Shown one piece after another: positions 1-64,000 of a DNA stretch of 64,000 nt. Under the pieces are notes generated by a model. The model was not told the origin of the DNA, did not search any database, and worked only from the letters and a program-made list of their open reading frames with translations. Origin of the DNA: Terriglobia bacterium (lineage in GTDB: Bacteria > Acidobacteriota > Terriglobia > Acidiferrales > UBA7541); the NCBI GenBank assembly GCA_020073705.1, contig JAIQES010000021.1, forward strand, positions 36,219 through 100,218. Reading direction: 5' to 3'. A program made the translations under genes and the position numbers. The first letter of the stretch is position 1; each line of letters opens with the position of its first letter.

Positions 1-1336
1 TGTCGAAACCCAATACGCGGCACTCATGTCTGTTGGGGGGAAACGCGCTCCCGGATTTTTCGCGGTGGTCAGCCTTGCTTCGGTTCTCCTTATCGCCGCG
101 AGTTTGGCGATTCGCCTGGGTCTCGACCCCTCCGGGGCATGGTGGGCCGCCGCGCTAATCGCTGCTATGCCCGCTGTCTACCGGGGAGCTTATGGAGGGA
201 TGCTAGATGCCCTATTCGCCGGTTTCGTTCTTGCCGCGGCCCGCATGGCTTTCGACGCAGAACAGCCGGGGCATTACGCATTGTTCGGAATTTTCTGCGG
301 CATCTCCATGGGGACGAAATACACGGGAATCATTGCCTGGGCGCTGTTGATTTTCTGCTCGTTTCTGTTCTCGGTTTGGGTCTGCCGCCGCCAGCTAACG
401 ACGATTTTGAAGTCTTTGGGAATCTCCTGTGCCGTAGCGATTGCGATCGCCTCTCCCTTCTACCTGCGAAATTGGATTTTTTACGATTGTCCGATCTATC
501 CCCCTTCGCCCTTTTTACTACATTTTTTTACTTCCAAGAACATGTTGCCTGCCGTCATGCAAGGGCTGTTGGAAAATATGGGAAGAAGTGGGCAAGGGAT
601 GGGCGGGGGCTTCGTGGACTTTCTGCTTCTTCCATTCAACCTAACCTACCACACCGCGAACTATATTGGAGGAGCGGGCGGAATTGGACTTGTCCCCTGG
701 GCGTTGGGCCCGTTCGGACTGATCGCGCGCCGGCGCGACGCTTTCACAAAGGGTATGTTGCTATTCGCTGTGTTGCAGGTTGCCGCATGGTTTGTCACGG
801 CCCAAGTTTCACGCTACGTGATCCACATCTATGTGATCGGCGCCATCTTCGGAGTTCTCGGTTGGCAATATACCGCCCGCTCGGTATCACGGAATGCGCG
901 GGTTCTGTCCGCGGTGGTCATCGCGATCTCCATACTCTATGGAATGTTCATGATCTCTTCCGATAGGGTGGAAGACGTGCATGCCGCCCTGTCGAGTTCC
1001 TTTGAAGCGAAGCGAAGCTTCCAGGAGACGCCCCACCTCGCGAGCTTCGACTACATCAACAGTGAACCCTCCGTCAGAAAAGTCCTCATCCTCAATAAAG
1101 GAATTGCGGCATATTTCATCGATAAGCCTTACATCAAGCCGTTCGGGAGATGGGGAGAGCAGACGTTGCCGGGCGCCACCGATGTGCCGAAAGTGATGGC
1201 CCAGCTGGCCAGTTTGCACGTGACCCACATTCTGGATGTGAAATCGGAAGATGGTTCTTTCCAGTTGCCCGAGCATCCTTCCGGTCTCACACTTGTCTTC
1301 GAACAAGGGGATCAACGAGTCTACCGCGTTGACTAG
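1..1336 (+). CDS. Multi-pass membrane protein, glycosyltransferase 39/83-like (5' end probably outside window)
   Basis: ORF 26..1336; the frame stays open upstream of the first ATG (VETQYAAL-M) to the window edge; many hydrophobic segments. Confidence 0.6.
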   Translation, partial: VETQYAALMSVGGKRAPGFFAVVSLASVLLIAASLAIRLGLDPSGAWWAAALIAAMPAVYRGAYGGMLDALFAGFVLAAARMAFDAEQPGHYALFGIFCGISMGTKYTGIIAWALLIFCSFLFSVWVCRRQLTTILKSLGISCAVAIAIASPFYLRNWIFYDCPIYPPSPFLLHFFTSKNMLPAVMQGLLENMGRSGQGMGGGFVDFLLLPFNLTYHTANYIGGAGGIGLVPWALGPFGLIARRRDAFTKGMLLFAVLQVAAWFVTAQVSRYVIHIYVIGAIFGVLGWQYTARSVSRNARVLSAVVIAISILYGMFMISSDRVEDVHAALSSSFEAKRSFQETPHLASFDYINSEPSVRKVLILNKGIAAYFIDKPYIKPFGRWGEQTLPGATDVPKVMAQLASLHVTHILDVKSEDGSFQLPEHPSGLTLVFEQGDQRVYRVD

Positions 1337-1337
1337 A

Positions 1338-2546
1338 TCAGCGTTCTGAAGTTTCCATGATCTCTGACCGAACGGCGGATTGTCCGCTCAGGAAATCCGC
1401 TTCTCGCCCGGTCCTGCGCAGCGCGCTTGCGCAGGCGGCCTCCACGCCGCGAACCGTTCGCGCCCAAGTAAATCGCCGCATCGTTTCTTGGGCCGCGTGC
1501 CCCAACTTGGCTCGCAAGTCGGCCTCCTGACTCAATCTCCAAATGGCGTTCTCCAGGGCCGCGGAGTCCGCCGGGGGCACCAACAGACCATTGAATTCAT
1601 GCTCGACCAGATCGATCATCCCGCAAGTCTCGGTGGTGACGACGGCCATGCCGGAAGCCATCGCTTCCTGAAGCGCGAGAGGGGTTCCCTCCATGATGGA
1701 AGGGAAAACAAAAATGTCGTTCTGCGCAAACAGCGCGGGCATTTGGTCCGCAGGAACCATGGAGATCACGTGTACGAACGGACGCAGATCAGGATCGAAG
1801 AAATTCCTGACTTGCGCCGCATCGGACCCGCAACCGGCAATCGTCAATCGCAGCCCAGGCAGCCGTCTCGAAAGGCTTCGCAGCGCGTCGCGAATGTAGA
1901 AGATGCCGCGCTGATCCAGCCATGTGCCCGCATAAAGCAGGCGCGCGGACGGAGCGTGGGAATACTCCCTCGGGATGAAAAACCGCTCCTCGACGCCATT
2001 GGGCACATAGGAGACCTGGCCGGGATCGAGGTTGTACTTCAACTGCAATACGGTCCACGTGTCACGACCGTAGCAAATCGCGTGGTCCGCCGTTTTGATG
2101 GACAGGTAAAACCGCGGGAGATGATAGAGCCGGTGCCAGAGACGATTCTTGAAATCGAAATGGAAAGCCTTGCCCTTCTTCGCTTCCCGGCCCATGCCGT
2201 AGATGCGCCGTTCTTCGAGGCCGTGAAGCGTCATCACGTAAGCGGGGCCATTTTTTCGCGTCCCTGGCAGGATCCGATGCAGCGGGCCATACACGCAGCC
2301 ACCGGGCGCGTGAATATTGACGACGGAGAAGCGGCCTGGATCGCGGCGGATAAATCGCGCCAGCTTGATCGCAAACCCCATGTCATCGAACCGCCCCGGT
2401 AAATGGGAAGTTGCCGGGAGGTCGCCCGCGAACAGATATTCCACGCTGTGACCAAGTTGTTCGAGACCGCGGCCAACCCCGTACGCGATCCCGGCCGCGC
2501 CGCCCTCGCGGCGCTTTGGCACGTTCGCGGCGATCAGGATTCTCAT
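1338..2546 (-). CDS. Glycosyltransferase family 4
   Basis: MRILIAANVPKRREGG..., GT-B signature FPSIMEGTPLALQEAMASGMAVVTTETCGMIDLVEHEFNGLLVPP; start chosen at MRILI. Confidence 0.85.
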   Translation of the reverse strand: MRILIAANVPKRREGGAAGIAYGVGRGLEQLGHSVEYLFAGDLPATSHLPGRFDDMGFAIKLARFIRRDPGRFSVVNIHAPGGCVYGPLHRILPGTRKNGPAYVMTLHGLEERRIYGMGREAKKGKAFHFDFKNRLWHRLYHLPRFYLSIKTADHAICYGRDTWTVLQLKYNLDPGQVSYVPNGVEERFFIPREYSHAPSARLLYAGTWLDQRGIFYIRDALRSLSRRLPGLRLTIAGCGSDAAQVRNFFDPDLRPFVHVISMVPADQMPALFAQNDIFVFPSIMEGTPLALQEAMASGMAVVTTETCGMIDLVEHEFNGLLVPPADSAALENAIWRLSQEADLRAKLGHAAQETMRRFTWARTVRGVEAACASALRRTGREADFLSGQSAVRSEIMETSER

Positions 2547-2716
2547 CTGGCTTGCCCGCGCTTTCGTCCGACCAACAGATAATGCAGCGCAAACGGAAGC
2601 AAACAACGCCTAGTCGCGCGGCTCGTCTCAAGAAATTGCAACCTTACGGGGCCGCGGCCCCGCACCGGAATCTGCACTCGCTCATGCCAGCGATCGTATT
2701 CTTGAACGAGATTCAT
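2543..2716 (-). CDS. Small 57-aa ORF, possible methyltransferase N-terminal remnant
   Basis: MNLVQEYDRWHERVQIPVRGRGPVRLQFLETSRATRRCLLPFALHYLLVGRKRGQAR; ATGA-type 4-nt overlaps with both flanking genes. Confidence 0.5.
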   Translation of the reverse strand: MNLVQEYDRWHERVQIPVRGRGPVRLQFLETSRATRRCLLPFALHYLLVGRKRGQAR

Positions 2717-3804
2717 ACGCCCGCCTTCCATTGCCGGACGGTGTGCTCGGGTTGCGGGATGGGCAGCAGATTCTTCCGGGCGCGCAGATAAAATTTGTTT
2801 GTGGCGACGCACCGCCGGGCGCGATAGAACAGGCGTGGTGGGAGGACGAGTCCGGGCAGCAAGGTCGCGCACTTGAAAAATAGCTGCATCCAGGAAGCGC
2901 GCTCGTGCAAGATTCGGTACATTGCGAATTCGGTCCGCACCGTCTCCCACGGGGAGCCGCCATCCACCATGAGCCGCAACTGATTGGCTTCAGCGGCAAC
3001 GGATTCGGTAACAATTTCGATGGCTGGGGCCGGCAGTCCCCGTTCGCGGAGCCGATGACCCAACTCTTGCGCCAGGCACGCGAGGACGCCCTGCTTTCGC
3101 CGCATGGCATCTTCCTGAAATCCGGACGTTTGAAAAAGATTCGCATCGTGAATGCGATAAAACGTCAGCGCCTCAGGCAGGATCAAAGTGGTGGCCGAGG
3201 CCGCCGCCAGAGTGAACAGGTATTCGTCCGCTTCGAACCGGAGCCGCTCGGGTACGGGAAGCAGGCGGGGGATTACGCTGGCGCGAATGGTCATACGGCT
3301 CGTGCCAAGAAAATTCTTGCGCAGGCGGAAGGTCCGCGCATTTTCGACTGAATCCACGCGGAACCGCGACGCCTCTCGCAGCACTTCGGTATGCTGGCGT
3401 CCGTCGGGGAAAGCCTCGGTTACGCCGTGGCCCACGATGCCGATTTCCCGATCGCGCTCCATCGCCTCGACCACGCGGCGCAGTTTCCCTTTCGCCCACC
3501 AATCGTCCCCGTCGAGAAACGCGATGATCTCGCCTTGGCACTCCGGGATGCCCGCGTTGAATGCAGAGGCCTGGCCACCGTTGGGCTTTCGCAGCAATCG
3601 CACGCGCGGTTCGAAGCGCCGGACGATTTCCGGTGTGCGATCGGTCGAGCCGTCATCGACGACAACAATCTCCACGTCCGCCATGGACATGTCCTGTGCG
3701 AGCACGCTGGTGATGGCCTGCTCGATGAACCGTTCGTGGTTGTACGTGTCGATTAAGACGCTGACATACGGCTTTGACATGGCCTTGCTGCTTTCCTCGC
3801 TCAT
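2713..3804 (-). CDS. Glycosyltransferase family 2
   Basis: VSVLIDTYNHERFIEQAITSVLAQ...VVDDGSTDRTPEIV...FLDGDDWW. Confidence 0.88.
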   Translation of the reverse strand: MSEESSKAMSKPYVSVLIDTYNHERFIEQAITSVLAQDMSMADVEIVVVDDGSTDRTPEIVRRFEPRVRLLRKPNGGQASAFNAGIPECQGEIIAFLDGDDWWAKGKLRRVVEAMERDREIGIVGHGVTEAFPDGRQHTEVLREASRFRVDSVENARTFRLRKNFLGTSRMTIRASVIPRLLPVPERLRFEADEYLFTLAAASATTLILPEALTFYRIHDANLFQTSGFQEDAMRRKQGVLACLAQELGHRLRERGLPAPAIEIVTESVAAEANQLRLMVDGGSPWETVRTEFAMYRILHERASWMQLFFKCATLLPGLVLPPRLFYRARRCVATNKFYLRARKNLLPIPQPEHTVRQWKAGV

Positions 3805-3858
3805 CTAATCAAAACGCGGGCGGTTGCCGCATCTTTCCAGCAAACTGACGATAGAAAA

Positions 3859-4605
3859 CTACGAGCCCGGTCCGGTCTTTTGAAAAAGATGGTACGGATT
3901 CGTGGCAACCAGGTGATACCGGCCCGAGGTCATGATTTCGGGCATCAACTTATGAAGGCTGAATTCGCCCAGAGTGGAATCATCGAAAAAGATAAATCCG
4001 CCGGTTTCGAGATACGCATCGGAATTCAGAAAGTCCCTCTTCGCGTATTCATATGTGTGGTTACCATCGATGTAGCAAAAGCTGAATTGGCCGCCGAGAC
4101 GGAAATTCCTGCCCAAAATATCCGCACAGTCTTTTTGGTCCTTCCATGCGGCGAAAAATACATCCGCCGTCATCTCAAAAGTAAATGGCAAATCGTCGCC
4201 GCTGAACATTTGAATGTTGCGAATGTATGAATCTCTTACGAAAGCTCTATAATCGGAAAAGAGAACCGGCGAATTCGGAATCTTGGAGCGCCCATCTACG
4301 TTTTCAAATTCCCACTTGTCGCACGTAATGAGCGGATTTTTCGCTCCGTGCTTGCGCTTGAGGTGTGTGATCACATTCGTGGAGAGCCCGCAAAAGGACC
4401 CGATTTCAAGGATCGGCGCTGCACTGGGAAGATGGCCGATAGCGTAATCGATGGAGTGGAGATTCCCCCTCTCCAACATCCCGGCGTTCGCGTAACCCAG
4501 CCAGGAAATGTATTCATCGTTGATGAGACGGATCGTTTCCGGCGGGTCAATGATTCGCGCCGCCTTTCTCAGCGCCCGTCCCACCAATTTCTGAACAGAA
4601 CTCAT
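3859..4605 (-). CDS. Class I SAM-dependent methyltransferase-like protein
   Basis: ILEIGSFCGLSTNVITHLKRKHG...FCYIDGNHTYEYAKRDF...GGFIFFDDS; start at MSSVQKL avoids overlap with the upstream gene. Confidence 0.7.
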   Translation of the reverse strand: MSSVQKLVGRALRKAARIIDPPETIRLINDEYISWLGYANAGMLERGNLHSIDYAIGHLPSAAPILEIGSFCGLSTNVITHLKRKHGAKNPLITCDKWEFENVDGRSKIPNSPVLFSDYRAFVRDSYIRNIQMFSGDDLPFTFEMTADVFFAAWKDQKDCADILGRNFRLGGQFSFCYIDGNHTYEYAKRDFLNSDAYLETGGFIFFDDSTLGEFSLHKLMPEIMTSGRYHLVATNPYHLFQKTGPGS

Positions 4606-4630
4606 GGTGTCCTCATCGACAATTAAGGTC

Positions 4631-5545
4631 TCAATTCTCTCTTGGAGCTGCGGGGGTGCCATGCTGCCGCAATCCAAGTCGATGCCGCACAGGCCGGGTC
4701 AATTTAAGAAGACCAAACCAAACCGCATTGCGAGCCGCTGTGGCCTTACGTTTGGTTTGCACCACCCAATGATGATAGTTCGGACGCAGGCCTTGCGGGG
4801 TAAGCCGATGCGTTGCGTTTTCCATAGTTGCAAAACAACGCCCGCCTTCCAGTAGCGCGTAATTCTGCTGTGCTTCCTCGCCCTGCCAGACGCCGGCCGC
4901 GCCGTCGGGATGATAGGAATAATCGTGGTTCTGGTGCACGGCCTGGACGACGGCGGTAGCATCCACAACGCGCGCACCGGAATCCCGCGCATGCCATACC
5001 AGCCAGTTGTCCCAGCCGGGGCGGCCAATCACAAACGGAGGCGTATTCTTATAGTAGAGGCCGCGCGAAAAGGTGAAGTAGTCAATCCATTGCGGCGGGC
5101 GCTGGTGATTCGCTTCGAGCGCAAGGCGCCGCACCGTCGCTTCCCAGTCCGCAGCGTAAAAGTCGACCGGCGCGGTGATGTCGGTGTCCCAACGCTGCCC
5201 GGCCATCAAGAATCTGCCGCCCAGAGCAGTCACGCGTTCAACCGCGACGCGAAAATCCGAAAGGAGAATAATGTCGCAGTTGATGTAGCAGAGGCAGGCG
5301 TGGTGCGCGAGGTCCTGCGCCCCGTCGAAAATAGGAGAAAGGTATTTGGTGCCGTGCGCGTTGCGCTGCACTCCGGGCACGTGGCGAATTCCAAGTTCCC
5401 GCGCGGCTTGGGCGGCGCCTTCTTCGTCACCGAACAGAATCACTTCGGCCGCGGGGTGAATGCGCTTCCAGCTCTCGATGGAGTTGCGCTGAATGATACC
5501 GATATGTCCGCGAAACGGCTTGGGTGTGGCAAAGAAAGTAATCAT
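4631..5545 (-). CDS. Glycosyltransferase-like (nucleotide-diphospho-sugar transferase fold)
   Basis: MITFFATPKPFRGHIGIIQRNSIESWKRIHPAAEVILFGDEEG...CYINCDIILLSDF. Confidence 0.6.
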   Translation of the reverse strand: MITFFATPKPFRGHIGIIQRNSIESWKRIHPAAEVILFGDEEGAAQAARELGIRHVPGVQRNAHGTKYLSPIFDGAQDLAHHACLCYINCDIILLSDFRVAVERVTALGGRFLMAGQRWDTDITAPVDFYAADWEATVRRLALEANHQRPPQWIDYFTFSRGLYYKNTPPFVIGRPGWDNWLVWHARDSGARVVDATAVVQAVHQNHDYSYHPDGAAGVWQGEEAQQNYALLEGGRCFATMENATHRLTPQGLRPNYHHWVVQTKRKATAARNAVWFGLLKLTRPVRHRLGLRQHGTPAAPREN

Positions 5546-5557
5546 CGTCGCCTCGGG

Positions 5558-6628
5558 CTACGTTCCGACTTTGTGGCTGTGTTCGCGCTCTGCGACGGCC
5601 ATTTCTTCGAGTATGGAATCGAGGCTGCGCGTTACGCTCCAGCCGGGATAATGGCTCTTCAGTTTCGCCAGATTGGAGATGTAACAGATGTGATCGCCCC
5701 TTCGCGCCTGTTCCGAGTAGGTCCAAGAGATTTTCCTCCCGGTCAGCGTTTCTATTCGCGCGATGGCTTCCAGCATCGAGATACTGTTGGCGCGGCCTCC
5801 GCCAAGGTTGTAGACCTCGCCGGGCCTCGGATTGCGCGCAAACTCCTCGAACGCGCGCACCACATCAAAACTGTGGATGTTGTCGCGGACCTGCTTGCCT
5901 TTGTGGCCGTATACGGTATAGGTCCGGCCGGACAGAGCGACCTTCAACAAATAGGAGAGAAACCCGTGCAACTCAACGCCCGAGTGCGACGGCCCGGTCA
6001 GACATCCGCCGCGGAATATGCCGACGCCCATGCCGAAGTACCGGCCGTACTCCTGCGCATAGATGTCGGCGGCAACTTTGGAAGCGCCGAACAGAGAATG
6101 CATCGTGCGGTCAATGCGGCAATTTTCGTCAATGCCTTCAAAATCGGCTGGATCCGAGTAGTCGTAGCGCGTTTCCGTTTCGCGCAGGGGTTTTTCGTTG
6201 GGAGCATCACCGTACACCTTATTGGTGCTCATGAAGACGAACGCGGCTTCGGGGCAGTGCTGGCGCGTGGCCTCGAGAAGATTCACTGTGCCGAGCGCGT
6301 TGACTTCGAAGTCGAGCAGAGCGATGTCAGCCGCCTTGTCATGCGACGGCTGCGCGGCACAGTGGATAATCAAGTCGAAGCGATACTCGCGGAACAGTGC
6401 CATGATGGCGTCGCGGTCGCGAATGTCGAGCGCCGTGGAAGTGAACCGTTTCGTGGCGCGTTTGAGCCGCTCCAGATTCCACAACGTGTCCCCCGGCGGG
6501 CCGAAGAAAACGCGGCGCATGTTGTTGTCCGCGCCGATGACGCGATGGCCTTGCCGGTCAAAATATTCGACTGCCTCGGAACCAATCAGGCCGCTGCTTC
6601 CGGTTACGAGGATGTTCCAGGACTTCAC
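5558..6628 (-). CDS. NAD-dependent epimerase/dehydratase, CDP-paratose 2-epimerase-like
   Basis: [19 protein letters not shown] Rossmann motif, [74 protein letters not shown] start preceded by GGGAGG. Confidence 0.8.
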
Positions 6629-6680
6629 TGTCCCACACCTCCCAAGGAAGAACCTAAACAATACATCATAGCTGCATCTC

Positions 6681-6826
6681 TTATGCGGTCACCTGCGAAC
6701 GGATGTGTTCAACAGTTCCGCCAATCCCATCCAGCAATCCCACTTGGGGCGTCCAGTTGAGCACGTGGCGCGACGAGAATGCTTCTATAGCGCCTCAATA
6801 ATCGCAAGACTCGATTCTTCAACGTT
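6681..6826 (-). pseudogene. Degraded C-terminal fragment of an NAD-dependent epimerase/dehydratase
   Basis: Minus-strand reading [33 protein letters not shown] matches the C-terminal W-x-P-x-x-x-L-x-x-G-x-x-x-T pattern; a shifted frame upstream reads VNVEESSLAIIEAL*. Confidence 0.6.
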
Positions 6827-7563
6827 CACCCGTTGTGCTGTCGCCATTCGCGAAGTTGAGCGACTGCGCGCAGTTGATCAATGGAAAAGCCATCGCCAGC
6901 CAGGACTACCCACCCGCGTTTTAAGCCGACTTCCTCAGACGACGGCAACGCCGGAAAGAAAGGAATGAACCCGAGGTGGGCGATAGGGTTTAAGTACTCG
7001 AGGGACAGCTTTTTCCCCCCTCCGTAGTCATCAAATTGGTATCCAGAATCATCTGGCACCTGAAAATCGTCTATCATCACTACTGGTCGGGTCCAATGAC
7101 GGAAGATTAAGTCAACCTCTTCCCGGAGCGGCAGGTCATCGTGCCAATGCGCATCTAGATAGAAGAATACTCTATCCTTAGGCACGGTCGAATCTTGGAT
7201 CAGCCGACGAAGGAACTGCCTGCTATCCCCGAGACAAAAATGCACGTTGGACCGGGCCCAGAGTCGCAACTGGGCGTAGCCCAAGTATCGCGGGTTCACT
7301 TCGCTGGAATAGACGGGACAGCCGGCATCTGCAAAGAAAAGGGTGCTTTCGCCTCGGTATGTGCCGGTTTCGACGACTGCGTTGAAAGAGCAAAGCCGTT
7401 TCAACTCCTCAAATGCGTTCAAGCGCGCCCGAGAACCGTTCAGTGGTCCGCCGAACCCCGTAGTCGGCTGGCGATGGAAAATACAATCTACGGCACCGAG
7501 CCAACAATCGACTCGTTTCTCACCGAAAGCCGCTGAGAGTAACTGTCGAATGAAGTGAATCAT
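6826..7563 (-). CDS. Class I SAM-dependent methyltransferase-like protein
   Basis: AVVETGTYRGESTLFFADAG...LGDSRQFL...FFYLDAHWHDDLPLREEVDLI...VVMIDDFQVPDD; start chosen at MIHFIRQL. Confidence 0.6.
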   Translation of the reverse strand: MIHFIRQLLSAAFGEKRVDCWLGAVDCIFHRQPTTGFGGPLNGSRARLNAFEELKRLCSFNAVVETGTYRGESTLFFADAGCPVYSSEVNPRYLGYAQLRLWARSNVHFCLGDSRQFLRRLIQDSTVPKDRVFFYLDAHWHDDLPLREEVDLIFRHWTRPVVMIDDFQVPDDSGYQFDDYGGGKKLSLEYLNPIAHLGFIPFFPALPSSEEVGLKRGWVVLAGDGFSIDQLRAVAQLREWRQHNG

Positions 7564-7736
7564 CAGATTATCTAGAATTCGTATGGCTGGGCGGCACACC
7601 CTTTCATATAATGTTGTTGCCTCACCCCACAACCGACATCCCGCGCGGTCTCCAGTCCCAGCTGTGTTCTCCATGTGGCGAAAGCTTCCCACATGAGCGT
7701 GATTCTTGCTTCGTCCAGTGCCCGGCAATCCGCATG

Positions 7737-8996
7737 TCAAAAACTCGATTTTGCGGCAATGGGGGCCTCCTCTGCATTGCGAATGGTGAAATCACAAGGC
7801 ACGTTCAAAACTCCGTTCCATTCGTCCCTCGGGTGCTGGAAAACTTTGGTCGCAATGTTCATTTCCGGCAGACAATCCCACAATTCGAGAAGTTCCTTGT
7901 CTTCCCAGAGGCTTACCTGCCAAGCGTACGCGCCCGGGCGTAGTGGAAGTGTCGGGAACGTATACGTGAAGGAATGTATGCCGGGCTCTAGGCGAACGTC
8001 GTCCTTCGCCCAAGCCCACATTAGTTGGCGATCCATGTTGAACAAGGCGACACCGTGATGGCCCCGCTGGACCGGTTGATTGACTTGCACGATAAATCGG
8101 ATCTTAACCGGGCCGAACGACGTCAACATATGCGCCGATTCACTTCGTGGCTGCAGAATCTCCCAATTTAGGAAGTGCACTTTCTCGCCGCGATCTGCGT
8201 CATTGGACGCAGTTCCTGATGTCATGGCGGCCTCGTAGGCGCCGACAATTTCAGCAGTCGGACCGGCCTGCCGGATCGTGCCGCCGTCCATCCAGATCAC
8301 CTTTTCGCACAGGCGGCGAATCTGATTCATCTGATGGCTAACGAAAACGATCGTGCGGCCCGCATGAGCAACTTCGCCCATCTTCCCAAGACACTTCTTT
8401 TGAAACGCCAGGTCGCCTACGGCAAGGACTTCGTCCACCAGCAAAATCTGCGGCTCGAAGTGCGCGGCGACCGCGAACGCCAGCCGCATCTGCATTCCCG
8501 TGCTGTAGTGCTTCAGCGGCGTGTCAATGAAGTCGGCGACCTCGGCAAACGCGACAATGTCGTCGAACTTGCGTTCGATCTCCTTCTTGCCCATGCCCAG
8601 AATCGCGCCGTTCAGATACGTATTCTCGCGGCCCGTCAGTTCCGGGTGAAAACCCGTGCCGACTTCCAGCAGGCTGCCAACGCGGCCTCGGATTTCCGCG
8701 CTGCCTTCGGTGGGCTGTGTGACGCGGGAAAGAATCTTCAGCAGGGTGGTTTTCCCGGCGCCGTTGCGTCCAATCAAGCCGAGCACTTCGCCCTCGTGCA
8801 TATCAAAGGAAACGTTGCGAAGCGCCCAGATGTGGCGCGGCCCGGCGTCAGAGCCGTTGGCGCCATTCGAACCAAACCAGCGCACCGGCGCCGTCATCGC
8901 GTTCGTGAGGCGGTCGCGCATGGTGAGGTATCGCGCACGCCCGCCAATCCGATAGCGTTTGCCCAGCGACTCAACATGGATGGCAATATGACTCAT
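7737..8996 (-). CDS. ABC transporter ATP-binding protein, polysaccharide export (Wzt-like, with C-terminal domain)
   Basis: Walker A GRNGAGKTTLL, Walker B ILLVDEVLAVGD, H-loop FVSHQ; C-terminal extension HMLTSFGPVKIRFIVQVNQ typical of Wzt. Confidence 0.9.
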   Translation of the reverse strand: MSHIAIHVESLGKRYRIGGRARYLTMRDRLTNAMTAPVRWFGSNGANGSDAGPRHIWALRNVSFDMHEGEVLGLIGRNGAGKTTLLKILSRVTQPTEGSAEIRGRVGSLLEVGTGFHPELTGRENTYLNGAILGMGKKEIERKFDDIVAFAEVADFIDTPLKHYSTGMQMRLAFAVAAHFEPQILLVDEVLAVGDLAFQKKCLGKMGEVAHAGRTIVFVSHQMNQIRRLCEKVIWMDGGTIRQAGPTAEIVGAYEAAMTSGTASNDADRGEKVHFLNWEILQPRSESAHMLTSFGPVKIRFIVQVNQPVQRGHHGVALFNMDRQLMWAWAKDDVRLEPGIHSFTYTFPTLPLRPGAYAWQVSLWEDKELLELWDCLPEMNIATKVFQHPRDEWNGVLNVPCDFTIRNAEEAPIAAKSSF

Positions 8997-8999
8997 GGG

Positions 9000-9866
9000 T
9001 CAGACCACATCCGCCATCGTGCCCTCGACCGCGTGGTAGTACACCAGCCCGCTAAGAACCAGCAGGACAACCGCTGCGGATGACGCCGCCATCAGCATGC
9101 CTGGGGGTTGCCCGTGTCCGGTCAGCGCCCAGCGAAACCCTTCGATGACGCCCGCCATCGGGTTCAATCCGTAAAGCCAGCGCCATTTTTCCGGCACTAG
9201 AGAACTCGGATAGGCAACTGGCGAGGCAAACATCCAAAACTGCACCAGGAAGGGCAGGACGTAGCGGACGTCCCTGTACAACGCGTTCAGGGCGGAAAGC
9301 CACAGGCCGACGCCAAGAGCGGTCAGGACCGCGAGCAGTGTGAAGACCGGCAGCCAGATCACGGCGCTGGTCGGCACGATGCGGTAATAAACCATCATTC
9401 CCAGCAACACGGCGAACGAGATGGCGAAATCCAGCAGTCCCGATAGAACCGAAGCAATCGGCAATACGACACGCGGGAAATAGATCTTCGTGATGACCCT
9501 TTGCTGATCGACAACGATGTTCGTCGCGCCCTGCATCGCAGTGGCGAAATACATCCATGGCAGCAGGGCACAATAATAAAAAATCGGGTAGGGCAGTCCC
9601 TGGGAAGGAATTTTCGCCAATTTGCCGAAAAACAGGCTAAACACAAGCATCGTCATCACGGGCTGGAGAACCGCCCAGGCTGCACCGATCACGGTCTGCT
9701 TGTATCGAACCTTGATGTCGCGCCAGACGAAAAAATAGAGCAACTCCCGGTAGGCCCACAATTCGGCGAGATCCAGCGCCAGCCAGCCGCGCCGGGCTGC
9801 AATGTGCACGACGGGAAACTCGCGTGTCTGCGCAACCGTCGCCATTTGGATCTGAGTGGCAGCCAC
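9000..9866 (-). CDS. ABC-2 type polysaccharide export permease (Wzm-like)
   Basis: LLYFFVWRDIKVRYKQTVIGAAWAVLQPVMTMLVFSLFFG...YGLNPMAGVIEGFRWAL. Confidence 0.92.
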   Translation of the reverse strand: MAATQIQMATVAQTREFPVVHIAARRGWLALDLAELWAYRELLYFFVWRDIKVRYKQTVIGAAWAVLQPVMTMLVFSLFFGKLAKIPSQGLPYPIFYYCALLPWMYFATAMQGATNIVVDQQRVITKIYFPRVVLPIASVLSGLLDFAISFAVLLGMMVYYRIVPTSAVIWLPVFTLLAVLTALGVGLWLSALNALYRDVRYVLPFLVQFWMFASPVAYPSSLVPEKWRWLYGLNPMAGVIEGFRWALTGHGQPPGMLMAASSAAVVLLVLSGLVYYHAVEGTMADVV

Positions 9867-9873
9867 GATTTAC

Positions 9874-11358
9874 TCAGTCCTCCCCCGTCCGGAGACCTCT
9901 CTGCTGCTCGATGTCTTCCTGTTCAATGTGCTGCATCATGTCCTTACGATGCAAGAAGTAGGTTTCCAAACTATGCGTCAGCCGCAATGGCACCGCGACA
10001 AATTGATTGTGCGCCATCTCGCGCCACGAAATCTCCCCGCGCGCGGGAACCATGTGTGTGCCCCATTGTAAAATGAATCCTACATTCCATAGGGCAAAAA
10101 GTCCTAGCAAAGCAGCTTGTGTAACATAGGCAGCTCTCAAGGAGCGGAAAAACTTACTCATTCGCTCCAGGAATAGCGCCAGCCCGAGGACGAAAATTGG
10201 CGTCACAGAAATAAAGAAACGATTCCCGAACGAGGATAAACCATCCCAGTAGGGATAACACGAGATGACATAGTAGAAGGCCACGGCTCCTAGCGCACAA
10301 GATGCCTTGACTGTCTTCGCGCGGGTGGAAGGCAGGAACAACCCCAGGAGGGCAATGCCCAGTAGAGGAGTCCAGCTTAGCAAGCCGTGATCAGAGGAGA
10401 AGAGAACTGAAAAGCGATGGGGAGCGCGCCAATCCCACGGCAGCATTGAATAGGAACCGAACCGAAACATTCCGCCAAAGATGATGCGACGCGTAATTAG
10501 CGTCGGCAAAACTGTAATACACAAAGTCACCAAAAAAAAAACGTTCCCGGAGAACTGGCGCAGAGCTGCCGCTTTGTCCTTCCACCGCAGGACTCTAATG
10601 TAGCTCTGGATCGCTTCTACCAACGGGACGAGGAGGAACACGCCATTCACAAAGTAGACATCGAGCATCAAGCCCGAAATCAGGCCCAGCAGAAGCCATT
10701 GCCCCAACGTGCGGTCCGGGCGAGTCAGGTCCCAATACCAGAGAAATAACGCGACGGTGAAAGCAGAATGCGCATGCGACCAAAAGGGATTGAAGTACAT
10801 ATAAACTGGCAAGGAACTGGCCACCCAGACGCCGAGTGTGGCCATCAACGCCCACCCGGCATCGGTATACTTGCGAGCTAACGAGTAGCAAAGCAAAAGC
10901 CCACAAAAACCATACACGGCTGTGCCGACCGCCGCAGTGCCCCGGTAAGGAAGTGAAAAACCATCTGCGGGGATATTCCCGCCAAACCGATCCACAATTA
11001 GAACTGTCGCATGAGCAAGCAGCATGAACGGAGCCCAAAGCATTGCAGGCCCCACACTGAACAAATTGCTCACATACCCAACTCTGGTGTATTGATCCGG
11101 AAGGAGATTACCGTCTGGAGTCAACCGCGATTGCGAGAATCTAAGATTCGCGTTGCGCCAATCCATTTCAAATCGCAAGTTGTGCTGGATTAAAGGGGCT
11201 CGTGCGTAAGCATAATATCCCACGCCATCGCCATGCACCAAGGGATTGACAAACGGCAACGTCATGAGAAATACAGCAGTCAGGATGAGTAGATGGGACC
11301 GAATCCGGGCATCGGGCGCACCGCCCGTTCCTTCCGTGCCTGGCACAGTTGCCGACAT
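9874..11358 (-). CDS. Multi-pass membrane protein, glycosyltransferase-C-like
   Basis: Long hydrophobic ORF in the polysaccharide locus (FLMTLPFVNPLVHGDGVGYYAYARAPLI). Confidence 0.6.
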   Translation of the reverse strand: MSATVPGTEGTGGAPDARIRSHLLILTAVFLMTLPFVNPLVHGDGVGYYAYARAPLIQHNLRFEMDWRNANLRFSQSRLTPDGNLLPDQYTRVGYVSNLFSVGPAMLWAPFMLLAHATVLIVDRFGGNIPADGFSLPYRGTAAVGTAVYGFCGLLLCYSLARKYTDAGWALMATLGVWVASSLPVYMYFNPFWSHAHSAFTVALFLWYWDLTRPDRTLGQWLLLGLISGLMLDVYFVNGVFLLVPLVEAIQSYIRVLRWKDKAAALRQFSGNVFFLVTLCITVLPTLITRRIIFGGMFRFGSYSMLPWDWRAPHRFSVLFSSDHGLLSWTPLLGIALLGLFLPSTRAKTVKASCALGAVAFYYVISCYPYWDGLSSFGNRFFISVTPIFVLGLALFLERMSKFFRSLRAAYVTQAALLGLFALWNVGFILQWGTHMVPARGEISWREMAHNQFVAVPLRLTHSLETYFLHRKDMMQHIEQEDIEQQRGLRTGED

Positions 11359-11360
11359 GC

Positions 11361-12869
11361 TTAGCTCGCCGCCCCGCGAACAGCCGATTCTGGTCGGAAG
11401 GATTGTAAAGACACGTGGTCTGTTTCGAAACCCGGCTTTCTAAGCACGGCGATCAAAGAGAGGGGAGGAAATGGCAAGAATCTGTCTATCACCCGGAACA
11501 ACGGTGTCAAGAAGTTCAACGTTTTGATCTGCCACAAGCCGAAGGTCTTCCTTCGCAACAGGCGCCCGTTCAACCACCAGGCAGGAGAACCCGCGCGATT
11601 AAATGACAAAAGGGTTTCGACTTGAAATCCGGCCTGGGCGGCAAGTTCTGTGAATTGGGCTCGCGTATAGCGGCGCTGATGCCCCAGAACCTCATCGAGT
11701 GTGCCAAATAATTTCGGCCCGCAAGGCACAAGCACGATCGCGCGTCCGCTCTTCTCAAGAGCTTCCCAAATGTTTCGCAGCGCGCCAAGATCATTTGCCA
11801 GGTGCTCGACCACATTTAAACAGATGACAGTGTCAAATCTCTGTTCTGATGGATAGGAGTCATGCATCTCGCCGTCTGTGTAGCCCACGCGCAGATAAGG
11901 ATGATTGGGAATCAAGTTCTGCAGGTAGGTCAGATAAAGCGGGTTGATGTCGCTGGCCCAGTAGAGTTTGCGAGGAATCAACTGGAGGGTCAGGTTACCC
12001 GTTCCAGCGCCGATCTCGAGAACCCGCTCGCCGATGTATGGCCGAATCACGTCGGCCATCCATCGAGTGAAGCGCGGTGCGCGATTCAACCTTCCTAGAA
12101 TCTGGCTGCCATATTCGTCTTCGACATAGACATGGTCGGAGCATGCAAAGCGAACGATTGCGGCAAGGGCGCGAAAACCGTCCTTCAATCTTATCTTTTT
12201 CCCTTCCTGATAGGTTCGGCCAGAGTATCGAATCGGCACCTCAAAAATTCGTGCGCCACGCTTGGCGAGTTTGATGGTTATCTCAGGTTCAATTTCAAAA
12301 CCACGGCTTACGAGCGGAATGCTTTTCAGGAATGCAGTCCGCACCATCTTGTAACACGTCTCCATATCAGTCAGATTGAGATCTGAAACGATGTTGCTCA
12401 TCAGCGTAAGTAAACGGTTACCGATCTCATGTCGAAAGAAGAGTACGCGCCGGTACTCGCCCGCCAAGAAACGAGAGCCAAAAACGGCGTCGGCGTGCTC
12501 CTGGAAGAAGACGTTGGCCATCTTGATCAGATCCTGCGGATGATACTCCAGGTCCGCATCATGGATTACGGTCAACTCCGTGTCCGCATACACGAGCCCC
12601 GTGCGAATCGCAGCAGCCTTTCCGAGATTGGACTCATGGCGGAGGAAAACCCACTCGAGCTTCTCTGTCGGCGCGTCCGCGAGTGAATGCTTAAAGTTCT
12701 CCAGGGCCGCGGCTGTTTCATCGGTCGAGCCGTCATCTACCACAATCACCTTGACGCGGTCCAGAAACGGCGATTCGCCGAGTGAGCGGAGGCGAACAAT
12801 ACTGGGCACGACCAGATGTTGCTCGTTATAGACGGGAACAATAACCGAAAGTGTTGTGCTCGACTTCAT
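11361..12869 (-). CDS. Bifunctional glycosyltransferase family 2 / class I SAM methyltransferase
   Basis: N-term TLSVIVPVYNEQHLV...VVDDGSTDETAAAL; C-term GERVLEIGAGTGNLTLQLI...FDTVICLNVVEHL; start chosen at MKSSTTL. Confidence 0.85.
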   Translation of the reverse strand: MKSSTTLSVIVPVYNEQHLVVPSIVRLRSLGESPFLDRVKVIVVDDGSTDETAAALENFKHSLADAPTEKLEWVFLRHESNLGKAAAIRTGLVYADTELTVIHDADLEYHPQDLIKMANVFFQEHADAVFGSRFLAGEYRRVLFFRHEIGNRLLTLMSNIVSDLNLTDMETCYKMVRTAFLKSIPLVSRGFEIEPEITIKLAKRGARIFEVPIRYSGRTYQEGKKIRLKDGFRALAAIVRFACSDHVYVEDEYGSQILGRLNRAPRFTRWMADVIRPYIGERVLEIGAGTGNLTLQLIPRKLYWASDINPLYLTYLQNLIPNHPYLRVGYTDGEMHDSYPSEQRFDTVICLNVVEHLANDLGALRNIWEALEKSGRAIVLVPCGPKLFGTLDEVLGHQRRYTRAQFTELAAQAGFQVETLLSFNRAGSPAWWLNGRLLRRKTFGLWQIKTLNFLTPLFRVIDRFLPFPPLSLIAVLRKPGFETDHVSLQSFRPESAVRGAAS

Positions 12870-12930
12870 GAGCGAGTTGCGCGGTCTCTCTTCTTGGTCG
12901 AAAATGTTCGAGCCGCACACCACAGTTACT

Positions 12931-13935
12931 TCATGCTGAGGCGATGCCGACCGTCACATGCGTTGTGGCGGCGCGCTTGCCGCGAAGGTGGGATGCAACT
13001 CGATCCACGATTTCCGGCAACGTTGTCCTGGGACGGAAGCCGGTCAGCCGTTCCAGTTTGTCGAGACAAGGAACCCGCCGGAACATGTCCTCGAATCCGG
13101 GCTCATATGCCTCGTCATAGGGAATAAACTGGATGGGCGAAGAGCTGCCGGTCCGCTCCTTGACCATGTGAGCCAGGCCTTCGATCGTCACTTCGTGGTC
13201 GGTGCCCACATTAGTCACTTCGCCAACCGCCTTGTCGGTCGCAACCAGCCGGAGAATCGCTTCGACGGAATCTCGCACGTCGCAAAAGCAGCGCGACTGC
13301 CGGCCCGTGCCGTAGACCGTGATGGGCGCGCCTTCCAACGCCTGGCCCACAAAATTCGGCATGACCATCCCGTAACGCCCCGTTTGCCGCGGTCCCACCG
13401 TATTGAACAACCGTGCAATCACGACCGGCTGCTTCTTTTCCTTCCAGTAGGAGAGAGCCAGGAATTCATCCAGCGCCTTTGACGCGGCGTAACTCCAGCG
13501 GCCCTTGGTAGTCGGACCGAGCACCAGGTCGGCGTCTTCATGGAAAGGCACATTGATGTTCTTTCCATACACCTCGGAAGTCGAGGCGGTAAAGACAAGC
13601 TTACGTTTCCTGCAGGCGGCCTCGAGCACCATTTGTGTGCCGTTGACGTTGGTTTCGATTGTTCGCACCGGGCTTTCGACGATTAGCTTGACGCCGACCG
13701 CCGCAGCCAGGTGGAAAATGACGTCGGCCTCATCCACAAGCTCCGCCAGCAATTGCCGGTTTTCGAGAGGCTCAAGAAAATAGTGCATCCGGTCATACTT
13801 TTTGAGGTGGCGGATATTTTCCATACTGCCGGTCGAAAGATTGTCCATAAGCAGGACTTCGTCGCCACGCTCGAGCAGACGCTCGGCAAGATGCGAGCCC
13901 ACAAAACCTGCACCACCAGTAATTAAATAAACCAA
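12931..13935 (-). CDS. NAD-dependent epimerase/dehydratase (UDP-glucose 4-epimerase family)
   Basis: LVYLITGGAGFVGSHLAERLLERGDEVLLMDNLSTG; STSEVYGKN; YAASKALDEF; TTG start preceded by GGAGG. Confidence 0.82.
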   Translation of the reverse strand: MVYLITGGAGFVGSHLAERLLERGDEVLLMDNLSTGSMENIRHLKKYDRMHYFLEPLENRQLLAELVDEADVIFHLAAAVGVKLIVESPVRTIETNVNGTQMVLEAACRKRKLVFTASTSEVYGKNINVPFHEDADLVLGPTTKGRWSYAASKALDEFLALSYWKEKKQPVVIARLFNTVGPRQTGRYGMVMPNFVGQALEGAPITVYGTGRQSRCFCDVRDSVEAILRLVATDKAVGEVTNVGTDHEVTIEGLAHMVKERTGSSSPIQFIPYDEAYEPGFEDMFRRVPCLDKLERLTGFRPRTTLPEIVDRVASHLRGKRAATTHVTVGIASA

Positions 13936-13954
13936 ATCGGATCCTCCATGCAGC

Positions 13955-16279
13955 CTAGTCTTGGCCCAATTGAGACTCTGAATGCTCGGCTCGATGGGAC
14001 GACTTGCGCGACTTCTTGCCGTCTTCCTCCCGGCCATAACCTCCGTAGGAATAGGGATAATACCGATACGAGTAGTAGTAGTCGGGCGAACTGGCATCCA
14101 CGGCGTTCAGCACTACACCGAGCATGTGGCATTTCACGCCCCCCAAGAGATCCCGTGTGCGTGTAAACGCTTCCTTCGGCGTCTCGCCGCTGCGCACCAC
14201 CAGCAACACGCCGTCTACAACAACCGAAAGAATAACCGCATCCGTCGCAGCCATAATCGGCGGAGAGTCAATCACGACAAACTTGTACCGGGAACGGAGA
14301 TCGGCGATGAGTTCCATCAGCCTGTGCGAAGACAATAAGTCAGCTGGATTGGGCGGAATAGGCCCGGTCGGAATCGCCGCGAGGTTCGTGATCGCCGGGT
14401 GTGGCACGGTGATCAGATCCAGCGAAGATACGCCAGCCAGATAGGAACTCAAACCGGCGTGTTTGCCGTCAACAAGACTCAGCGCCCGGTTAATTCCGGG
14501 TTTCCGCAGGTCGGCGTCAACCAGCAGCGTCTTGTCACCAAGTTGCGCGAGCGTAACTGCCAGGTTTACTGCTGCGGTCGTTTTCCCTTCACGCGGCAAC
14601 GCGCTGGTCATCAGAATGACCTGCGGAGGATGATCGGCCTGCGACAGCAGCAAAGACGTCCGCAGCGCGCGAAACGCTTCCGACATCTGCGATTGCGGCA
14701 TGTTATGCGACATCAGCTCCGCCCGGCCTTCCTTACCGGCGATTACCGGGGACTTCAACAATTTCGATAATCGCCCGCCGCGTTTCCCATTGGCGCTGGA
14801 AAGGGCCGGCACAACCGCCAGCGTTGGCAGCCGGGCCATCGTTTCGATGTCGTCCGGCGTCTTCACGGTGTTGTCCATATACTCGCGCAGAAGCGCCAGA
14901 CCGATCCCACCGATCAGCCCGACCAGGATGCTCAGCATGATGTTTCTCGTCTTGTTCGGACGCGAAGGCCCGGTCGGAATCAGCGCAGGGTCAACCACTC
15001 GAATATTCGAAGAACGCAAACCCGCGGTAATACCCGCTTCCTTCAGTTTCTGAAGCATCCCGTCGTACAACTGCTTGTTCGCCTCGGCTTCGTGTCTCAG
15101 GATGTTGTACTGCACCAGCTTCTCGGCCATCTGGTTGGTTTCCGTCTTCTGCTGGTCCAGCGCCTGTTGCAGCAGAAGTTCCCGCTGCCGTGAGCCGCGA
15201 TACTGCGCTTCCATCTGGTTGGCGATATTCGTCTTCTCACGCACAACCAGTTGATCGAGATCCTTCAACTGCGCCTGCAGCCGGACAACCTTGGGATACT
15301 TGGGGCCGTACTGGTTGACAGCGTCGGTGTACTGAGCGCTCAACGTGCTTTGCTGTTTGAGAATGTCTTGAATGACGGGACTTTCGCGAACGGCGGAGAT
15401 TGCATCATAATTCCCCGCTTGCGCGAGCTGATAAACCGCCTCTTTGTTGATCCGGTCCGTTTGCGCATCGGTCAGTTGCTTGTTTAGGTCTGCCAGCTTT
15501 TGCGAGCTAATATCGTTCTTCTCGTCGATCGTCCAGATTTGGTTTTCTCGTTCATAAGCAAGGCGCGCGTCTTCGGCGTTCTCCACCTTAATCTTCATTT
15601 CATTGAGCTGTCCGGCAAGCCAATTCGAAGCCTGCGTCGCGGCTTCGAAACGGCTTCGGAAATTCTGCTCGATGAAATTGTTAATATGGGCATTGACAAC
15701 GCGCGCGGCCAGACTCGGATTGGTGGCCTCGAATGTCACATCCAGCAGGCGGCTATTCGGCACCCGTTTGACGGCCAGGCCGCCGAGAAATGCGCCCAGG
15801 GCCGCAGGCCGCTGCAAGCTGGCATCACTTCCCGGCTCTGCGGGTTTTACCGGCTTTCCCGGGTGACCACCGAATTGCGGCAGTTGATCCAGACCCATGG
15901 ATTTAACGGTCAGCATCGCCAGAGTCTCGCTCTGGAGAATCTTGGACTGCGTCATGATGTAATCTTCCAAATCTTCATACATCTCGTCCGCATTCGAATC
16001 AGAGAAATGAATCGGGGCGCTCTCGCGGTCAATTTCAATTCTCGCCGTGGCTTCGTACACAGGCTGCATCCGGACAGTGGCGATCGTGACGATCGAAACG
16101 ATCGCCAGCAGGAAAAATAGAATCAGCCACTGATGCTTGCGCACTACGATCAAATAGTCGAGCAGGTGAGGCTCGCGCGGCATCAGGTCCATAGCCAGAA
16201 ACGGTGAACGGTTCTGGAGCGAATCTGAGGCGCCGCCGGTAGAGCGTTGACGCGGTGCTAAATTGTTTGTCTCATCCAT
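13955..16279 (-). CDS. Polysaccharide biosynthesis tyrosine autokinase (Wzc / BY-kinase)
   Basis: Wzz N-terminal region, TSALPREGKTTAAVNLAVTLAQ (Walker A), LLVDADLRKP (Walker A'), FVVIDSPP, C-terminal Tyr cluster YYYSYRYYPYSYGGYG. Confidence 0.93.
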   Translation of the reverse strand: MDETNNLAPRQRSTGGASDSLQNRSPFLAMDLMPREPHLLDYLIVVRKHQWLILFFLLAIVSIVTIATVRMQPVYEATARIEIDRESAPIHFSDSNADEMYEDLEDYIMTQSKILQSETLAMLTVKSMGLDQLPQFGGHPGKPVKPAEPGSDASLQRPAALGAFLGGLAVKRVPNSRLLDVTFEATNPSLAARVVNAHINNFIEQNFRSRFEAATQASNWLAGQLNEMKIKVENAEDARLAYERENQIWTIDEKNDISSQKLADLNKQLTDAQTDRINKEAVYQLAQAGNYDAISAVRESPVIQDILKQQSTLSAQYTDAVNQYGPKYPKVVRLQAQLKDLDQLVVREKTNIANQMEAQYRGSRQRELLLQQALDQQKTETNQMAEKLVQYNILRHEAEANKQLYDGMLQKLKEAGITAGLRSSNIRVVDPALIPTGPSRPNKTRNIMLSILVGLIGGIGLALLREYMDNTVKTPDDIETMARLPTLAVVPALSSANGKRGGRLSKLLKSPVIAGKEGRAELMSHNMPQSQMSEAFRALRTSLLLSQADHPPQVILMTSALPREGKTTAAVNLAVTLAQLGDKTLLVDADLRKPGINRALSLVDGKHAGLSSYLAGVSSLDLITVPHPAITNLAAIPTGPIPPNPADLLSSHRLMELIADLRSRYKFVVIDSPPIMAATDAVILSVVVDGVLLVVRSGETPKEAFTRTRDLLGGVKCHMLGVVLNAVDASSPDYYYSYRYYPYSYGGYGREEDGKKSRKSSHRAEHSESQLGQD

Positions 16280-16333
16280 AAGATCTTCGTTTGCTCCACG
16301 GCATCAAATCGAATTCGCACTCCTCGTGGCGGT

Positions 16334-17407
16334 CTATAACTTGCCCGCAGTGACCAGAGTAAGGCCGGTCGTGAGTCCAATAGCAACATTGCCAGCGCGG
16401 TTCAATGCCTTTTTCCCGGAACTGTCCGGAACAAAAAGAATGTCACTACCCTGCAACATCACGTCTTCGGTCTTGAGGTGCATGACTTTGCTTAAATTGA
16501 CTGGCACTTCATCCCGCTTGCCAGTGTCCGGATTCTTACGCAGGATGATCGCCTGTTTCATCTTGGCACTCCCGGTTGGTCCACCGGCCAAAGAAAGCAC
16601 CTTAAGGGTGGTCATGTGGTCACGGTCGTTCTGCATCACGAACCCACCCGGATGGTTCACCGCACCAACTACATAAATAATTCCGGCCCGCGGCACGGAA
16701 ATGACGTCACCACCTAGAACCGGAACATTAAATCGTGAATCACCCGACTCCAGCAGGTCCGTCAAACTAATCGAAAACGTTTGAGATTCACCGGAAGCAG
16801 TTCCCGCATGCGGGTCCCCTGCATCTGGTGATGACGAAGGAGGGCGTGTGATAATGACGGTAGTCCCGGCATCGTCTGCGACACCGCCCGCTTGAGAAAG
16901 CACTTGCAGCAGGGTCATTTGACGAACCGCCTGAATCACCATCGCGGACCTAACCGCTCCAATCACTGTAATCGGCTGGCTTCGTTGCTCCTTCAGCGAA
17001 ACAGTGACCTGTGGCGTCGATACCAATCCGTTGGTCTGCAGTAATTCGGCGAGCTTGTCCTGGAGTTGGAAAGTCGTCAGCCCGATGGCGCTCACCTTCA
17101 CGGGAATCAACGGCAGTGAAATGAAACCGGTCTCGTTAACGCGAACCTCCCGGGAGAGTTCGGGCACATCAAATACCTCGATGCCCAATAAATCGCCACT
17201 TCCAATAACGTAATCGCCTAGCTTGGCGGAATTGGCAAGCGCGAGTTGCGCAATACGATCGTTGACCTCCGCCTTAGCCCCGAGCTTTGGCGACGGTGGT
17301 ATTTGATTTTGAGAGAAGGCTGCTGGAGCTGCCAGCAGAAAAAAGATCGCCGCCCAGCTAGACAAACGCACTAGCGGGCAGTATACACCCTGCCGTTGTT
17401 GAGTCAT
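16334..17407 (-). CDS. Polysaccharide export outer-membrane protein (Wza-like, SLBB)
   Basis: YVIGSGDLLGIEVFDVPELSREVRVNETGFISLPLI...LSQAGGVADDAGTTVIITRP...IYVVGAVNHPGGF. Confidence 0.9.
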   Translation of the reverse strand: MTQQRQGVYCPLVRLSSWAAIFFLLAAPAAFSQNQIPPSPKLGAKAEVNDRIAQLALANSAKLGDYVIGSGDLLGIEVFDVPELSREVRVNETGFISLPLIPVKVSAIGLTTFQLQDKLAELLQTNGLVSTPQVTVSLKEQRSQPITVIGAVRSAMVIQAVRQMTLLQVLSQAGGVADDAGTTVIITRPPSSSPDAGDPHAGTASGESQTFSISLTDLLESGDSRFNVPVLGGDVISVPRAGIIYVVGAVNHPGGFVMQNDRDHMTTLKVLSLAGGPTGSAKMKQAIILRKNPDTGKRDEVPVNLSKVMHLKTEDVMLQGSDILFVPDSSGKKALNRAGNVAIGLTTGLTLVTAGKL

Positions 17408-17433
17408 CAGATAGATTCCCCCACGCGATAGCC

Positions 17434-17460
17434 ATTATACAGACACTTTTTTCGTGTCAA
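17434..17460 (-). promoter_or_regulatory. Sigma70-like promoter for the Wza/Wzc polysaccharide operon
   Basis: Minus strand TTGACA-15 nt-TATAAT, 27 nt upstream of the Wza start; both hexamers match consensus. Confidence 0.6.
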
Positions 17461-17554
17461 GCGTGTTTGTTCGAGGGAAAACAGAATGTTTCGCATCGGT
17501 ACACCGCGTTGAAACATCGTGTCAACGCCCTGGCCGTGCGAAACGTTAGGAGAT

Positions 17555-18790
17555 TCATCGCCTGCGCTCAGGGAGAGAAGATGGAGTCAAGGACGTCGCG
17601 AGCGCGGCCTGCAAGAGAAAAATCAGGGCGTTCGAGGGAATATGGAAATTGAAATCCACGGTTGCGTGTACAAGCAGGCCGAAACAAGCAACCAAGGCGC
17701 CGGCATGGTAGGCGAGGTTCGTCGCCTCTCGATCCACGGTAAGAGTCTTCCAGCCAGTCCAAAACAACAAGACCAGAAATGCCAACCCGCACAGCCCACC
17801 GATCACGCCTATCTCTGCCAGGGCCTCTGCGTAATCATTATGGCTGTGATTTACCACTAGGCCGTCATATATGGTCTCATAGAGAGGAAACACTTCCTGC
17901 AGCGTACCCAATCCAGTTCCTGCGATTGGGTGATCGAGGAAAATCCTCCAGGTCCCATGCAGCATTTCAACCCTGCGGCTTTCGCTGACCTCCAGGCTTT
18001 TGTAGCTGGCGAACCGCTCAAGCGCCCGGCCAATGCCCAGCCACGACACAAGCACTGCGGCCAGAATTACAACCAAGGCCGCCGCAGCCAATTCTTTTTT
18101 TTCTCTTCGCCGCAAAATGATCAAGATGGCAAGCAAGCCCATTTCAGCCAGAAAGCTCATGATGCCGCCCCGCGAAGCCGAAAGAAACAACGCCCCGATG
18201 GGAAGCAAAGTGAACAAAGTGACCAACGGCAACTGGTCGCGCCGTTCGGCTCTCAGAATCAGGATGGCAAGGCCCGGCGGGATCAACAATTCCATCAGGC
18301 CCGCGAAGTGATTTCGATTGACGTAAGGACCGAAAGGAATCCCGCCGTAGTGCAGTTCGCGCACCCAGTATAGTTTTCCGTTAAATGTGAAGTGCTGCAA
18401 AATGGCAAACAACGACACCCCAAATCCAAGAACAAGCAAGAACCAGACAAATCCATGCCAGTGCTCGCGTGTTCGATAGGATTGCACACAAAGAAAAAAC
18501 AGAGCTAGCAGTGCGGAATACTTGAGCAGCTCCATGCGAGTCAGGAACGGATAGACCGTGATACCCACTGCCAACTGCAGAGCCGCCACCCCCCACAGAC
18601 CGAAAAGCGGCCACAAGAGCGGATTCCAAACGATTTTGTACTCGCTGCCAATCGATGATCTCCATGCCCACACAAGCAGCAGTACGGCTGCGCCCGCTTC
18701 CAGCACCGCTTCCGACCAGGGCTCGACCGCACCGTGTGCAAGCACGGCGATGGTGACCAGCGCGCAGATGCCGATGCGTATCGCCTTCAT
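17555..18790 (-). CDS. O-antigen ligase family protein (Wzy_C-like)
   Basis: Multi-TM; ASRGGIMSFLAEMGLLA; GTGLGTLQEVFPLYETIYDGLVVNHSHNDYAEALAEIG. Confidence 0.85.
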   Translation of the reverse strand: MKAIRIGICALVTIAVLAHGAVEPWSEAVLEAGAAVLLLVWAWRSSIGSEYKIVWNPLLWPLFGLWGVAALQLAVGITVYPFLTRMELLKYSALLALFFLCVQSYRTREHWHGFVWFLLVLGFGVSLFAILQHFTFNGKLYWVRELHYGGIPFGPYVNRNHFAGLMELLIPPGLAILILRAERRDQLPLVTLFTLLPIGALFLSASRGGIMSFLAEMGLLAILIILRRREKKELAAAALVVILAAVLVSWLGIGRALERFASYKSLEVSESRRVEMLHGTWRIFLDHPIAGTGLGTLQEVFPLYETIYDGLVVNHSHNDYAEALAEIGVIGGLCGLAFLVLLFWTGWKTLTVDREATNLAYHAGALVACFGLLVHATVDFNFHIPSNALIFLLQAALATSLTPSSLPERRR

Positions 18791-20070
18791 CGTGATGATC
18801 CGGCGGGAAGAACAGCCACGTCGTCCACCCACACCGTGCCGTTGAGTCTGTTATCAAGGCGCGCGCTGGGCAGCCGCCGAAGCAGGATCTGAATCAGGTG
18901 CGTCTGCGGACCGGTCGTGAACTCGACCTCCTCCAGCGTCCATGGTTCGGTGCCCTTTTCATTTGGAGTCAGGACATCCAGATCCTGCGGCCGGCGCGGA
19001 TCGCGAATCTCAAACCTCATGCCGCTATCAGTCGAAATTTGATCCGTGCGGAGGAAACCTCGGAAGCGATACCGCGTGCCCGGCGCAACGAGCACTATTT
19101 GATAAAGATGCTCGTAGGAAAGATTCTGCGTCCCATCGAAAACGATCCGCGCCGAGCGTGTACCAGAGTGTTTTTCACTGGTGTCGAAATCGAAGTCGGC
19201 GCCTGGGATGTCCTGTTGACGCCAGCCGAAGCCGCCACCGGAAAGATCTCTCTCGAATCGCCCATCAAAGACCAGTGAACCTCCCTCCGATGCGGGCGAG
19301 GAAACTTTTTCGGCTGCCGTCGCCTCGCGCCAAACCGAACCGGCCTCTTCGAAGCGATCCTGATTGACCAGCATGTTGGTAAACGCAAACAGTTTCCTCC
19401 AGTCGATGGAGGGCTTTTGCGCGATCAGGTGATTCCACACGGCAAGAGCTGCCGTACCCTCTTGCGCCTGGACCAGAAAGGAGAGCGCCTCCCAATCTCC
19501 CGCGGGTGTGTTCGGCAAGACTTTATCGAGCAGCACACGCACGTCGGGATCGCTGTGCCAGGAACGCGACACCGCAAGAGGAAGCAGTTTTGGGTCCACC
19601 ACGACTGCCCGGTGAATTTCCGCATAGGCTTCCGGCAATCGCTGCTGCCGGAGAAGGAAATTCCCATACTTCCAGGAGACTTCCGCTGAAATCGGATAAT
19701 TCTCCTGGGCCGCGCGATAGTATTTTTCCGCCTCTATGTCGTTTCCGGACATCTCGAGCGCGCTCGCCAGATCGAGTTTGTAGAAAGCAGATCGGGGATT
19801 GAGTTGCACGGCACGCCGGTAATAGGAAATGGCCAGCGGGAGATCGGCATGGTCGAAATCAAGATGGCGGTAACGTCCCAGGCGGTACCAATTCTCCGCG
19901 TTTGCCGGTTCGATCTTGGAGGCGCGGGACCAATCGTCCGGTTTCGAAGATGCGCCGTAGTGGCTGGCCCGCTCGTGGTTCACGGCTGCATAGATAAGCC
20001 AGACCGCGACTGCCGTCGTGAGGGCAATCACAGCCCAACGCCGGGTGGGATTGGCGAATGGTTCAGGCAT
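18787..20070 (-). CDS. TPR-containing protein with C-terminal carbohydrate-binding-like domain
   Basis: TPR-like NWYRLGRYRHLDFDHADLPLAISYYRRAVQLNPRSAFYKLDLASALEMSGNDIEAEKYYRAA; ATGA overlap with the ligase gene. Confidence 0.65.
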   Translation of the reverse strand: MPEPFANPTRRWAVIALTTAVAVWLIYAAVNHERASHYGASSKPDDWSRASKIEPANAENWYRLGRYRHLDFDHADLPLAISYYRRAVQLNPRSAFYKLDLASALEMSGNDIEAEKYYRAAQENYPISAEVSWKYGNFLLRQQRLPEAYAEIHRAVVVDPKLLPLAVSRSWHSDPDVRVLLDKVLPNTPAGDWEALSFLVQAQEGTAALAVWNHLIAQKPSIDWRKLFAFTNMLVNQDRFEEAGSVWREATAAEKVSSPASEGGSLVFDGRFERDLSGGGFGWRQQDIPGADFDFDTSEKHSGTRSARIVFDGTQNLSYEHLYQIVLVAPGTRYRFRGFLRTDQISTDSGMRFEIRDPRRPQDLDVLTPNEKGTEPWTLEEVEFTTGPQTHLIQILLRRLPSARLDNRLNGTVWVDDVAVLPAGSSR

Positions 20071-20241
20071 CCGCAGGTAATCTGCTACGACTGCCTATCC
20101 GTACGCAACTGAAAAGCGGGAAAAACTGCCTCAGGTCGCGCATCCGGCAACAGGGGATGCAGGCGCGAGGAGAAGGAATCACTCGCCGCGGCTGATCGAA
20201 GACGGCATTTCCCAATCCGGCAGGTCATTTGGAGGCAAGAC

Positions 20242-21972
20242 TCAGGACCCATCCTTTTGCAAATTACCGGCCGAACGCACCGCGTATCCCCGCGTTGCAT
20301 CGTTCGTTGACGGTTCCTTGATCCTCCAGAGGTAGAGAGACGTCCGGATTCCATTGGGGAACACATCTTCCTCAAATTGCTCCGGAGGCCAGCCATAGAT
20401 TCGGAAATTTCGCGAAACGATTCGCGCGCCCGGTTGAAGTTCGGAACGCAGCCGCTCCCGCAGCTTCAAATTTGCATCCGCGCTTAGATACATTGTGACG
20501 ACCGTTGCCTCGGAAATATCCACGCTCTTGGCATCCTGCTGGAGAAACCGCACCAGGCTCTCGACTCCATGCCGCCGGGCATTCGCTTGAGCCTCGGCAA
20601 TCCGCTCGGGGTTGATGTCCACCCCCACGGCACAGATGCCGTATCTCTCCGCTGCCGTTACGACAATCCTTCCGTCACCACATCCCAGGTCATAAAGCAC
20701 ATCGCCCGGCTGGACGCCCGCAAACTGAAGCATGTGGTCAACGACTTCTTGAGGTGTCGGATCATATATGGCAAGGTCCGGCTTAAGCCGCCGCCGAAGA
20801 CCCCAGCCGTACTCCCGCAGCAGCCTCCAAGGACGCACAAGCACATAAAGGGGAGCCAGCGCCCTGGGCAGGCGGACGCTCTCGCGATCGCGCTCTGTAG
20901 GGCTCATGGCAAGCCGCACCAAATGCTGCATCCCAGGCCCGATTCGATCCCGCGACCGCAGCCGGAATACGGCGCGGGGCAATACCCCGGGGCTTGCATC
21001 GGAGTTCCCCTGAAACTGTTCGCGCACTTTGTTCGCGAGCCAGCGAACGCTGGAGTCCCGCTGAGCCTTTTCCAAGACGGACTGCGGCAGCGATGCCCCC
21101 AGCAGATCGTGCGCCAGATAAAGTCCCAACAAGAGCACGCGCGTGGACTTCATTTCCGCGGCGATCTGCATGGCCAGCGCCCAGTCCACCGGCTGCGCCG
21201 TGATGAGTTCGGCCACATCGGCGATCCACGCCAGGCGATCCCAGAAATGTTTTGTGCCGTGAACGCACAACATCACCAGCGTGTCTTCGATTGAAAACGT
21301 GCGCATCTTCCGCCCGGCGATTTCGACGGTGATCAATCGGCGTCTGATTTCGTCGAAGTCCAACGGAGTGGGGAAATACCGAAGTGTGCGCTCCGTGTGC
21401 AGTTCAATTTGAGCGCGCGTAGCTTCCCGGAAGAAACCGTACTGACCGGGCGCGGGACCGCTCCGGCCCGCCTGCCGCTCTTGCAATCCAAATTCAGCGC
21501 GAAAACCGGCGGATTCCAGCAGAGCCGTTGCGCGCGGAATGTGTTCCTGTTCCAAAACAAAATCCAGATCAATGAACGTCCGCTGCGTAAGGTTCTGATA
21601 GGCGAGCCAGCTCAGGATGGGCCCTTTATAAGGAATCAACAGGCACTGTTCGCGCTCGAAGATTTTGTGGATACGCAAGAGCTCGGAGAGAAGAAGCAAA
21701 GCCAATCCCGATGCTTCCCGCGCGCGCTCCCGCAAACTTTCCAGCCAAATAGGCGGCACGAGTTCTTCTCCGGCGAGGCTCAGATTTTCATAAAGGAACG
21801 GCGCAACGTGGTGCTGGAACGCAGCCGCCACGACGCCGGACCAGTTCAATCTGCCGCGGAGAAGTGCGCGGATGCGTTCGGCAGCCGTTTCATCCGGACG
21901 TTTACGAGCAGCGCATAAAATCAACTCTAGTTCCGGACTTAATCCTTCCCTCCACTTTGGATTCACGCTCAT
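20242..21972 (-). CDS. Fusion: uncharacterised nucleotidyltransferase (NTase_5-like) + class I SAM methyltransferase
   Basis: N-term LLIPYKGPILSWLAYQNLTQRTFIDLDFVLEQE...IELHTERTLRYF...HGTKHFWDRLAWIADVAELI; C-term GDVLYDLGCGDGRIVVTAAERYGICAVGVDINP. Confidence 0.75.
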   Translation of the reverse strand: MSVNPKWREGLSPELELILCAARKRPDETAAERIRALLRGRLNWSGVVAAAFQHHVAPFLYENLSLAGEELVPPIWLESLRERAREASGLALLLLSELLRIHKIFEREQCLLIPYKGPILSWLAYQNLTQRTFIDLDFVLEQEHIPRATALLESAGFRAEFGLQERQAGRSGPAPGQYGFFREATRAQIELHTERTLRYFPTPLDFDEIRRRLITVEIAGRKMRTFSIEDTLVMLCVHGTKHFWDRLAWIADVAELITAQPVDWALAMQIAAEMKSTRVLLLGLYLAHDLLGASLPQSVLEKAQRDSSVRWLANKVREQFQGNSDASPGVLPRAVFRLRSRDRIGPGMQHLVRLAMSPTERDRESVRLPRALAPLYVLVRPWRLLREYGWGLRRRLKPDLAIYDPTPQEVVDHMLQFAGVQPGDVLYDLGCGDGRIVVTAAERYGICAVGVDINPERIAEAQANARRHGVESLVRFLQQDAKSVDISEATVVTMYLSADANLKLRERLRSELQPGARIVSRNFRIYGWPPEQFEEDVFPNGIRTSLYLWRIKEPSTNDATRGYAVRSAGNLQKDGS

Positions 21973-22135
21973 CGCGACACTTATTCTGGCAGGATTCCGG
22001 ATTGTCAGAGGAGGAAAAATAGGCGCGTGTGCCGAAATCTGCCGGCAACGATAGGCAAGCAATCGGCGCCAGGCCGTGACGAGGGCGGAAACGCCGCGTC
22101 TTTTTGGGAGGGTCTGACCCAAGTGGGTTGAAAAA

Positions 22136-23290
22136 TCAGGCGCCCAGCGCGCTGCTTTCGGTCACTCGGGCGGTTAAATTCTGCGCGGCGTGTTGCAAAC
22201 CCTGAATTTGGACCAACTGCAAACGCTGCGGCTGCGGGGACGCTTTCCTGGCTTCGAGGTACTCCGATGAAATCCCGGTCTTCGCGTAAGACTTCTCGCA
22301 GTCCTGATAAGAGGGTCCGCGCATGTCTCCTTCCAGGTATGCAAGCCCCGGGCAACGCGTGCAGGTCGCGCCATGGGCGCACTGGGAGCAGGTTGGCATG
22401 TCACGCAATTTGATCGACCGGACCTCTTTGAGCTGGGGAGAATCGCGCCAAATGTCGGCAAACTTCATGCGCCGCACGTTGCCGCTGGGAAGAGGAAACT
22501 GCACGCACGGATAAACATCCCCATAAGGAGAAACATAACAAGCCGTGTGGCCCGCGCTGCATGGCACAGCGTCCAGGGCCTCCGCATCCGGACCTTGCGG
22601 AGGTGCGCAAAACTCCTCCGCATTACCGGTGAGGGCTTCGTTCTGAAATACCTCCCTTAATGCGGCCTCGTCGACGTTCAAACCAAGTATGGACCGGTCA
22701 CCATCCATCATGGGTGTGATCGTAGGGTCGATGATGAACTGCGCGCCCAGTTCGGCGGCCAACGCCTTCACGCCGTGATAATCGTGGACGTTTTGTACCA
22801 TCAGCACATTGGCCATGATGACGTGTATGCCGTGCGCCCGTAACCGGCGTATGGCTTCGATCGACTGCGCGAGCGATCCTGGCAGCTTGGTAATGGCGTC
22901 GTGAACCTCGGGGCGATGCGAATAGATACTGACCTGCACCGATTCCACGCCCAGGGAGACGATGCGGTCTGCTTCCTTCTTCCGTATCAAGATCCCATTG
23001 GTCTTGAGCTTGATGCAGAAGGTCCGCGCGCGGGCGTACTCCAGAATCTCGAAGAAATCCCGGCGCATCATGATTTCGCCGCCGCTGATGGTCAGATAGA
23101 AAACGCCGGCATCGGCCATCTGGTCAAGAAGGTCTTTGATTTCCGCCGTGGTCATCTCGCCGTGATCGTGGTGATCGAGATAGCAATGGACACAGCGCTC
23201 GTTGCAGCGATAGGTCAGGTCTAGTTGCACACTGAGCGGAATGCCCCTCTGGAGCGCCTTGCCGACCATTTCTTCGACTAGACTACTCAT
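22136..23290 (-). CDS. Radical SAM/SPASM-like peptide-modifying enzyme
   Basis: LDLTYRCNERCVHCYLDHHD (CxxxCxxC); C-terminal Cys set CYVSPYGDVYPCVQFPL...CSQCAHGATCTRCPGLAYLE. Confidence 0.9.
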   Translation of the reverse strand: MSSLVEEMVGKALQRGIPLSVQLDLTYRCNERCVHCYLDHHDHGEMTTAEIKDLLDQMADAGVFYLTISGGEIMMRRDFFEILEYARARTFCIKLKTNGILIRKKEADRIVSLGVESVQVSIYSHRPEVHDAITKLPGSLAQSIEAIRRLRAHGIHVIMANVLMVQNVHDYHGVKALAAELGAQFIIDPTITPMMDGDRSILGLNVDEAALREVFQNEALTGNAEEFCAPPQGPDAEALDAVPCSAGHTACYVSPYGDVYPCVQFPLPSGNVRRMKFADIWRDSPQLKEVRSIKLRDMPTCSQCAHGATCTRCPGLAYLEGDMRGPSYQDCEKSYAKTGISSEYLEARKASPQPQRLQLVQIQGLQHAAQNLTARVTESSALGA

Positions 23291-23607
23291 GGCGTCTCCC
23301 TTGGCAAACTGGCGGGCTGGGCAATCGGCTTGTCGGAAAGCAGCAGGAGGCCATGCTTGGCCAGTTGTTCGACGAGGACTTCCGCATCCTTCAAGGCCAC
23401 TTCCGGCGTGATGTCGTATTGCGCGCAAACCTTCTTCGTGACAATTTCCTCGAGCGGAGTCGCGCCGTCCGCCGCTTCCCAGATGACCGTGGCTACCTCG
23501 TCCAACGTAAATAGGGTGGAGTCGGTGGCGGACATGACCATCGTTTCATCGCCCAGCACGCGCGAGGCGATCGCCGTGCTTCGAGCCACATAGCGCTTTT
23601 CGCTCAT
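23287..23607 (-). CDS. PqqD family peptide chaperone (RiPP recognition element)
   Basis: ATGA-coupled to the radical SAM gene; SRVLGDETMVMSATDSTLFTLDEVATVIWEAADGATPLEEIV. Confidence 0.85.
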   Translation of the reverse strand: MSEKRYVARSTAIASRVLGDETMVMSATDSTLFTLDEVATVIWEAADGATPLEEIVTKKVCAQYDITPEVALKDAEVLVEQLAKHGLLLLSDKPIAQPASLPRETP

Positions 23608-24407
23608 ACAATCAGCTCCCACACGCGCGAATCCGGCACAAACGTCAGCCGCCGCACGGGCACCCGGCTGACAAAATCGCAGGCCGCGTCGAAGACCAGC
23701 TTCACGAACTCAGCATCCCGCGCAAAGAAAAGAATATTCCCAAGCAGGCCGCGGACGGCATCGGTCCCGGCGACAGGCTCGATCTTATTCTCCGAACCTT
23801 TGGCGAGCAGGTACAAAGCCTCGATGGGCGCGCGCAGGTTTTCTCCAGCGTGGGCCAGTTCGCCGAAAAATGGCGTGCCTACCGCAAAATATCGGTCATC
23901 CTGCCGCGTCACATAGGAAATCTCGTCGGTAAGCAAGGTGGCGTCTGGAGGAGCCAGTCTTGCCATCGTGGTCTTCCCGGCGCCGGAGACGCCGGGAAAC
24001 AGGAATGCCCGGCCGTTCCGTATGGCGCTCGAAGCGTGCACCAGGAAACCACCCTTCCGGGCGAGCAGAAGCGTGTGCACGATGCGCAGCACGGAATCGA
24101 GCGAGTAAGGGTTGCTGGTTTGCTGGATGCGCCCGCGCGACGCCGACGGATTCCATTCGGCGCGGAAATCTCCGCGCTCCATCAGCCAGCGGCCGGAATC
24201 CCATGTCACTCGAACATCTTCGTCCCTGGGTTCGGCGCCCGGCGGTGCCAGCTCAATGTCAAATTCGAAGCCGGTGTCGTTCGAGGAACTCACGTAACCC
24301 GCGTAGCGTTCGATAATCAGGCGAATGAAGGCAGGGTCGTCGCAACGCAACCGTATGGGCAGGCCGCCGATCTCGACCACCACATCGGAGCGCTGCGCTG
24401 CCGCCAT
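23604..24407 (-). CDS. HprK-related kinase (HPr kinase-like P-loop protein)
   Basis: LVHASSAIRNGRAFLFPGVSGAGKTTMARLAPPDATLLTDEISYV; TGATG overlap with the upstream gene. Confidence 0.8.
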   Translation of the reverse strand: MAAAQRSDVVVEIGGLPIRLRCDDPAFIRLIIERYAGYVSSSNDTGFEFDIELAPPGAEPRDEDVRVTWDSGRWLMERGDFRAEWNPSASRGRIQQTSNPYSLDSVLRIVHTLLLARKGGFLVHASSAIRNGRAFLFPGVSGAGKTTMARLAPPDATLLTDEISYVTRQDDRYFAVGTPFFGELAHAGENLRAPIEALYLLAKGSENKIEPVAGTDAVRGLLGNILFFARDAEFVKLVFDAACDFVSRVPVRRLTFVPDSRVWELIV

Positions 24408-25057
24408 CACACCTGGCATTCGAGTGCCCTCTCAGGATGTCCAACAGCCCTTTCGGTGTCATTCCGAGGAACGGAGCGACGAGGAATCTCTCTGCCCTGT
24501 TGGTGTGACAGAGAAAAGCCTTCTGAGAGATTCCTCGCTGCGTTCGGAATGACAGTCAATGGATCGCTGTTCGATGAACGGTTCGAACGGAATCTTCCCC
24601 AAAGCGCAGCCAGCCGCACGTACGCATACGTCGCGTAATCGGAAGTCTGTAGAAGACGGACAATCACTCGTTTCCGTCCACTCGGCTGGGCGATAGATTC
24701 GATCCGCCGGTTGCCGCGCTCGACGGAAATCACGCGTCCGAGGAACTCGGAAGACGAAACCGGGGGATCGTTGTGGCATAGCCGGTCGCCGCGCGTGATC
24801 AGGCACACATGGTCGAGACGTTCCGCGCTGCGCACCACTCTGTGGACGAACAATCGCCCCTTCTGCGAGAAAAGCACGATTTCTCCAGGAGAAATTTCGC
24901 GCAGGCCGGCGCGTCGGATGGAAATCAGATCACCTGGAAGGATAGACGGCGCCATGCTGGTGCCGAAAACACGAAGGCGCACTTCGCCGAATGTGCGGAC
25001 AACTTCGCCCGCAAGGCCATTCGCCAGTGCCGCCGGCACATTCCCTCTTCCATTCAT
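24407..25057 (-). CDS. S24/S26 family (signal-peptidase-like) peptidase
   Basis: RLRVFGTSMAPSILPGDLISIRRAGLREISPGEIVLFSQKGRLFVHRVV; C-terminus runs through a palindromic repeat. Confidence 0.8.
   Translation of the reverse strand: MNGRGNVPAALANGLAGEVVRTFGEVRLRVFGTSMAPSILPGDLISIRRAGLREISPGEIVLFSQKGRLFVHRVVRSAERLDHVCLITRGDRLCHNDPPVSSSEFLGRVISVERGNRRIESIAQPSGRKRVIVRLLQTSDYATYAYVRLAALWGRFRSNRSSNSDPLTVIPNAARNLSEGFSLSHQQGREIPRRSVPRNDTERAVGHPERALECQV
24458..24553. repeat. Dispersed palindromic repeat, copy 1
   Basis: gtcattccgaggaacggagcgacgaggaatctctc...gagagattcctcgctgcgttcggaatgac; partner copy at 37995. Confidence 0.8.
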
Positions 25058-25077
25058 AGGCGCGCGTCCGCCGAGGG

Positions 25078-25251
25078 CTAGGAAGCTTTCCTGTTGTTGT
25101 GGCAACTTTCCTGTGTAGAGAAAACCTTACCGCACGCCAGCGCCGATACTTCGAAGACAGGTTCGAACCGGAACGATGGCGCCTTGTACACCTTCTTGGG
25201 CGTAACCGCCGCTCCGGGCGTCTTGTCTCTCGATGATTTGTCGATGTTCAA
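25078..25251 (-). CDS. Candidate RiPP precursor peptide (57 aa, TTG start)
   Basis: Translated by hand: MNIDKSSRDKTPGAAVTPKKVYKAPSFRFEPVFEVSALACGKVFSTQESCHNNRKAS*; SD-like AAGGGGGG 8 nt upstream; 20 nt upstream of the S26 peptidase start; absent from the supplied ORF track. Confidence 0.75.
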   Translation of the reverse strand: MNIDKSSRDKTPGAAVTPKKVYKAPSFRFEPVFEVSALACGKVFSTQESCHNNRKAS

Positions 25252-25931
25252 GTAATCTGCCCCCCTTCTTCTGCCACTTTAGTGCCGATTGCTGCACGTA
25301 ACGCACGTTCCCCCGAGAGCTGGAACTGCTGCATCAAATTCTTGGGGGGAGAGAAACCAGATGCCGGTGGCTCCAATCGGTCGTCAGGTGGACCGGCCGG
25401 TTTTCCGGGGCCTTGCCGTCCCATCCCTTGAGATCATGTCCTCGGTCGCCCTGTCCCTGCGCGAGTGTCCCGCGCGGCGCGATTGCGCGGCCAAGTAGAA
25501 TTTGGGTCAGCCTGATGCGCCAAGAACTGTTCGGTTTCATTTTCGTCCTCACCGAATAGGTTTACGGCAAAGTCTTATTAGAACAATTTAATCCACGCCG
25601 ATTCATTTGGGCCCAGGCCGCTACACCCTCAGAAGTTTTTGCGCTGCTGTCAAGGCCGGGAAATCCAATCTCACGCAAAACCGATTTCCCATGCGACGAA
25701 AGCGTCCACACGTCCCAGTAATAACCTCAAAGAGTGTAGGGGGCCGGGCAAGAAGTTTCAACACCCAAAAGGCACTAGGTTCCAATCTCACACTCCCAAA
25801 TGATCCAATACTCACAGTGTTTCGCTCCGGCACACATACGCACTTCGCCATGCTCAAATTTCGGCAGGGCCTTGCCACCGCGCCAGAGTAGGTCTTGCTC
25901 CGGCGCGCTGGCCGCGATATAACGGCTCGAC

Positions 25932-26735
25932 GTGACCAAACCTGCGCTGTGCGTCGAGAATCTCGAAAAGTATTTTCCGCCCGCCCTGGCCGGATGGCGG
26001 GCCCTGTTACATCCCGTGGCGAAGCTGACCGTACCCGCCCTGCGCGGAGTTTCCTTCGATATGAAGCCGGGTGAAGTGCTGGCCCTTGTCGGAGCCAACG
26101 GCGCCGGTAAATCCACACTCCTGCGCATCCTCACGACGCTGCTGCTGCCCACGCGAGGACGCGCCGAAGTCTGCGGTTTCGACGTGGCTCGCGAGCCCGC
26201 AAAGGTTCGCCGCCAGCTTGGATATCACACCGGCGCCGATGCGTGCCTTTACGCGCGTCTGAGCGGGCGCGAAAATCTCGAACTATTTGCGGAGTTCAAC
26301 AACATGTCGCGCGCCGATGCGTCCCGGCGCATCGGGGACCTCGCTGAACTGCTCGGTCTGGGCGCGCTGCTGGACCGCCAGGTGCGCACGCTTTCGACCG
26401 GGAACATTCACCGGCTGGGCTTGGCGCGCGCGATGCTTCATCAGCCCTCGGTACTGCTTCTCGATGAGCCGACCCGCAGCCTCGACCCACTGGCCGCGGC
26501 GGAATTCCGGCGCTTTCTTCTTCAGCATATCGTCGGCGAGCTTGGCACAACCGTCTTGTTCGCTTCGCACGCGCTGGCCGAGGTGGAACAGCTCGCCAAA
26601 CGGATTGTGGTGCTCGACCGGGGACAAATGTTGATTTGCGGCACGCCCTCGGCGGTCAAGGCCGCGGCTGGCGCTGAGACGCTTGAGGGTTCGCTCGAAA
26701 TTCTGGCGCACGGCCCGGAGGTGCAGGCTTTGTGA
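25932..26735 (+). CDS. ABC transporter ATP-binding protein
   Basis: Walker A GANGAGKSTLL, Walker B VLLLDEPTRSLDP; unusual signature LSTGNIHRLGLARAML. Confidence 0.9.
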   Translation: MTKPALCVENLEKYFPPALAGWRALLHPVAKLTVPALRGVSFDMKPGEVLALVGANGAGKSTLLRILTTLLLPTRGRAEVCGFDVAREPAKVRRQLGYHTGADACLYARLSGRENLELFAEFNNMSRADASRRIGDLAELLGLGALLDRQVRTLSTGNIHRLGLARAMLHQPSVLLLDEPTRSLDPLAAAEFRRFLLQHIVGELGTTVLFASHALAEVEQLAKRIVVLDRGQMLICGTPSAVKAAAGAETLEGSLEILAHGPEVQAL

Positions 26736-27565
26736 GCGGCCAAATTCATTTTCGCAGAACGCTTCGCAAGATGGCGGTGCTGTTCCGCCGGGATTTCGCC
26801 GTCGCGCGCAGTTACCGCGCCGCTTTCCTCCTGGAGCTGTTCGAGACGCTGTTTGGCGTGGCCGGCTTCTATTTCCTCTCGCGATTTATCGAAAGCCCGC
26901 AATTGGAGCGGGCGTTGCCGCAGGGCGGAACTTATTTTTCATTCGCCCTGGTCGGACTGGCGTTCTTCGACTACCTGAGCGTTGCCCTCCATACATTTGA
27001 CAACAGTTTGCAGGACGCCAGGCAAAACGGCACGCTCGAAAATCTGCTCGTCACGCAGACCTCGCTTCCGGTGATCCTGGCCGGATCGAGCCTGTATCCT
27101 TTCGCGTTGTTGTCGTTGCGCACGGTGATCTACCTCGGCTGGGGTGCGGCATTGTTCGGTTTTCCGTTGCGCGAGGCGAACTGGCCCGGCGCGCTGTTAC
27201 TTCTGGCCGCATCCATCCTTGCGTTTTCCGGCCTGGGAATCCTGAGCGCGAGTTATTTGCTGGTCTTCAAGCGCGGCAATCCGTTGAACTGGGCGGTGAT
27301 CGGCCTTTCTTCCGTAGTGGGGGGAATGATGTATCCGGTGTCGGTGCTGCCCTCATGGCTGCAGCAGGTGGCGCGCCTGGTGCCGGTCACCTACGCTCTG
27401 GAAGGAATGCGCGCAGCGCTGCTGGGCCATGCCACTCTGCGGGAGTTATGGCCGTCACTGGGGGCCTTGCTGGTTTTCGCGGCTATCCTGCTGCCGGCCT
27501 CCTTCGCAATCTTCTTCTTGGCGCTGCGCCGGACAAAGATTACCGGCACGCTTACCCATTTCTAG
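26732..27565 (+). CDS. ABC-2 type transporter permease
   Basis: GTG start overlapping the upstream stop; 6-TM ABC-2 pattern, GMMYPVSVLPSWLQQVARLVPVTYALEGMRAALLG. Confidence 0.88.
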   Translation: MSGQIHFRRTLRKMAVLFRRDFAVARSYRAAFLLELFETLFGVAGFYFLSRFIESPQLERALPQGGTYFSFALVGLAFFDYLSVALHTFDNSLQDARQNGTLENLLVTQTSLPVILAGSSLYPFALLSLRTVIYLGWGAALFGFPLREANWPGALLLLAASILAFSGLGILSASYLLVFKRGNPLNWAVIGLSSVVGGMMYPVSVLPSWLQQVARLVPVTYALEGMRAALLGHATLRELWPSLGALLVFAAILLPASFAIFFLALRRTKITGTLTHF

Positions 27566-27727
27566 CGGCGATCTCAAAGCACAGCAAGATCCCGGGCAAC
27601 GAACACACGAACCCGCTCAGGCAAGCCATAAAACTTGAAGGTGAAAACCGGACAGGGAGATGGAAGAAAAGTCACGCATCTTCAGGCCGGGATTGCCGAC
27701 CCGAAGATGCGCCAGAAAAATCGAGAG

Positions 27728-28891
27728 TTACTTCTTGCCTTTCGTTGGCTTTGGCTTTGGAGCCTCCCCGACTTTCGTGGAAATGCCGCCGACTCCCATG
27801 GCCTGCAACGATTCGAGCCCCTGCTTGGCCTGTGCGCCGATGGACCCGTTCGGATCGAGCTCTATTGCCTTCTGATAGGCTTCAATTGTGCCGGGCTGAA
27901 TCACCGGGGTCATTTTATCGCCCTCGGTCTTGAACTCCATGGTGTTGACCAGGGCGACGCCCAACAGATACCAGCCCTGCGCATTCTTTGGATCTAGCGT
28001 CGTGGCCTTCTGCAGCGGTTCGATGGCTTCCTTCATGCGGTTCGCCTGATAGAGGACGACTCCGAAGTTGCGCCATGCGAGCGCGGCATTAGTTGGGTCA
28101 AGGTCGACGTACTTTTGATAGGCGGCCCTTGCCTCGTCGACTTTCCCGAGCTTGGCCAGGTCGTTTCCCAGGTTGTTGTAGTTGCTGGCCACATCAGGCT
28201 TCAGTGCGATGGATTTCTGATACGTGTCGGCCGCTTCCTGCCACTTGTTCATGCTTTCGTAAGCCTCTCCCAACCGGGATAGGACGATGGCTCGGTTCAG
28301 ATCTTCCGGCTTCATCAATTGCTGGGCGGCATCCAACTCGGTCACGGCCGTGGTGCCAGCTTTTGCGATCTTTTCTTGAATGGGAGCTTGCTGGTCCTTG
28401 GACGTCTGGGCAAGTTGAGCCTGGGCCGCCTTCAGATCATTAATGGCTTGCAGACCCGCATCGTAATGCGACTTCAATGCCTGAAACCCTTTCTCCGCCT
28501 CCGCCCGCTTCACGGCTTCTTCAACGGCGCCCTTTTCCTTCTCCAGGTTGATGTCAAAAGCAGGCACATTCCCGCCGGCAAGCTTCACGCCTGTCTGATA
28601 GATAACCTGATCTTTTACTTTCAAGTCGATGGAGTAGCTTCCTGCGGCAAGGCTGCCTGCCGAATAGTGTCCTTTGGCGTCCGTCTTGGCCTCGATGGTC
28701 TTATTCGACGCGACATTCGTGATGACCAGAGTGACATCGGGGTAGGGCTTTCCAGCGGTGTCCGTCACGGTGCCTTGCAATTCGCTAGCGCCCTGCGCGT
28801 AGGCGGCAGTGGCCAGCCACGGCGCCAGCGGCCCGGCCATTAGCGAGAGCATTACTGCCATCCAGAATGCCTTCGTTCGGTTCCTGATCAT
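27728..28891 (-). CDS. TPR-repeat protein with N-terminal carboxypeptidase-regulatory-like domain
   Basis: Signal peptide; GTVTDTAGKPYPDVTLVITN...; TPRs DTYQKSIALKPDVASNYNNLGNDLAKLGKVDEARAAYQKYVDLDP. Confidence 0.85.
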   Translation of the reverse strand: MIRNRTKAFWMAVMLSLMAGPLAPWLATAAYAQGASELQGTVTDTAGKPYPDVTLVITNVASNKTIEAKTDAKGHYSAGSLAAGSYSIDLKVKDQVIYQTGVKLAGGNVPAFDINLEKEKGAVEEAVKRAEAEKGFQALKSHYDAGLQAINDLKAAQAQLAQTSKDQQAPIQEKIAKAGTTAVTELDAAQQLMKPEDLNRAIVLSRLGEAYESMNKWQEAADTYQKSIALKPDVASNYNNLGNDLAKLGKVDEARAAYQKYVDLDPTNAALAWRNFGVVLYQANRMKEAIEPLQKATTLDPKNAQGWYLLGVALVNTMEFKTEGDKMTPVIQPGTIEAYQKAIELDPNGSIGAQAKQGLESLQAMGVGGISTKVGEAPKPKPTKGKK

Positions 28892-28951
28892 GATATCAAC
28901 TGCCTCCTAAGCAGCGCAGATCCGCCGGGGATTGTCCGTGCGGTGTTTCTA

Positions 28952-29650
28952 TTATCTCTCAACTCGGGCCCGATAGGCGATAGGATCGGTTATACCGGCA
29001 TCGGCAAATGCACTCAAGCGCAACCGGCAACTATCGCACGCGCCACAGGCCTCGTCTTCAAACTGGTAGCAGGACCAGGTTCGATCGAGTGGCGCGCCCA
29101 ATTCTACGCCGCGCTGCACGATCTCTCGCTTACGCATAGCGATCACCGGCGTGACAATTTCAATTCGCGTTTCCGGACGCGTTCCCTCACGCACCAATTG
29201 CTGGAATACGCGGTAATACTCCGGCCGGCAGTCCGGATAGCCCGAACTGTCTTCCGCAACGGCGCCGATAAACACAGCGCTGGCGCCGATGACCTCTGCC
29301 CAGCTTACCGCAACCGCAAGAAAATGGGCGTTACGGAATGGGACGTATGTGGACGGAATTTCGTTGCAGGAAATTGGCGTCCCTGCTTCTCCCTCCGGGA
29401 CCGCGATTCGCATGTCGGTCAGCGCCGAACCGCCGATTTTCACGAAGTGATCCAGTTGTACGGCCAGCCGCTCGCTCACGGAATAAAAATCCGCGATCTC
29501 ATCGAAGGCCCGCCGCTCGCGGCGCTCGGTCCTTTGACCGTAACTGGCGTGCAACAGGGCAATTTCATGCGTTTGGCGCGCCATCGCTGCCGTAACGCAG
29601 GAGTCCATCCCGCCGCTCACCAAGATCACCGCCTTGGGTTGCCTGCTCAT
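28952..29650 (-). CDS. queC: 7-cyano-7-deazaguanine synthase
   Basis: AVILVSGGMDSCVTAAMA PP-loop; C-terminal Zn motif SCYQFEDEACGACDSCRLR. Confidence 0.92.
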   Translation of the reverse strand: MSRQPKAVILVSGGMDSCVTAAMARQTHEIALLHASYGQRTERRERRAFDEIADFYSVSERLAVQLDHFVKIGGSALTDMRIAVPEGEAGTPISCNEIPSTYVPFRNAHFLAVAVSWAEVIGASAVFIGAVAEDSSGYPDCRPEYYRVFQQLVREGTRPETRIEIVTPVIAMRKREIVQRGVELGAPLDRTWSCYQFEDEACGACDSCRLRLSAFADAGITDPIAYRARVER

Positions 29651-29705
29651 CGTCTCGGGTGACTGCCTCCTCTTCTTCGTTGGATGCCATTTCAGACCCC
29701 GGCAA

Positions 29706-30707
29706 CTATACGCCGCGCGTGGCCGGATGCCAGATGAATTTGTGCAACTGCACGCCGAGCCGCACGGGCAGCCCGTCAGCCAGAATCCATTCCGCGAGTT
29801 CTTGTGCTTTCATCCCGGGCCATGAACCTTTCGGGTCCGCGTGCACTGGAGAAAATACCACTTGATGGACGCGTTGGGCCAGCCCATGTTGGAGCGTGAA
29901 ATCGCGCGCAAATTCATAATCGCGGCGGCCGGAAACCACGAATTTAATTTCATCCTTGCGATCAAGCGCATCTAGATTTTCCACACGGAATGTATCCGGC
30001 TCGCCTGAATCGGGACACTTTACATCCACAATTTTGATCACTCCTCGCGGCAAATTCGAGATGGTACGCTCGCCGCTGGTTTCGATGAGCACGGTATAAC
30101 CACTGTCCAATAGCCTTTGCGCCAAAGGAATCACATCGGGCTGCAGCAGCGGCTCGCCGCCGGTCAATTCAACCAGAGAGATCGCTCGCGTGGCTCCCAT
30201 TTTCCCGGATGCTCCATCTGCCACGGCGGCGGAGAATTCCTCGACGCGCGCGAGGATTTCCTCGACGCTCATCTTCGTGCCGCCATGAAACGCATACGCC
30301 GTGTCGCACCACGTGCACCGCAGATTGCATCCCGTGAGGCGCACGAATATGCACGGCAGGCCTGCGCGCGTGCTCTCCCCCTGGATGATCCGCGCGCCCT
30401 CGGGCATTGCATTCAGTTGCCGCGTGGTTTCGTCATAAAAATACTTCGCCAGATTCTCCGCGGAAGGATTGATGACATCAAACGGCGCCTGGTCATTCAA
30501 GAATTTGTGATCCATGCCGGAGATCACATCGCGCATCACTCGCTTCAAGTGCGCAAAATCATATAGCAGGCCGATGGCATCGAGCTGAAGTCCCTCCAGC
30601 GTGACCTGCACTTTGTAATTGTGGCCGTGCGGGTTCTCACACTTCCCCTTGTATCCGCGCAGCGCGTGCCCTGCGGAAAAACTCTCGTCGACGCTGACTT
30701 GAAACAT
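29706..30707 (-). CDS. In-frame fusion of 6-carboxytetrahydropterin synthase (QueD) and 7-carboxy-7-deazaguanine synthase (QueE)
   Basis: N-term MFQVSVDESFSAGHALRGYKGKCENPHGHNYKVQV; C-term IQGESTRAGLPCIFVRLTGCNLRCTWCDTAYAF with the QueE CxxxxxxxxCxxC-type radical SAM region. Confidence 0.88.
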   Translation of the reverse strand: MFQVSVDESFSAGHALRGYKGKCENPHGHNYKVQVTLEGLQLDAIGLLYDFAHLKRVMRDVISGMDHKFLNDQAPFDVINPSAENLAKYFYDETTRQLNAMPEGARIIQGESTRAGLPCIFVRLTGCNLRCTWCDTAYAFHGGTKMSVEEILARVEEFSAAVADGASGKMGATRAISLVELTGGEPLLQPDVIPLAQRLLDSGYTVLIETSGERTISNLPRGVIKIVDVKCPDSGEPDTFRVENLDALDRKDEIKFVVSGRRDYEFARDFTLQHGLAQRVHQVVFSPVHADPKGSWPGMKAQELAEWILADGLPVRLGVQLHKFIWHPATRGV

Positions 30708-30796
30708 CGGTTTCCCTTTCGCGGGCAGGAAAAACTGCCCCCCGCGCGATCCTCCTTGAAAATGGAAACGCATGCCCTCACGGACACAAGAGCCTT

Positions 30797-32818
30797 CTAG
30801 CTCGATTTCTGCATGAACCGTTCGACTGCGGCGATGTCCCGGGTGGTGGCGTACGCCGGAAGCGATTCCAGGAAGATTTTACCATATTGCATGCGCTGGA
30901 TACGGTTGTCGAGGATGGCGAGCACGCCGCGATCGCTGCGCGCACGAATCAGCCGGCCGAAACCTTGCTTCAACGCCAGAACCGCCTCGGGCACCTGGTA
31001 TTCCGCGAACGGGTTGCGGCCATCCTCCTGCAGCGCGCGGACGCGCGCTGCAACAATCGGGTCGGAAGGCACGGCAAACGGCAGCCGGTCCACAATCACG
31101 CAGGAGAGCTGCTCACCGCGAACGTCCACGCCCTGCCAGAAACTCGACGTTGCGAACAGCACGGCGCCCTGCGTGTTGCGGAACTTTTCGAGCAGCGCCG
31201 AACGCGGCGCGGAGCCTTGAATCAGCAGCGGAAAATGCACGCGGGTGCGCACGCGCTCATACTGGTCGTTCATCTGAACATAACTAGTGAATAGACAGAA
31301 CGCCCGCCCGCGCGAAATTTCGAGCAGCCGGATAATCTCCTGCGCCGCGCGTTCGGGGAACGCAGGGTCGCGCACATCGGGCAGCGCCGCGGGAATGTAG
31401 AGCAGCGCCTGCGTGGCAAAATCGAATTCCGATTCCAGCACGCGCTCCCGGGCCATGTCCACGCCGAGGCGCTGCTTCAGAAAATCAAAGCGCCCTCCGA
31501 CCGCCAGCGTCGCCGAAGTCAGCACGATCGTTTCGAAGGACTCGAACAGCCGCTCGCGCAGCAGCGCGCTCACGTCGATCGGAGTAGCCGCAACAAACAC
31601 GCCCTTGGCGCGGCGTTCGAACCAGTACACGAAGTTGCCCTCGCTCGATTCGAACAAAAAGTTCAGCTCGGCGCGCAGTTCCATCCCGCGCCGGGCGATA
31701 TTCAACAGCTCTTCGGGCTTCGCCGGCAGCGAGGCGATGCCCGCTTCCAGACTTTTCAGCGCGTTCAGCAGGGCATCATACGCCTCGCGGTTCTGCTCGA
31801 GGAACCCCGCGCGCTGTGTCTGGTCGAACGGGAAGCGGCCTTCGCGCGCCGGGAACGCCTCAAAAAAACTTCGGGCGCGCTCGCGCATCCGCGTGACCTG
31901 CCGCAGCAGGCCCGCGCCGCCGGTTCGCGTCACGCGCACGGCCAGCTCGGCATCGCGCGCCAGCTCTTCGAATCGATAGTTCGAAATCTGCCGGCCGAAA
32001 TATTCGCTGGCGACGTCCTCGATCTCGTGCGCTTCGTCGAACACGACTGCGCCGTACTCCGGCAGAACGCTGCCGAAGTCGTCCTGCTTGAGCGCCAGAT
32101 CGGCGAAGAATAGATGATGATTCACAATGATCAGGTCAGCCTCGGCAGCGCGCTGGTGCATCGCCGTAATAAAGCAGCGATTGAATTCCGCACACTTCGA
32201 TCCGGAGCAGGCGTCCCGCCGCGCATCGAGCCGCTGCCAGAGGTCCGAATCATCCGGCAGAAAGTTGAGTTCCGCGCGGTCGCCCGTTTCCGTCACTTTT
32301 TCCCAGTCGTGAATCTGCTGGAACCAGTCGAGTTCATCGAGGCCCTTCAACACCGGCTGGCCGGCCATCCGGTGAACCTTCTCCCGGCACAGGAAATTGC
32401 CGCGGCCCTTCATCACCGCCACTTTCAGCTCCGGCGCGAAATGCTTTTGGATGAACGGGACGTCCTTTTCGAACAGCTGCTCCTGCAGCGACTTCGTCGC
32501 CGTCGAGATCACCACGCGCCGCCCGCTGCGGATTGCGGGGATCAGATACGCCAGCGTCTTGCCTGTGCCGGTACCGGCTTCGACAATGACGTGCCGTTTT
32601 TCGCGGAACGCGGCTTCCACCAACTCCGCCATCTCCAGCTGCGATGGCCGGTGCTCGTAGCCCTCGGGCATGCATTTTTCAAGCGCGCCGCCGGGGCCGA
32701 AAATCTCGGCAATGGTCGGCTGTTCGGGTTGCGCCAATTCGGATTTGACCGATGCGGCGGCCACTTCCTGCCTGCCCGTCCGACAGGCGGGCGTTTCGCT
32801 CTTGGATCGCTTAGGCAT
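30797..32818 (-). CDS. ATP-dependent DNA helicase, DinG/XPD-like
   Basis: HVIVEAGTGTGKTLAYLIPAI, VFDEAHEIEDVASE, C-terminal QGFGRLIRARSDRGVLAILDNR; Cys residues around CREKV/CSGSKCAEFNRC. Confidence 0.9.
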   Translation of the reverse strand: MPKRSKSETPACRTGRQEVAAASVKSELAQPEQPTIAEIFGPGGALEKCMPEGYEHRPSQLEMAELVEAAFREKRHVIVEAGTGTGKTLAYLIPAIRSGRRVVISTATKSLQEQLFEKDVPFIQKHFAPELKVAVMKGRGNFLCREKVHRMAGQPVLKGLDELDWFQQIHDWEKVTETGDRAELNFLPDDSDLWQRLDARRDACSGSKCAEFNRCFITAMHQRAAEADLIIVNHHLFFADLALKQDDFGSVLPEYGAVVFDEAHEIEDVASEYFGRQISNYRFEELARDAELAVRVTRTGGAGLLRQVTRMRERARSFFEAFPAREGRFPFDQTQRAGFLEQNREAYDALLNALKSLEAGIASLPAKPEELLNIARRGMELRAELNFLFESSEGNFVYWFERRAKGVFVAATPIDVSALLRERLFESFETIVLTSATLAVGGRFDFLKQRLGVDMARERVLESEFDFATQALLYIPAALPDVRDPAFPERAAQEIIRLLEISRGRAFCLFTSYVQMNDQYERVRTRVHFPLLIQGSAPRSALLEKFRNTQGAVLFATSSFWQGVDVRGEQLSCVIVDRLPFAVPSDPIVAARVRALQEDGRNPFAEYQVPEAVLALKQGFGRLIRARSDRGVLAILDNRIQRMQYGKIFLESLPAYATTRDIAAVERFMQKSS

Positions 32819-33131
32819 GAGGAGCGGATGAGAAGTCTCGAAAAACCGCGAGCCAATAAAATAGCACAACGCAACAGCATTCGCGTCGCTATCCACATTT
32901 GAGGGCAAAACCCTCGTCAGCCTGATCTATATCCGGACCGACATCCAAAAATGGCACGATCTCGCTGTGAGACGAGGAATAAGCCTCTTGGAGTGATGAG
33001 TCTCAGTTTCAGTGATCGGTAAAACCCAGAGCCCTTCCATCGACATCGAGCCGAGCGACACATTTCCATTGCAGTCGAGTAGAAAAAGAAAAGCCGGATG
33101 CCTCGCCGCCAGTGACCGCAGAGAATCGCTC

Positions 33132-33896
33132 TTATTGTTTCTTTCTTCGTCGGCGCTTTGGCTTCCTACTTCTTCGCTCCAAGAGTTTTGGATCAATATC
33201 CAGAATTCTTCTCTGCATACCCGAAGCAAGCCATTCCAGGCAGGTTCCCAGATTGTCCGTCCAAGATTCATTTGCGATGCGTGGGACTGGCTGGAATATT
33301 TCGATCAATCTGGCGTTAGGACTACGTGGAATCAGCCAATTGCCAACAGTATAGAGAAACCGGTCCCAGTCGCGAGTGGATGGGTGCATATTCACGGCGA
33401 GAACGTCGAATTCATCAAAACGATATGGCCGAGTCTCTTCATTTGTTTGCAGGTCAACCCCACCACGTGTCTTTTGTACTTCAACGACGTACATTTCTGA
33501 CGGGTAGTGGCGATTGGCCTGTGAAGCCAGCATGGGCTGTTGTTGCCTCATTCGTTGAAGTTTGACTTGGATACGGACTTGCTTTGGTTCCAGGGTCGTC
33601 GAACGGATCAAGAAATCATACGGACGATCATCCGCGAAGTTTACCGCCTCCCAAGTCGCAAGCTTGCCCAGCACATTACGCTCAAAAACGGCTTCGGCAA
33701 TGATGCCCCGGACCCCGCGTTTCGTCAGGTCCGAGGACCGGGAGATGGCGCTCAGGATGATTTCAGCGTCGACACCCCATTCCTGTTCCAGCGGGTGTCG
33801 CGGCAGACGCTCTTTGAGGTAATCGAGAAGGATGATCCTTTCTTCATCGGTGCACTGTGCCAGAAATTTCTTGGCAGCCTCAAGAGTTTCGCTCAC
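33132..33896 (-). CDS. Putative Type II restriction endonuclease (PD-(D/E)XK-like)
   Basis: YDFLIRSTTLEPKQVRIQVKLQR (D...QVK); GTGA-coupled to the HTH gene and divergent to a DNA methyltransferase. Confidence 0.6.
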   Translation of the reverse strand: MSETLEAAKKFLAQCTDEERIILLDYLKERLPRHPLEQEWGVDAEIILSAISRSSDLTKRGVRGIIAEAVFERNVLGKLATWEAVNFADDRPYDFLIRSTTLEPKQVRIQVKLQRMRQQQPMLASQANRHYPSEMYVVEVQKTRGGVDLQTNEETRPYRFDEFDVLAVNMHPSTRDWDRFLYTVGNWLIPRSPNARLIEIFQPVPRIANESWTDNLGTCLEWLASGMQRRILDIDPKLLERRSRKPKRRRRKKQ

Positions 33897-34105
33897 TTGG
33901 GCCGCCTTCCCGGCTGCTCGGGTTTGTAATTCTCAACTTCAAAACGGCGCAAAAGGACTTTCCCTCCAATGCTTAGAGTTCGAAAACGGCCTCTCTTGAT
34001 CAAACGAGCGATGGCTTGCCGGGATACACCACGTATACGGGCGGCCTCGGCCTGGGAGACCCAGTCGTCGGCAAGAACTTTTTCTTTTGAAAAATAGGTT
34101 GACAC
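33893..34105 (-). CDS. Helix-turn-helix (excisionase/MerR-like) DNA-binding protein, putative R-M controller
   Basis: DWVSQAEAARIRGVSRQAIARLIKRGRFRTLSIGGKVLLRRFEVENY. Confidence 0.75.
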   Translation of the reverse strand: MSTYFSKEKVLADDWVSQAEAARIRGVSRQAIARLIKRGRFRTLSIGGKVLLRRFEVENYKPEQPGRRPK

Positions 34106-34118
34106 TGTGAACCTATTT
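34092..34118. promoter_or_regulatory. Inverted repeat AAATAGGTT-N9-AACCTATTT over the HTH-controller start
   Basis: Perfect 9-bp arms with a 9-nt spacer, read directly. Confidence 0.6.
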
Positions 34119-34209
34119 CTGATAACCTCTCGTTCCGCAAGACGGCACTATCATGACATCAACTGTGGCAATTCGGCCAAAGGAACGCGACAATACCTGG
34201 TGAAAGAAT

Positions 34210-35229
34210 ATGACATCCGGCACAGCCACAAGACAGCGGCAAAAGGATGCGCTTCGCCCTCACCCCGCGAAGCTGATAGAGCGCCCCCCATATTTTGTTT
34301 CGGAATACGGAGCTGCGTTCGTGGGCGACTCTTTAGCATTGCTCCGCTCGCTGCCTACTGGGCAAGTCAACCTCGTTGTGACTTCGCCACCTTATGCCCT
34401 CCACTTCAAGAAAGAATACGGTAACAAGAACAAGGAAGAGTACATCAAATGGTTCTTGCCTTTCGCATCTGAAATCCGTCGCATTCTGAGCGATGATGGC
34501 AGCTTCGTCCTCAACATAGGCGGAAGTTATAACCGGGGAACTCCAACCAGATCAATCTATCATTTTAAGCTCCTGGTCGCTCTGGTCGAAGAGATCGGGT
34601 TTCATCTCGCCCAAGAGTGCTTTTGGTATAACCCCGCAAAGATGCCGATGCCCGCGGAGTGGGTAACCGTAAGGCGTATCAGGATTCGCGACTCCGTTGA
34701 ATATGTCTGGTGGCTATCGAAAACACCTTGGCCAAAGGCCTCGAACCTTGCTGTACTCAAGGAATATAGCGAGGACATGATCCGGCTTAACCGCAATGGG
34801 GTGCGCGGAACCGTACGGCCATCCGGGCACGTAATTCGCAAATCGTTCGACAAGATTCATGCGGGCGGGTCCATCCCTGCAAACGTAACACAAGCAGAAC
34901 TCAATGATGCTCCCGAATCGATGCTCAAGATGGGAAACAATGCGGCGAATGACACTTACACAAAGCGGTGCAAGGAAATGGGGGTCAAAATTCATCCTGC
35001 GCGATTTCCTGCCGCCCTTCCAAAGTTTTTCATCAAGCTGCTTACCGAACCTCAAGACCTCGTGATTGACCCGTTCGCAGGTTCGAACACGACGGGAGCC
35101 GTGGCCGAAAGCTTGAAGCGTCGGTGGATTGCATGCGAGGCCATAGAGGAATATCTCAGGGCAAGCACATTCAGATTCGAAGACGCCGAAAAGCAGTTCG
35201 ATCCTCGTCAGGTCAATCTCTTCGAGTGA
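34210..35229 (+). CDS. Site-specific DNA methyltransferase (N4-cytosine/N6-adenine, beta-like motif order)
   Basis: [16 protein letters not shown] (motif IV) before [24 protein letters not shown] (motif I). Confidence 0.88.
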
Positions 35230-35333
35230 TTCGAGCGGTTGTGCCTAGCACAGTGGGAACCTCGGCATACCACTCTCAGATCGTAATGCGCACGAATCGT
35301 TGAAGCCTGCGCTGCTTTGCTATACTCGCGTCG

Positions 35334-37940
35334 ATGGCAAAAGACGCCGCTGCGAAAAAACTCTTCCTCGTCGATGCGATGGGATTCATCTTCCGCGCGT
35401 TCTTTGCGCCGATGGCGCGGCTCAACAGCCCCCAGGGCATTCCGACGAAAGTTCCCTACCTGTTTTCGAGCATGCTGCGCAAGCTGGCGAAGGAGCACGC
35501 GCCGGACTATCTGGCCGTTGTGTTCGACACCATAGAGCCTACTTTCCGCGACAAGCTCTTTGACAAGTACAAGGCGAAGCGCCCGCCGATGCCCGAGGAC
35601 CTTGCGGTGCAGTTGCCGTACGTGCGGCAGATGTGCGAAGCCATGCGGCTGCCGATCCTGGAGTTTCCCGGTTTCGAGGCCGATGACGTGATCGGCGTGC
35701 TGGCGAAGCAGGCCGCGAAAAAAGGGCTCGAAGTCTCCATCGTCACCAGCGACAAGGACATGATGCAACTGGTCGGCGGTAATGTGCATGTGCTGCGTCC
35801 CGGCGCGGGGCCGAACAAGGCCGATCTGGTCGTGGACGAAGCGAAAGTCGAAGAGCTGATGGGCGTGCCGCCGGGGAAAGTCGCCGACGTGATGGCGCTG
35901 ATGGGCGATTCAATCGACAACATCCCCGGCGCGAAAGGCATTGGCGAAAAGGGCGCCAAGGAGCTGATTCGCCGCTTCGGTTCCGCCGAAGCGGCGCTGG
36001 AACATGCAGCGGAAGTCGAAGGCAAGCGCTACCGCGAGGCGCTCGAAAACAGTCGCGACGCGGTCCTGATGTCGAAGCAGCTTGCGGTCATCGACACCGG
36101 CGCGCCGGTAAAGCTTTCGCTCGACGACCTCACGCGCCGCGACCCGGACGTGGAAGCCCTGCGCGCTCTCTACGTGGAATTGGGTTTTACTTCTCTGCTG
36201 CGGGATCTCCCCGCGGCGTCCACCGCTGGCGCCGCCGCGGGCGATTCCGCGACGCTCGAATCGGCCGCTGCCCTCAAGAAATTTCTGGACGCGCACCCGC
36301 GCGATAGCGAACTGGCCCTGTGGCTTACGTTCGCGGCCGGGGAGCGCGAGACCGACGGCTTCGGCACGCGCGTCGCTGCGATCGAAATTTCGCCTCAGGC
36401 CGGCGTCGCGCGGACCGCGCAACTCGACGAGAAAGGTGAAATGCTTGCCGCGCTCGGCGAATTCCTGCGCGATCCTGCGCGGCCGAAAATCGTGCACGAT
36501 CCGAAACTCATCGAGCTGCTCGCCGGGCCAGTGGCTGGAATCCGCCACGCGACGATGCTGTACTCGTATCTGTTGCGCCCGACCACATCGAAACACACTC
36601 TGGCCGACGTGGTGCTGCGGCATGAAAACGTCACGCTCTCCGGCGCGCCGGGCGAACATGCCGGCCACCTGCAACGCCTCGCGCCGCTGCTGCGCAAGGA
36701 AGTCGAGGCCCAGGGGCTCGCCGAACTCTACCAGACCATCGACCTTCCTCTCGCGCCCGTGCTCGCCGCCATGGAGCGCCACGGCGTGCGCGTCGACCGC
36801 AAAGCCCTTGCCGCCATGTCCGTAACGATGGAGCGCGAAGTGCGCGCTCTCGAGAAAACCATCTGGGACCTCGCCGGCTCCGAATTCAACGTCAATTCGC
36901 CGCAGCAACTCGCTGAAATCCTGTTCGACAAAATGGGTCTCGGGCTCGGCGGAAGACGCCGCTCGAAGCCCCGCTCGACCGCAGCCGGCGTGCTCGAAGA
37001 GCTGGCGCTCACGCACGAATTGCCGCGCAAGGTCCTCGAATACCGAGAAATCTCCAAGCTCAAATCCACCTATGTGGATGCCCTGCCCCGGCTGATTCAC
37101 GCCGACACGGGCCGCCTGCACACCAGCTTCAGCCAGACAGGAACCGCAACCGGCCGCCTGAGTTCTTCCGATCCGAACCTGCAGAACATTCCCGTGCGCT
37201 CGGAGCTGGGCCGCCAGATTCGGGCCGAATTCATCGCCAGCCCCGGGAACACGCTGCTTTCAGCCGACTATTCGCAGATCGAGCTGCGCATTCTCGCGCA
37301 TTTTTCCGAGGACCCGGTGCTGGTCGAGGCGTTCCGCACCGGTCAAGACATCCACTCGCGCACCGCGCAAGAAGTCTTTGGCGTGGGCCCCATGGCGCAG
37401 AACGCCGAGCATCGCCGCGCCGCCAAGGCCATCAACTTCGGCATCATCTACGGACAAACGCCGTTCGGGTTGGCGGCGCAACTCGGCATCGACCAGAAAG
37501 AGGCCGCGCGATTCATCGCCGCCTATTTCGCGCGCTATCGCGGGGTGAAGAAATACCTCGAGCGGTCGCTCGCCGAGGCGCGCACGGCAGGCTTCACGCG
37601 CACGCTGTTCGGACGCATCCGGCCTGTCCCGGAAATCACGTCGCCGCAGCCCAACCTGCGGAATTTCGCCGAGCGGACGGCTCTCAACACGCCGCTGCAG
37701 GGCACGGCAGCTGATTTGATCAAGCTCGCCATGATTGCGATTGATCGCCAGCTCACCGACGAAGGCTTGGAAGCGAAAATGATCCTTCAAGTCCACGACG
37801 AATTACTGTTCGAAGTGCCGCACCAGGAGATGGATCGCCTGCGCGCTCTGGTCCGCTCCGCGATGGAAGGCGCGCATGCGCTCACGGTGCCGGTCGTCGT
37901 GGACATTAAGGCCGGCCCGAATTGGCGCGACATGAAGTAG
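35334..37940 (+). CDS. polA: DNA polymerase I
   Basis: 5'-3' exonuclease domain LFLVDAMGFIFRAFF...FEADDVIGVLAKQA; polymerase motifs SADYSQIELRILAHFSED, RRAAKAINFGIIYGQTPFGLA, LQVHDELLFEV. Confidence 0.96.
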   Translation: MAKDAAAKKLFLVDAMGFIFRAFFAPMARLNSPQGIPTKVPYLFSSMLRKLAKEHAPDYLAVVFDTIEPTFRDKLFDKYKAKRPPMPEDLAVQLPYVRQMCEAMRLPILEFPGFEADDVIGVLAKQAAKKGLEVSIVTSDKDMMQLVGGNVHVLRPGAGPNKADLVVDEAKVEELMGVPPGKVADVMALMGDSIDNIPGAKGIGEKGAKELIRRFGSAEAALEHAAEVEGKRYREALENSRDAVLMSKQLAVIDTGAPVKLSLDDLTRRDPDVEALRALYVELGFTSLLRDLPAASTAGAAAGDSATLESAAALKKFLDAHPRDSELALWLTFAAGERETDGFGTRVAAIEISPQAGVARTAQLDEKGEMLAALGEFLRDPARPKIVHDPKLIELLAGPVAGIRHATMLYSYLLRPTTSKHTLADVVLRHENVTLSGAPGEHAGHLQRLAPLLRKEVEAQGLAELYQTIDLPLAPVLAAMERHGVRVDRKALAAMSVTMEREVRALEKTIWDLAGSEFNVNSPQQLAEILFDKMGLGLGGRRRSKPRSTAAGVLEELALTHELPRKVLEYREISKLKSTYVDALPRLIHADTGRLHTSFSQTGTATGRLSSSDPNLQNIPVRSELGRQIRAEFIASPGNTLLSADYSQIELRILAHFSEDPVLVEAFRTGQDIHSRTAQEVFGVGPMAQNAEHRRAAKAINFGIIYGQTPFGLAAQLGIDQKEAARFIAAYFARYRGVKKYLERSLAEARTAGFTRTLFGRIRPVPEITSPQPNLRNFAERTALNTPLQGTAADLIKLAMIAIDRQLTDEGLEAKMILQVHDELLFEVPHQEMDRLRALVRSAMEGAHALTVPVVVDIKAGPNWRDMK

Positions 37941-37994
37941 GGGTTAGGTTTCAGGTGGCAGGTTCTAACGGACTGCGGAAAAGGGGGTCACGGT

Positions 37995-38082
37995 GTCATT
38001 CCGAGCGAAGCGAGGAATCCCTCTTTGTTAAAGGTCCAAGAAAAGAGATACTCCTCGGCACGGGGCATGCCTCGGAATGACA
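37995..38082. repeat. Dispersed palindromic repeat, copy 2
   Basis: gtcattccgagcgaagcgaggaatccctc...ggcatgcctcggaatgaca; same ends as the copy at 24458. Confidence 0.7.
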
Positions 38083-38182
38083 ATTTCTTGAGCTTTTCCG
38101 CAATCTGAGAAAGCAGATACCTCGTTTCCTCCTGTGTTACTCTGTTTCTCGGTGGCTCTGAAGCCATCCGGGAGGGTCTTCG

Positions 38183-38557
38183 ATGAAACATTCGCCGGGT
38201 TTTCTGGCCATCGTCAATGATGCAAAAACCCGCGTGAAGGAATGGGACTTTCGCGAAGTGAAGAAACGCCTCGACGCCGGCGAAAAAATCACGCTGGTGG
38301 ATGTGCGCGAAGACAACGAGTGGGCTCGCGGCCACCTGCCCGGCGCGATTCACCTCGGCAAGGGTATCATCGAACGCGACATCGAGCAGGCTGTCCCGGA
38401 CAAATCCGCGACGCTGGTCCTGTATTGCGGAGGCGGCTTCCGCTCGGCGCTGGTGGCAGACAATTTGCAAAAGATGGGCTACAAGAACTCCATTACGATG
38501 GATGGCGGGTGGCGCGCCTGGACCGAGGCAGGACTTCCCACCGAAAAGACGGAATAA
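38183..38557 (+). CDS. Rhodanese-like domain protein
   Basis: ITLVDVREDNEWARGHLPGAIHLGKGIIERDIE...LVLYCGGGFRSALVADNLQKMGYKN. Confidence 0.9.
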   Translation: MKHSPGFLAIVNDAKTRVKEWDFREVKKRLDAGEKITLVDVREDNEWARGHLPGAIHLGKGIIERDIEQAVPDKSATLVLYCGGGFRSALVADNLQKMGYKNSITMDGGWRAWTEAGLPTEKTE

Positions 38558-38634
38558 TATTTTTCCGTCGTGGGCTTGCGTGTTTCGCCGACTGCGATTA
38601 TCTTTTAAGGGCTAAATGGACGTCTTGAATCTGC

Positions 38635-38710
38635 TGGGGCGTGGTCCAACCGGTAGGACACCGCACTGTTAATGCGGATGGTGTAGGTTCGAATCCTACC
38701 GCCCCAGCCA
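38635..38710 (+). tRNA. tRNA-Asn (GTT), CCA encoded
   Basis: TGGGGCG/CGCCCCA acceptor stem, D-stem GTCC/GGAC, anticodon arm CCGCA-CTGTTAA-TGCGG, T-arm GTAGG-TTCGAAT-CCTAC. Confidence 0.95.
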
Positions 38711-40003
38711 AACTTTCCGGCTTCGAACGGGCCAGCATTCCTCGGGATCATTCCCACCAAATGTAGTGCATGAAGCCAGCGGACGCCCCGAGTCCTCTGC
38801 GTCCTCTGGGCGACCTCGGACGCTTCTAGAATCGCCATTCCTCGCTGCCAAACGCTGTAGCTGCATGGGAGAGTATTCATAGCGATGGCCCCTCTTAAGC
38901 AATGGCCTCTCGAAGTAGACCCAAGAAAGGCGGGCAAGCATGAATAACAAAACCCCAGAAAGCAACGTGAGTCCGATTGTCGAGAGGCTACTAAATGAAG
39001 GGGTTGCTTTATAAGCTAGGCCAAAGACGAGCCCGATCACGAGTTCGTGAAGAAGATACAAACCGTAGGCCAGAATTCCGAGTTCGATGAGCGGACGGGA
39101 TCTGAATAGTCGACTGACGAAACCGCGCGAAGTCACAGCGAGCAGTAAGACGGAGAGATAGAACAATGCAATCAAGGTATAGCCAAATGACACTAGCACG
39201 AATGGTGACTCGAATATGTTGATATTTTTGTGGATCATCTGCAAAATGCCGACTCCCGATATTACTGTGGCCGTGCCGATGATCCCTTTGTGTGCGACGA
39301 GCCAATCCCAGCAAGCGCCGCTTCTTACTGCGCACGCTGCCAGCACACCTAATAGAAGCGCGTCCATCCGGCAGGGAGCTAGTAAGTACGTTGCTTTTGA
39401 TCCATATACAGGACCAAGAGCAAACCACAATGCGATGCGAATGAGCGGAGCGAGAAGTATTCCAACGCCGAGCACGTACGGCAATGATTTGCGGCTGGCA
39501 AACCTGATAACAAAGGGTAAGGTCAAATAGAACTGTTCTTCAACAGCTAGAGACCATGTTATTCCCGCAATATTCCCGGCACCAAAGCCAGCGCCGTCAG
39601 CCTTCGCCATCCAGAAGTTTTGTCCGAAAGTGAGATAGGCATACCACGGAACCGATCCGTCATACAACCAGGCGTGCGTGCCTATATGCGCATAAAAGAT
39701 AGCCGCACTCAATAGGCAAAGTGCGCCATACAGCGGGAGAATCCGGCAGGAGCGCCGAACACAAAACACTTTAAAGTAATTGGCGGAATCTCTTGCATCA
39801 AGCAATATCCCGCCGATCAAGAAGCCGGAGAGAACAAAGAACAAATCTACTCCGGACCATCCGTAGGACAATAGGCCCTCAAGTTTGTGGGGCAGAATGG
39901 TACTTTTGCTATGGTTATGGACCCAATGGTAAACGACGACCATGAGAATCGCCGTGCCTCGAAGGCCGTCAAGTTCTGGACTGCGTTCCTTGCGGTCAAG
40001 CAT
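38696..40003 (-). CDS. Acyltransferase family 3 (OafA/YrhL-like) membrane protein
   Basis: ELDGLRGTAILMVVVYHWVHNH...GWSGVDLFFVLSGFLIGGILLD...ITWSLAVEEQFYLTLP; stop codon lies inside the tRNA-Asn 3' end. Confidence 0.88.
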   Translation of the reverse strand: MLDRKERSPELDGLRGTAILMVVVYHWVHNHSKSTILPHKLEGLLSYGWSGVDLFFVLSGFLIGGILLDARDSANYFKVFCVRRSCRILPLYGALCLLSAAIFYAHIGTHAWLYDGSVPWYAYLTFGQNFWMAKADGAGFGAGNIAGITWSLAVEEQFYLTLPFVIRFASRKSLPYVLGVGILLAPLIRIALWFALGPVYGSKATYLLAPCRMDALLLGVLAACAVRSGACWDWLVAHKGIIGTATVISGVGILQMIHKNINIFESPFVLVSFGYTLIALFYLSVLLLAVTSRGFVSRLFRSRPLIELGILAYGLYLLHELVIGLVFGLAYKATPSFSSLSTIGLTLLSGVLLFMLARLSWVYFERPLLKRGHRYEYSPMQLQRLAARNGDSRSVRGRPEDAEDSGRPLASCTTFGGNDPEECWPVRSRKVWLGR

Positions 40004-40167
40004 TCTGCCTTCCTCATTCCGGGTGTGTTTTGCATCCAATCAGCAAGGGCCGAATCTCAAACAACGCCGAATAAGTTGTCTGCAAGTGTCCCGGCACCGG
40101 TTTTCAGTGATTCCGGCGTTTGACACCTACGAACTAATCCAGACTGTTTGGCGGGCGTTGGCTGGGA

Positions 40168-40476
40168 TTATGTGCGCTGAATAGACAACCGATGAAGGAG
40201 GTCGTTGGCCGTACGTGGAATTATGATAGTAAACAATGTGGAAACAGCAGTCTCATCGCTCACTGCTCTTTCTTGTGTTCTGATCGATAAAATCACCGTG
40301 TGGACGCTGGCAACGCTGGCCTTCGACTGTTGAGGATTCGAAAAGACCTGAAAGCAATAATCGTTCGAAACGCTGTCGAACAAGTTCATCAATTCAGGGA
40401 ATTCCGAACTGGCCAAACTGCAGGAAAGCAGGCAGATCAAGATCGGCACGTGGAACTTAGTTAACAGTTTTCGCAT
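40168..40476 (-). CDS. Small hypothetical protein with signal-peptide-like N-terminus
   Basis: MRKLLTKFHVPILICLLSCSLASSEFPELMNLFDSVSNDYCF... Confidence 0.4.
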   Translation of the reverse strand: MRKLLTKFHVPILICLLSCSLASSEFPELMNLFDSVSNDYCFQVFSNPQQSKASVASVHTVILSIRTQERAVSDETAVSTLFTIIIPRTANDLLHRLSIQRT

Positions 40477-40708
40477 GGCCTGTACCCGCAAGGCGGTCAT
40501 CTCCCGAACAGTAAACCTAGCAGCGATGTCAGCAAGGATCCTGCCAAACCACACAGTATTATCACTGTTGTCCGGGGAAGAGCACGTGAAGTGGGCATAA
40601 GCGGCTGACTGCTTGTGAGATAGGCAGCTTTTTGGCCGGGAACGATTTGAAATCAGCAAGCTTGGAAACGGAGCTTGGCGATGGCGGCGGAAGTGGCAAC
40701 AATGCGGG

Positions 40709-40880
40709 ATGAACTCGGGCCGCTCCATATTTGCGCAACTGATTGCCCATTTTCCCCACAAGAAATTTCAAGAATGCCTCGCCCGCTTCGCCGGAGACCG
40801 CTACGCGAAGAACTTTTCCTGCTGGAACTGGTATCTTGCGACGGCTTTCGCCCAGCTCACCTATCGCGAAAACCTGCTGG
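40709..40880 (+). mobile_element. Truncated IS4-type transposase remnant (DUF4372-like N-terminus)
   Basis: MNSGRSIFAQLIAHFPHKKFQECLARFAGDRYAKNFSCWNWYLATAFAQLTYREN then homology ends. Confidence 0.75.
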
Positions 40881-40969
40881 CTACTGCGGGTCGGAATAGA
40901 GTGTGCGCGTGCTTCCGCCGATGGGTGTTGTCCATTGGGTGTGGTTTGGGGTAGGCGGCGGAAGTAGTC

Positions 40970-41033
40970 GGGGGGAAGATTGCGCCGGCCCAGCCCTCAA
41001 TCCCCTAAAGGGATCCTCGGCGTATCTTCCCCC
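40970..41033. repeat. Long imperfect inverted repeat/hairpin
   Basis: GGGGGAAGAT-tg-CGCCG...CGGCGt-ATCTTCCCCC enclosing ATCCC-ctaaa-GGGAT. Confidence 0.6.
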
Positions 41034-41229
41034 TTCGGTCTTCCTGCATCGCACGCGTTAGGCCAAACGTAATGCACTGAAAATGCAGTGGCTTTCCGTT
41101 TGGGACCGGGTAAAAAAGCCACGCTGCGAGAAAAATTTCCGGGAAAGACGGAGGAGAGGCGCAGGGAAAAGTTTTTTCCTATTGCTCCGCACCCGTTTTT
41201 CTTGACCCAAACACGCCACCTTGCTACCG

Positions 41230-41243
41230 TTGTAAGGTTACAA
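41230..41243. promoter_or_regulatory. Palindrome TTGTAA-GG-TTACAA upstream of uvrA (operator candidate)
   Basis: Read directly; flanks CC/GG extend the symmetry. Confidence 0.45.
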
Positions 41244-41298
41244 TGGGCGTATTTTGCGCGCAGGGTGTTTAGCCGACTGTGGGAGCGGCTTTCGGAAC

Positions 41299-44193
<2,895 letters not shown>

Positions 44194-44342
44194 CTTCTTC
44201 CGTGACGAGGCCCAGTTCTCGAAAAATCCGTGACACATTAAGGGTATGGATTCTTCGGAATGTTGTCTCATCCGGCTTCAATCGGTGCTGGGCTACTTGA
44301 GGCTCAGTGTATAGCAGACCGCCGACACATTCTCACGCCGGG

Positions 44343-44990
44343 TCAACTAGACTTATCCGACTCAAGCATCTTTTTCACGATGTCTGTGGCACTTGATAGG
44401 CCGCGGGGAGTCAATACATATGCAGTGCTCTTGTCTCCTGACACCTCAGCCGAGAAACTTTTTAGGGACGTCGCAAAATTGGCTGCGTCATATGCCTTAT
44501 AGTGCAAACATGCCTCCTTGAGCTGCTCATGCGTGAAACGAGCTGCACCACTTCCAAGGTAGGCCGCAATCCCCTTTAACAGTAAAACAGAATGCATTCT
44601 GTCCCTCTTGCTTTTTCCAGGGATCGCTTTTGCGATCAAGTCGATCTCGTCTCCTCCAAGACTAAAGATTGCTGAGAGCGTCTGAGCCTTCAGGCCATTT
44701 CGGGTCATCCATTTCTTCGCCACAGGACTAATGCCTTCGAGTCCATCCTCCTCAGCTTTTGGGCCTTCTGGTGTTCCTTCGATTGCGATTGTCGCCGGTG
44801 TATCCTCAGCTTCCTTGGGGTGCCCTACATTACCTTGCTCCGGTATTGGGGCATTAATCTTTAGCTTGCCCCGGACGTAGCTTAGGACTCGGGCCTGAGC
44901 TTCTGGAGCTAATTTCTCCAGAGCTTTATATACTGTACCAATCGCAGCAATCTCCGGTTCCTGTTCTGTCATCTTTTTCTTGCTATTCAT
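44343..44990 (-). CDS. Hypothetical protein, partner of the nucleosidase-domain protein
   Basis: Second gene of a two-gene operon (17-nt gap); C-terminal domain resembles the N-terminal domain of its neighbour. Confidence 0.6.
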   Translation of the reverse strand: MNSKKKMTEQEPEIAAIGTVYKALEKLAPEAQARVLSYVRGKLKINAPIPEQGNVGHPKEAEDTPATIAIEGTPEGPKAEEDGLEGISPVAKKWMTRNGLKAQTLSAIFSLGGDEIDLIAKAIPGKSKRDRMHSVLLLKGIAAYLGSGAARFTHEQLKEACLHYKAYDAANFATSLKSFSAEVSGDKSTAYVLTPRGLSSATDIVKKMLESDKSS

Positions 44991-45007
44991 CTAAATCCTC
45001 CGCTCCT

Positions 45008-46150
45008 TCAAGTTTTTGGCCATAGGGACGCCCATTCCTGTTTGAAAAAGTCGCTTGCAAACTCAGCAGCCATGAAGGCGGCATATTCCTGCCACGAATC
45101 TGATTTTTCTGCCGCAAAATCGCATACAGCTTTGAATGATGCGGCACGGGGCTTGGGTTCGGGTGACTCGAGAACCGCGCGGTATACCCCGTACGTTTCC
45201 ATCTCGACACCTATCAGCTTCCTCCAATTCTTTTGAATCTCAAGTATCCGCTTCTCGTCGTCAATGACTTGGTCCGCAGCACCAACGGGACCCAGATGAA
45301 GGCGATTGGGTCCTAGAGGAGTGGCACTATGCCATCGACTGCGAATTCCCTCGAAGAATTCATTAGCATTGCGATACTTTTGGAGTACGCTGCGAAGGCG
45401 GGGATTTAGCCCGATCGGATATGGATCTGGCTGGAACTCCCGAATCCCATTTTCGAGAGCGACTTTTCCAGAGTTGTAGTCAACACTGGGATCCGCAACT
45501 AATATATCGCCGAACTGCTTACCACCAGAGCGTGTTCCGGCGGCTATCCCAATCATGGCGACCAGTCGAGGACGAAATTGGAGGACAAGTTGTGTGGTGG
45601 CGATCGCAGCTGCCGTAAGCCCCATGGATGTGGATGTGGTAGCTATGACTCGCAGTTTCGTGCCGTCCACCGTAGTCATGGTGGCTTCACGGTAGACGTG
45701 CGTGTGACGAGCATCACCAACTTCCTTCCAGGCATTCTTCCCACCAAGTGCTGTTAGCACTGCGGCAAGCTCCGGGAATTCAAGTGCGCAGATAATGCCG
45801 ATGTCTGACTTGAAGCTGTCGGCGTCTGGGGCCTTGGATAGAGCGAGACCACTTAGCAATCGAAGATGTTCGATGCCCTGGTCCGTTAGAGACCAGCGGA
45901 GGGGTGGGCCTTTGTCCATCGGGCTCGCGTATGCCGTGTACGCGCGGAGGCTCGCATGCACATTAGCAGGGGCCTTCACTCCCAGGTGTAATTTGAGCAA
46001 ATTGGATATATCTTTCGCGGTCACAGGAGAAACGTGCGCGTTTAGAGCGAACATTGCCCCAAGGATGACATACTGATCAGTCCGTTCCTTAGGCTTTACG
46101 GCACTTATTAATGTTGAAATATCAATCATTCCGACAATCTCGTTTGACAT
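45008..46150 (-). CDS. Nucleoside phosphorylase/nucleosidase superfamily protein with N-terminal wHTH-like domain
   Basis: DIGIICALEFPELAAVLTAL...ATTSTSMGLTAAAIATTQLVLQFRPRLVAMIGIAAGTRSGGKQFGDILVA...VEMETYGVYRAV...AVCDFAAEKSD; start at MSNEIV. Confidence 0.8.
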   Translation of the reverse strand: MSNEIVGMIDISTLISAVKPKERTDQYVILGAMFALNAHVSPVTAKDISNLLKLHLGVKAPANVHASLRAYTAYASPMDKGPPLRWSLTDQGIEHLRLLSGLALSKAPDADSFKSDIGIICALEFPELAAVLTALGGKNAWKEVGDARHTHVYREATMTTVDGTKLRVIATTSTSMGLTAAAIATTQLVLQFRPRLVAMIGIAAGTRSGGKQFGDILVADPSVDYNSGKVALENGIREFQPDPYPIGLNPRLRSVLQKYRNANEFFEGIRSRWHSATPLGPNRLHLGPVGAADQVIDDEKRILEIQKNWRKLIGVEMETYGVYRAVLESPEPKPRAASFKAVCDFAAEKSDSWQEYAAFMAAEFASDFFKQEWASLWPKT

Positions 46151-46220
46151 CCATGTGGGGGATAGGCTGACTTCAAAACGCGAAAACGTCAAGCCCTGGA
46201 GAATTTTACAACAAAACCAA

Positions 46221-46793
46221 TTAATCTTGGTATTTTTGGCGCAGTCGAGGTGTGAGCCGAAGCATCAATTGCACGCGCTCCACTTCATTCAGCCAATCCC
46301 CAAGCGTGGCGTTGAGTTCTTCTTTATCGGGCGCGACGATGCCGGTCGGGCACAGCGGGCCAAGCTTGCGGTGGGCTATGGCGCGATAGCGGCTGATCGT
46401 GCGATCACCGGCCGTGGCGCACCATTCGTTATCTTCTGACAGAAATTGAACGACCGGCACGCGACTGCCGCCGTTGATGCGCAGCTCGGGGACCAATTCA
46501 CCATCCCTGGGCCGCTCGATAAAACGCAAATCAATTTTGCTGGGATTGGCTTCGGCGATCCGTTGAATCAGCGGGCATTGTTCAACGCAATCGCCACACC
46601 AGATCCCGCTGAAGATCAGAATCTTCATATCCCGCACAAAGCCGGCGACAAGCTGCTTCTGGATATCGGTCAGCCGGGCGGCATCATATACCTGGGTCCA
46701 GCGGCGTTGCTGCTCGTCGGTTCCAGTCTGGAGGTAGCGGTCGTATGGAAGCGCCGATGCAAATTGATCCGAAAGGTAAGAAGATTTCGTCAT
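46221..46793 (-). CDS. Thioredoxin family protein
   Basis: KILIFSGIWCGDCVEQCPLIQRIAEANP; cis-Pro RVPVVQFLSED. Confidence 0.85.
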   Translation of the reverse strand: MTKSSYLSDQFASALPYDRYLQTGTDEQQRRWTQVYDAARLTDIQKQLVAGFVRDMKILIFSGIWCGDCVEQCPLIQRIAEANPSKIDLRFIERPRDGELVPELRINGGSRVPVVQFLSEDNEWCATAGDRTISRYRAIAHRKLGPLCPTGIVAPDKEELNATLGDWLNEVERVQLMLRLTPRLRQKYQD

Positions 46794-46924
46794 GGCGTTG
46801 AATTATACACTTGTCGCAATCTCAATAGACTCCCCATCTGTCTAACTCGGGATAAATGCTCTATGCAGAGTAGCGGGGTTCACGCGACGTCAGCAAATTG
46901 GTCGGCCCGCTAAATTAAACTATT

Positions 46925-46988
46925 GCAAGGCACGTCCGAGCAGGTCGCCCGCGTCTTGAACTGCTCAAACGGAAACCACGCGTAGCTT
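46925..46988 (+). pseudogene. uvrA 3'-end fragment, copy 2 (internal deletion)
   Basis: gcaaggcacgtccgagcaggtcgcccgcgtc/ttgaactgctcaaacggaaaccacgcgtagctt aligns to the uvrA terminus with ~36 nt deleted. Confidence 0.85.
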
Positions 46989-47017
46989 GGTCTCCGAGTC
47001 GGATCAAATCCAGCCGA

Positions 47018-48334
47018 TCAGAGGTCATCGCCTTTCGTTTCGCGTGTCGTGAGCAGCCCGACGAGTGTCAAGACCGCTGCCGCCGAGAGGTAGTAACCGA
47101 CGTATTGCAGCCCGTAGGTCTTGGCGAGCCACGTGGCGATGTACGGTGCCAGCGAAGCACCAAATATGCCAGCGAAGTTGAACGCCAGCGAGCTGCCAGT
47201 GTAACGCACCGAAGTCGGAAAAAGCTCGGATAGCACCGTGCCAAGTGGGCCGTAGCTCAGACCCATCAAAGACAGGCCTACTGCCATCGTCATCACCGCC
47301 CCGGTTGTCCCGGCGAGGAACATCGGCGCCATCATCAGGCCGAACGCGCCGATCGCTGAAGTCACCCAGAGGAGTGTGCGGCGACGGCCCCGTTCGGCCA
47401 TAACCGCGCCAATCGGAATGGCAAGCGCGAGGAACACGATGCAGAACAACTGCATCACCAGGAACTCCCCGCGGCTATAGCCGAGCGCGGTAGTGCCCCA
47501 GGACAGCGTGAAGACCGTCATCAGGTAGAAGAGCACGAATGTCGCGAGCGACACCAGGGTGCCCACCAGCAGCGCCCCGGGGTGGTTACGGAACACCACC
47601 AGCATCGGCACCTTCACTCGCTCTTGCCGCCTGAGGGCGTCGCGAAACACGGGAGTCTCGGTAATCGCCAGTCGCACGTAGAGGCCGACCAACACAAGCG
47701 CGGCACTCGCTAGAAATGGAATGCGCCAACCGAAGGCGAAGAACCGTTCGTCGGTGAGCCACTTGGAGAGCGCCAGGAATACGCCCCCGGAAATGAGGAA
47801 TCCGAACGGCGCGCCCAGTTGCGGAAACATGCCGTACCAAGCGCGCTTCCCGGGCGGCGCATTCTCGATCGCGAGCAGCACCGCACCGCCCCACTCACCA
47901 CCGAGACCCAGGCCCTGGCCAAAGCGACAGAGCGCGAGGAGCAACGGCGCGACTACGCCGATGGTCCTGTAGGTCGGCAGGGCGCCAATCGCGACCGTCG
48001 AGAGTCCCATGGTGAGCAGCGCCGCAACTAATGTCGTCTTGCGGCCAACGCGATCGCCGAAGTGACCGAAGAGCGCCGAGCCGACCGGTCGCGCGAGGAA
48101 CGCAATTCCAAACGTTGCCAGCGAGGCGAGCATCGCGGAGGCTGGATCGGACGAGGGGAAGAACAACCTGGGGAAGACAAGTACTGCTGCGGTCGCGTAG
48201 ATGTAGAAGTCGAAGAACTCGATCGTCGTACCGATGAGACTGGCAAACAGCACTTGGCCTGGCCTGTTGACAGCCACGCCTGCGATAAGGCAGTTCTGGC
48301 TAATCGCAACACCGATGTTGGGAGGCTCGCGCAA
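47018..48334 (-). CDS. MFS transporter, metabolite:H+ symporter (MHS)-like
   Basis: SLIGTTIEFFDFYIYATAAVLVFPRLFFPSSDP...GHFGDRVGRKTTLV...GLGLGGEWGGAVLLAIENAP. Confidence 0.9.
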   Translation of the reverse strand: MREPPNIGVAISQNCLIAGVAVNRPGQVLFASLIGTTIEFFDFYIYATAAVLVFPRLFFPSSDPASAMLASLATFGIAFLARPVGSALFGHFGDRVGRKTTLVAALLTMGLSTVAIGALPTYRTIGVVAPLLLALCRFGQGLGLGGEWGGAVLLAIENAPPGKRAWYGMFPQLGAPFGFLISGGVFLALSKWLTDERFFAFGWRIPFLASAALVLVGLYVRLAITETPVFRDALRRQERVKVPMLVVFRNHPGALLVGTLVSLATFVLFYLMTVFTLSWGTTALGYSRGEFLVMQLFCIVFLALAIPIGAVMAERGRRRTLLWVTSAIGAFGLMMAPMFLAGTTGAVMTMAVGLSLMGLSYGPLGTVLSELFPTSVRYTGSSLAFNFAGIFGASLAPYIATWLAKTYGLQYVGYYLSAAAVLTLVGLLTTRETKGDDL

Positions 48335-48688
48335 TGGTCGCCCAGTTTACCTCATGCAATGCATTGCGAGTACAGCCAAGCTTGGGGACCGGCGCGTCGA
48401 GGGAGGAACCCGCTAGTGAAGGCCGCGTGTCGCAGGACAGGTTCTGAGTAACGCCGCAGTGCTGACAGGTCCGATCAACTCCGGAATGGTTGGCTACTCG
48501 GAAACAATCCCCGCGCCACGCGACCCCTTCTCTGAACTTCTTTGCAATATCGCGAACAAGCGAGACGGGTGTACTATGGCGCTGTTTTCGAAGCCAAGAA
48601 GGAAATTCTGGTTTGGCAGCGCGGAACTTCCGTTCGACCGCTCGTCGTAAATTCAGCGTAACCTAGGCGCTGGACTCCTGGAGGATTT

Positions 48689-51115
48689 ATGTCTCGCAGC
48701 AGGACCGCTTTCTTCCTTGCAGTTGTAGGTCTTCTGATGGTGACGATGACCACCGGTGTTCAACCGCAACGCCCGCAAAGCACTCCCGCTCGTCCAGCAC
48801 AGCCGTTCCGCTTTCATCTTCAAGAAGCGACGATCGACGACATCCATCGCGCCATCCGGGAAGGGCAGATCAGTTGCCGGGGATTGGTGCAGCTCTACGT
48901 CAATCGAGCGAAGGCCTACAACGGCGTCGCCGACGAACTGGTCACCCAGGATGGAGCGCCCATTGCTCCGCCGACAGGCGTGGTTCGCGCGGGTTCGCCA
49001 CTGAAGTATCCGACCAGCACGGTTGCCATATCGACGCTGCTTCCGAATTTCGATGCGTACGCGGGACCGCCGATCGAGTTCGGCCGAATGGAAGCGACCG
49101 CCTCGGATCCCACGGTACAGCAGCAGTACGGCATGACCATCGGCATCCCCAACGCGGGCCAAGTGAATACGCTGGGCACGCTCAATCTTCGCGGGGAGCG
49201 TTCGGTGACCTGCAAGGGCGACCGCGACCGGCGGCCCTCGGACGGGCCGCTACCGCCGGGTTCGCCGGCCGTGTGCGAGGAGTTTCGCAAGCAACCCGAC
49301 GCGCTCGAGCGCGCCGCGGAATTGGACGCGCAATACGGCAAGAATCCCGACCTCAAAAAGATGCCGATGTATTGCGTCGTTTTCTCATTCAAGGATCCCT
49401 ACGATACCAAGGACATGCGCAGCACCGGCGGCGGCGACGCGCGCTACGACATCGACTTCCCGGCGCGCGATCAGACGCTGGTGGCCGAACTGAGGGCGAA
49501 AGGCGCGATTATCTACGCGAAAGCGCTCAACACGGAGTACAACGGGCGCGCCGGCGATCCAGGCGGCCGGAACAAGCCCACGAAGGTCTTCGTCTCCACG
49601 GAAGGGTACCAGCGCAGCAGTTGGGCGGGAAATCCCAGCGATTCTTACGACACCACGCGCGCCGCGTCGCTCGGGTCGAGTTCCGGGTCCGGCGTTTCAG
49701 TGAGTACGAACCTAGTGGCCTGTAGTCTGTGCGAAGAGACCAGCATGTCATGCCGTGGGCCGTCCAATCACAATAGCGTGGCTTTGATTTTGCCGCACAA
49801 GGCGATGCTCTCGTACCACGGAGGCGCCATCGGCGCTGATATTTACAATGATCGCGCAGGCATCATGTGCCGCCACGTCAGCGACTCGGCGAAAGTGCTC
49901 GATGCGCTGAAAGATCCGGTCAACGGGTACTACGACCCGCGGGACGTCTTCACCACGGTTCCGCGGTCGAGTGTTTTGAATAAATCGTACGAGGCCAGCG
50001 CGCCCAGAGCCATTACACGCGGCGCCCTCAAAGGCATGCGCATCGGAATCGTTCGGGAATCAATGCTGACATTTCCCGGCGTGAAAGCAGATGAGCCGAT
50101 CTCGGAAGCGGCCAACAAGGAGATCAAGAACATACTAGGCGGATATCTGGGAGCAACGCTGGTCGAATCGGTTGATCCGATGTGGCCGGATGATCCCAGC
50201 ATCGAGAATATGAAGCCGTCGTACACGGATGCGCTGGCGCAGCTCGTGCCCATCTTCTTTCCCGATATTCTTTTCCGGCTGACGCGCGGCGGCCAGCCCG
50301 AATTTCCGGAATTCGCGGCGATGATCAAGCCGACGGAATTCGCGCCGGGCAAAACTTTCGGATCGGGAACAATGGCCTCGATTGATTATCTTGAGGCCTT
50401 GGCCGACGGGCGCGTGCCGATTCCCAAGAACCTGAATATCCGCGCTATCGAGGAGGAAGCGCTGCCCAACGCCTTCAAATTTCACTTCACGCAGTACGCC
50501 ATGCGGCGCGCCGCGGATTGGAAGGCCCGCGGTTTCATCGAGACGCTCACCAGCTTCGGCATGCTCAACGAACGCTCCAAATTTTGGGGCGACGACCAGC
50601 GAGCGGCGTTCCAGAACTGGGCGGAAGTCGAGGATATGCGGAATCCGCTGGGGCAACGACAGGGAATCGACGAGCACATCCTGATGCGAGAACTGCTCCG
50701 CCGCGTGGAGATGAAGGTGATGATGGAGAACCACCTCGACGTGGTGGTTCGACTGCACTATTCGCTCCCTCCCGGCAAGATCGGCTTGGCGCCGCAGCCG
50801 GAGCCTCCCGGCGATACGCGCGGTGAACTGCGCATGGGCCCCTTCGCGGGTCTCACGGAGGTGCTGATTCCCGCGGGATACGTGCGGACTGTCTACGACC
50901 CGGTTTTCACGCTAAGCGCGGACAAGAAGCGATACATCCCCACGAACAACAACACGCCGACAACGATGCCCGCTCCAGGCCTTCCCTTTTCACTGGTATT
51001 TCGCGCGGAGCCGGGCAAAGAAGACGTCATCCTGAAGGTAGCGTCGGCCTACGAGGCGGCGTCAAAACGCCGCGTTCCTCCGCCGGAGTTTGGACCGCTA
51101 CCGGGCGAACCGTAA
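48689..51115 (+). CDS. Secreted amidase-family protein
   Basis: N-terminal signal; ATIDDIHRAIREGQISCRGLVQLYVNRAKAYN; AKGAIIYAKALNTEY; SLGSSSGSGVSVSTNLVACSLCEETSMSCRGPSNHN. Confidence 0.82.
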   Translation: MSRSRTAFFLAVVGLLMVTMTTGVQPQRPQSTPARPAQPFRFHLQEATIDDIHRAIREGQISCRGLVQLYVNRAKAYNGVADELVTQDGAPIAPPTGVVRAGSPLKYPTSTVAISTLLPNFDAYAGPPIEFGRMEATASDPTVQQQYGMTIGIPNAGQVNTLGTLNLRGERSVTCKGDRDRRPSDGPLPPGSPAVCEEFRKQPDALERAAELDAQYGKNPDLKKMPMYCVVFSFKDPYDTKDMRSTGGGDARYDIDFPARDQTLVAELRAKGAIIYAKALNTEYNGRAGDPGGRNKPTKVFVSTEGYQRSSWAGNPSDSYDTTRAASLGSSSGSGVSVSTNLVACSLCEETSMSCRGPSNHNSVALILPHKAMLSYHGGAIGADIYNDRAGIMCRHVSDSAKVLDALKDPVNGYYDPRDVFTTVPRSSVLNKSYEASAPRAITRGALKGMRIGIVRESMLTFPGVKADEPISEAANKEIKNILGGYLGATLVESVDPMWPDDPSIENMKPSYTDALAQLVPIFFPDILFRLTRGGQPEFPEFAAMIKPTEFAPGKTFGSGTMASIDYLEALADGRVPIPKNLNIRAIEEEALPNAFKFHFTQYAMRRAADWKARGFIETLTSFGMLNERSKFWGDDQRAAFQNWAEVEDMRNPLGQRQGIDEHILMRELLRRVEMKVMMENHLDVVVRLHYSLPPGKIGLAPQPEPPGDTRGELRMGPFAGLTEVLIPAGYVRTVYDPVFTLSADKKRYIPTNNNTPTTMPAPGLPFSLVFRAEPGKEDVILKVASAYEAASKRRVPPPEFGPLPGEP

Positions 51116-51372
51116 GAAGCTTGGAGCTTGCAACAAAAACTTGAAGCGCAAAACTCTCGCGTCGATCATCGAGCAGGCAGGGCTAACCACGGACGAATTT
51201 AGCGATCGGCTGTAATTCTTCATTATTGGCCCTTTGTTCTGCTCGCGCCCATTGCCCGAATTTCTCTCCGACTTACGCGAGGAAGTCATTTCTCGCACTG
51301 CATGAGCGGTGAATCGGCAACGTGCGGCCTCGCATCCGATTCATGCTTTGGCAGCAGCACCTGCTAAATTGC

Positions 51373-53466
51373 TTATTTCTTACCGGTAAGTTCTCCCACC
51401 AGCCGGTTCGCCGCGTACACCTTCCGCAACGCTTCGAGGATTCCAGCCGAGTGCACGGCTACGGCGCGGGCTTGCTGATCGGAGTAAATATAATCCAGCA
51501 CCAGCGATTCGATATTTCCATCAAAGATGATCCCGACCAGTTCGCCCTGACGGTTGATCACCGGGCTGCCGGAGTTGCCGCCGGTTATATCGGCGGTGCT
51601 GACGAAGTTGAACGGCGTGGCGAGATTGAGCTGCCTCTTGCGCTCCTGCCAGATTTTCGGGAGTTCGAATGGCTCTTTGTTCTGATGCGCGTTGGCGTGC
51701 TCGTATGTGCCGCCCAGCGTTGTAGCCCAGGGAATCTTTTGGCCTCCTTCCACGTAGCCTTTGGCCTCACCAAAGGCCAGGCGAAGCGTGAAGGTAGCGT
51801 CCGGATAGACGCTGGAGCCATACACCGCAAACCGGGCGTTGGCTATCTTGCTGTAGGCCTCGCGCTGTGGCTCCTCTACCTGTTGCTCGAACGTCTGACG
51901 GATCCGGCGTGAGGCTGGGTCGATCAGTCTTGCGAGCTGAATCATGGGATCGTTCGAATCGTTGACCGCCTTCAGGCCGCCTTCAGCCAGGCGCTTGCGA
52001 ACGGCAACGTCTTTGAGCTTCGTGCCGGAGACCAGTTCCGCGGCGCGGTCGCGCGGTGATTTGCCGGCGAGCACTTTTTTCACCATTTCATTGTCCGCGC
52101 CCATCATCTCGACCATCATTCCCAGCGAGTCGGCCAGCTTCACGGTTTCGAGGTCTTCGTAAATCGGCGCTTCGGAAAATAAATGCAGCTTGAGTGAGTC
52201 AAGGGCAGCTTCGGAATACTCACGGAGACGCTCGGGGTTAGGCTTTGCGGTTTCCACCGGCAGCCGCAGCAGCGTGATCGCGATATCGAAAAGGTCGCTA
52301 TTGAGAGCTTGCGCGCGTTTTGCAGGACCGTACCCGACCAGGTTGTACTCGTCGCGAATTTTCACCAGTGTTTTTATTGTCGCGGCCACCTGATCCCAGG
52401 CAGCACCGTAAGCCTGTTGCAGCTTGGGATCCTTTTCGACGGCGCCCTGCAAAGATTTCTCGGCAGCGCGCTTCTTTTCTATGATCGCGGGGTCTTGCAG
52501 GCCGGCCAGCATGCCCAGGAGAGCCTTGCGGCTGTTTTGTATACCGAATAGCTCGTCTTCGGCGCGACGTGCGTTTTCGGTGCTGCGTTCCGAGTAGCCT
52601 CTGAGGAGCACCTCACGTCTTCGCAGAACATTAAGTGCTCCTGGAAGCGAGTAGTCGCGCTGGTATTCAATATGTGCCACGGTGTCGAGACGCTCGGTCC
52701 GGCCCGGGTTTCCGGATACGAAGACCAGGTCCCCTTCTGCAGCGCCCGTTTCACTCCACTTCAGGTAATGCTCCACATGCACTGGTTTATCGTTTTCGAA
52801 CGCGCGGAAGAAGCAGATGTCCAAGTCGTAGCGCGGATATTCGAAGTTATCCGGATCACCGCCAAAGAACGCTATGGCCTGCTGCGGCGCGAACACCAGG
52901 CGCACATCGGTATAACGCTTGTAACGGTAGAGGTGGTACTGGCCGCCATTGTAAAGAGCAATCACGTTGCTGCGCAGCCCTGTTTTGTCGCGGGATTCTT
53001 TCTCGATGGTGTTGATGGCCGCCCGGCGGGCCGCCTCCGCCGCCGCGGAATCCATGCCGGGTTTAACCGCGCCAGCCACCTGGCTCGTCACGTCCTCGAT
53101 GCTCATCAGAACGTTAAGTTCCAAATCCACGCACTTCGGTTCCTGGGCGTAACTCAGGGCCGAGAAACCCGTCTTGACGTAGTCTCTCTCCTTGGTGCTG
53201 ATCTTCTGTAGACAATCGGCGCCCACGTGATGATTGGTCATGATCAAACCATCGGCGGAAACGAAGGATCCGGACCCGCCGCTGTTGAACCGCACCGAAG
53301 ATTTCTGTACATGCTCCAGCCAGTCGGGCGAAGGACGGAAATGATACTTGTCCTGGAGGATCTTGTAGGGTGGGTTGCTAAACAGCCACATCCCTTCATC
53401 AGCGCGAGAGAAGGGAACGCACATCGCGCAGAGCGCGAAAAGTGCCATCGTTCGAATTAGTTTCAT
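51373..53466 (-). CDS. S46 family peptidase (DPP7/DPP11-like)
   Basis: DEGMWLFSNPPYKILQDKYHFRPSPDWLEHVQKSSVRFNSGGSGSFVSADGLIMTNHHVG; DITGGNSGSPVINRQGELVGIIFDGN. Confidence 0.92.
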   Translation of the reverse strand: MKLIRTMALFALCAMCVPFSRADEGMWLFSNPPYKILQDKYHFRPSPDWLEHVQKSSVRFNSGGSGSFVSADGLIMTNHHVGADCLQKISTKERDYVKTGFSALSYAQEPKCVDLELNVLMSIEDVTSQVAGAVKPGMDSAAAEAARRAAINTIEKESRDKTGLRSNVIALYNGGQYHLYRYKRYTDVRLVFAPQQAIAFFGGDPDNFEYPRYDLDICFFRAFENDKPVHVEHYLKWSETGAAEGDLVFVSGNPGRTERLDTVAHIEYQRDYSLPGALNVLRRREVLLRGYSERSTENARRAEDELFGIQNSRKALLGMLAGLQDPAIIEKKRAAEKSLQGAVEKDPKLQQAYGAAWDQVAATIKTLVKIRDEYNLVGYGPAKRAQALNSDLFDIAITLLRLPVETAKPNPERLREYSEAALDSLKLHLFSEAPIYEDLETVKLADSLGMMVEMMGADNEMVKKVLAGKSPRDRAAELVSGTKLKDVAVRKRLAEGGLKAVNDSNDPMIQLARLIDPASRRIRQTFEQQVEEPQREAYSKIANARFAVYGSSVYPDATFTLRLAFGEAKGYVEGGQKIPWATTLGGTYEHANAHQNKEPFELPKIWQERKRQLNLATPFNFVSTADITGGNSGSPVINRQGELVGIIFDGNIESLVLDYIYSDQQARAVAVHSAGILEALRKVYAANRLVGELTGKK

Positions 53467-53718
53467 GGAATCGTCCTGCCTCGACATCAAGGATATGACG
53501 GTCTTTGATATTAGCATTATCTTTGCGCGATCGCATGCGACCTGCCCGGTTGGAGTTATCCAAACAGACGCAGTCCGTAGTAAGCTGTGAACCAACGGGG
53601 AACCCCTGGGTGGGAATCCCGACTGAATTGCCATCAACAAGGATGCTGCCCTTATGCCGCAAGGGCCTTTTATCGGCGGGCCAGTCGACTTGGCATCCTT
53701 GCCAAAGAGGCTCGGACC

Positions 53719-55806
53719 ATGCGCCGCGCATCCTCTCAACTAGGGAGCCTCCAGAACAACGACCGCGTTGCCATCGTCGGCGGTGGACCTGCCGGTTCGT
53801 TCTTCGCCATTCATCTTCTTCGGGAAGCCCGGCGTCTCAATCGGCGCATCGACGTCGTCATTGTGGAGAAGCATGGTCCGACTGAGTTGGGTCCCGATGG
53901 CTGTCAGAGCAGGGGATGTAGCTTCTGCGCGGGCGTTATCTCACCGAGGTTGCATGAAATACTCAAGCAGGATGATCTCGTGGTTCCAGACGAGATCATC
54001 CAAGGGCGCTTCGACTACGTCTGGATACAGGGCCAGTGGAAAAACTTCCGGCTCCGAGTTCCCAAAGACATGCAGATGTACTCCGTTTTCCGGGGCTCTT
54101 TACCCAACAGAAGGAGCAGCAGACCGGGAGGGTTCGATGGGTTTCTGCTCGGTGAAGCGGTCAAGGAAGGCACGCGCATCCTGTATGGCGAAGTTGATGG
54201 CATCGCCTATACAGCGACTGGAATGCCCAGCCTAACAGTGAGGACACAATCAGGAGAAAGGGTCTCGCTCGATGCCAGCTTCGTGTGCATCGCTACCGGA
54301 ATCAATGCACATTGTGGTTCCGATTATCGTGACGATACTCTGATTGCCTCGGTCAGGCGGATGAATCCGGCGTTTGTTCCAGGCAAGTGCCGAAAGGCCT
54401 TCATCTTCGAGCTTGACGTGGGCGAGGACTATCTCGAGCGAAATCTGCACCGAGAGCTATACTTCATCGAGTACGGTTCGAAGCACCTTGCTCTCGAGCA
54501 TACCGCGCTCATTCCCAAGGGCAGGTTCTTGACCATCGCCATGATCGGCAAGTGTGTCGATCAGGCGGTCTTGCCACGAGACAGTCAGAAGATCCTCCAC
54601 GATTTTCTGACGCTGCCTCAGATCGACCGTATCTTACCAGGCATCGAGGCGGCTCCCCTCGCCTGTGCCTGTGCGCCCAGAATGACCGTGACCCCTGCCA
54701 GATCCCCCTATGGCGACCGGTTTGCCGTCATCGGCGACGCGGTCGGGTCGCGGTTGAACAAAGACGGCATATTCTCGGCCCACGTGACGGCGAGCCGGCT
54801 CGCGCAGGCCGTGCTCCACGACGGAATCGACAAGCACGCTCTCGCGAGAGAATACGGCAAGGCCATCAAGTGGCTGGCGGCAGACAACCGCTTCGGACGG
54901 ATGGTGTTTGGCGCGAGCCGAGTGGCGTTCACCAGGCCGGTGTTCAGCCGCATCATGTATCAGGCGTTCGCCACCGAGTCTAAGGTGCGGGATGAGGGCA
55001 GTCGGCCCTTGAGCGTGGTGCTATGGAAGATTGCCAGCGGCACGGCCGACTATCGGGAAGTGTTACGAGAGATGTTCGGATACGGCGTGTTGCGATCTCT
55101 TCTCGTCGGTGCGGCGGTCACGCTGAGGAACGTGACGTTTGAGGCGATCTTCGGTCTGAAATGGGGGGAGTACGGAAGATACCCGACGGTGGTGCTGAAG
55201 GAGAAGCGCGAAGCCTTCAAGGAGAGTCTCGCGTCGAGCCTGGGGACGGAACTTGACGAGTCGCCTGACTTCGAACGGATGTACGTGATCAAGATCCGAG
55301 GTTCTGAGGAAGAGATCATGGAGGAACTGGGCAAGTTCGGCCACCGGAATGCGCGGTTCCTCAGCCTGCGATTCGTTGAGGTTCGACAGATCCAGGGGGT
55401 GCCGAACCAGGTCGGATCGGTGATTCGGTACAGGATACCGCTCGTCGGCTTTGGCGCGGAACTGCGGCTGACGAAGAAGGTTGGCTTCGAGACCTTGCTG
55501 TATCAACTCGACGAGCGATTTGCGGACCATGGAAAATTCATCTTCAACGTCGCACCGACCAAGGACGGAAACAGCAGGCTCTCCATTTGCGCGACATTCG
55601 ACTACAAGAAAGGTAACGGCGTCGCGGGCCGGGTTCTATGTGAGGGTGCCAGGTTGTTGTTTCCGGGATTCGTGCACGATATCGTGTGGAACCATGCCCT
55701 GTGCACCATCAAGGAGGAGGTTGAACGGAAGTATGACTACACCCCCCAGACGGTAGCCGGCCTATCGAAGCCCACTTCTCCATCCTGCCCGATCATCGGG
55801 CCATGA
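53719..55806 (+). CDS. FAD-dependent oxidoreductase (geranylgeranyl-reductase-like) with C-terminal extra domain
   Basis: VAIVGGGPAGSFFAIHLLREA; GDRFAVIGDAVGSRLNKDGIFSA. Confidence 0.75.
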   Translation: MRRASSQLGSLQNNDRVAIVGGGPAGSFFAIHLLREARRLNRRIDVVIVEKHGPTELGPDGCQSRGCSFCAGVISPRLHEILKQDDLVVPDEIIQGRFDYVWIQGQWKNFRLRVPKDMQMYSVFRGSLPNRRSSRPGGFDGFLLGEAVKEGTRILYGEVDGIAYTATGMPSLTVRTQSGERVSLDASFVCIATGINAHCGSDYRDDTLIASVRRMNPAFVPGKCRKAFIFELDVGEDYLERNLHRELYFIEYGSKHLALEHTALIPKGRFLTIAMIGKCVDQAVLPRDSQKILHDFLTLPQIDRILPGIEAAPLACACAPRMTVTPARSPYGDRFAVIGDAVGSRLNKDGIFSAHVTASRLAQAVLHDGIDKHALAREYGKAIKWLAADNRFGRMVFGASRVAFTRPVFSRIMYQAFATESKVRDEGSRPLSVVLWKIASGTADYREVLREMFGYGVLRSLLVGAAVTLRNVTFEAIFGLKWGEYGRYPTVVLKEKREAFKESLASSLGTELDESPDFERMYVIKIRGSEEEIMEELGKFGHRNARFLSLRFVEVRQIQGVPNQVGSVIRYRIPLVGFGAELRLTKKVGFETLLYQLDERFADHGKFIFNVAPTKDGNSRLSICATFDYKKGNGVAGRVLCEGARLLFPGFVHDIVWNHALCTIKEEVERKYDYTPQTVAGLSKPTSPSCPIIGP

Positions 55807-55874
55807 GGCACAAAAAACGCAACTCAGCAAAACAAGAAACATCGCTTGCTCTAGGTTGCATTGGCCCAATCTTC

Positions 55875-55937
55875 AAATCGTATACGGGCCAGGCCCTCAC
55901 ACGCGTACTAAACGGCTCGAACGGGCATCACGTGTAG
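55875..55937 (+). pseudogene. uvrA 3'-end fragment, copy 3
   Basis: Encodes [20 protein letters not shown] versus uvr[21 protein letters not shown]; 12 nt differences in 60, mostly synonymous. Confidence 0.9.
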
Positions 55938-56034
55938 CCGACATTGACTGATTGTTTGGGCTCCCTCCCAAGTTCTTTCCGCTCAATAGAGGGATTTCGG
56001 TTATGGTAGGGTCAGCGGCGGATGGATCGCTACG

Positions 56035-56730
56035 ATGCCTGCAAACGTCGAAACCGTGTTGCGTACGACACCGCTCTTCGCGAATCTCTCTCAAAAAGAG
56101 ATGGACGCATTAGTGGCCCGAGTGAGCAAGAGGCATTTTCAACGGGGAGAGCTGCTATTCGGCGAAGGCGACCCTTGCACAGGACTATTCCTGGTGGCGT
56201 CGGGCAAGATTCGCATTTTCAAGTTGTCTCCTGCCGGCCGTGAACAGGTACTGGGTGTCGAAGGGCCGGGCAGTTCATTCGCGGAGGTTCCGGTGTTCGA
56301 TGGTGGAAACTATCCGGCTGCCGCGTCGGCATTGGAGGACACCGAGGTCCTTTTCATCTCGCGAAAGGATTTCCAGAGTTTTTGCCGCGAACATCCAGAC
56401 GTGGCGCTCAAAGTGATTGCCGTGGTCGGATCGCGGTTGCGACGCCTGGTCGGGATCATCGAAGATCTCTCATTTACGACCGTTCGACACCGGCTCATCG
56501 CCTTGATCTCCCGTCTCGCTGAATCCGGAGGCATACGCTCAAAAGAGGGCGTACATGTGGAATTGACGATGAGCCATCAGGATTTAGCGGCGGAATTAGG
56601 GACCGTGCGGGAGCTGATTTCACGCAACCTGAGCCGCCTTCAGGCGGAAGGGTTCTTGGAAGTATCCGGCCGCAAAATCATTGTGAAGGACCTGCCCGGT
56701 TTGAAACGCGAGCAAGACGCCAGCGAGTAA
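56035..56730 (+). CDS. Crp/Fnr family transcriptional regulator
   Basis: cNMP-binding fold LFGEGDPCTGLFLVASGKIRIFKLSPAGREQVLGVEGPG; C-terminal HTH LTMSHQDLAAELGTVRELISRNLSRLQAEGFL. Confidence 0.93.
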   Translation: MPANVETVLRTTPLFANLSQKEMDALVARVSKRHFQRGELLFGEGDPCTGLFLVASGKIRIFKLSPAGREQVLGVEGPGSSFAEVPVFDGGNYPAAASALEDTEVLFISRKDFQSFCREHPDVALKVIAVVGSRLRRLVGIIEDLSFTTVRHRLIALISRLAESGGIRSKEGVHVELTMSHQDLAAELGTVRELISRNLSRLQAEGFLEVSGRKIIVKDLPGLKREQDASE

Positions 56731-56772
56731 TCCCCCCCGCCCGAAAAAATTCAGGAGATTACCGTCCCAGGA

Positions 56773-56786
56773 GTAACTTAAGTCAC
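56773..56786. promoter_or_regulatory. Crp/Fnr-type palindrome GTAAC-TTAA-GTCAC upstream of ric
   Basis: 5-4-5 half-site geometry, one mismatch from perfect symmetry. Confidence 0.5.
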
Positions 56787-56836
56787 TGCCTGCTTGCGAG
56801 AACCGCCGTAGTGTATTTGCGGAAGAGGAGGAAATT

Positions 56837-57559
56837 ATGAACTTCAACGGTGCAACAAAAGTAAAAGAGATCGCAGTGGCGGATCCTCGGGCGAAGCAGA
56901 TTTTGGAGGAGTCGGGCGTGGATTACTGCTGCGGGGGCGACAAGTCTCTGCATGAGGCGTGCATGCACGCCGATGTGTCTGCCGAGGAGATTTTAAGCCG
57001 GCTGCGGAAGAACACCGCATTGGCAGGACCCGATGACGGGAGCTGGATTTCGGCGCCTTTGGCGGATCTGACGCTGCATATCAGAGAACGGCATCACCGG
57101 TACGTTCGCGAGGCGATCCCGCGCGTGGAGGCTTTGCTCACGAAAGTGAAAGCGAAGCACGGAAAGAATCACCCTGAAATCGCAGACATCGAGAAGCTCT
57201 TCGTTGATTTGGGCAAAGAGATGATCATGCACATGCAGAAGGAGGAACAGATTCTGTTCCCCTACATCGACGCTCTGGAACGCTCGGCCAGCGGAAACGG
57301 GACGCTCGAACCTCCCTTCTTCCAGACGGTGCGGAATCCGATTCACTCCATGATGAAAGACCACGATTCCGCCGGGGAACTGGCGAGAAAGATTCGCAAA
57401 GCCAGTTTGGAGTACACGCCTCCAGCAGACGGGTGCGCGAGTTATCAGGCGCTCTACCTGGATTTGCACGAGTTCGAAGCGGATCTTCACCAGCATATAC
57501 ATCTGGAAAACAACATCCTCTTTCCACGCGCCGTAGAGATGGAAAGCGCGGTTGTTTAA
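56837..57559 (+). CDS. ric: Iron-sulfur cluster repair di-iron protein (RIC/YtfE/ScdA)
   Basis: VDYCCGGDKSLHEAC (DUF542) and hemerythrin-like HIRERHHRYVREAIPRVEALL...HMQKEEQILFPYI...HIHLENNILFPRA. Confidence 0.93.
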   Translation: MNFNGATKVKEIAVADPRAKQILEESGVDYCCGGDKSLHEACMHADVSAEEILSRLRKNTALAGPDDGSWISAPLADLTLHIRERHHRYVREAIPRVEALLTKVKAKHGKNHPEIADIEKLFVDLGKEMIMHMQKEEQILFPYIDALERSASGNGTLEPPFFQTVRNPIHSMMKDHDSAGELARKIRKASLEYTPPADGCASYQALYLDLHEFEADLHQHIHLENNILFPRAVEMESAVV

Positions 57560-57573
57560 GCAGAGGAGAGGCG

Positions 57574-58941
57574 ATGTCGATTCCACTTGTAGCATCCGCA
57601 ACAGGGGCCGGAGGCGAGCGCCGTCCTGCCCTTTCTCCCGCTGAGATCATGGCGATCGCTCGCAGCCGTGAGGTCTCCCTGTCCCGCCTGCTGATGGCTT
57701 ACATCAGCACGGGGCTTGTTTTCATGTTGCTTCCCGGGACTTTCCTCGGCGTGTGGAATCTCCTCCAGATCAGCGGACGCGAGAGCGTGGCGTCCATTTC
57801 TCCCGCATGGTTGCAGGCTCACGGTCATGCGCAAGTGTTTGGCTGGATCGGCAGCTTCATTTTCGGTATCGGTTTCTACTCGATTCCGAAGTTGCGCGGT
57901 GCGGCGAAGCCGGCCTTTGGCGCGGCGTGGGCTTGCTGGGCGATGTGGACGGCCGGAGTGGCGTTGCGCTGGGCCGCGAATGTGTACGCATGGCAATGGC
58001 GCATGCTTCTCCCCGTTTCAGCCGTACTGGAACTTTCTGCCTTCCTGATATTTTTCCGCGCACTTTCGCAGCACCGCCCGGAAGCTTCGGGTAAGCCCCG
58101 CCTCGAACCATGGATATGGATCGTAATCAGCGCCGGCATCGGCCTGCTTCTGGCGCTCGTTGCAAATCTTGCCGGTTCCATTTACGTTTCGTCGCGAGGC
58201 GCGAGCCCGGCCTTCCCCCATTTATTCGATCAACGTTACCTCGCGCTGCTGGCTTGGGGATTTCTCGTTCCATTCGTGTGGGGCTTCAGCGCGAAGTGGA
58301 TGTCCGTATTCCTCGGTCTGAAGCCGGTCCGTCCCAAGCTGCTTTTCGGCGCGCTCGGTGCGAACGCGGCCGGAATCCTGCTGACGTTCCTGGGATGGAC
58401 GCCCGTGGCGACGGGACTTTTCGTACTTGGCGCGGCGCTGGCGATTGTGGGGCTGCGGATGTTCGAATCGTCGCGTCAAGAGCCGAAGACCCGCGGCGTA
58501 CATGCTTCGTTCCCGGTTTTCATCCGCCTGGCCTACGGCTGGCTGCTGGTAGCCGCGTTACTTGGGGCAGCCGCCGCTCGCTGGGACACCTCCGGCGGAA
58601 TCTGGGGCGCGTCGCGGCACGCGCTGACGGTCGGCTTCATCGCCATGATGGTGTTTTGCGTGGGCCAGCGCATCCTGCCTGCCTTCGCGGGGATGCGGTT
58701 GCTTTGGAGCACGCGCCTGATGTTCGCCGGCCTGGCGTTGCTCACGGCCGGCTGCCTGTTGCGCGTTTCCTGCGAAATTCTCGCCTACCAGGAATACGCA
58801 ACTTGGGCGTGGTCTGTTCTTCCGGTTTCGGCATTGCTGGAGTTAGCGGGCGTCACGGCGTTTGCGATGAATATATTTGGCACGTTTATTCTCGAACCCA
58901 GCCACGTCCAGAAGGAGCCGCTGGTGGTGAAAATGGTGTAA
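57574..58941 (+). CDS. NnrS-like multi-pass membrane protein
   Basis: Multi-TM, HGHAQVFGWIGSFIFGIGFYSIPKLRG; adjacent to Crp/Fnr and RIC. Confidence 0.75.
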   Translation: MSIPLVASATGAGGERRPALSPAEIMAIARSREVSLSRLLMAYISTGLVFMLLPGTFLGVWNLLQISGRESVASISPAWLQAHGHAQVFGWIGSFIFGIGFYSIPKLRGAAKPAFGAAWACWAMWTAGVALRWAANVYAWQWRMLLPVSAVLELSAFLIFFRALSQHRPEASGKPRLEPWIWIVISAGIGLLLALVANLAGSIYVSSRGASPAFPHLFDQRYLALLAWGFLVPFVWGFSAKWMSVFLGLKPVRPKLLFGALGANAAGILLTFLGWTPVATGLFVLGAALAIVGLRMFESSRQEPKTRGVHASFPVFIRLAYGWLLVAALLGAAAARWDTSGGIWGASRHALTVGFIAMMVFCVGQRILPAFAGMRLLWSTRLMFAGLALLTAGCLLRVSCEILAYQEYATWAWSVLPVSALLELAGVTAFAMNIFGTFILEPSHVQKEPLVVKMV

Positions 58942-59151
58942 ACACATTGGAGAAACAATTTCCTGGCGGTTTTTTGTGAGTTCCAGCCTCAGTCGTGAGA
59001 CCGGCGCCAACAAACAGAAGCGATTGTTCCGGGCTCCCGAATCACTCCTCATGAGCCGGCTTCCCGGGAACCTGCCCAATACCCCCATTCCGTAGACTTG
59101 CGCGCGATGAAGAGTGCCGCTAGAGTGCTGAAGGCGCCTTTGCGCGCCGCT

Positions 59152-60069
59152 ATGATTCACGACGATTCCAACCCGTCTGCAGCAGCGCCCGCCAGGGAGC
59201 CATCCAACCAGACATCGGAGGAGGCGCCGCCGCGGGTCGCAGGTCCTGCCGCGTCCGCGCCGGAAAACCTGCCGGGATTTCCGCCCGCGCCGCAATTCGA
59301 CTCTTCGGTTCCCATTGACTTGCGCGCGCCATGGGGATGGCTCGACGTGGGGCTGTTCGTGGTCTTCGGCGTGATCAGCAGTCTTGTGATCACCTGGGTT
59401 CTGGTCCTGGCCGCGATCGCAATCTTCGGGGCAAATTCGAACGATTTCGCCGGGCCATCGATAAGTACGGCGAAGTCGGTCGTTCTTCTCATCAACCAGG
59501 CTCTGTGGGATGGGTGCGCCATCCTGTACCTGTTCGTGATGTTGCGTGCGCGGACACCGGCGCCATTCTGGCCCGAGATCGGCTGGCGCAAACTCCGTTT
59601 GGGCGTGCAAACGTTTCGTGCATCGGCAATGCAATGTCTGAGCGGCGGCGCGATGCTGGCGTTGGTTGTTTCTTTTGCGAGTGGCTTTCTCAACCCGCAA
59701 AGCAGATTGCCAATCGAACAGATTTTGCAAGCGCGGATCAGTGTGGCGCTGTTTGCCGTGCTGGGCGTGCTGGTTGCGCCGCTGGTGGAAGAAACGATTT
59801 TTCGCGGCTTCCTATATCCGGTCATCGCGCGACGTTTGGGAATCGCTGCGGGAGTGATTGTCACTGGAATCCTTTTCGGTTCGATGCATGCCGCGCAGCT
59901 CTGGGGCGGGTGGGGCCAGATCGCCCTGCTGATCCTGGTCGGCATTGTGCTGACTTGGGTGCGTGCGCGGACCGGCACCGTTGCCGCCAGCTATTTTGTG
60001 CATCTCGGCTACAACGGCCTCCAACTGCTGGGATATCTGGTCTATACCATGGGCGGGGCGCGGCATTGA
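59152..60069 (+). CDS. CPBP family intramembrane glutamic endopeptidase
   Basis: [20 protein letters not shown] (EExxxR) and FGSMHAAQL. Confidence 0.88.
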
Positions 60070-60124
60070 CGCACGGCCCCGAGAGCAAATTCTGGAATTC
60101 GAACGGAGCGAACCCCAAACAGAG

Positions 60125-61174
60125 ATGAATGTCGCGCAACCCATCGAATGGACCGACAAGGGCGTGGTGATGCTCGATCAGCGGCGCCTGCCGGGCGAAG
60201 TCATCCGCCATACCTACGCCGACTACCGCGACGTCGCAGCGGCAATCAAAGACATGGTGATTCGAGGCGCGCCGGCGATCGGCGTGGCCGCGGCGATGGG
60301 CGTCGCGCTCGGCGTCGAGCGTTCCAAGGCGCGCACGCTCGAAGAACTTCGCGCGGAGTTCCTTTCCATCTGCCAGACGATTGCGGGCACGCGGCCGACT
60401 GCCGTTGACCTGTTCTGGGCCGTTGAGCGCATGAGCCGGAGTTTCGAACAGCTCGCCGCCGCGAACACGCCCTTGGACGCGTTGCGGCGTGCGATGGTTG
60501 AGGAGGCGCGCGCGATCCACGCCGAAAAAAAGGCTATCGACGAAGCGATCGGGTGCTTCGGCGCGGAATTGATGCCCGCCACAGGCCAGGTGATGACGCA
60601 ATGCAACGCTGGGGCGCTCGCCACGGCGGGCATCGGCACCGCACTTGGCGTGATCCGCGTGGCGGTCGAGCAGGGTCACAAGCTGCGCGTACTGGTTCCG
60701 GAGACGCGGCCGTATTTGCAGGGCGCGCGGCTCACCGCCTGGGAACTGCGCGAAGGCGGCATCCCGCTTACGCTCATCACGGATAATATGGTGGGACATT
60801 TTATGAAGACGGGCAGCGTCGCCGCGGTCGTCGTCGGCGCGGATCGCATCGCGGCCAATGGCGATACGGCCAACAAAATCGGAACCTATCAGATTGCCGT
60901 GCTGGCCCACGAACATGGCGTGCCGTTTTACGTCGCCGCGCCGGTTTCGACTTTCGACCTGACCATTTCCTCGGGCGAGCAGATTCCGATCGAGGAGCGC
61001 TCCGCCGACGAAGTGACGCACCTGTGCGGGGTGCGGATCGCCCCCGATGTGACCGTCGCGAATCCGGCCTTCGACGTTACGCCCGCGCGCCTGGTTTCCG
61101 CGATTATCTGCGAGCGAGGCGTCGCGCGCGCGCCGTATGTGGAGTCACTACGTCGCCTGGCGGGCTCCAAATAA
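60125..61174 (+). CDS. mtnA: S-methyl-5-thioribose-1-phosphate isomerase
   Basis: [83 protein letters not shown]. Confidence 0.95.
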
Positions 61175-61361
61175 GTGTCTTGTACGACTGCCCCTCAGGG
61201 CGACACGCGTCTTATGTCCGCCTGAAGGCGTGCGCTACACAAACTCAAGAGCTGCTTCAACCGATCTTTTCCGTTCGCGTGCGTTATCGAAAACGATGTA
61301 TTCTCTGGCGGTTCGGCATCATCATACTGTTCTAACGGCAGAAAGATTCGAGGAGGCCACG

Positions 61362-62441
61362 ATGAAACGCTTTGCGCTCGCCCTGGTGATTTTCATAGCT
61401 GCGCCGCTGGCCCTATTCGCCCAGCAAGCGGCTCCTGAAATTCCTTTTGATTCCGTTCCCAATTTGCTGAAGCTTCCGCCGGACCTGTATCTCGGCGAAG
61501 TCTCCGGCGTGGCGGTCAATTCCAAAGGGCACATCTTTGTCTTCTCGCGCGGCAATACCACTGGTCCGGCCTATGCCGCGAGCGCCGCGCAACTTCTGGA
61601 ATTCGGCCCCGATGGCAAGTTCCTTCGCGAGATCGGCCACAACCTGTACGCCTGGTCGTTCGCGCACACGGTGAGGATCGACAAAGGGGACAACATCTGG
61701 GTTACGGACAAGGGTTCGGACATGGTGGTCAAGTTCTCCCCCGATGGCCGCGTCGCGATGGTGTTCGGACGCAAGCAGGAAGCCGCCGACGAGAGGACCG
61801 GACCACTGAAGCACCCCAACCCGCCGCTGCCCCCGGTGGACGGGATGTTCAGGCAGGTGACCGACGTGGCATGGGATGCGGCCGGTGATACCTTCATCAG
61901 CGACGGCTATATCAATTCGCGCGTTGCAAAGGTCGACAAGAACGGCAAGTGGCTCAAGTCATTTGGTGAACCAGGCGACCAGCCCGGACAACTCAACACT
62001 CCGCATAGCATTGCAACGGATGCGCAGGGAAATGTCTATGTGGCTAACCGCGGCAACGCCCGGATCGAGGTGTTCGACGGCGACGGCAAGTACCTCCGCC
62101 AGATCAAGATCAATGAGCCGTTTGATTATGCGAATGCCCTCCCGGCCATCGGCAACAAGCCGGGTCCGAATGCGACAGGAACACAATCGCCAGGCGCACC
62201 TTGGACGGTTTGCATTACGCCGGGACCGAACCAGGTGCTTTACACCTCGGATGCGTTTCCGGGCCGGGTCTACAAGCTCAGCTTGGACGGAAAGGTTCTA
62301 GGCATGCTTGGCGAGTCCGGCAAACAGCTCAAACAGTTCGGGTGGATTCATGAAATCGCGTGCCCATCCGAGAACGAGATCTATGTGGGCGAATTGCTGA
62401 ACTGGCGCGTGCAAAAGCTCATTCTGCATCCGAAGAAGTAG
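61362..62441 (+). CDS. NHL/6-bladed beta-propeller secreted protein (PAL-like)
   Basis: Signal peptide MKRFALALVIFIAAPLALFA; repeats GHIFVFSRGNT...DNIWVTDKGSDMVVKFSPDGRV...GNVYVANRGNARIEVFDGDGKYL. Confidence 0.82.
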   Translation: MKRFALALVIFIAAPLALFAQQAAPEIPFDSVPNLLKLPPDLYLGEVSGVAVNSKGHIFVFSRGNTTGPAYAASAAQLLEFGPDGKFLREIGHNLYAWSFAHTVRIDKGDNIWVTDKGSDMVVKFSPDGRVAMVFGRKQEAADERTGPLKHPNPPLPPVDGMFRQVTDVAWDAAGDTFISDGYINSRVAKVDKNGKWLKSFGEPGDQPGQLNTPHSIATDAQGNVYVANRGNARIEVFDGDGKYLRQIKINEPFDYANALPAIGNKPGPNATGTQSPGAPWTVCITPGPNQVLYTSDAFPGRVYKLSLDGKVLGMLGESGKQLKQFGWIHEIACPSENEIYVGELLNWRVQKLILHPKK

Positions 62442-62536
62442 TTCCGGTGCCGCGCTGCTCCCGGCGCTGCCGGTCATCCAGGAGCGGCGCGAATGGCGCC
62501 TCGGCCACTGTCTTTGATTTGAACTTTGCAGTCGTT

Positions 62537-64000
62537 CTAGGGTGTGGGGATCGTCGCCGAAACCTGATTCGAATATGTGCTCTCCACGTTGCTAGAATCG
62601 ACCGACGTAATGACGTAGTAGTACGTCTGACCAGCCTGGACGGTGGAGTCCGTATATTGAGTCGTTGTCACCAATGTGGAATTCAGCTTCGTGTACGGCC
62701 CACCTGAGACCGTGGAGCGGTACACGTTGTATCCAGCCACAGTGGATGTGCTGGCAGTCCAATCCAATGTCACGGAATGGGAAACCGGCTGGACCCCCGT
62801 CCCCAAAAGAGAAATTGTCGCGGGCGAGTTGGTGGCATTGCTGGCCACGGTGACGCTCCCCGTTATGCTCGCTGCTGCCGCCGGAGTAAAGGTCACATTC
62901 AGCGTCGCGGTTTGCGCCGGAGTCAAAATCTGTCCCGTGGAAACTCCGCTCGCAGTGAATCCGGCTCCGGAGAGGCTGACATTCGAAACAGTGACGTTTG
63001 AATTCCCGGCATTCGTAAGTGTCACACTCAGTATGCTGCTGCTGCCGATGTTGACATTCCCGAAGCTCAGGCTTGTCGTGCTGGCATTGAGCAGGAATGT
63101 TGCGGCGTTCACCGTGAGTGTGGCGGCGCTGCTGGTCACGTTGCCTGCACTGTTCGTCACTGTCACCGTGAATTGGGCGCCGTTGTCCGAAGATGTTGTG
63201 GCCGGGGTCGTATAGGACGTTGAGGTCGCGCCACTGATTGCCGTCCCATTCTTCTTCCATTGATAAGTGAGAGTGGCCGTGCCTGTTGCGGCTACAGTGA
63301 AGGTCGCGGTCTGGCCCGCGGTGACGGTCCGGCTGGCTGGCTGCGTCGTGATGGACGGAGCTACGTTCACGGTCAGTGTAGCGGCGCTGCTGGTCACGTT
63401 GCCGGTGCTGTTTGTCACTGTCACCGTGAATTGGGCGCCGTTGTCCGAAGATGTTGTGGCCGGGGTCGTATAGGACGTTGAGGTCGCGCCACTGATTGCC
63501 GTCCCATTCTTCTTCCATTGATAAGTGAGAGTGGCCGTGCCTGTTGCGGCCACCGTGAAGGTCGCGGTTTGGCCCGCGGTGACGATCTGGCTGGCCGGCT
63601 GCGTCGTGATAGACGGAGCCACCGGTCCAGCAGAGACGGTGAGGGTGGCGGCATTGCTAGTCACATTACCTATGCTGTTCGTCACTGTCACCGTGAATTG
63701 GGCGCCGTTGTCCGACGATGTTGTGGCCGGGGTTGTATAGGACGTTGAGGTCGCGCCACTGATTGCCGTCCCATTCTTCTTCCATTGATAGGCGAGAGGC
63801 GCCGTACCTGTTGCGGCCACCGTGAAGGTCGCGGTCTGGCCCGCGGTGACGGTCTGGCTGCCCGGCTGCGTTGTAATGGAAAGTGCTGGCACGCCGGTTC
63901 CGCTGAGGGAAAGGGAAAGCGGCGAATTCGACGCGTCACTGGCTGCAGCGATGCTGCCAGTAACGCTTCCGGCCGCTTGCGGCGCGAATTGGACCTGGAA
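62537..64000 (-). CDS. Ig-like repeat / choice-of-anchor D / FnIII protein (partial, 5' end beyond window)
   Basis: Repeated SITTQPASQTVTAGQTATFTVAATGTATLTYQWKKNGTAISGATSTSYTTPATTSSDNGAQFTVTVTNS; frame open through 64000. Confidence 0.85.
   Translation of the reverse strand, partial: FQVQFAPQAAGSVTGSIAAASDASNSPLSLSLSGTGVPALSITTQPGSQTVTAGQTATFTVAATGTAPLAYQWKKNGTAISGATSTSYTTPATTSSDNGAQFTVTVTNSIGNVTSNAATLTVSAGPVAPSITTQPASQIVTAGQTATFTVAATGTATLTYQWKKNGTAISGATSTSYTTPATTSSDNGAQFTVTVTNSTGNVTSSAATLTVNVAPSITTQPASRTVTAGQTATFTVAATGTATLTYQWKKNGTAISGATSTSYTTPATTSSDNGAQFTVTVTNSAGNVTSSAATLTVNAATFLLNASTTSLSFGNVNIGSSSILSVTLTNAGNSNVTVSNVSLSGAGFTASGVSTGQILTPAQTATLNVTFTPAAAASITGSVTVASNATNSPATISLLGTGVQPVSHSVTLDWTASTSTVAGYNVYRSTVSGGPYTKLNSTLVTTTQYTDSTVQAGQTYYYVITSVDSSNVESTYSNQVSATIPTP
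63123..63905. repeat. Tandem near-identical Ig-domain coding repeats (~258 and ~267 nt periods)
   Basis: Three copies of ...gtcactgtcaccgtgaattgggcgccgttgtccga(a/c)gatgttgtggccgggg(t)...; offsets 63123, 63381, 63648. Confidence 0.85.

What the first reader, a model, noticed from the sequence alone, without database searches (positions are those of the whole stretch)
29706..30707. In-frame QueD-QueE fusion lacking the QueD C-terminus and QueE N-terminus
The sequence passes directly from QueD (TTRQLNAMPEGARI) into QueE (IQGESTRAGLPCIFVRLTGCNLRCTWCDTAYAF). The usual QueD C-terminal strand with its conserved Glu (typically ...V.V.ET...) and the QueE N-terminal segment (typically M..I.EIF.S) are absent. 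Zn ligands (H, H-G-H), the catalytic-type Cys and the radical SAM cysteines remain. This may be an unusual bifunctional enzyme, a deletion-born fusion with lost QueD activity, or an assembly collapse.
Basis: partly seen in the sequence, partly recalled or inferred. Interest (0 to 1): 0.72.

Follow-up and report, generated by a model that had tools for sequence, protein, structure and literature searches.

The report
Deletion-fused QueD–QueE gene, one genome
In one environmental acidobacterial genome, two neighbouring genes for making the tRNA base queuosine are joined by an in-frame deletion of roughly 0.4 kb that removes an essential-looking end of the first enzyme; every relative examined keeps two whole genes, so this is a one-off gene wreck (or a draft-assembly error) rather than a new kind of enzyme.

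Summary
On the minus strand, 30707→29706 is one 333-codon ORF: QueD residues 1-107 joined directly to QueE residues 108-333. In relatives queD and queE are neighbours but separate. Of more than 50 loci carrying both, and 95 genomes of the order, none other is fused. Against same-genus genomes the window lacks about 360-463 bp: the last ~17 QueD codons (two β-strands and the invariant Glu of "WET", E. coli E110), a small conserved membrane-protein-like ORF, and the first ~9 QueE codons. The join shows at most ~1-3 nt of microhomology and no repeat. Other window genes look intact. Kept QueD has all 35 invariant residues and ordinary dN/dS; kept QueE has its substrate residues and Fe-S cysteines. 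folE, queC, queF, tgt, queA and queG are present, plus two full-length PTPS paralogues beside folE.

Best reading: a recent, lineage-private deletion leaving a probably active QueE behind a probably inactive QueD stub, with CPH4 made by a paralogue or not at all. A local MAG assembly error is a serious rival that only reads can exclude; another MAG of the genus is damaged at this same locus. A working bifunctional enzyme is unlikely. Interest is low.

The parts
29706..30707 (-). fused queD-queE ORF, 333 aa
30387..30707 (-). QueD part, residues 1-107 of the fusion; zinc ligands H14, H27, H29, Cys C23, D66/H67 kept; last ~17 residues including the invariant Glu missing
30386..30387 (-). junction: about 360-463 bp present in same-genus relatives are absent here (QueD tail, small ~62-aa ORF, QueE start)
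29706..30386 (-). QueE part, residues 108-333; Q109, E111, R123, C127, C131, C134, T136 kept; first ~9 residues missing
28952..29650 (-). queC, full length, downstream neighbour

Best explanation
An in-frame deletion of about 0.36-0.46 kb, private to this lineage and probably recent, fused queD to queE. It removed the QueD C-terminal strands with the substrate-anchoring Glu, a small membrane-protein-like gene, and the QueE N-terminal strand. The hybrid is most likely translated from the queD start. Its QueE half probably keeps, at least in part, the radical-SAM conversion of CPH4 to CDG; its QueD half is probably inactive or badly impaired. CPH4 would then have to come from one of the two full-length PTPS paralogues beside folE, or queuosine synthesis is being lost. 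Shown: the fusion in the assembly, the two-gene layout in relatives, what is missing, and that the rest of the pathway is present. Inferred: that the deletion exists in living cells, that QueD activity is lost and QueE activity kept, and that a paralogue compensates.
For: More than 50 loci with both genes keep them separate and full length; in 95 genomes of the order only the window matches through the join. The join has no N's and no repeat: the longest word shared by the 60-nt flanks is 6 nt and not at the join. The window genes that have orthologs in the fetched relatives' stretches show no comparable truncation. The lost QueD tail carries E114 and A120, invariant in 28 QueDs, and W113, T115, Y122; it forms two strands in the model of intact QueD that the fusion model lacks. 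All QueE residues named for substrate, cluster and Mg binding in E. coli (PMC11142719) are kept, and an N-terminally tagged E. coli QueE still makes queuosine. No other queE or canonical queD is in the genome, while tgt, queA, queF, queG, folE and queC are. The small ORF is absent from the whole genome.
Against: One draft genome only, with no reads to check. The QueD half shows no decay: all 35 invariant columns kept and dN/dS 0.07-0.13, which fits a recent deletion but also an assembly error or continued selection on QueD. That a PTPS paralogue can make CPH4 is untested; the paralogues score below the QueD cut-off and their motifs look PTPS-II-like. The loss of the QueE N-terminal strand, conserved in all relatives, could also impair QueE.
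Confidence: 0.58

Rival explanations
1. Local assembly or gap-closing error in the MAG: the cell has intact queD, small ORF and queE, and the draft joined two gene fragments. The in-frame join would be a 1-in-3 accident.
For: Unique among all genomes examined. No sign of decay in either half. The genome is a draft of 78 contigs. Another same-genus draft, G001, is damaged at the same locus: queE and the start of queC are missing and an NN gap lies inside queC. Spacers after queD in G003-G005 contain repeat-like sequence, seen by eye.
Against: No repeat at the join for an assembler to collapse on; no N's in the window; both ends lie inside coding sequence and not in the repeat-like spacer; no comparable truncation among the other window genes with orthologs; the join is in frame.
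Confidence: 0.32
2. A working bifunctional QueD-QueE enzyme in which the shortened QueD still makes CPH4 and hands it to the attached QueE.
For: In-frame join; QueD zinc ligands, Cys and Asp/His kept and all 35 invariant columns of the retained part conserved; dN/dS of the QueD half ordinary; the two enzymes act in consecutive steps.
Against: Invariant E114 and two C-terminal strands missing; the joining segment is predicted disordered (residues 103-110 below pLDDT 50); not found in 95 genomes of the order, and no join-spanning hit in 396 of the phylum; the tight phage and plasmid matches that were opened are separate genes.
Confidence: 0.07

Closest known systems
QueD, 6-carboxytetrahydropterin synthase (PTPS-I of COG0720; TIGR03367, PF01242)
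   Same: Residues 1-107: CxxxHGH motif, zinc His, Asp-His pair, 76-81% identity to same-genus QueD
   Different: Lacks the last ~17 residues with the invariant Glu and two strands; covalently followed by QueE
[quoted passage not shown] TIGR04349-like)
   Same: Residues 108-333: QGE, FVR, CX3CX2C, TGGEP and C-terminal part, 77-79% identity to same-genus QueE
   Different: Lacks the first ~9 residues (M.ISEIFRS), replaced by a QueD fragment
Acidobacterial queD - small ORF - queE - queC gene order in relatives
   Same: Same order and neighbours: DinG-type helicase gene upstream, queC downstream
   Different: Relatives keep the genes separate; the window lost the middle ORF and both inner gene ends

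Membership tests
QueD (PTPS-I) | CxxxHGH motif, third zinc His, Asp-His pair | tested here: met
   Alignment with E. coli and genus QueD: H14, C23, H27, H29, D66, H67
QueD (PTPS-I) | C-terminal strand with invariant Glu (E. coli E110) | tested here: not met
   Invariant in 28 relatives, absent in the fusion
QueD (PTPS-I) | CPH4 synthase activity | not testable with these tools
   Needs complementation or assay
QueE | CX3CX2C cluster motif and substrate residues Q13, E15, R27 (E. coli numbering) | tested here: met
   Alignment with roles from PMC11142719
QueE | N-terminal strand M..I.EIF.S | tested here: not met
   Conserved in all relatives, absent here
QueE | CDG synthase activity | not testable with these tools
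   Needs complementation or assay
A conserved QueD-QueE fusion family | Occurrence in more than one genome | tested here: not met
   None in 95 genomes of the order; no join-spanning match at E<=1e-60 among 396 of the phylum; none among fetched genome-contig loci

The most novel reading that the evidence does not exclude
A functional QueD-QueE chimera in which a QueD lacking its C-terminal strands and anchoring Glu still makes CPH4 (the missing parts being supplied by the QueE segment or by neighbouring subunits) and passes it to the fused QueE.
Probability: 0.06. Interest if true: 0.5.

Novelty: new variant of a known kind. Interest (0 to 1): 0.17.

Why it matters
If the deletion is real, it is a natural test of how much of QueD and QueE can be lost, and of whether PTPS paralogues beside folE can supply CPH4 for queuosine. 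It is also a caution: a draft genome can suggest a bifunctional enzyme that no relative supports. It adds no new pathway or enzyme family.

Tried and rejected
(1) Conserved bifunctional family: no second case. Large open-frame values (460, 488) in the genome search output first suggested fusions in G002 and G003; the DNA shows separate ORFs with stops between them. (2) Phage or plasmid fusions: the tightest matches that were opened are adjacent separate genes. (3) Assembly collapse on a repeat at the join: no repeat. (4) General truncation of genes in this contig: not seen; the shorter DinG-like product differs only near its N-terminus, since residues 65-702 align with G002 without a net length difference. 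(5) Decay of the QueD half: not seen. (6) Rfam RNA near the locus: none at gathering threshold. (7) First alignment for structure prediction (A1) misplaced the QueD rows and was discarded; A2 uses loci where queD and queE share a frame, with stops read as residues, so inter-gene filler falls in insert columns. (9) Literature: title and abstract listings gave no report of a QueD-QueE fusion; searches for QueD and PTPS active-site papers returned none in the library.

Full report
What is there. On the minus strand of the window, 30707 to 29706 is one open reading frame of 333 codons. It begins as QueD (MFQVSVDESFSAGHALRGYKGKCENPHGHNY...) and passes at residue 107/108 into QueE (IQGESTRAGLPCIFVRLTGCNLRCTWCDTAYAF...). 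Pfam matches PTPS only to profile position 99 of 121, then Radical_SAM. NCBIfam scores the first part as QueD above its cut-off and enters the QueE models at about position 10.

What relatives have. The window lies in G000, a 3.79-Mb draft in 78 contigs (97% complete, 0.9% contaminated). Judged by the records its protein hits, it is an acidobacterium near Candidatus Acidiferrum. In same-genus genomes G002-G005 queD and queE are adjacent but separate, and no fetched relative locus carrying both has them fused (more than 50 loci). In 95 genomes of the order the window is the only one whose match runs through the join. Among 396 genomes drawn across the phylum no other match at E <= 1e-60 does; that search lists only strong matches, so a distant fusion could be missed. 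The phage and plasmid matches that I opened are adjacent separate genes.

What was lost. Compared with G002-G005, about 360-463 bp are missing at window 30387|30386. Three things are gone: the QueD tail (ASVTIWETDTTSATYWP in G003); a small ORF of about 62 aa (MNRSFLIII...), 57-82% identical to the G005 copy within the genus and 41-53% in four genomes of other genera, with no match anywhere in G000; and the QueE start (M.ISEIFRS). The join is in frame. The left side ends GGCGCGCGGATC and the right side begins ATCCAGGGG. At most about 1-3 nt could have been shared, and the 6-nt word shared by the 60-nt flanks is not at the join.

Consequences for QueD. In 28 aligned QueDs, Glu114 and Ala120 are invariant and W113, T115 and Y122 nearly so. 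In the alignment with E. coli QueD this Glu is the one in KET, which I count as E110. From general knowledge of PTPS and QueD structures this Glu anchors the pterin. A model of intact G003 QueD (mean pLDDT 89) has strands at 106-113 and 119-122 around it. The model of the fusion (mean pLDDT 74, shallow alignment) has no strand between helix 83-100 and residue 119, and residues 103-110 are below 50. Its QueD half still matches E. coli QueD structures (TM-score about 0.7 by target length) and its QueE half matches QueE structures. The QueD half should therefore be incomplete and is probably inactive; this is inference.

Consequences for QueE. In E. coli QueE, Q13, E15 and R27 take part in substrate binding, C31, C35 and C38 bind the cluster and T40 binds magnesium. 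An N-terminally YFP-tagged QueE is functional in queuosine synthesis (PMC11142719). The alignment maps these residues to Q109, E111, R123, C127, C131, C134 and T136, all kept. The deletion stops just before the first of them. QueE activity is plausible, not shown.

The rest of the pathway. queC lies next door and is full length. tgt, queA, queF and queG are present. folE lies on contig C78 directly after two full-length PTPS genes. Their motifs are CNNPHGHGH and CNNPYGHGH, closer to the PTPS-II (biopterin) pattern as I know it, and they score below the QueD cut-off. A similar tandem is present in G001-G004, where it coexists with queD. PTPS subfamilies serve different pathways (PMC5041015), so whether one of these can supply CPH4 is open. 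At least one highly complete relative appears to lack both queD and queE (G040, 99% complete, best match 2.7e-10), so loss of the pathway seems tolerated in this family.

Age and selection. Pairwise dN/dS of the QueD half against same-genus genomes is 0.07-0.13 and of the QueE half 0.11-0.14, within the range seen among the relatives themselves (synonymous sites are near saturation, so the values are rough). All 35 QueD columns and 85 of 86 QueE columns that are invariant among 17 relatives are kept. The QueD half has not decayed. That fits a recent deletion, continued selection on the hybrid, or an assembly error, and does not separate them.

Real or artefact. For a real deletion: no N's, no repeat to collapse on, no comparable truncation in the other window genes that have orthologs, and an in-frame join (1 in 3 by chance). 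For an artefact: a single draft genome, a unique event, and no decay. In addition, another same-genus draft, G001, is damaged at the same locus, with queE and the start of queC missing and an NN gap inside queC. I give 0.58 to a real deletion with impaired QueD, 0.32 to an assembly error and 0.07 to a working bifunctional enzyme. These are judgements, not computed values.

Verdict. The striking reading, a new bifunctional enzyme, is not supported. This is most likely an ordinary, lineage-private gene fusion by deletion, or a local draft error, in a known pathway.

Noticed in passing
L154 (G001:C490), about 3858-4160: In this same-genus draft queE and the first part of queC are missing and an NN gap lies inside queC, so a second genome is damaged at the same locus; probably an assembly problem.
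   Followed up: partly
L006 about 1326-1505, L007 about 1294-1473 (between queD and queE): A conserved small ORF (about 62 aa, MNRSFLIII..., two hydrophobic stretches) sits between queD and queE in the genus and in some other genera; best Pfam match is a sub-threshold RseC_MucC (E 0.0016). It is absent from the window's genome.
   Followed up: partly
L151 (G000:C78:10001-27000) 7174-8641: Two full-length PTPS genes in tandem directly before folE; motifs CNNPHGHGH and CNNPYGHGH. Role unknown; a similar tandem is present in relatives that keep queD.
   Followed up: partly
L006, L007, L034, spacer after queD: The spacer after queD differs between same-genus species and contains different repeat-like or palindromic sequence in each, seen by eye; not tested for copy number.
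   Followed up: no
L010 (G005:C17) and L005 (G005:C287): G005 holds two near-identical copies of the queD region on short contigs, probably two strains binned together.
   Followed up: no
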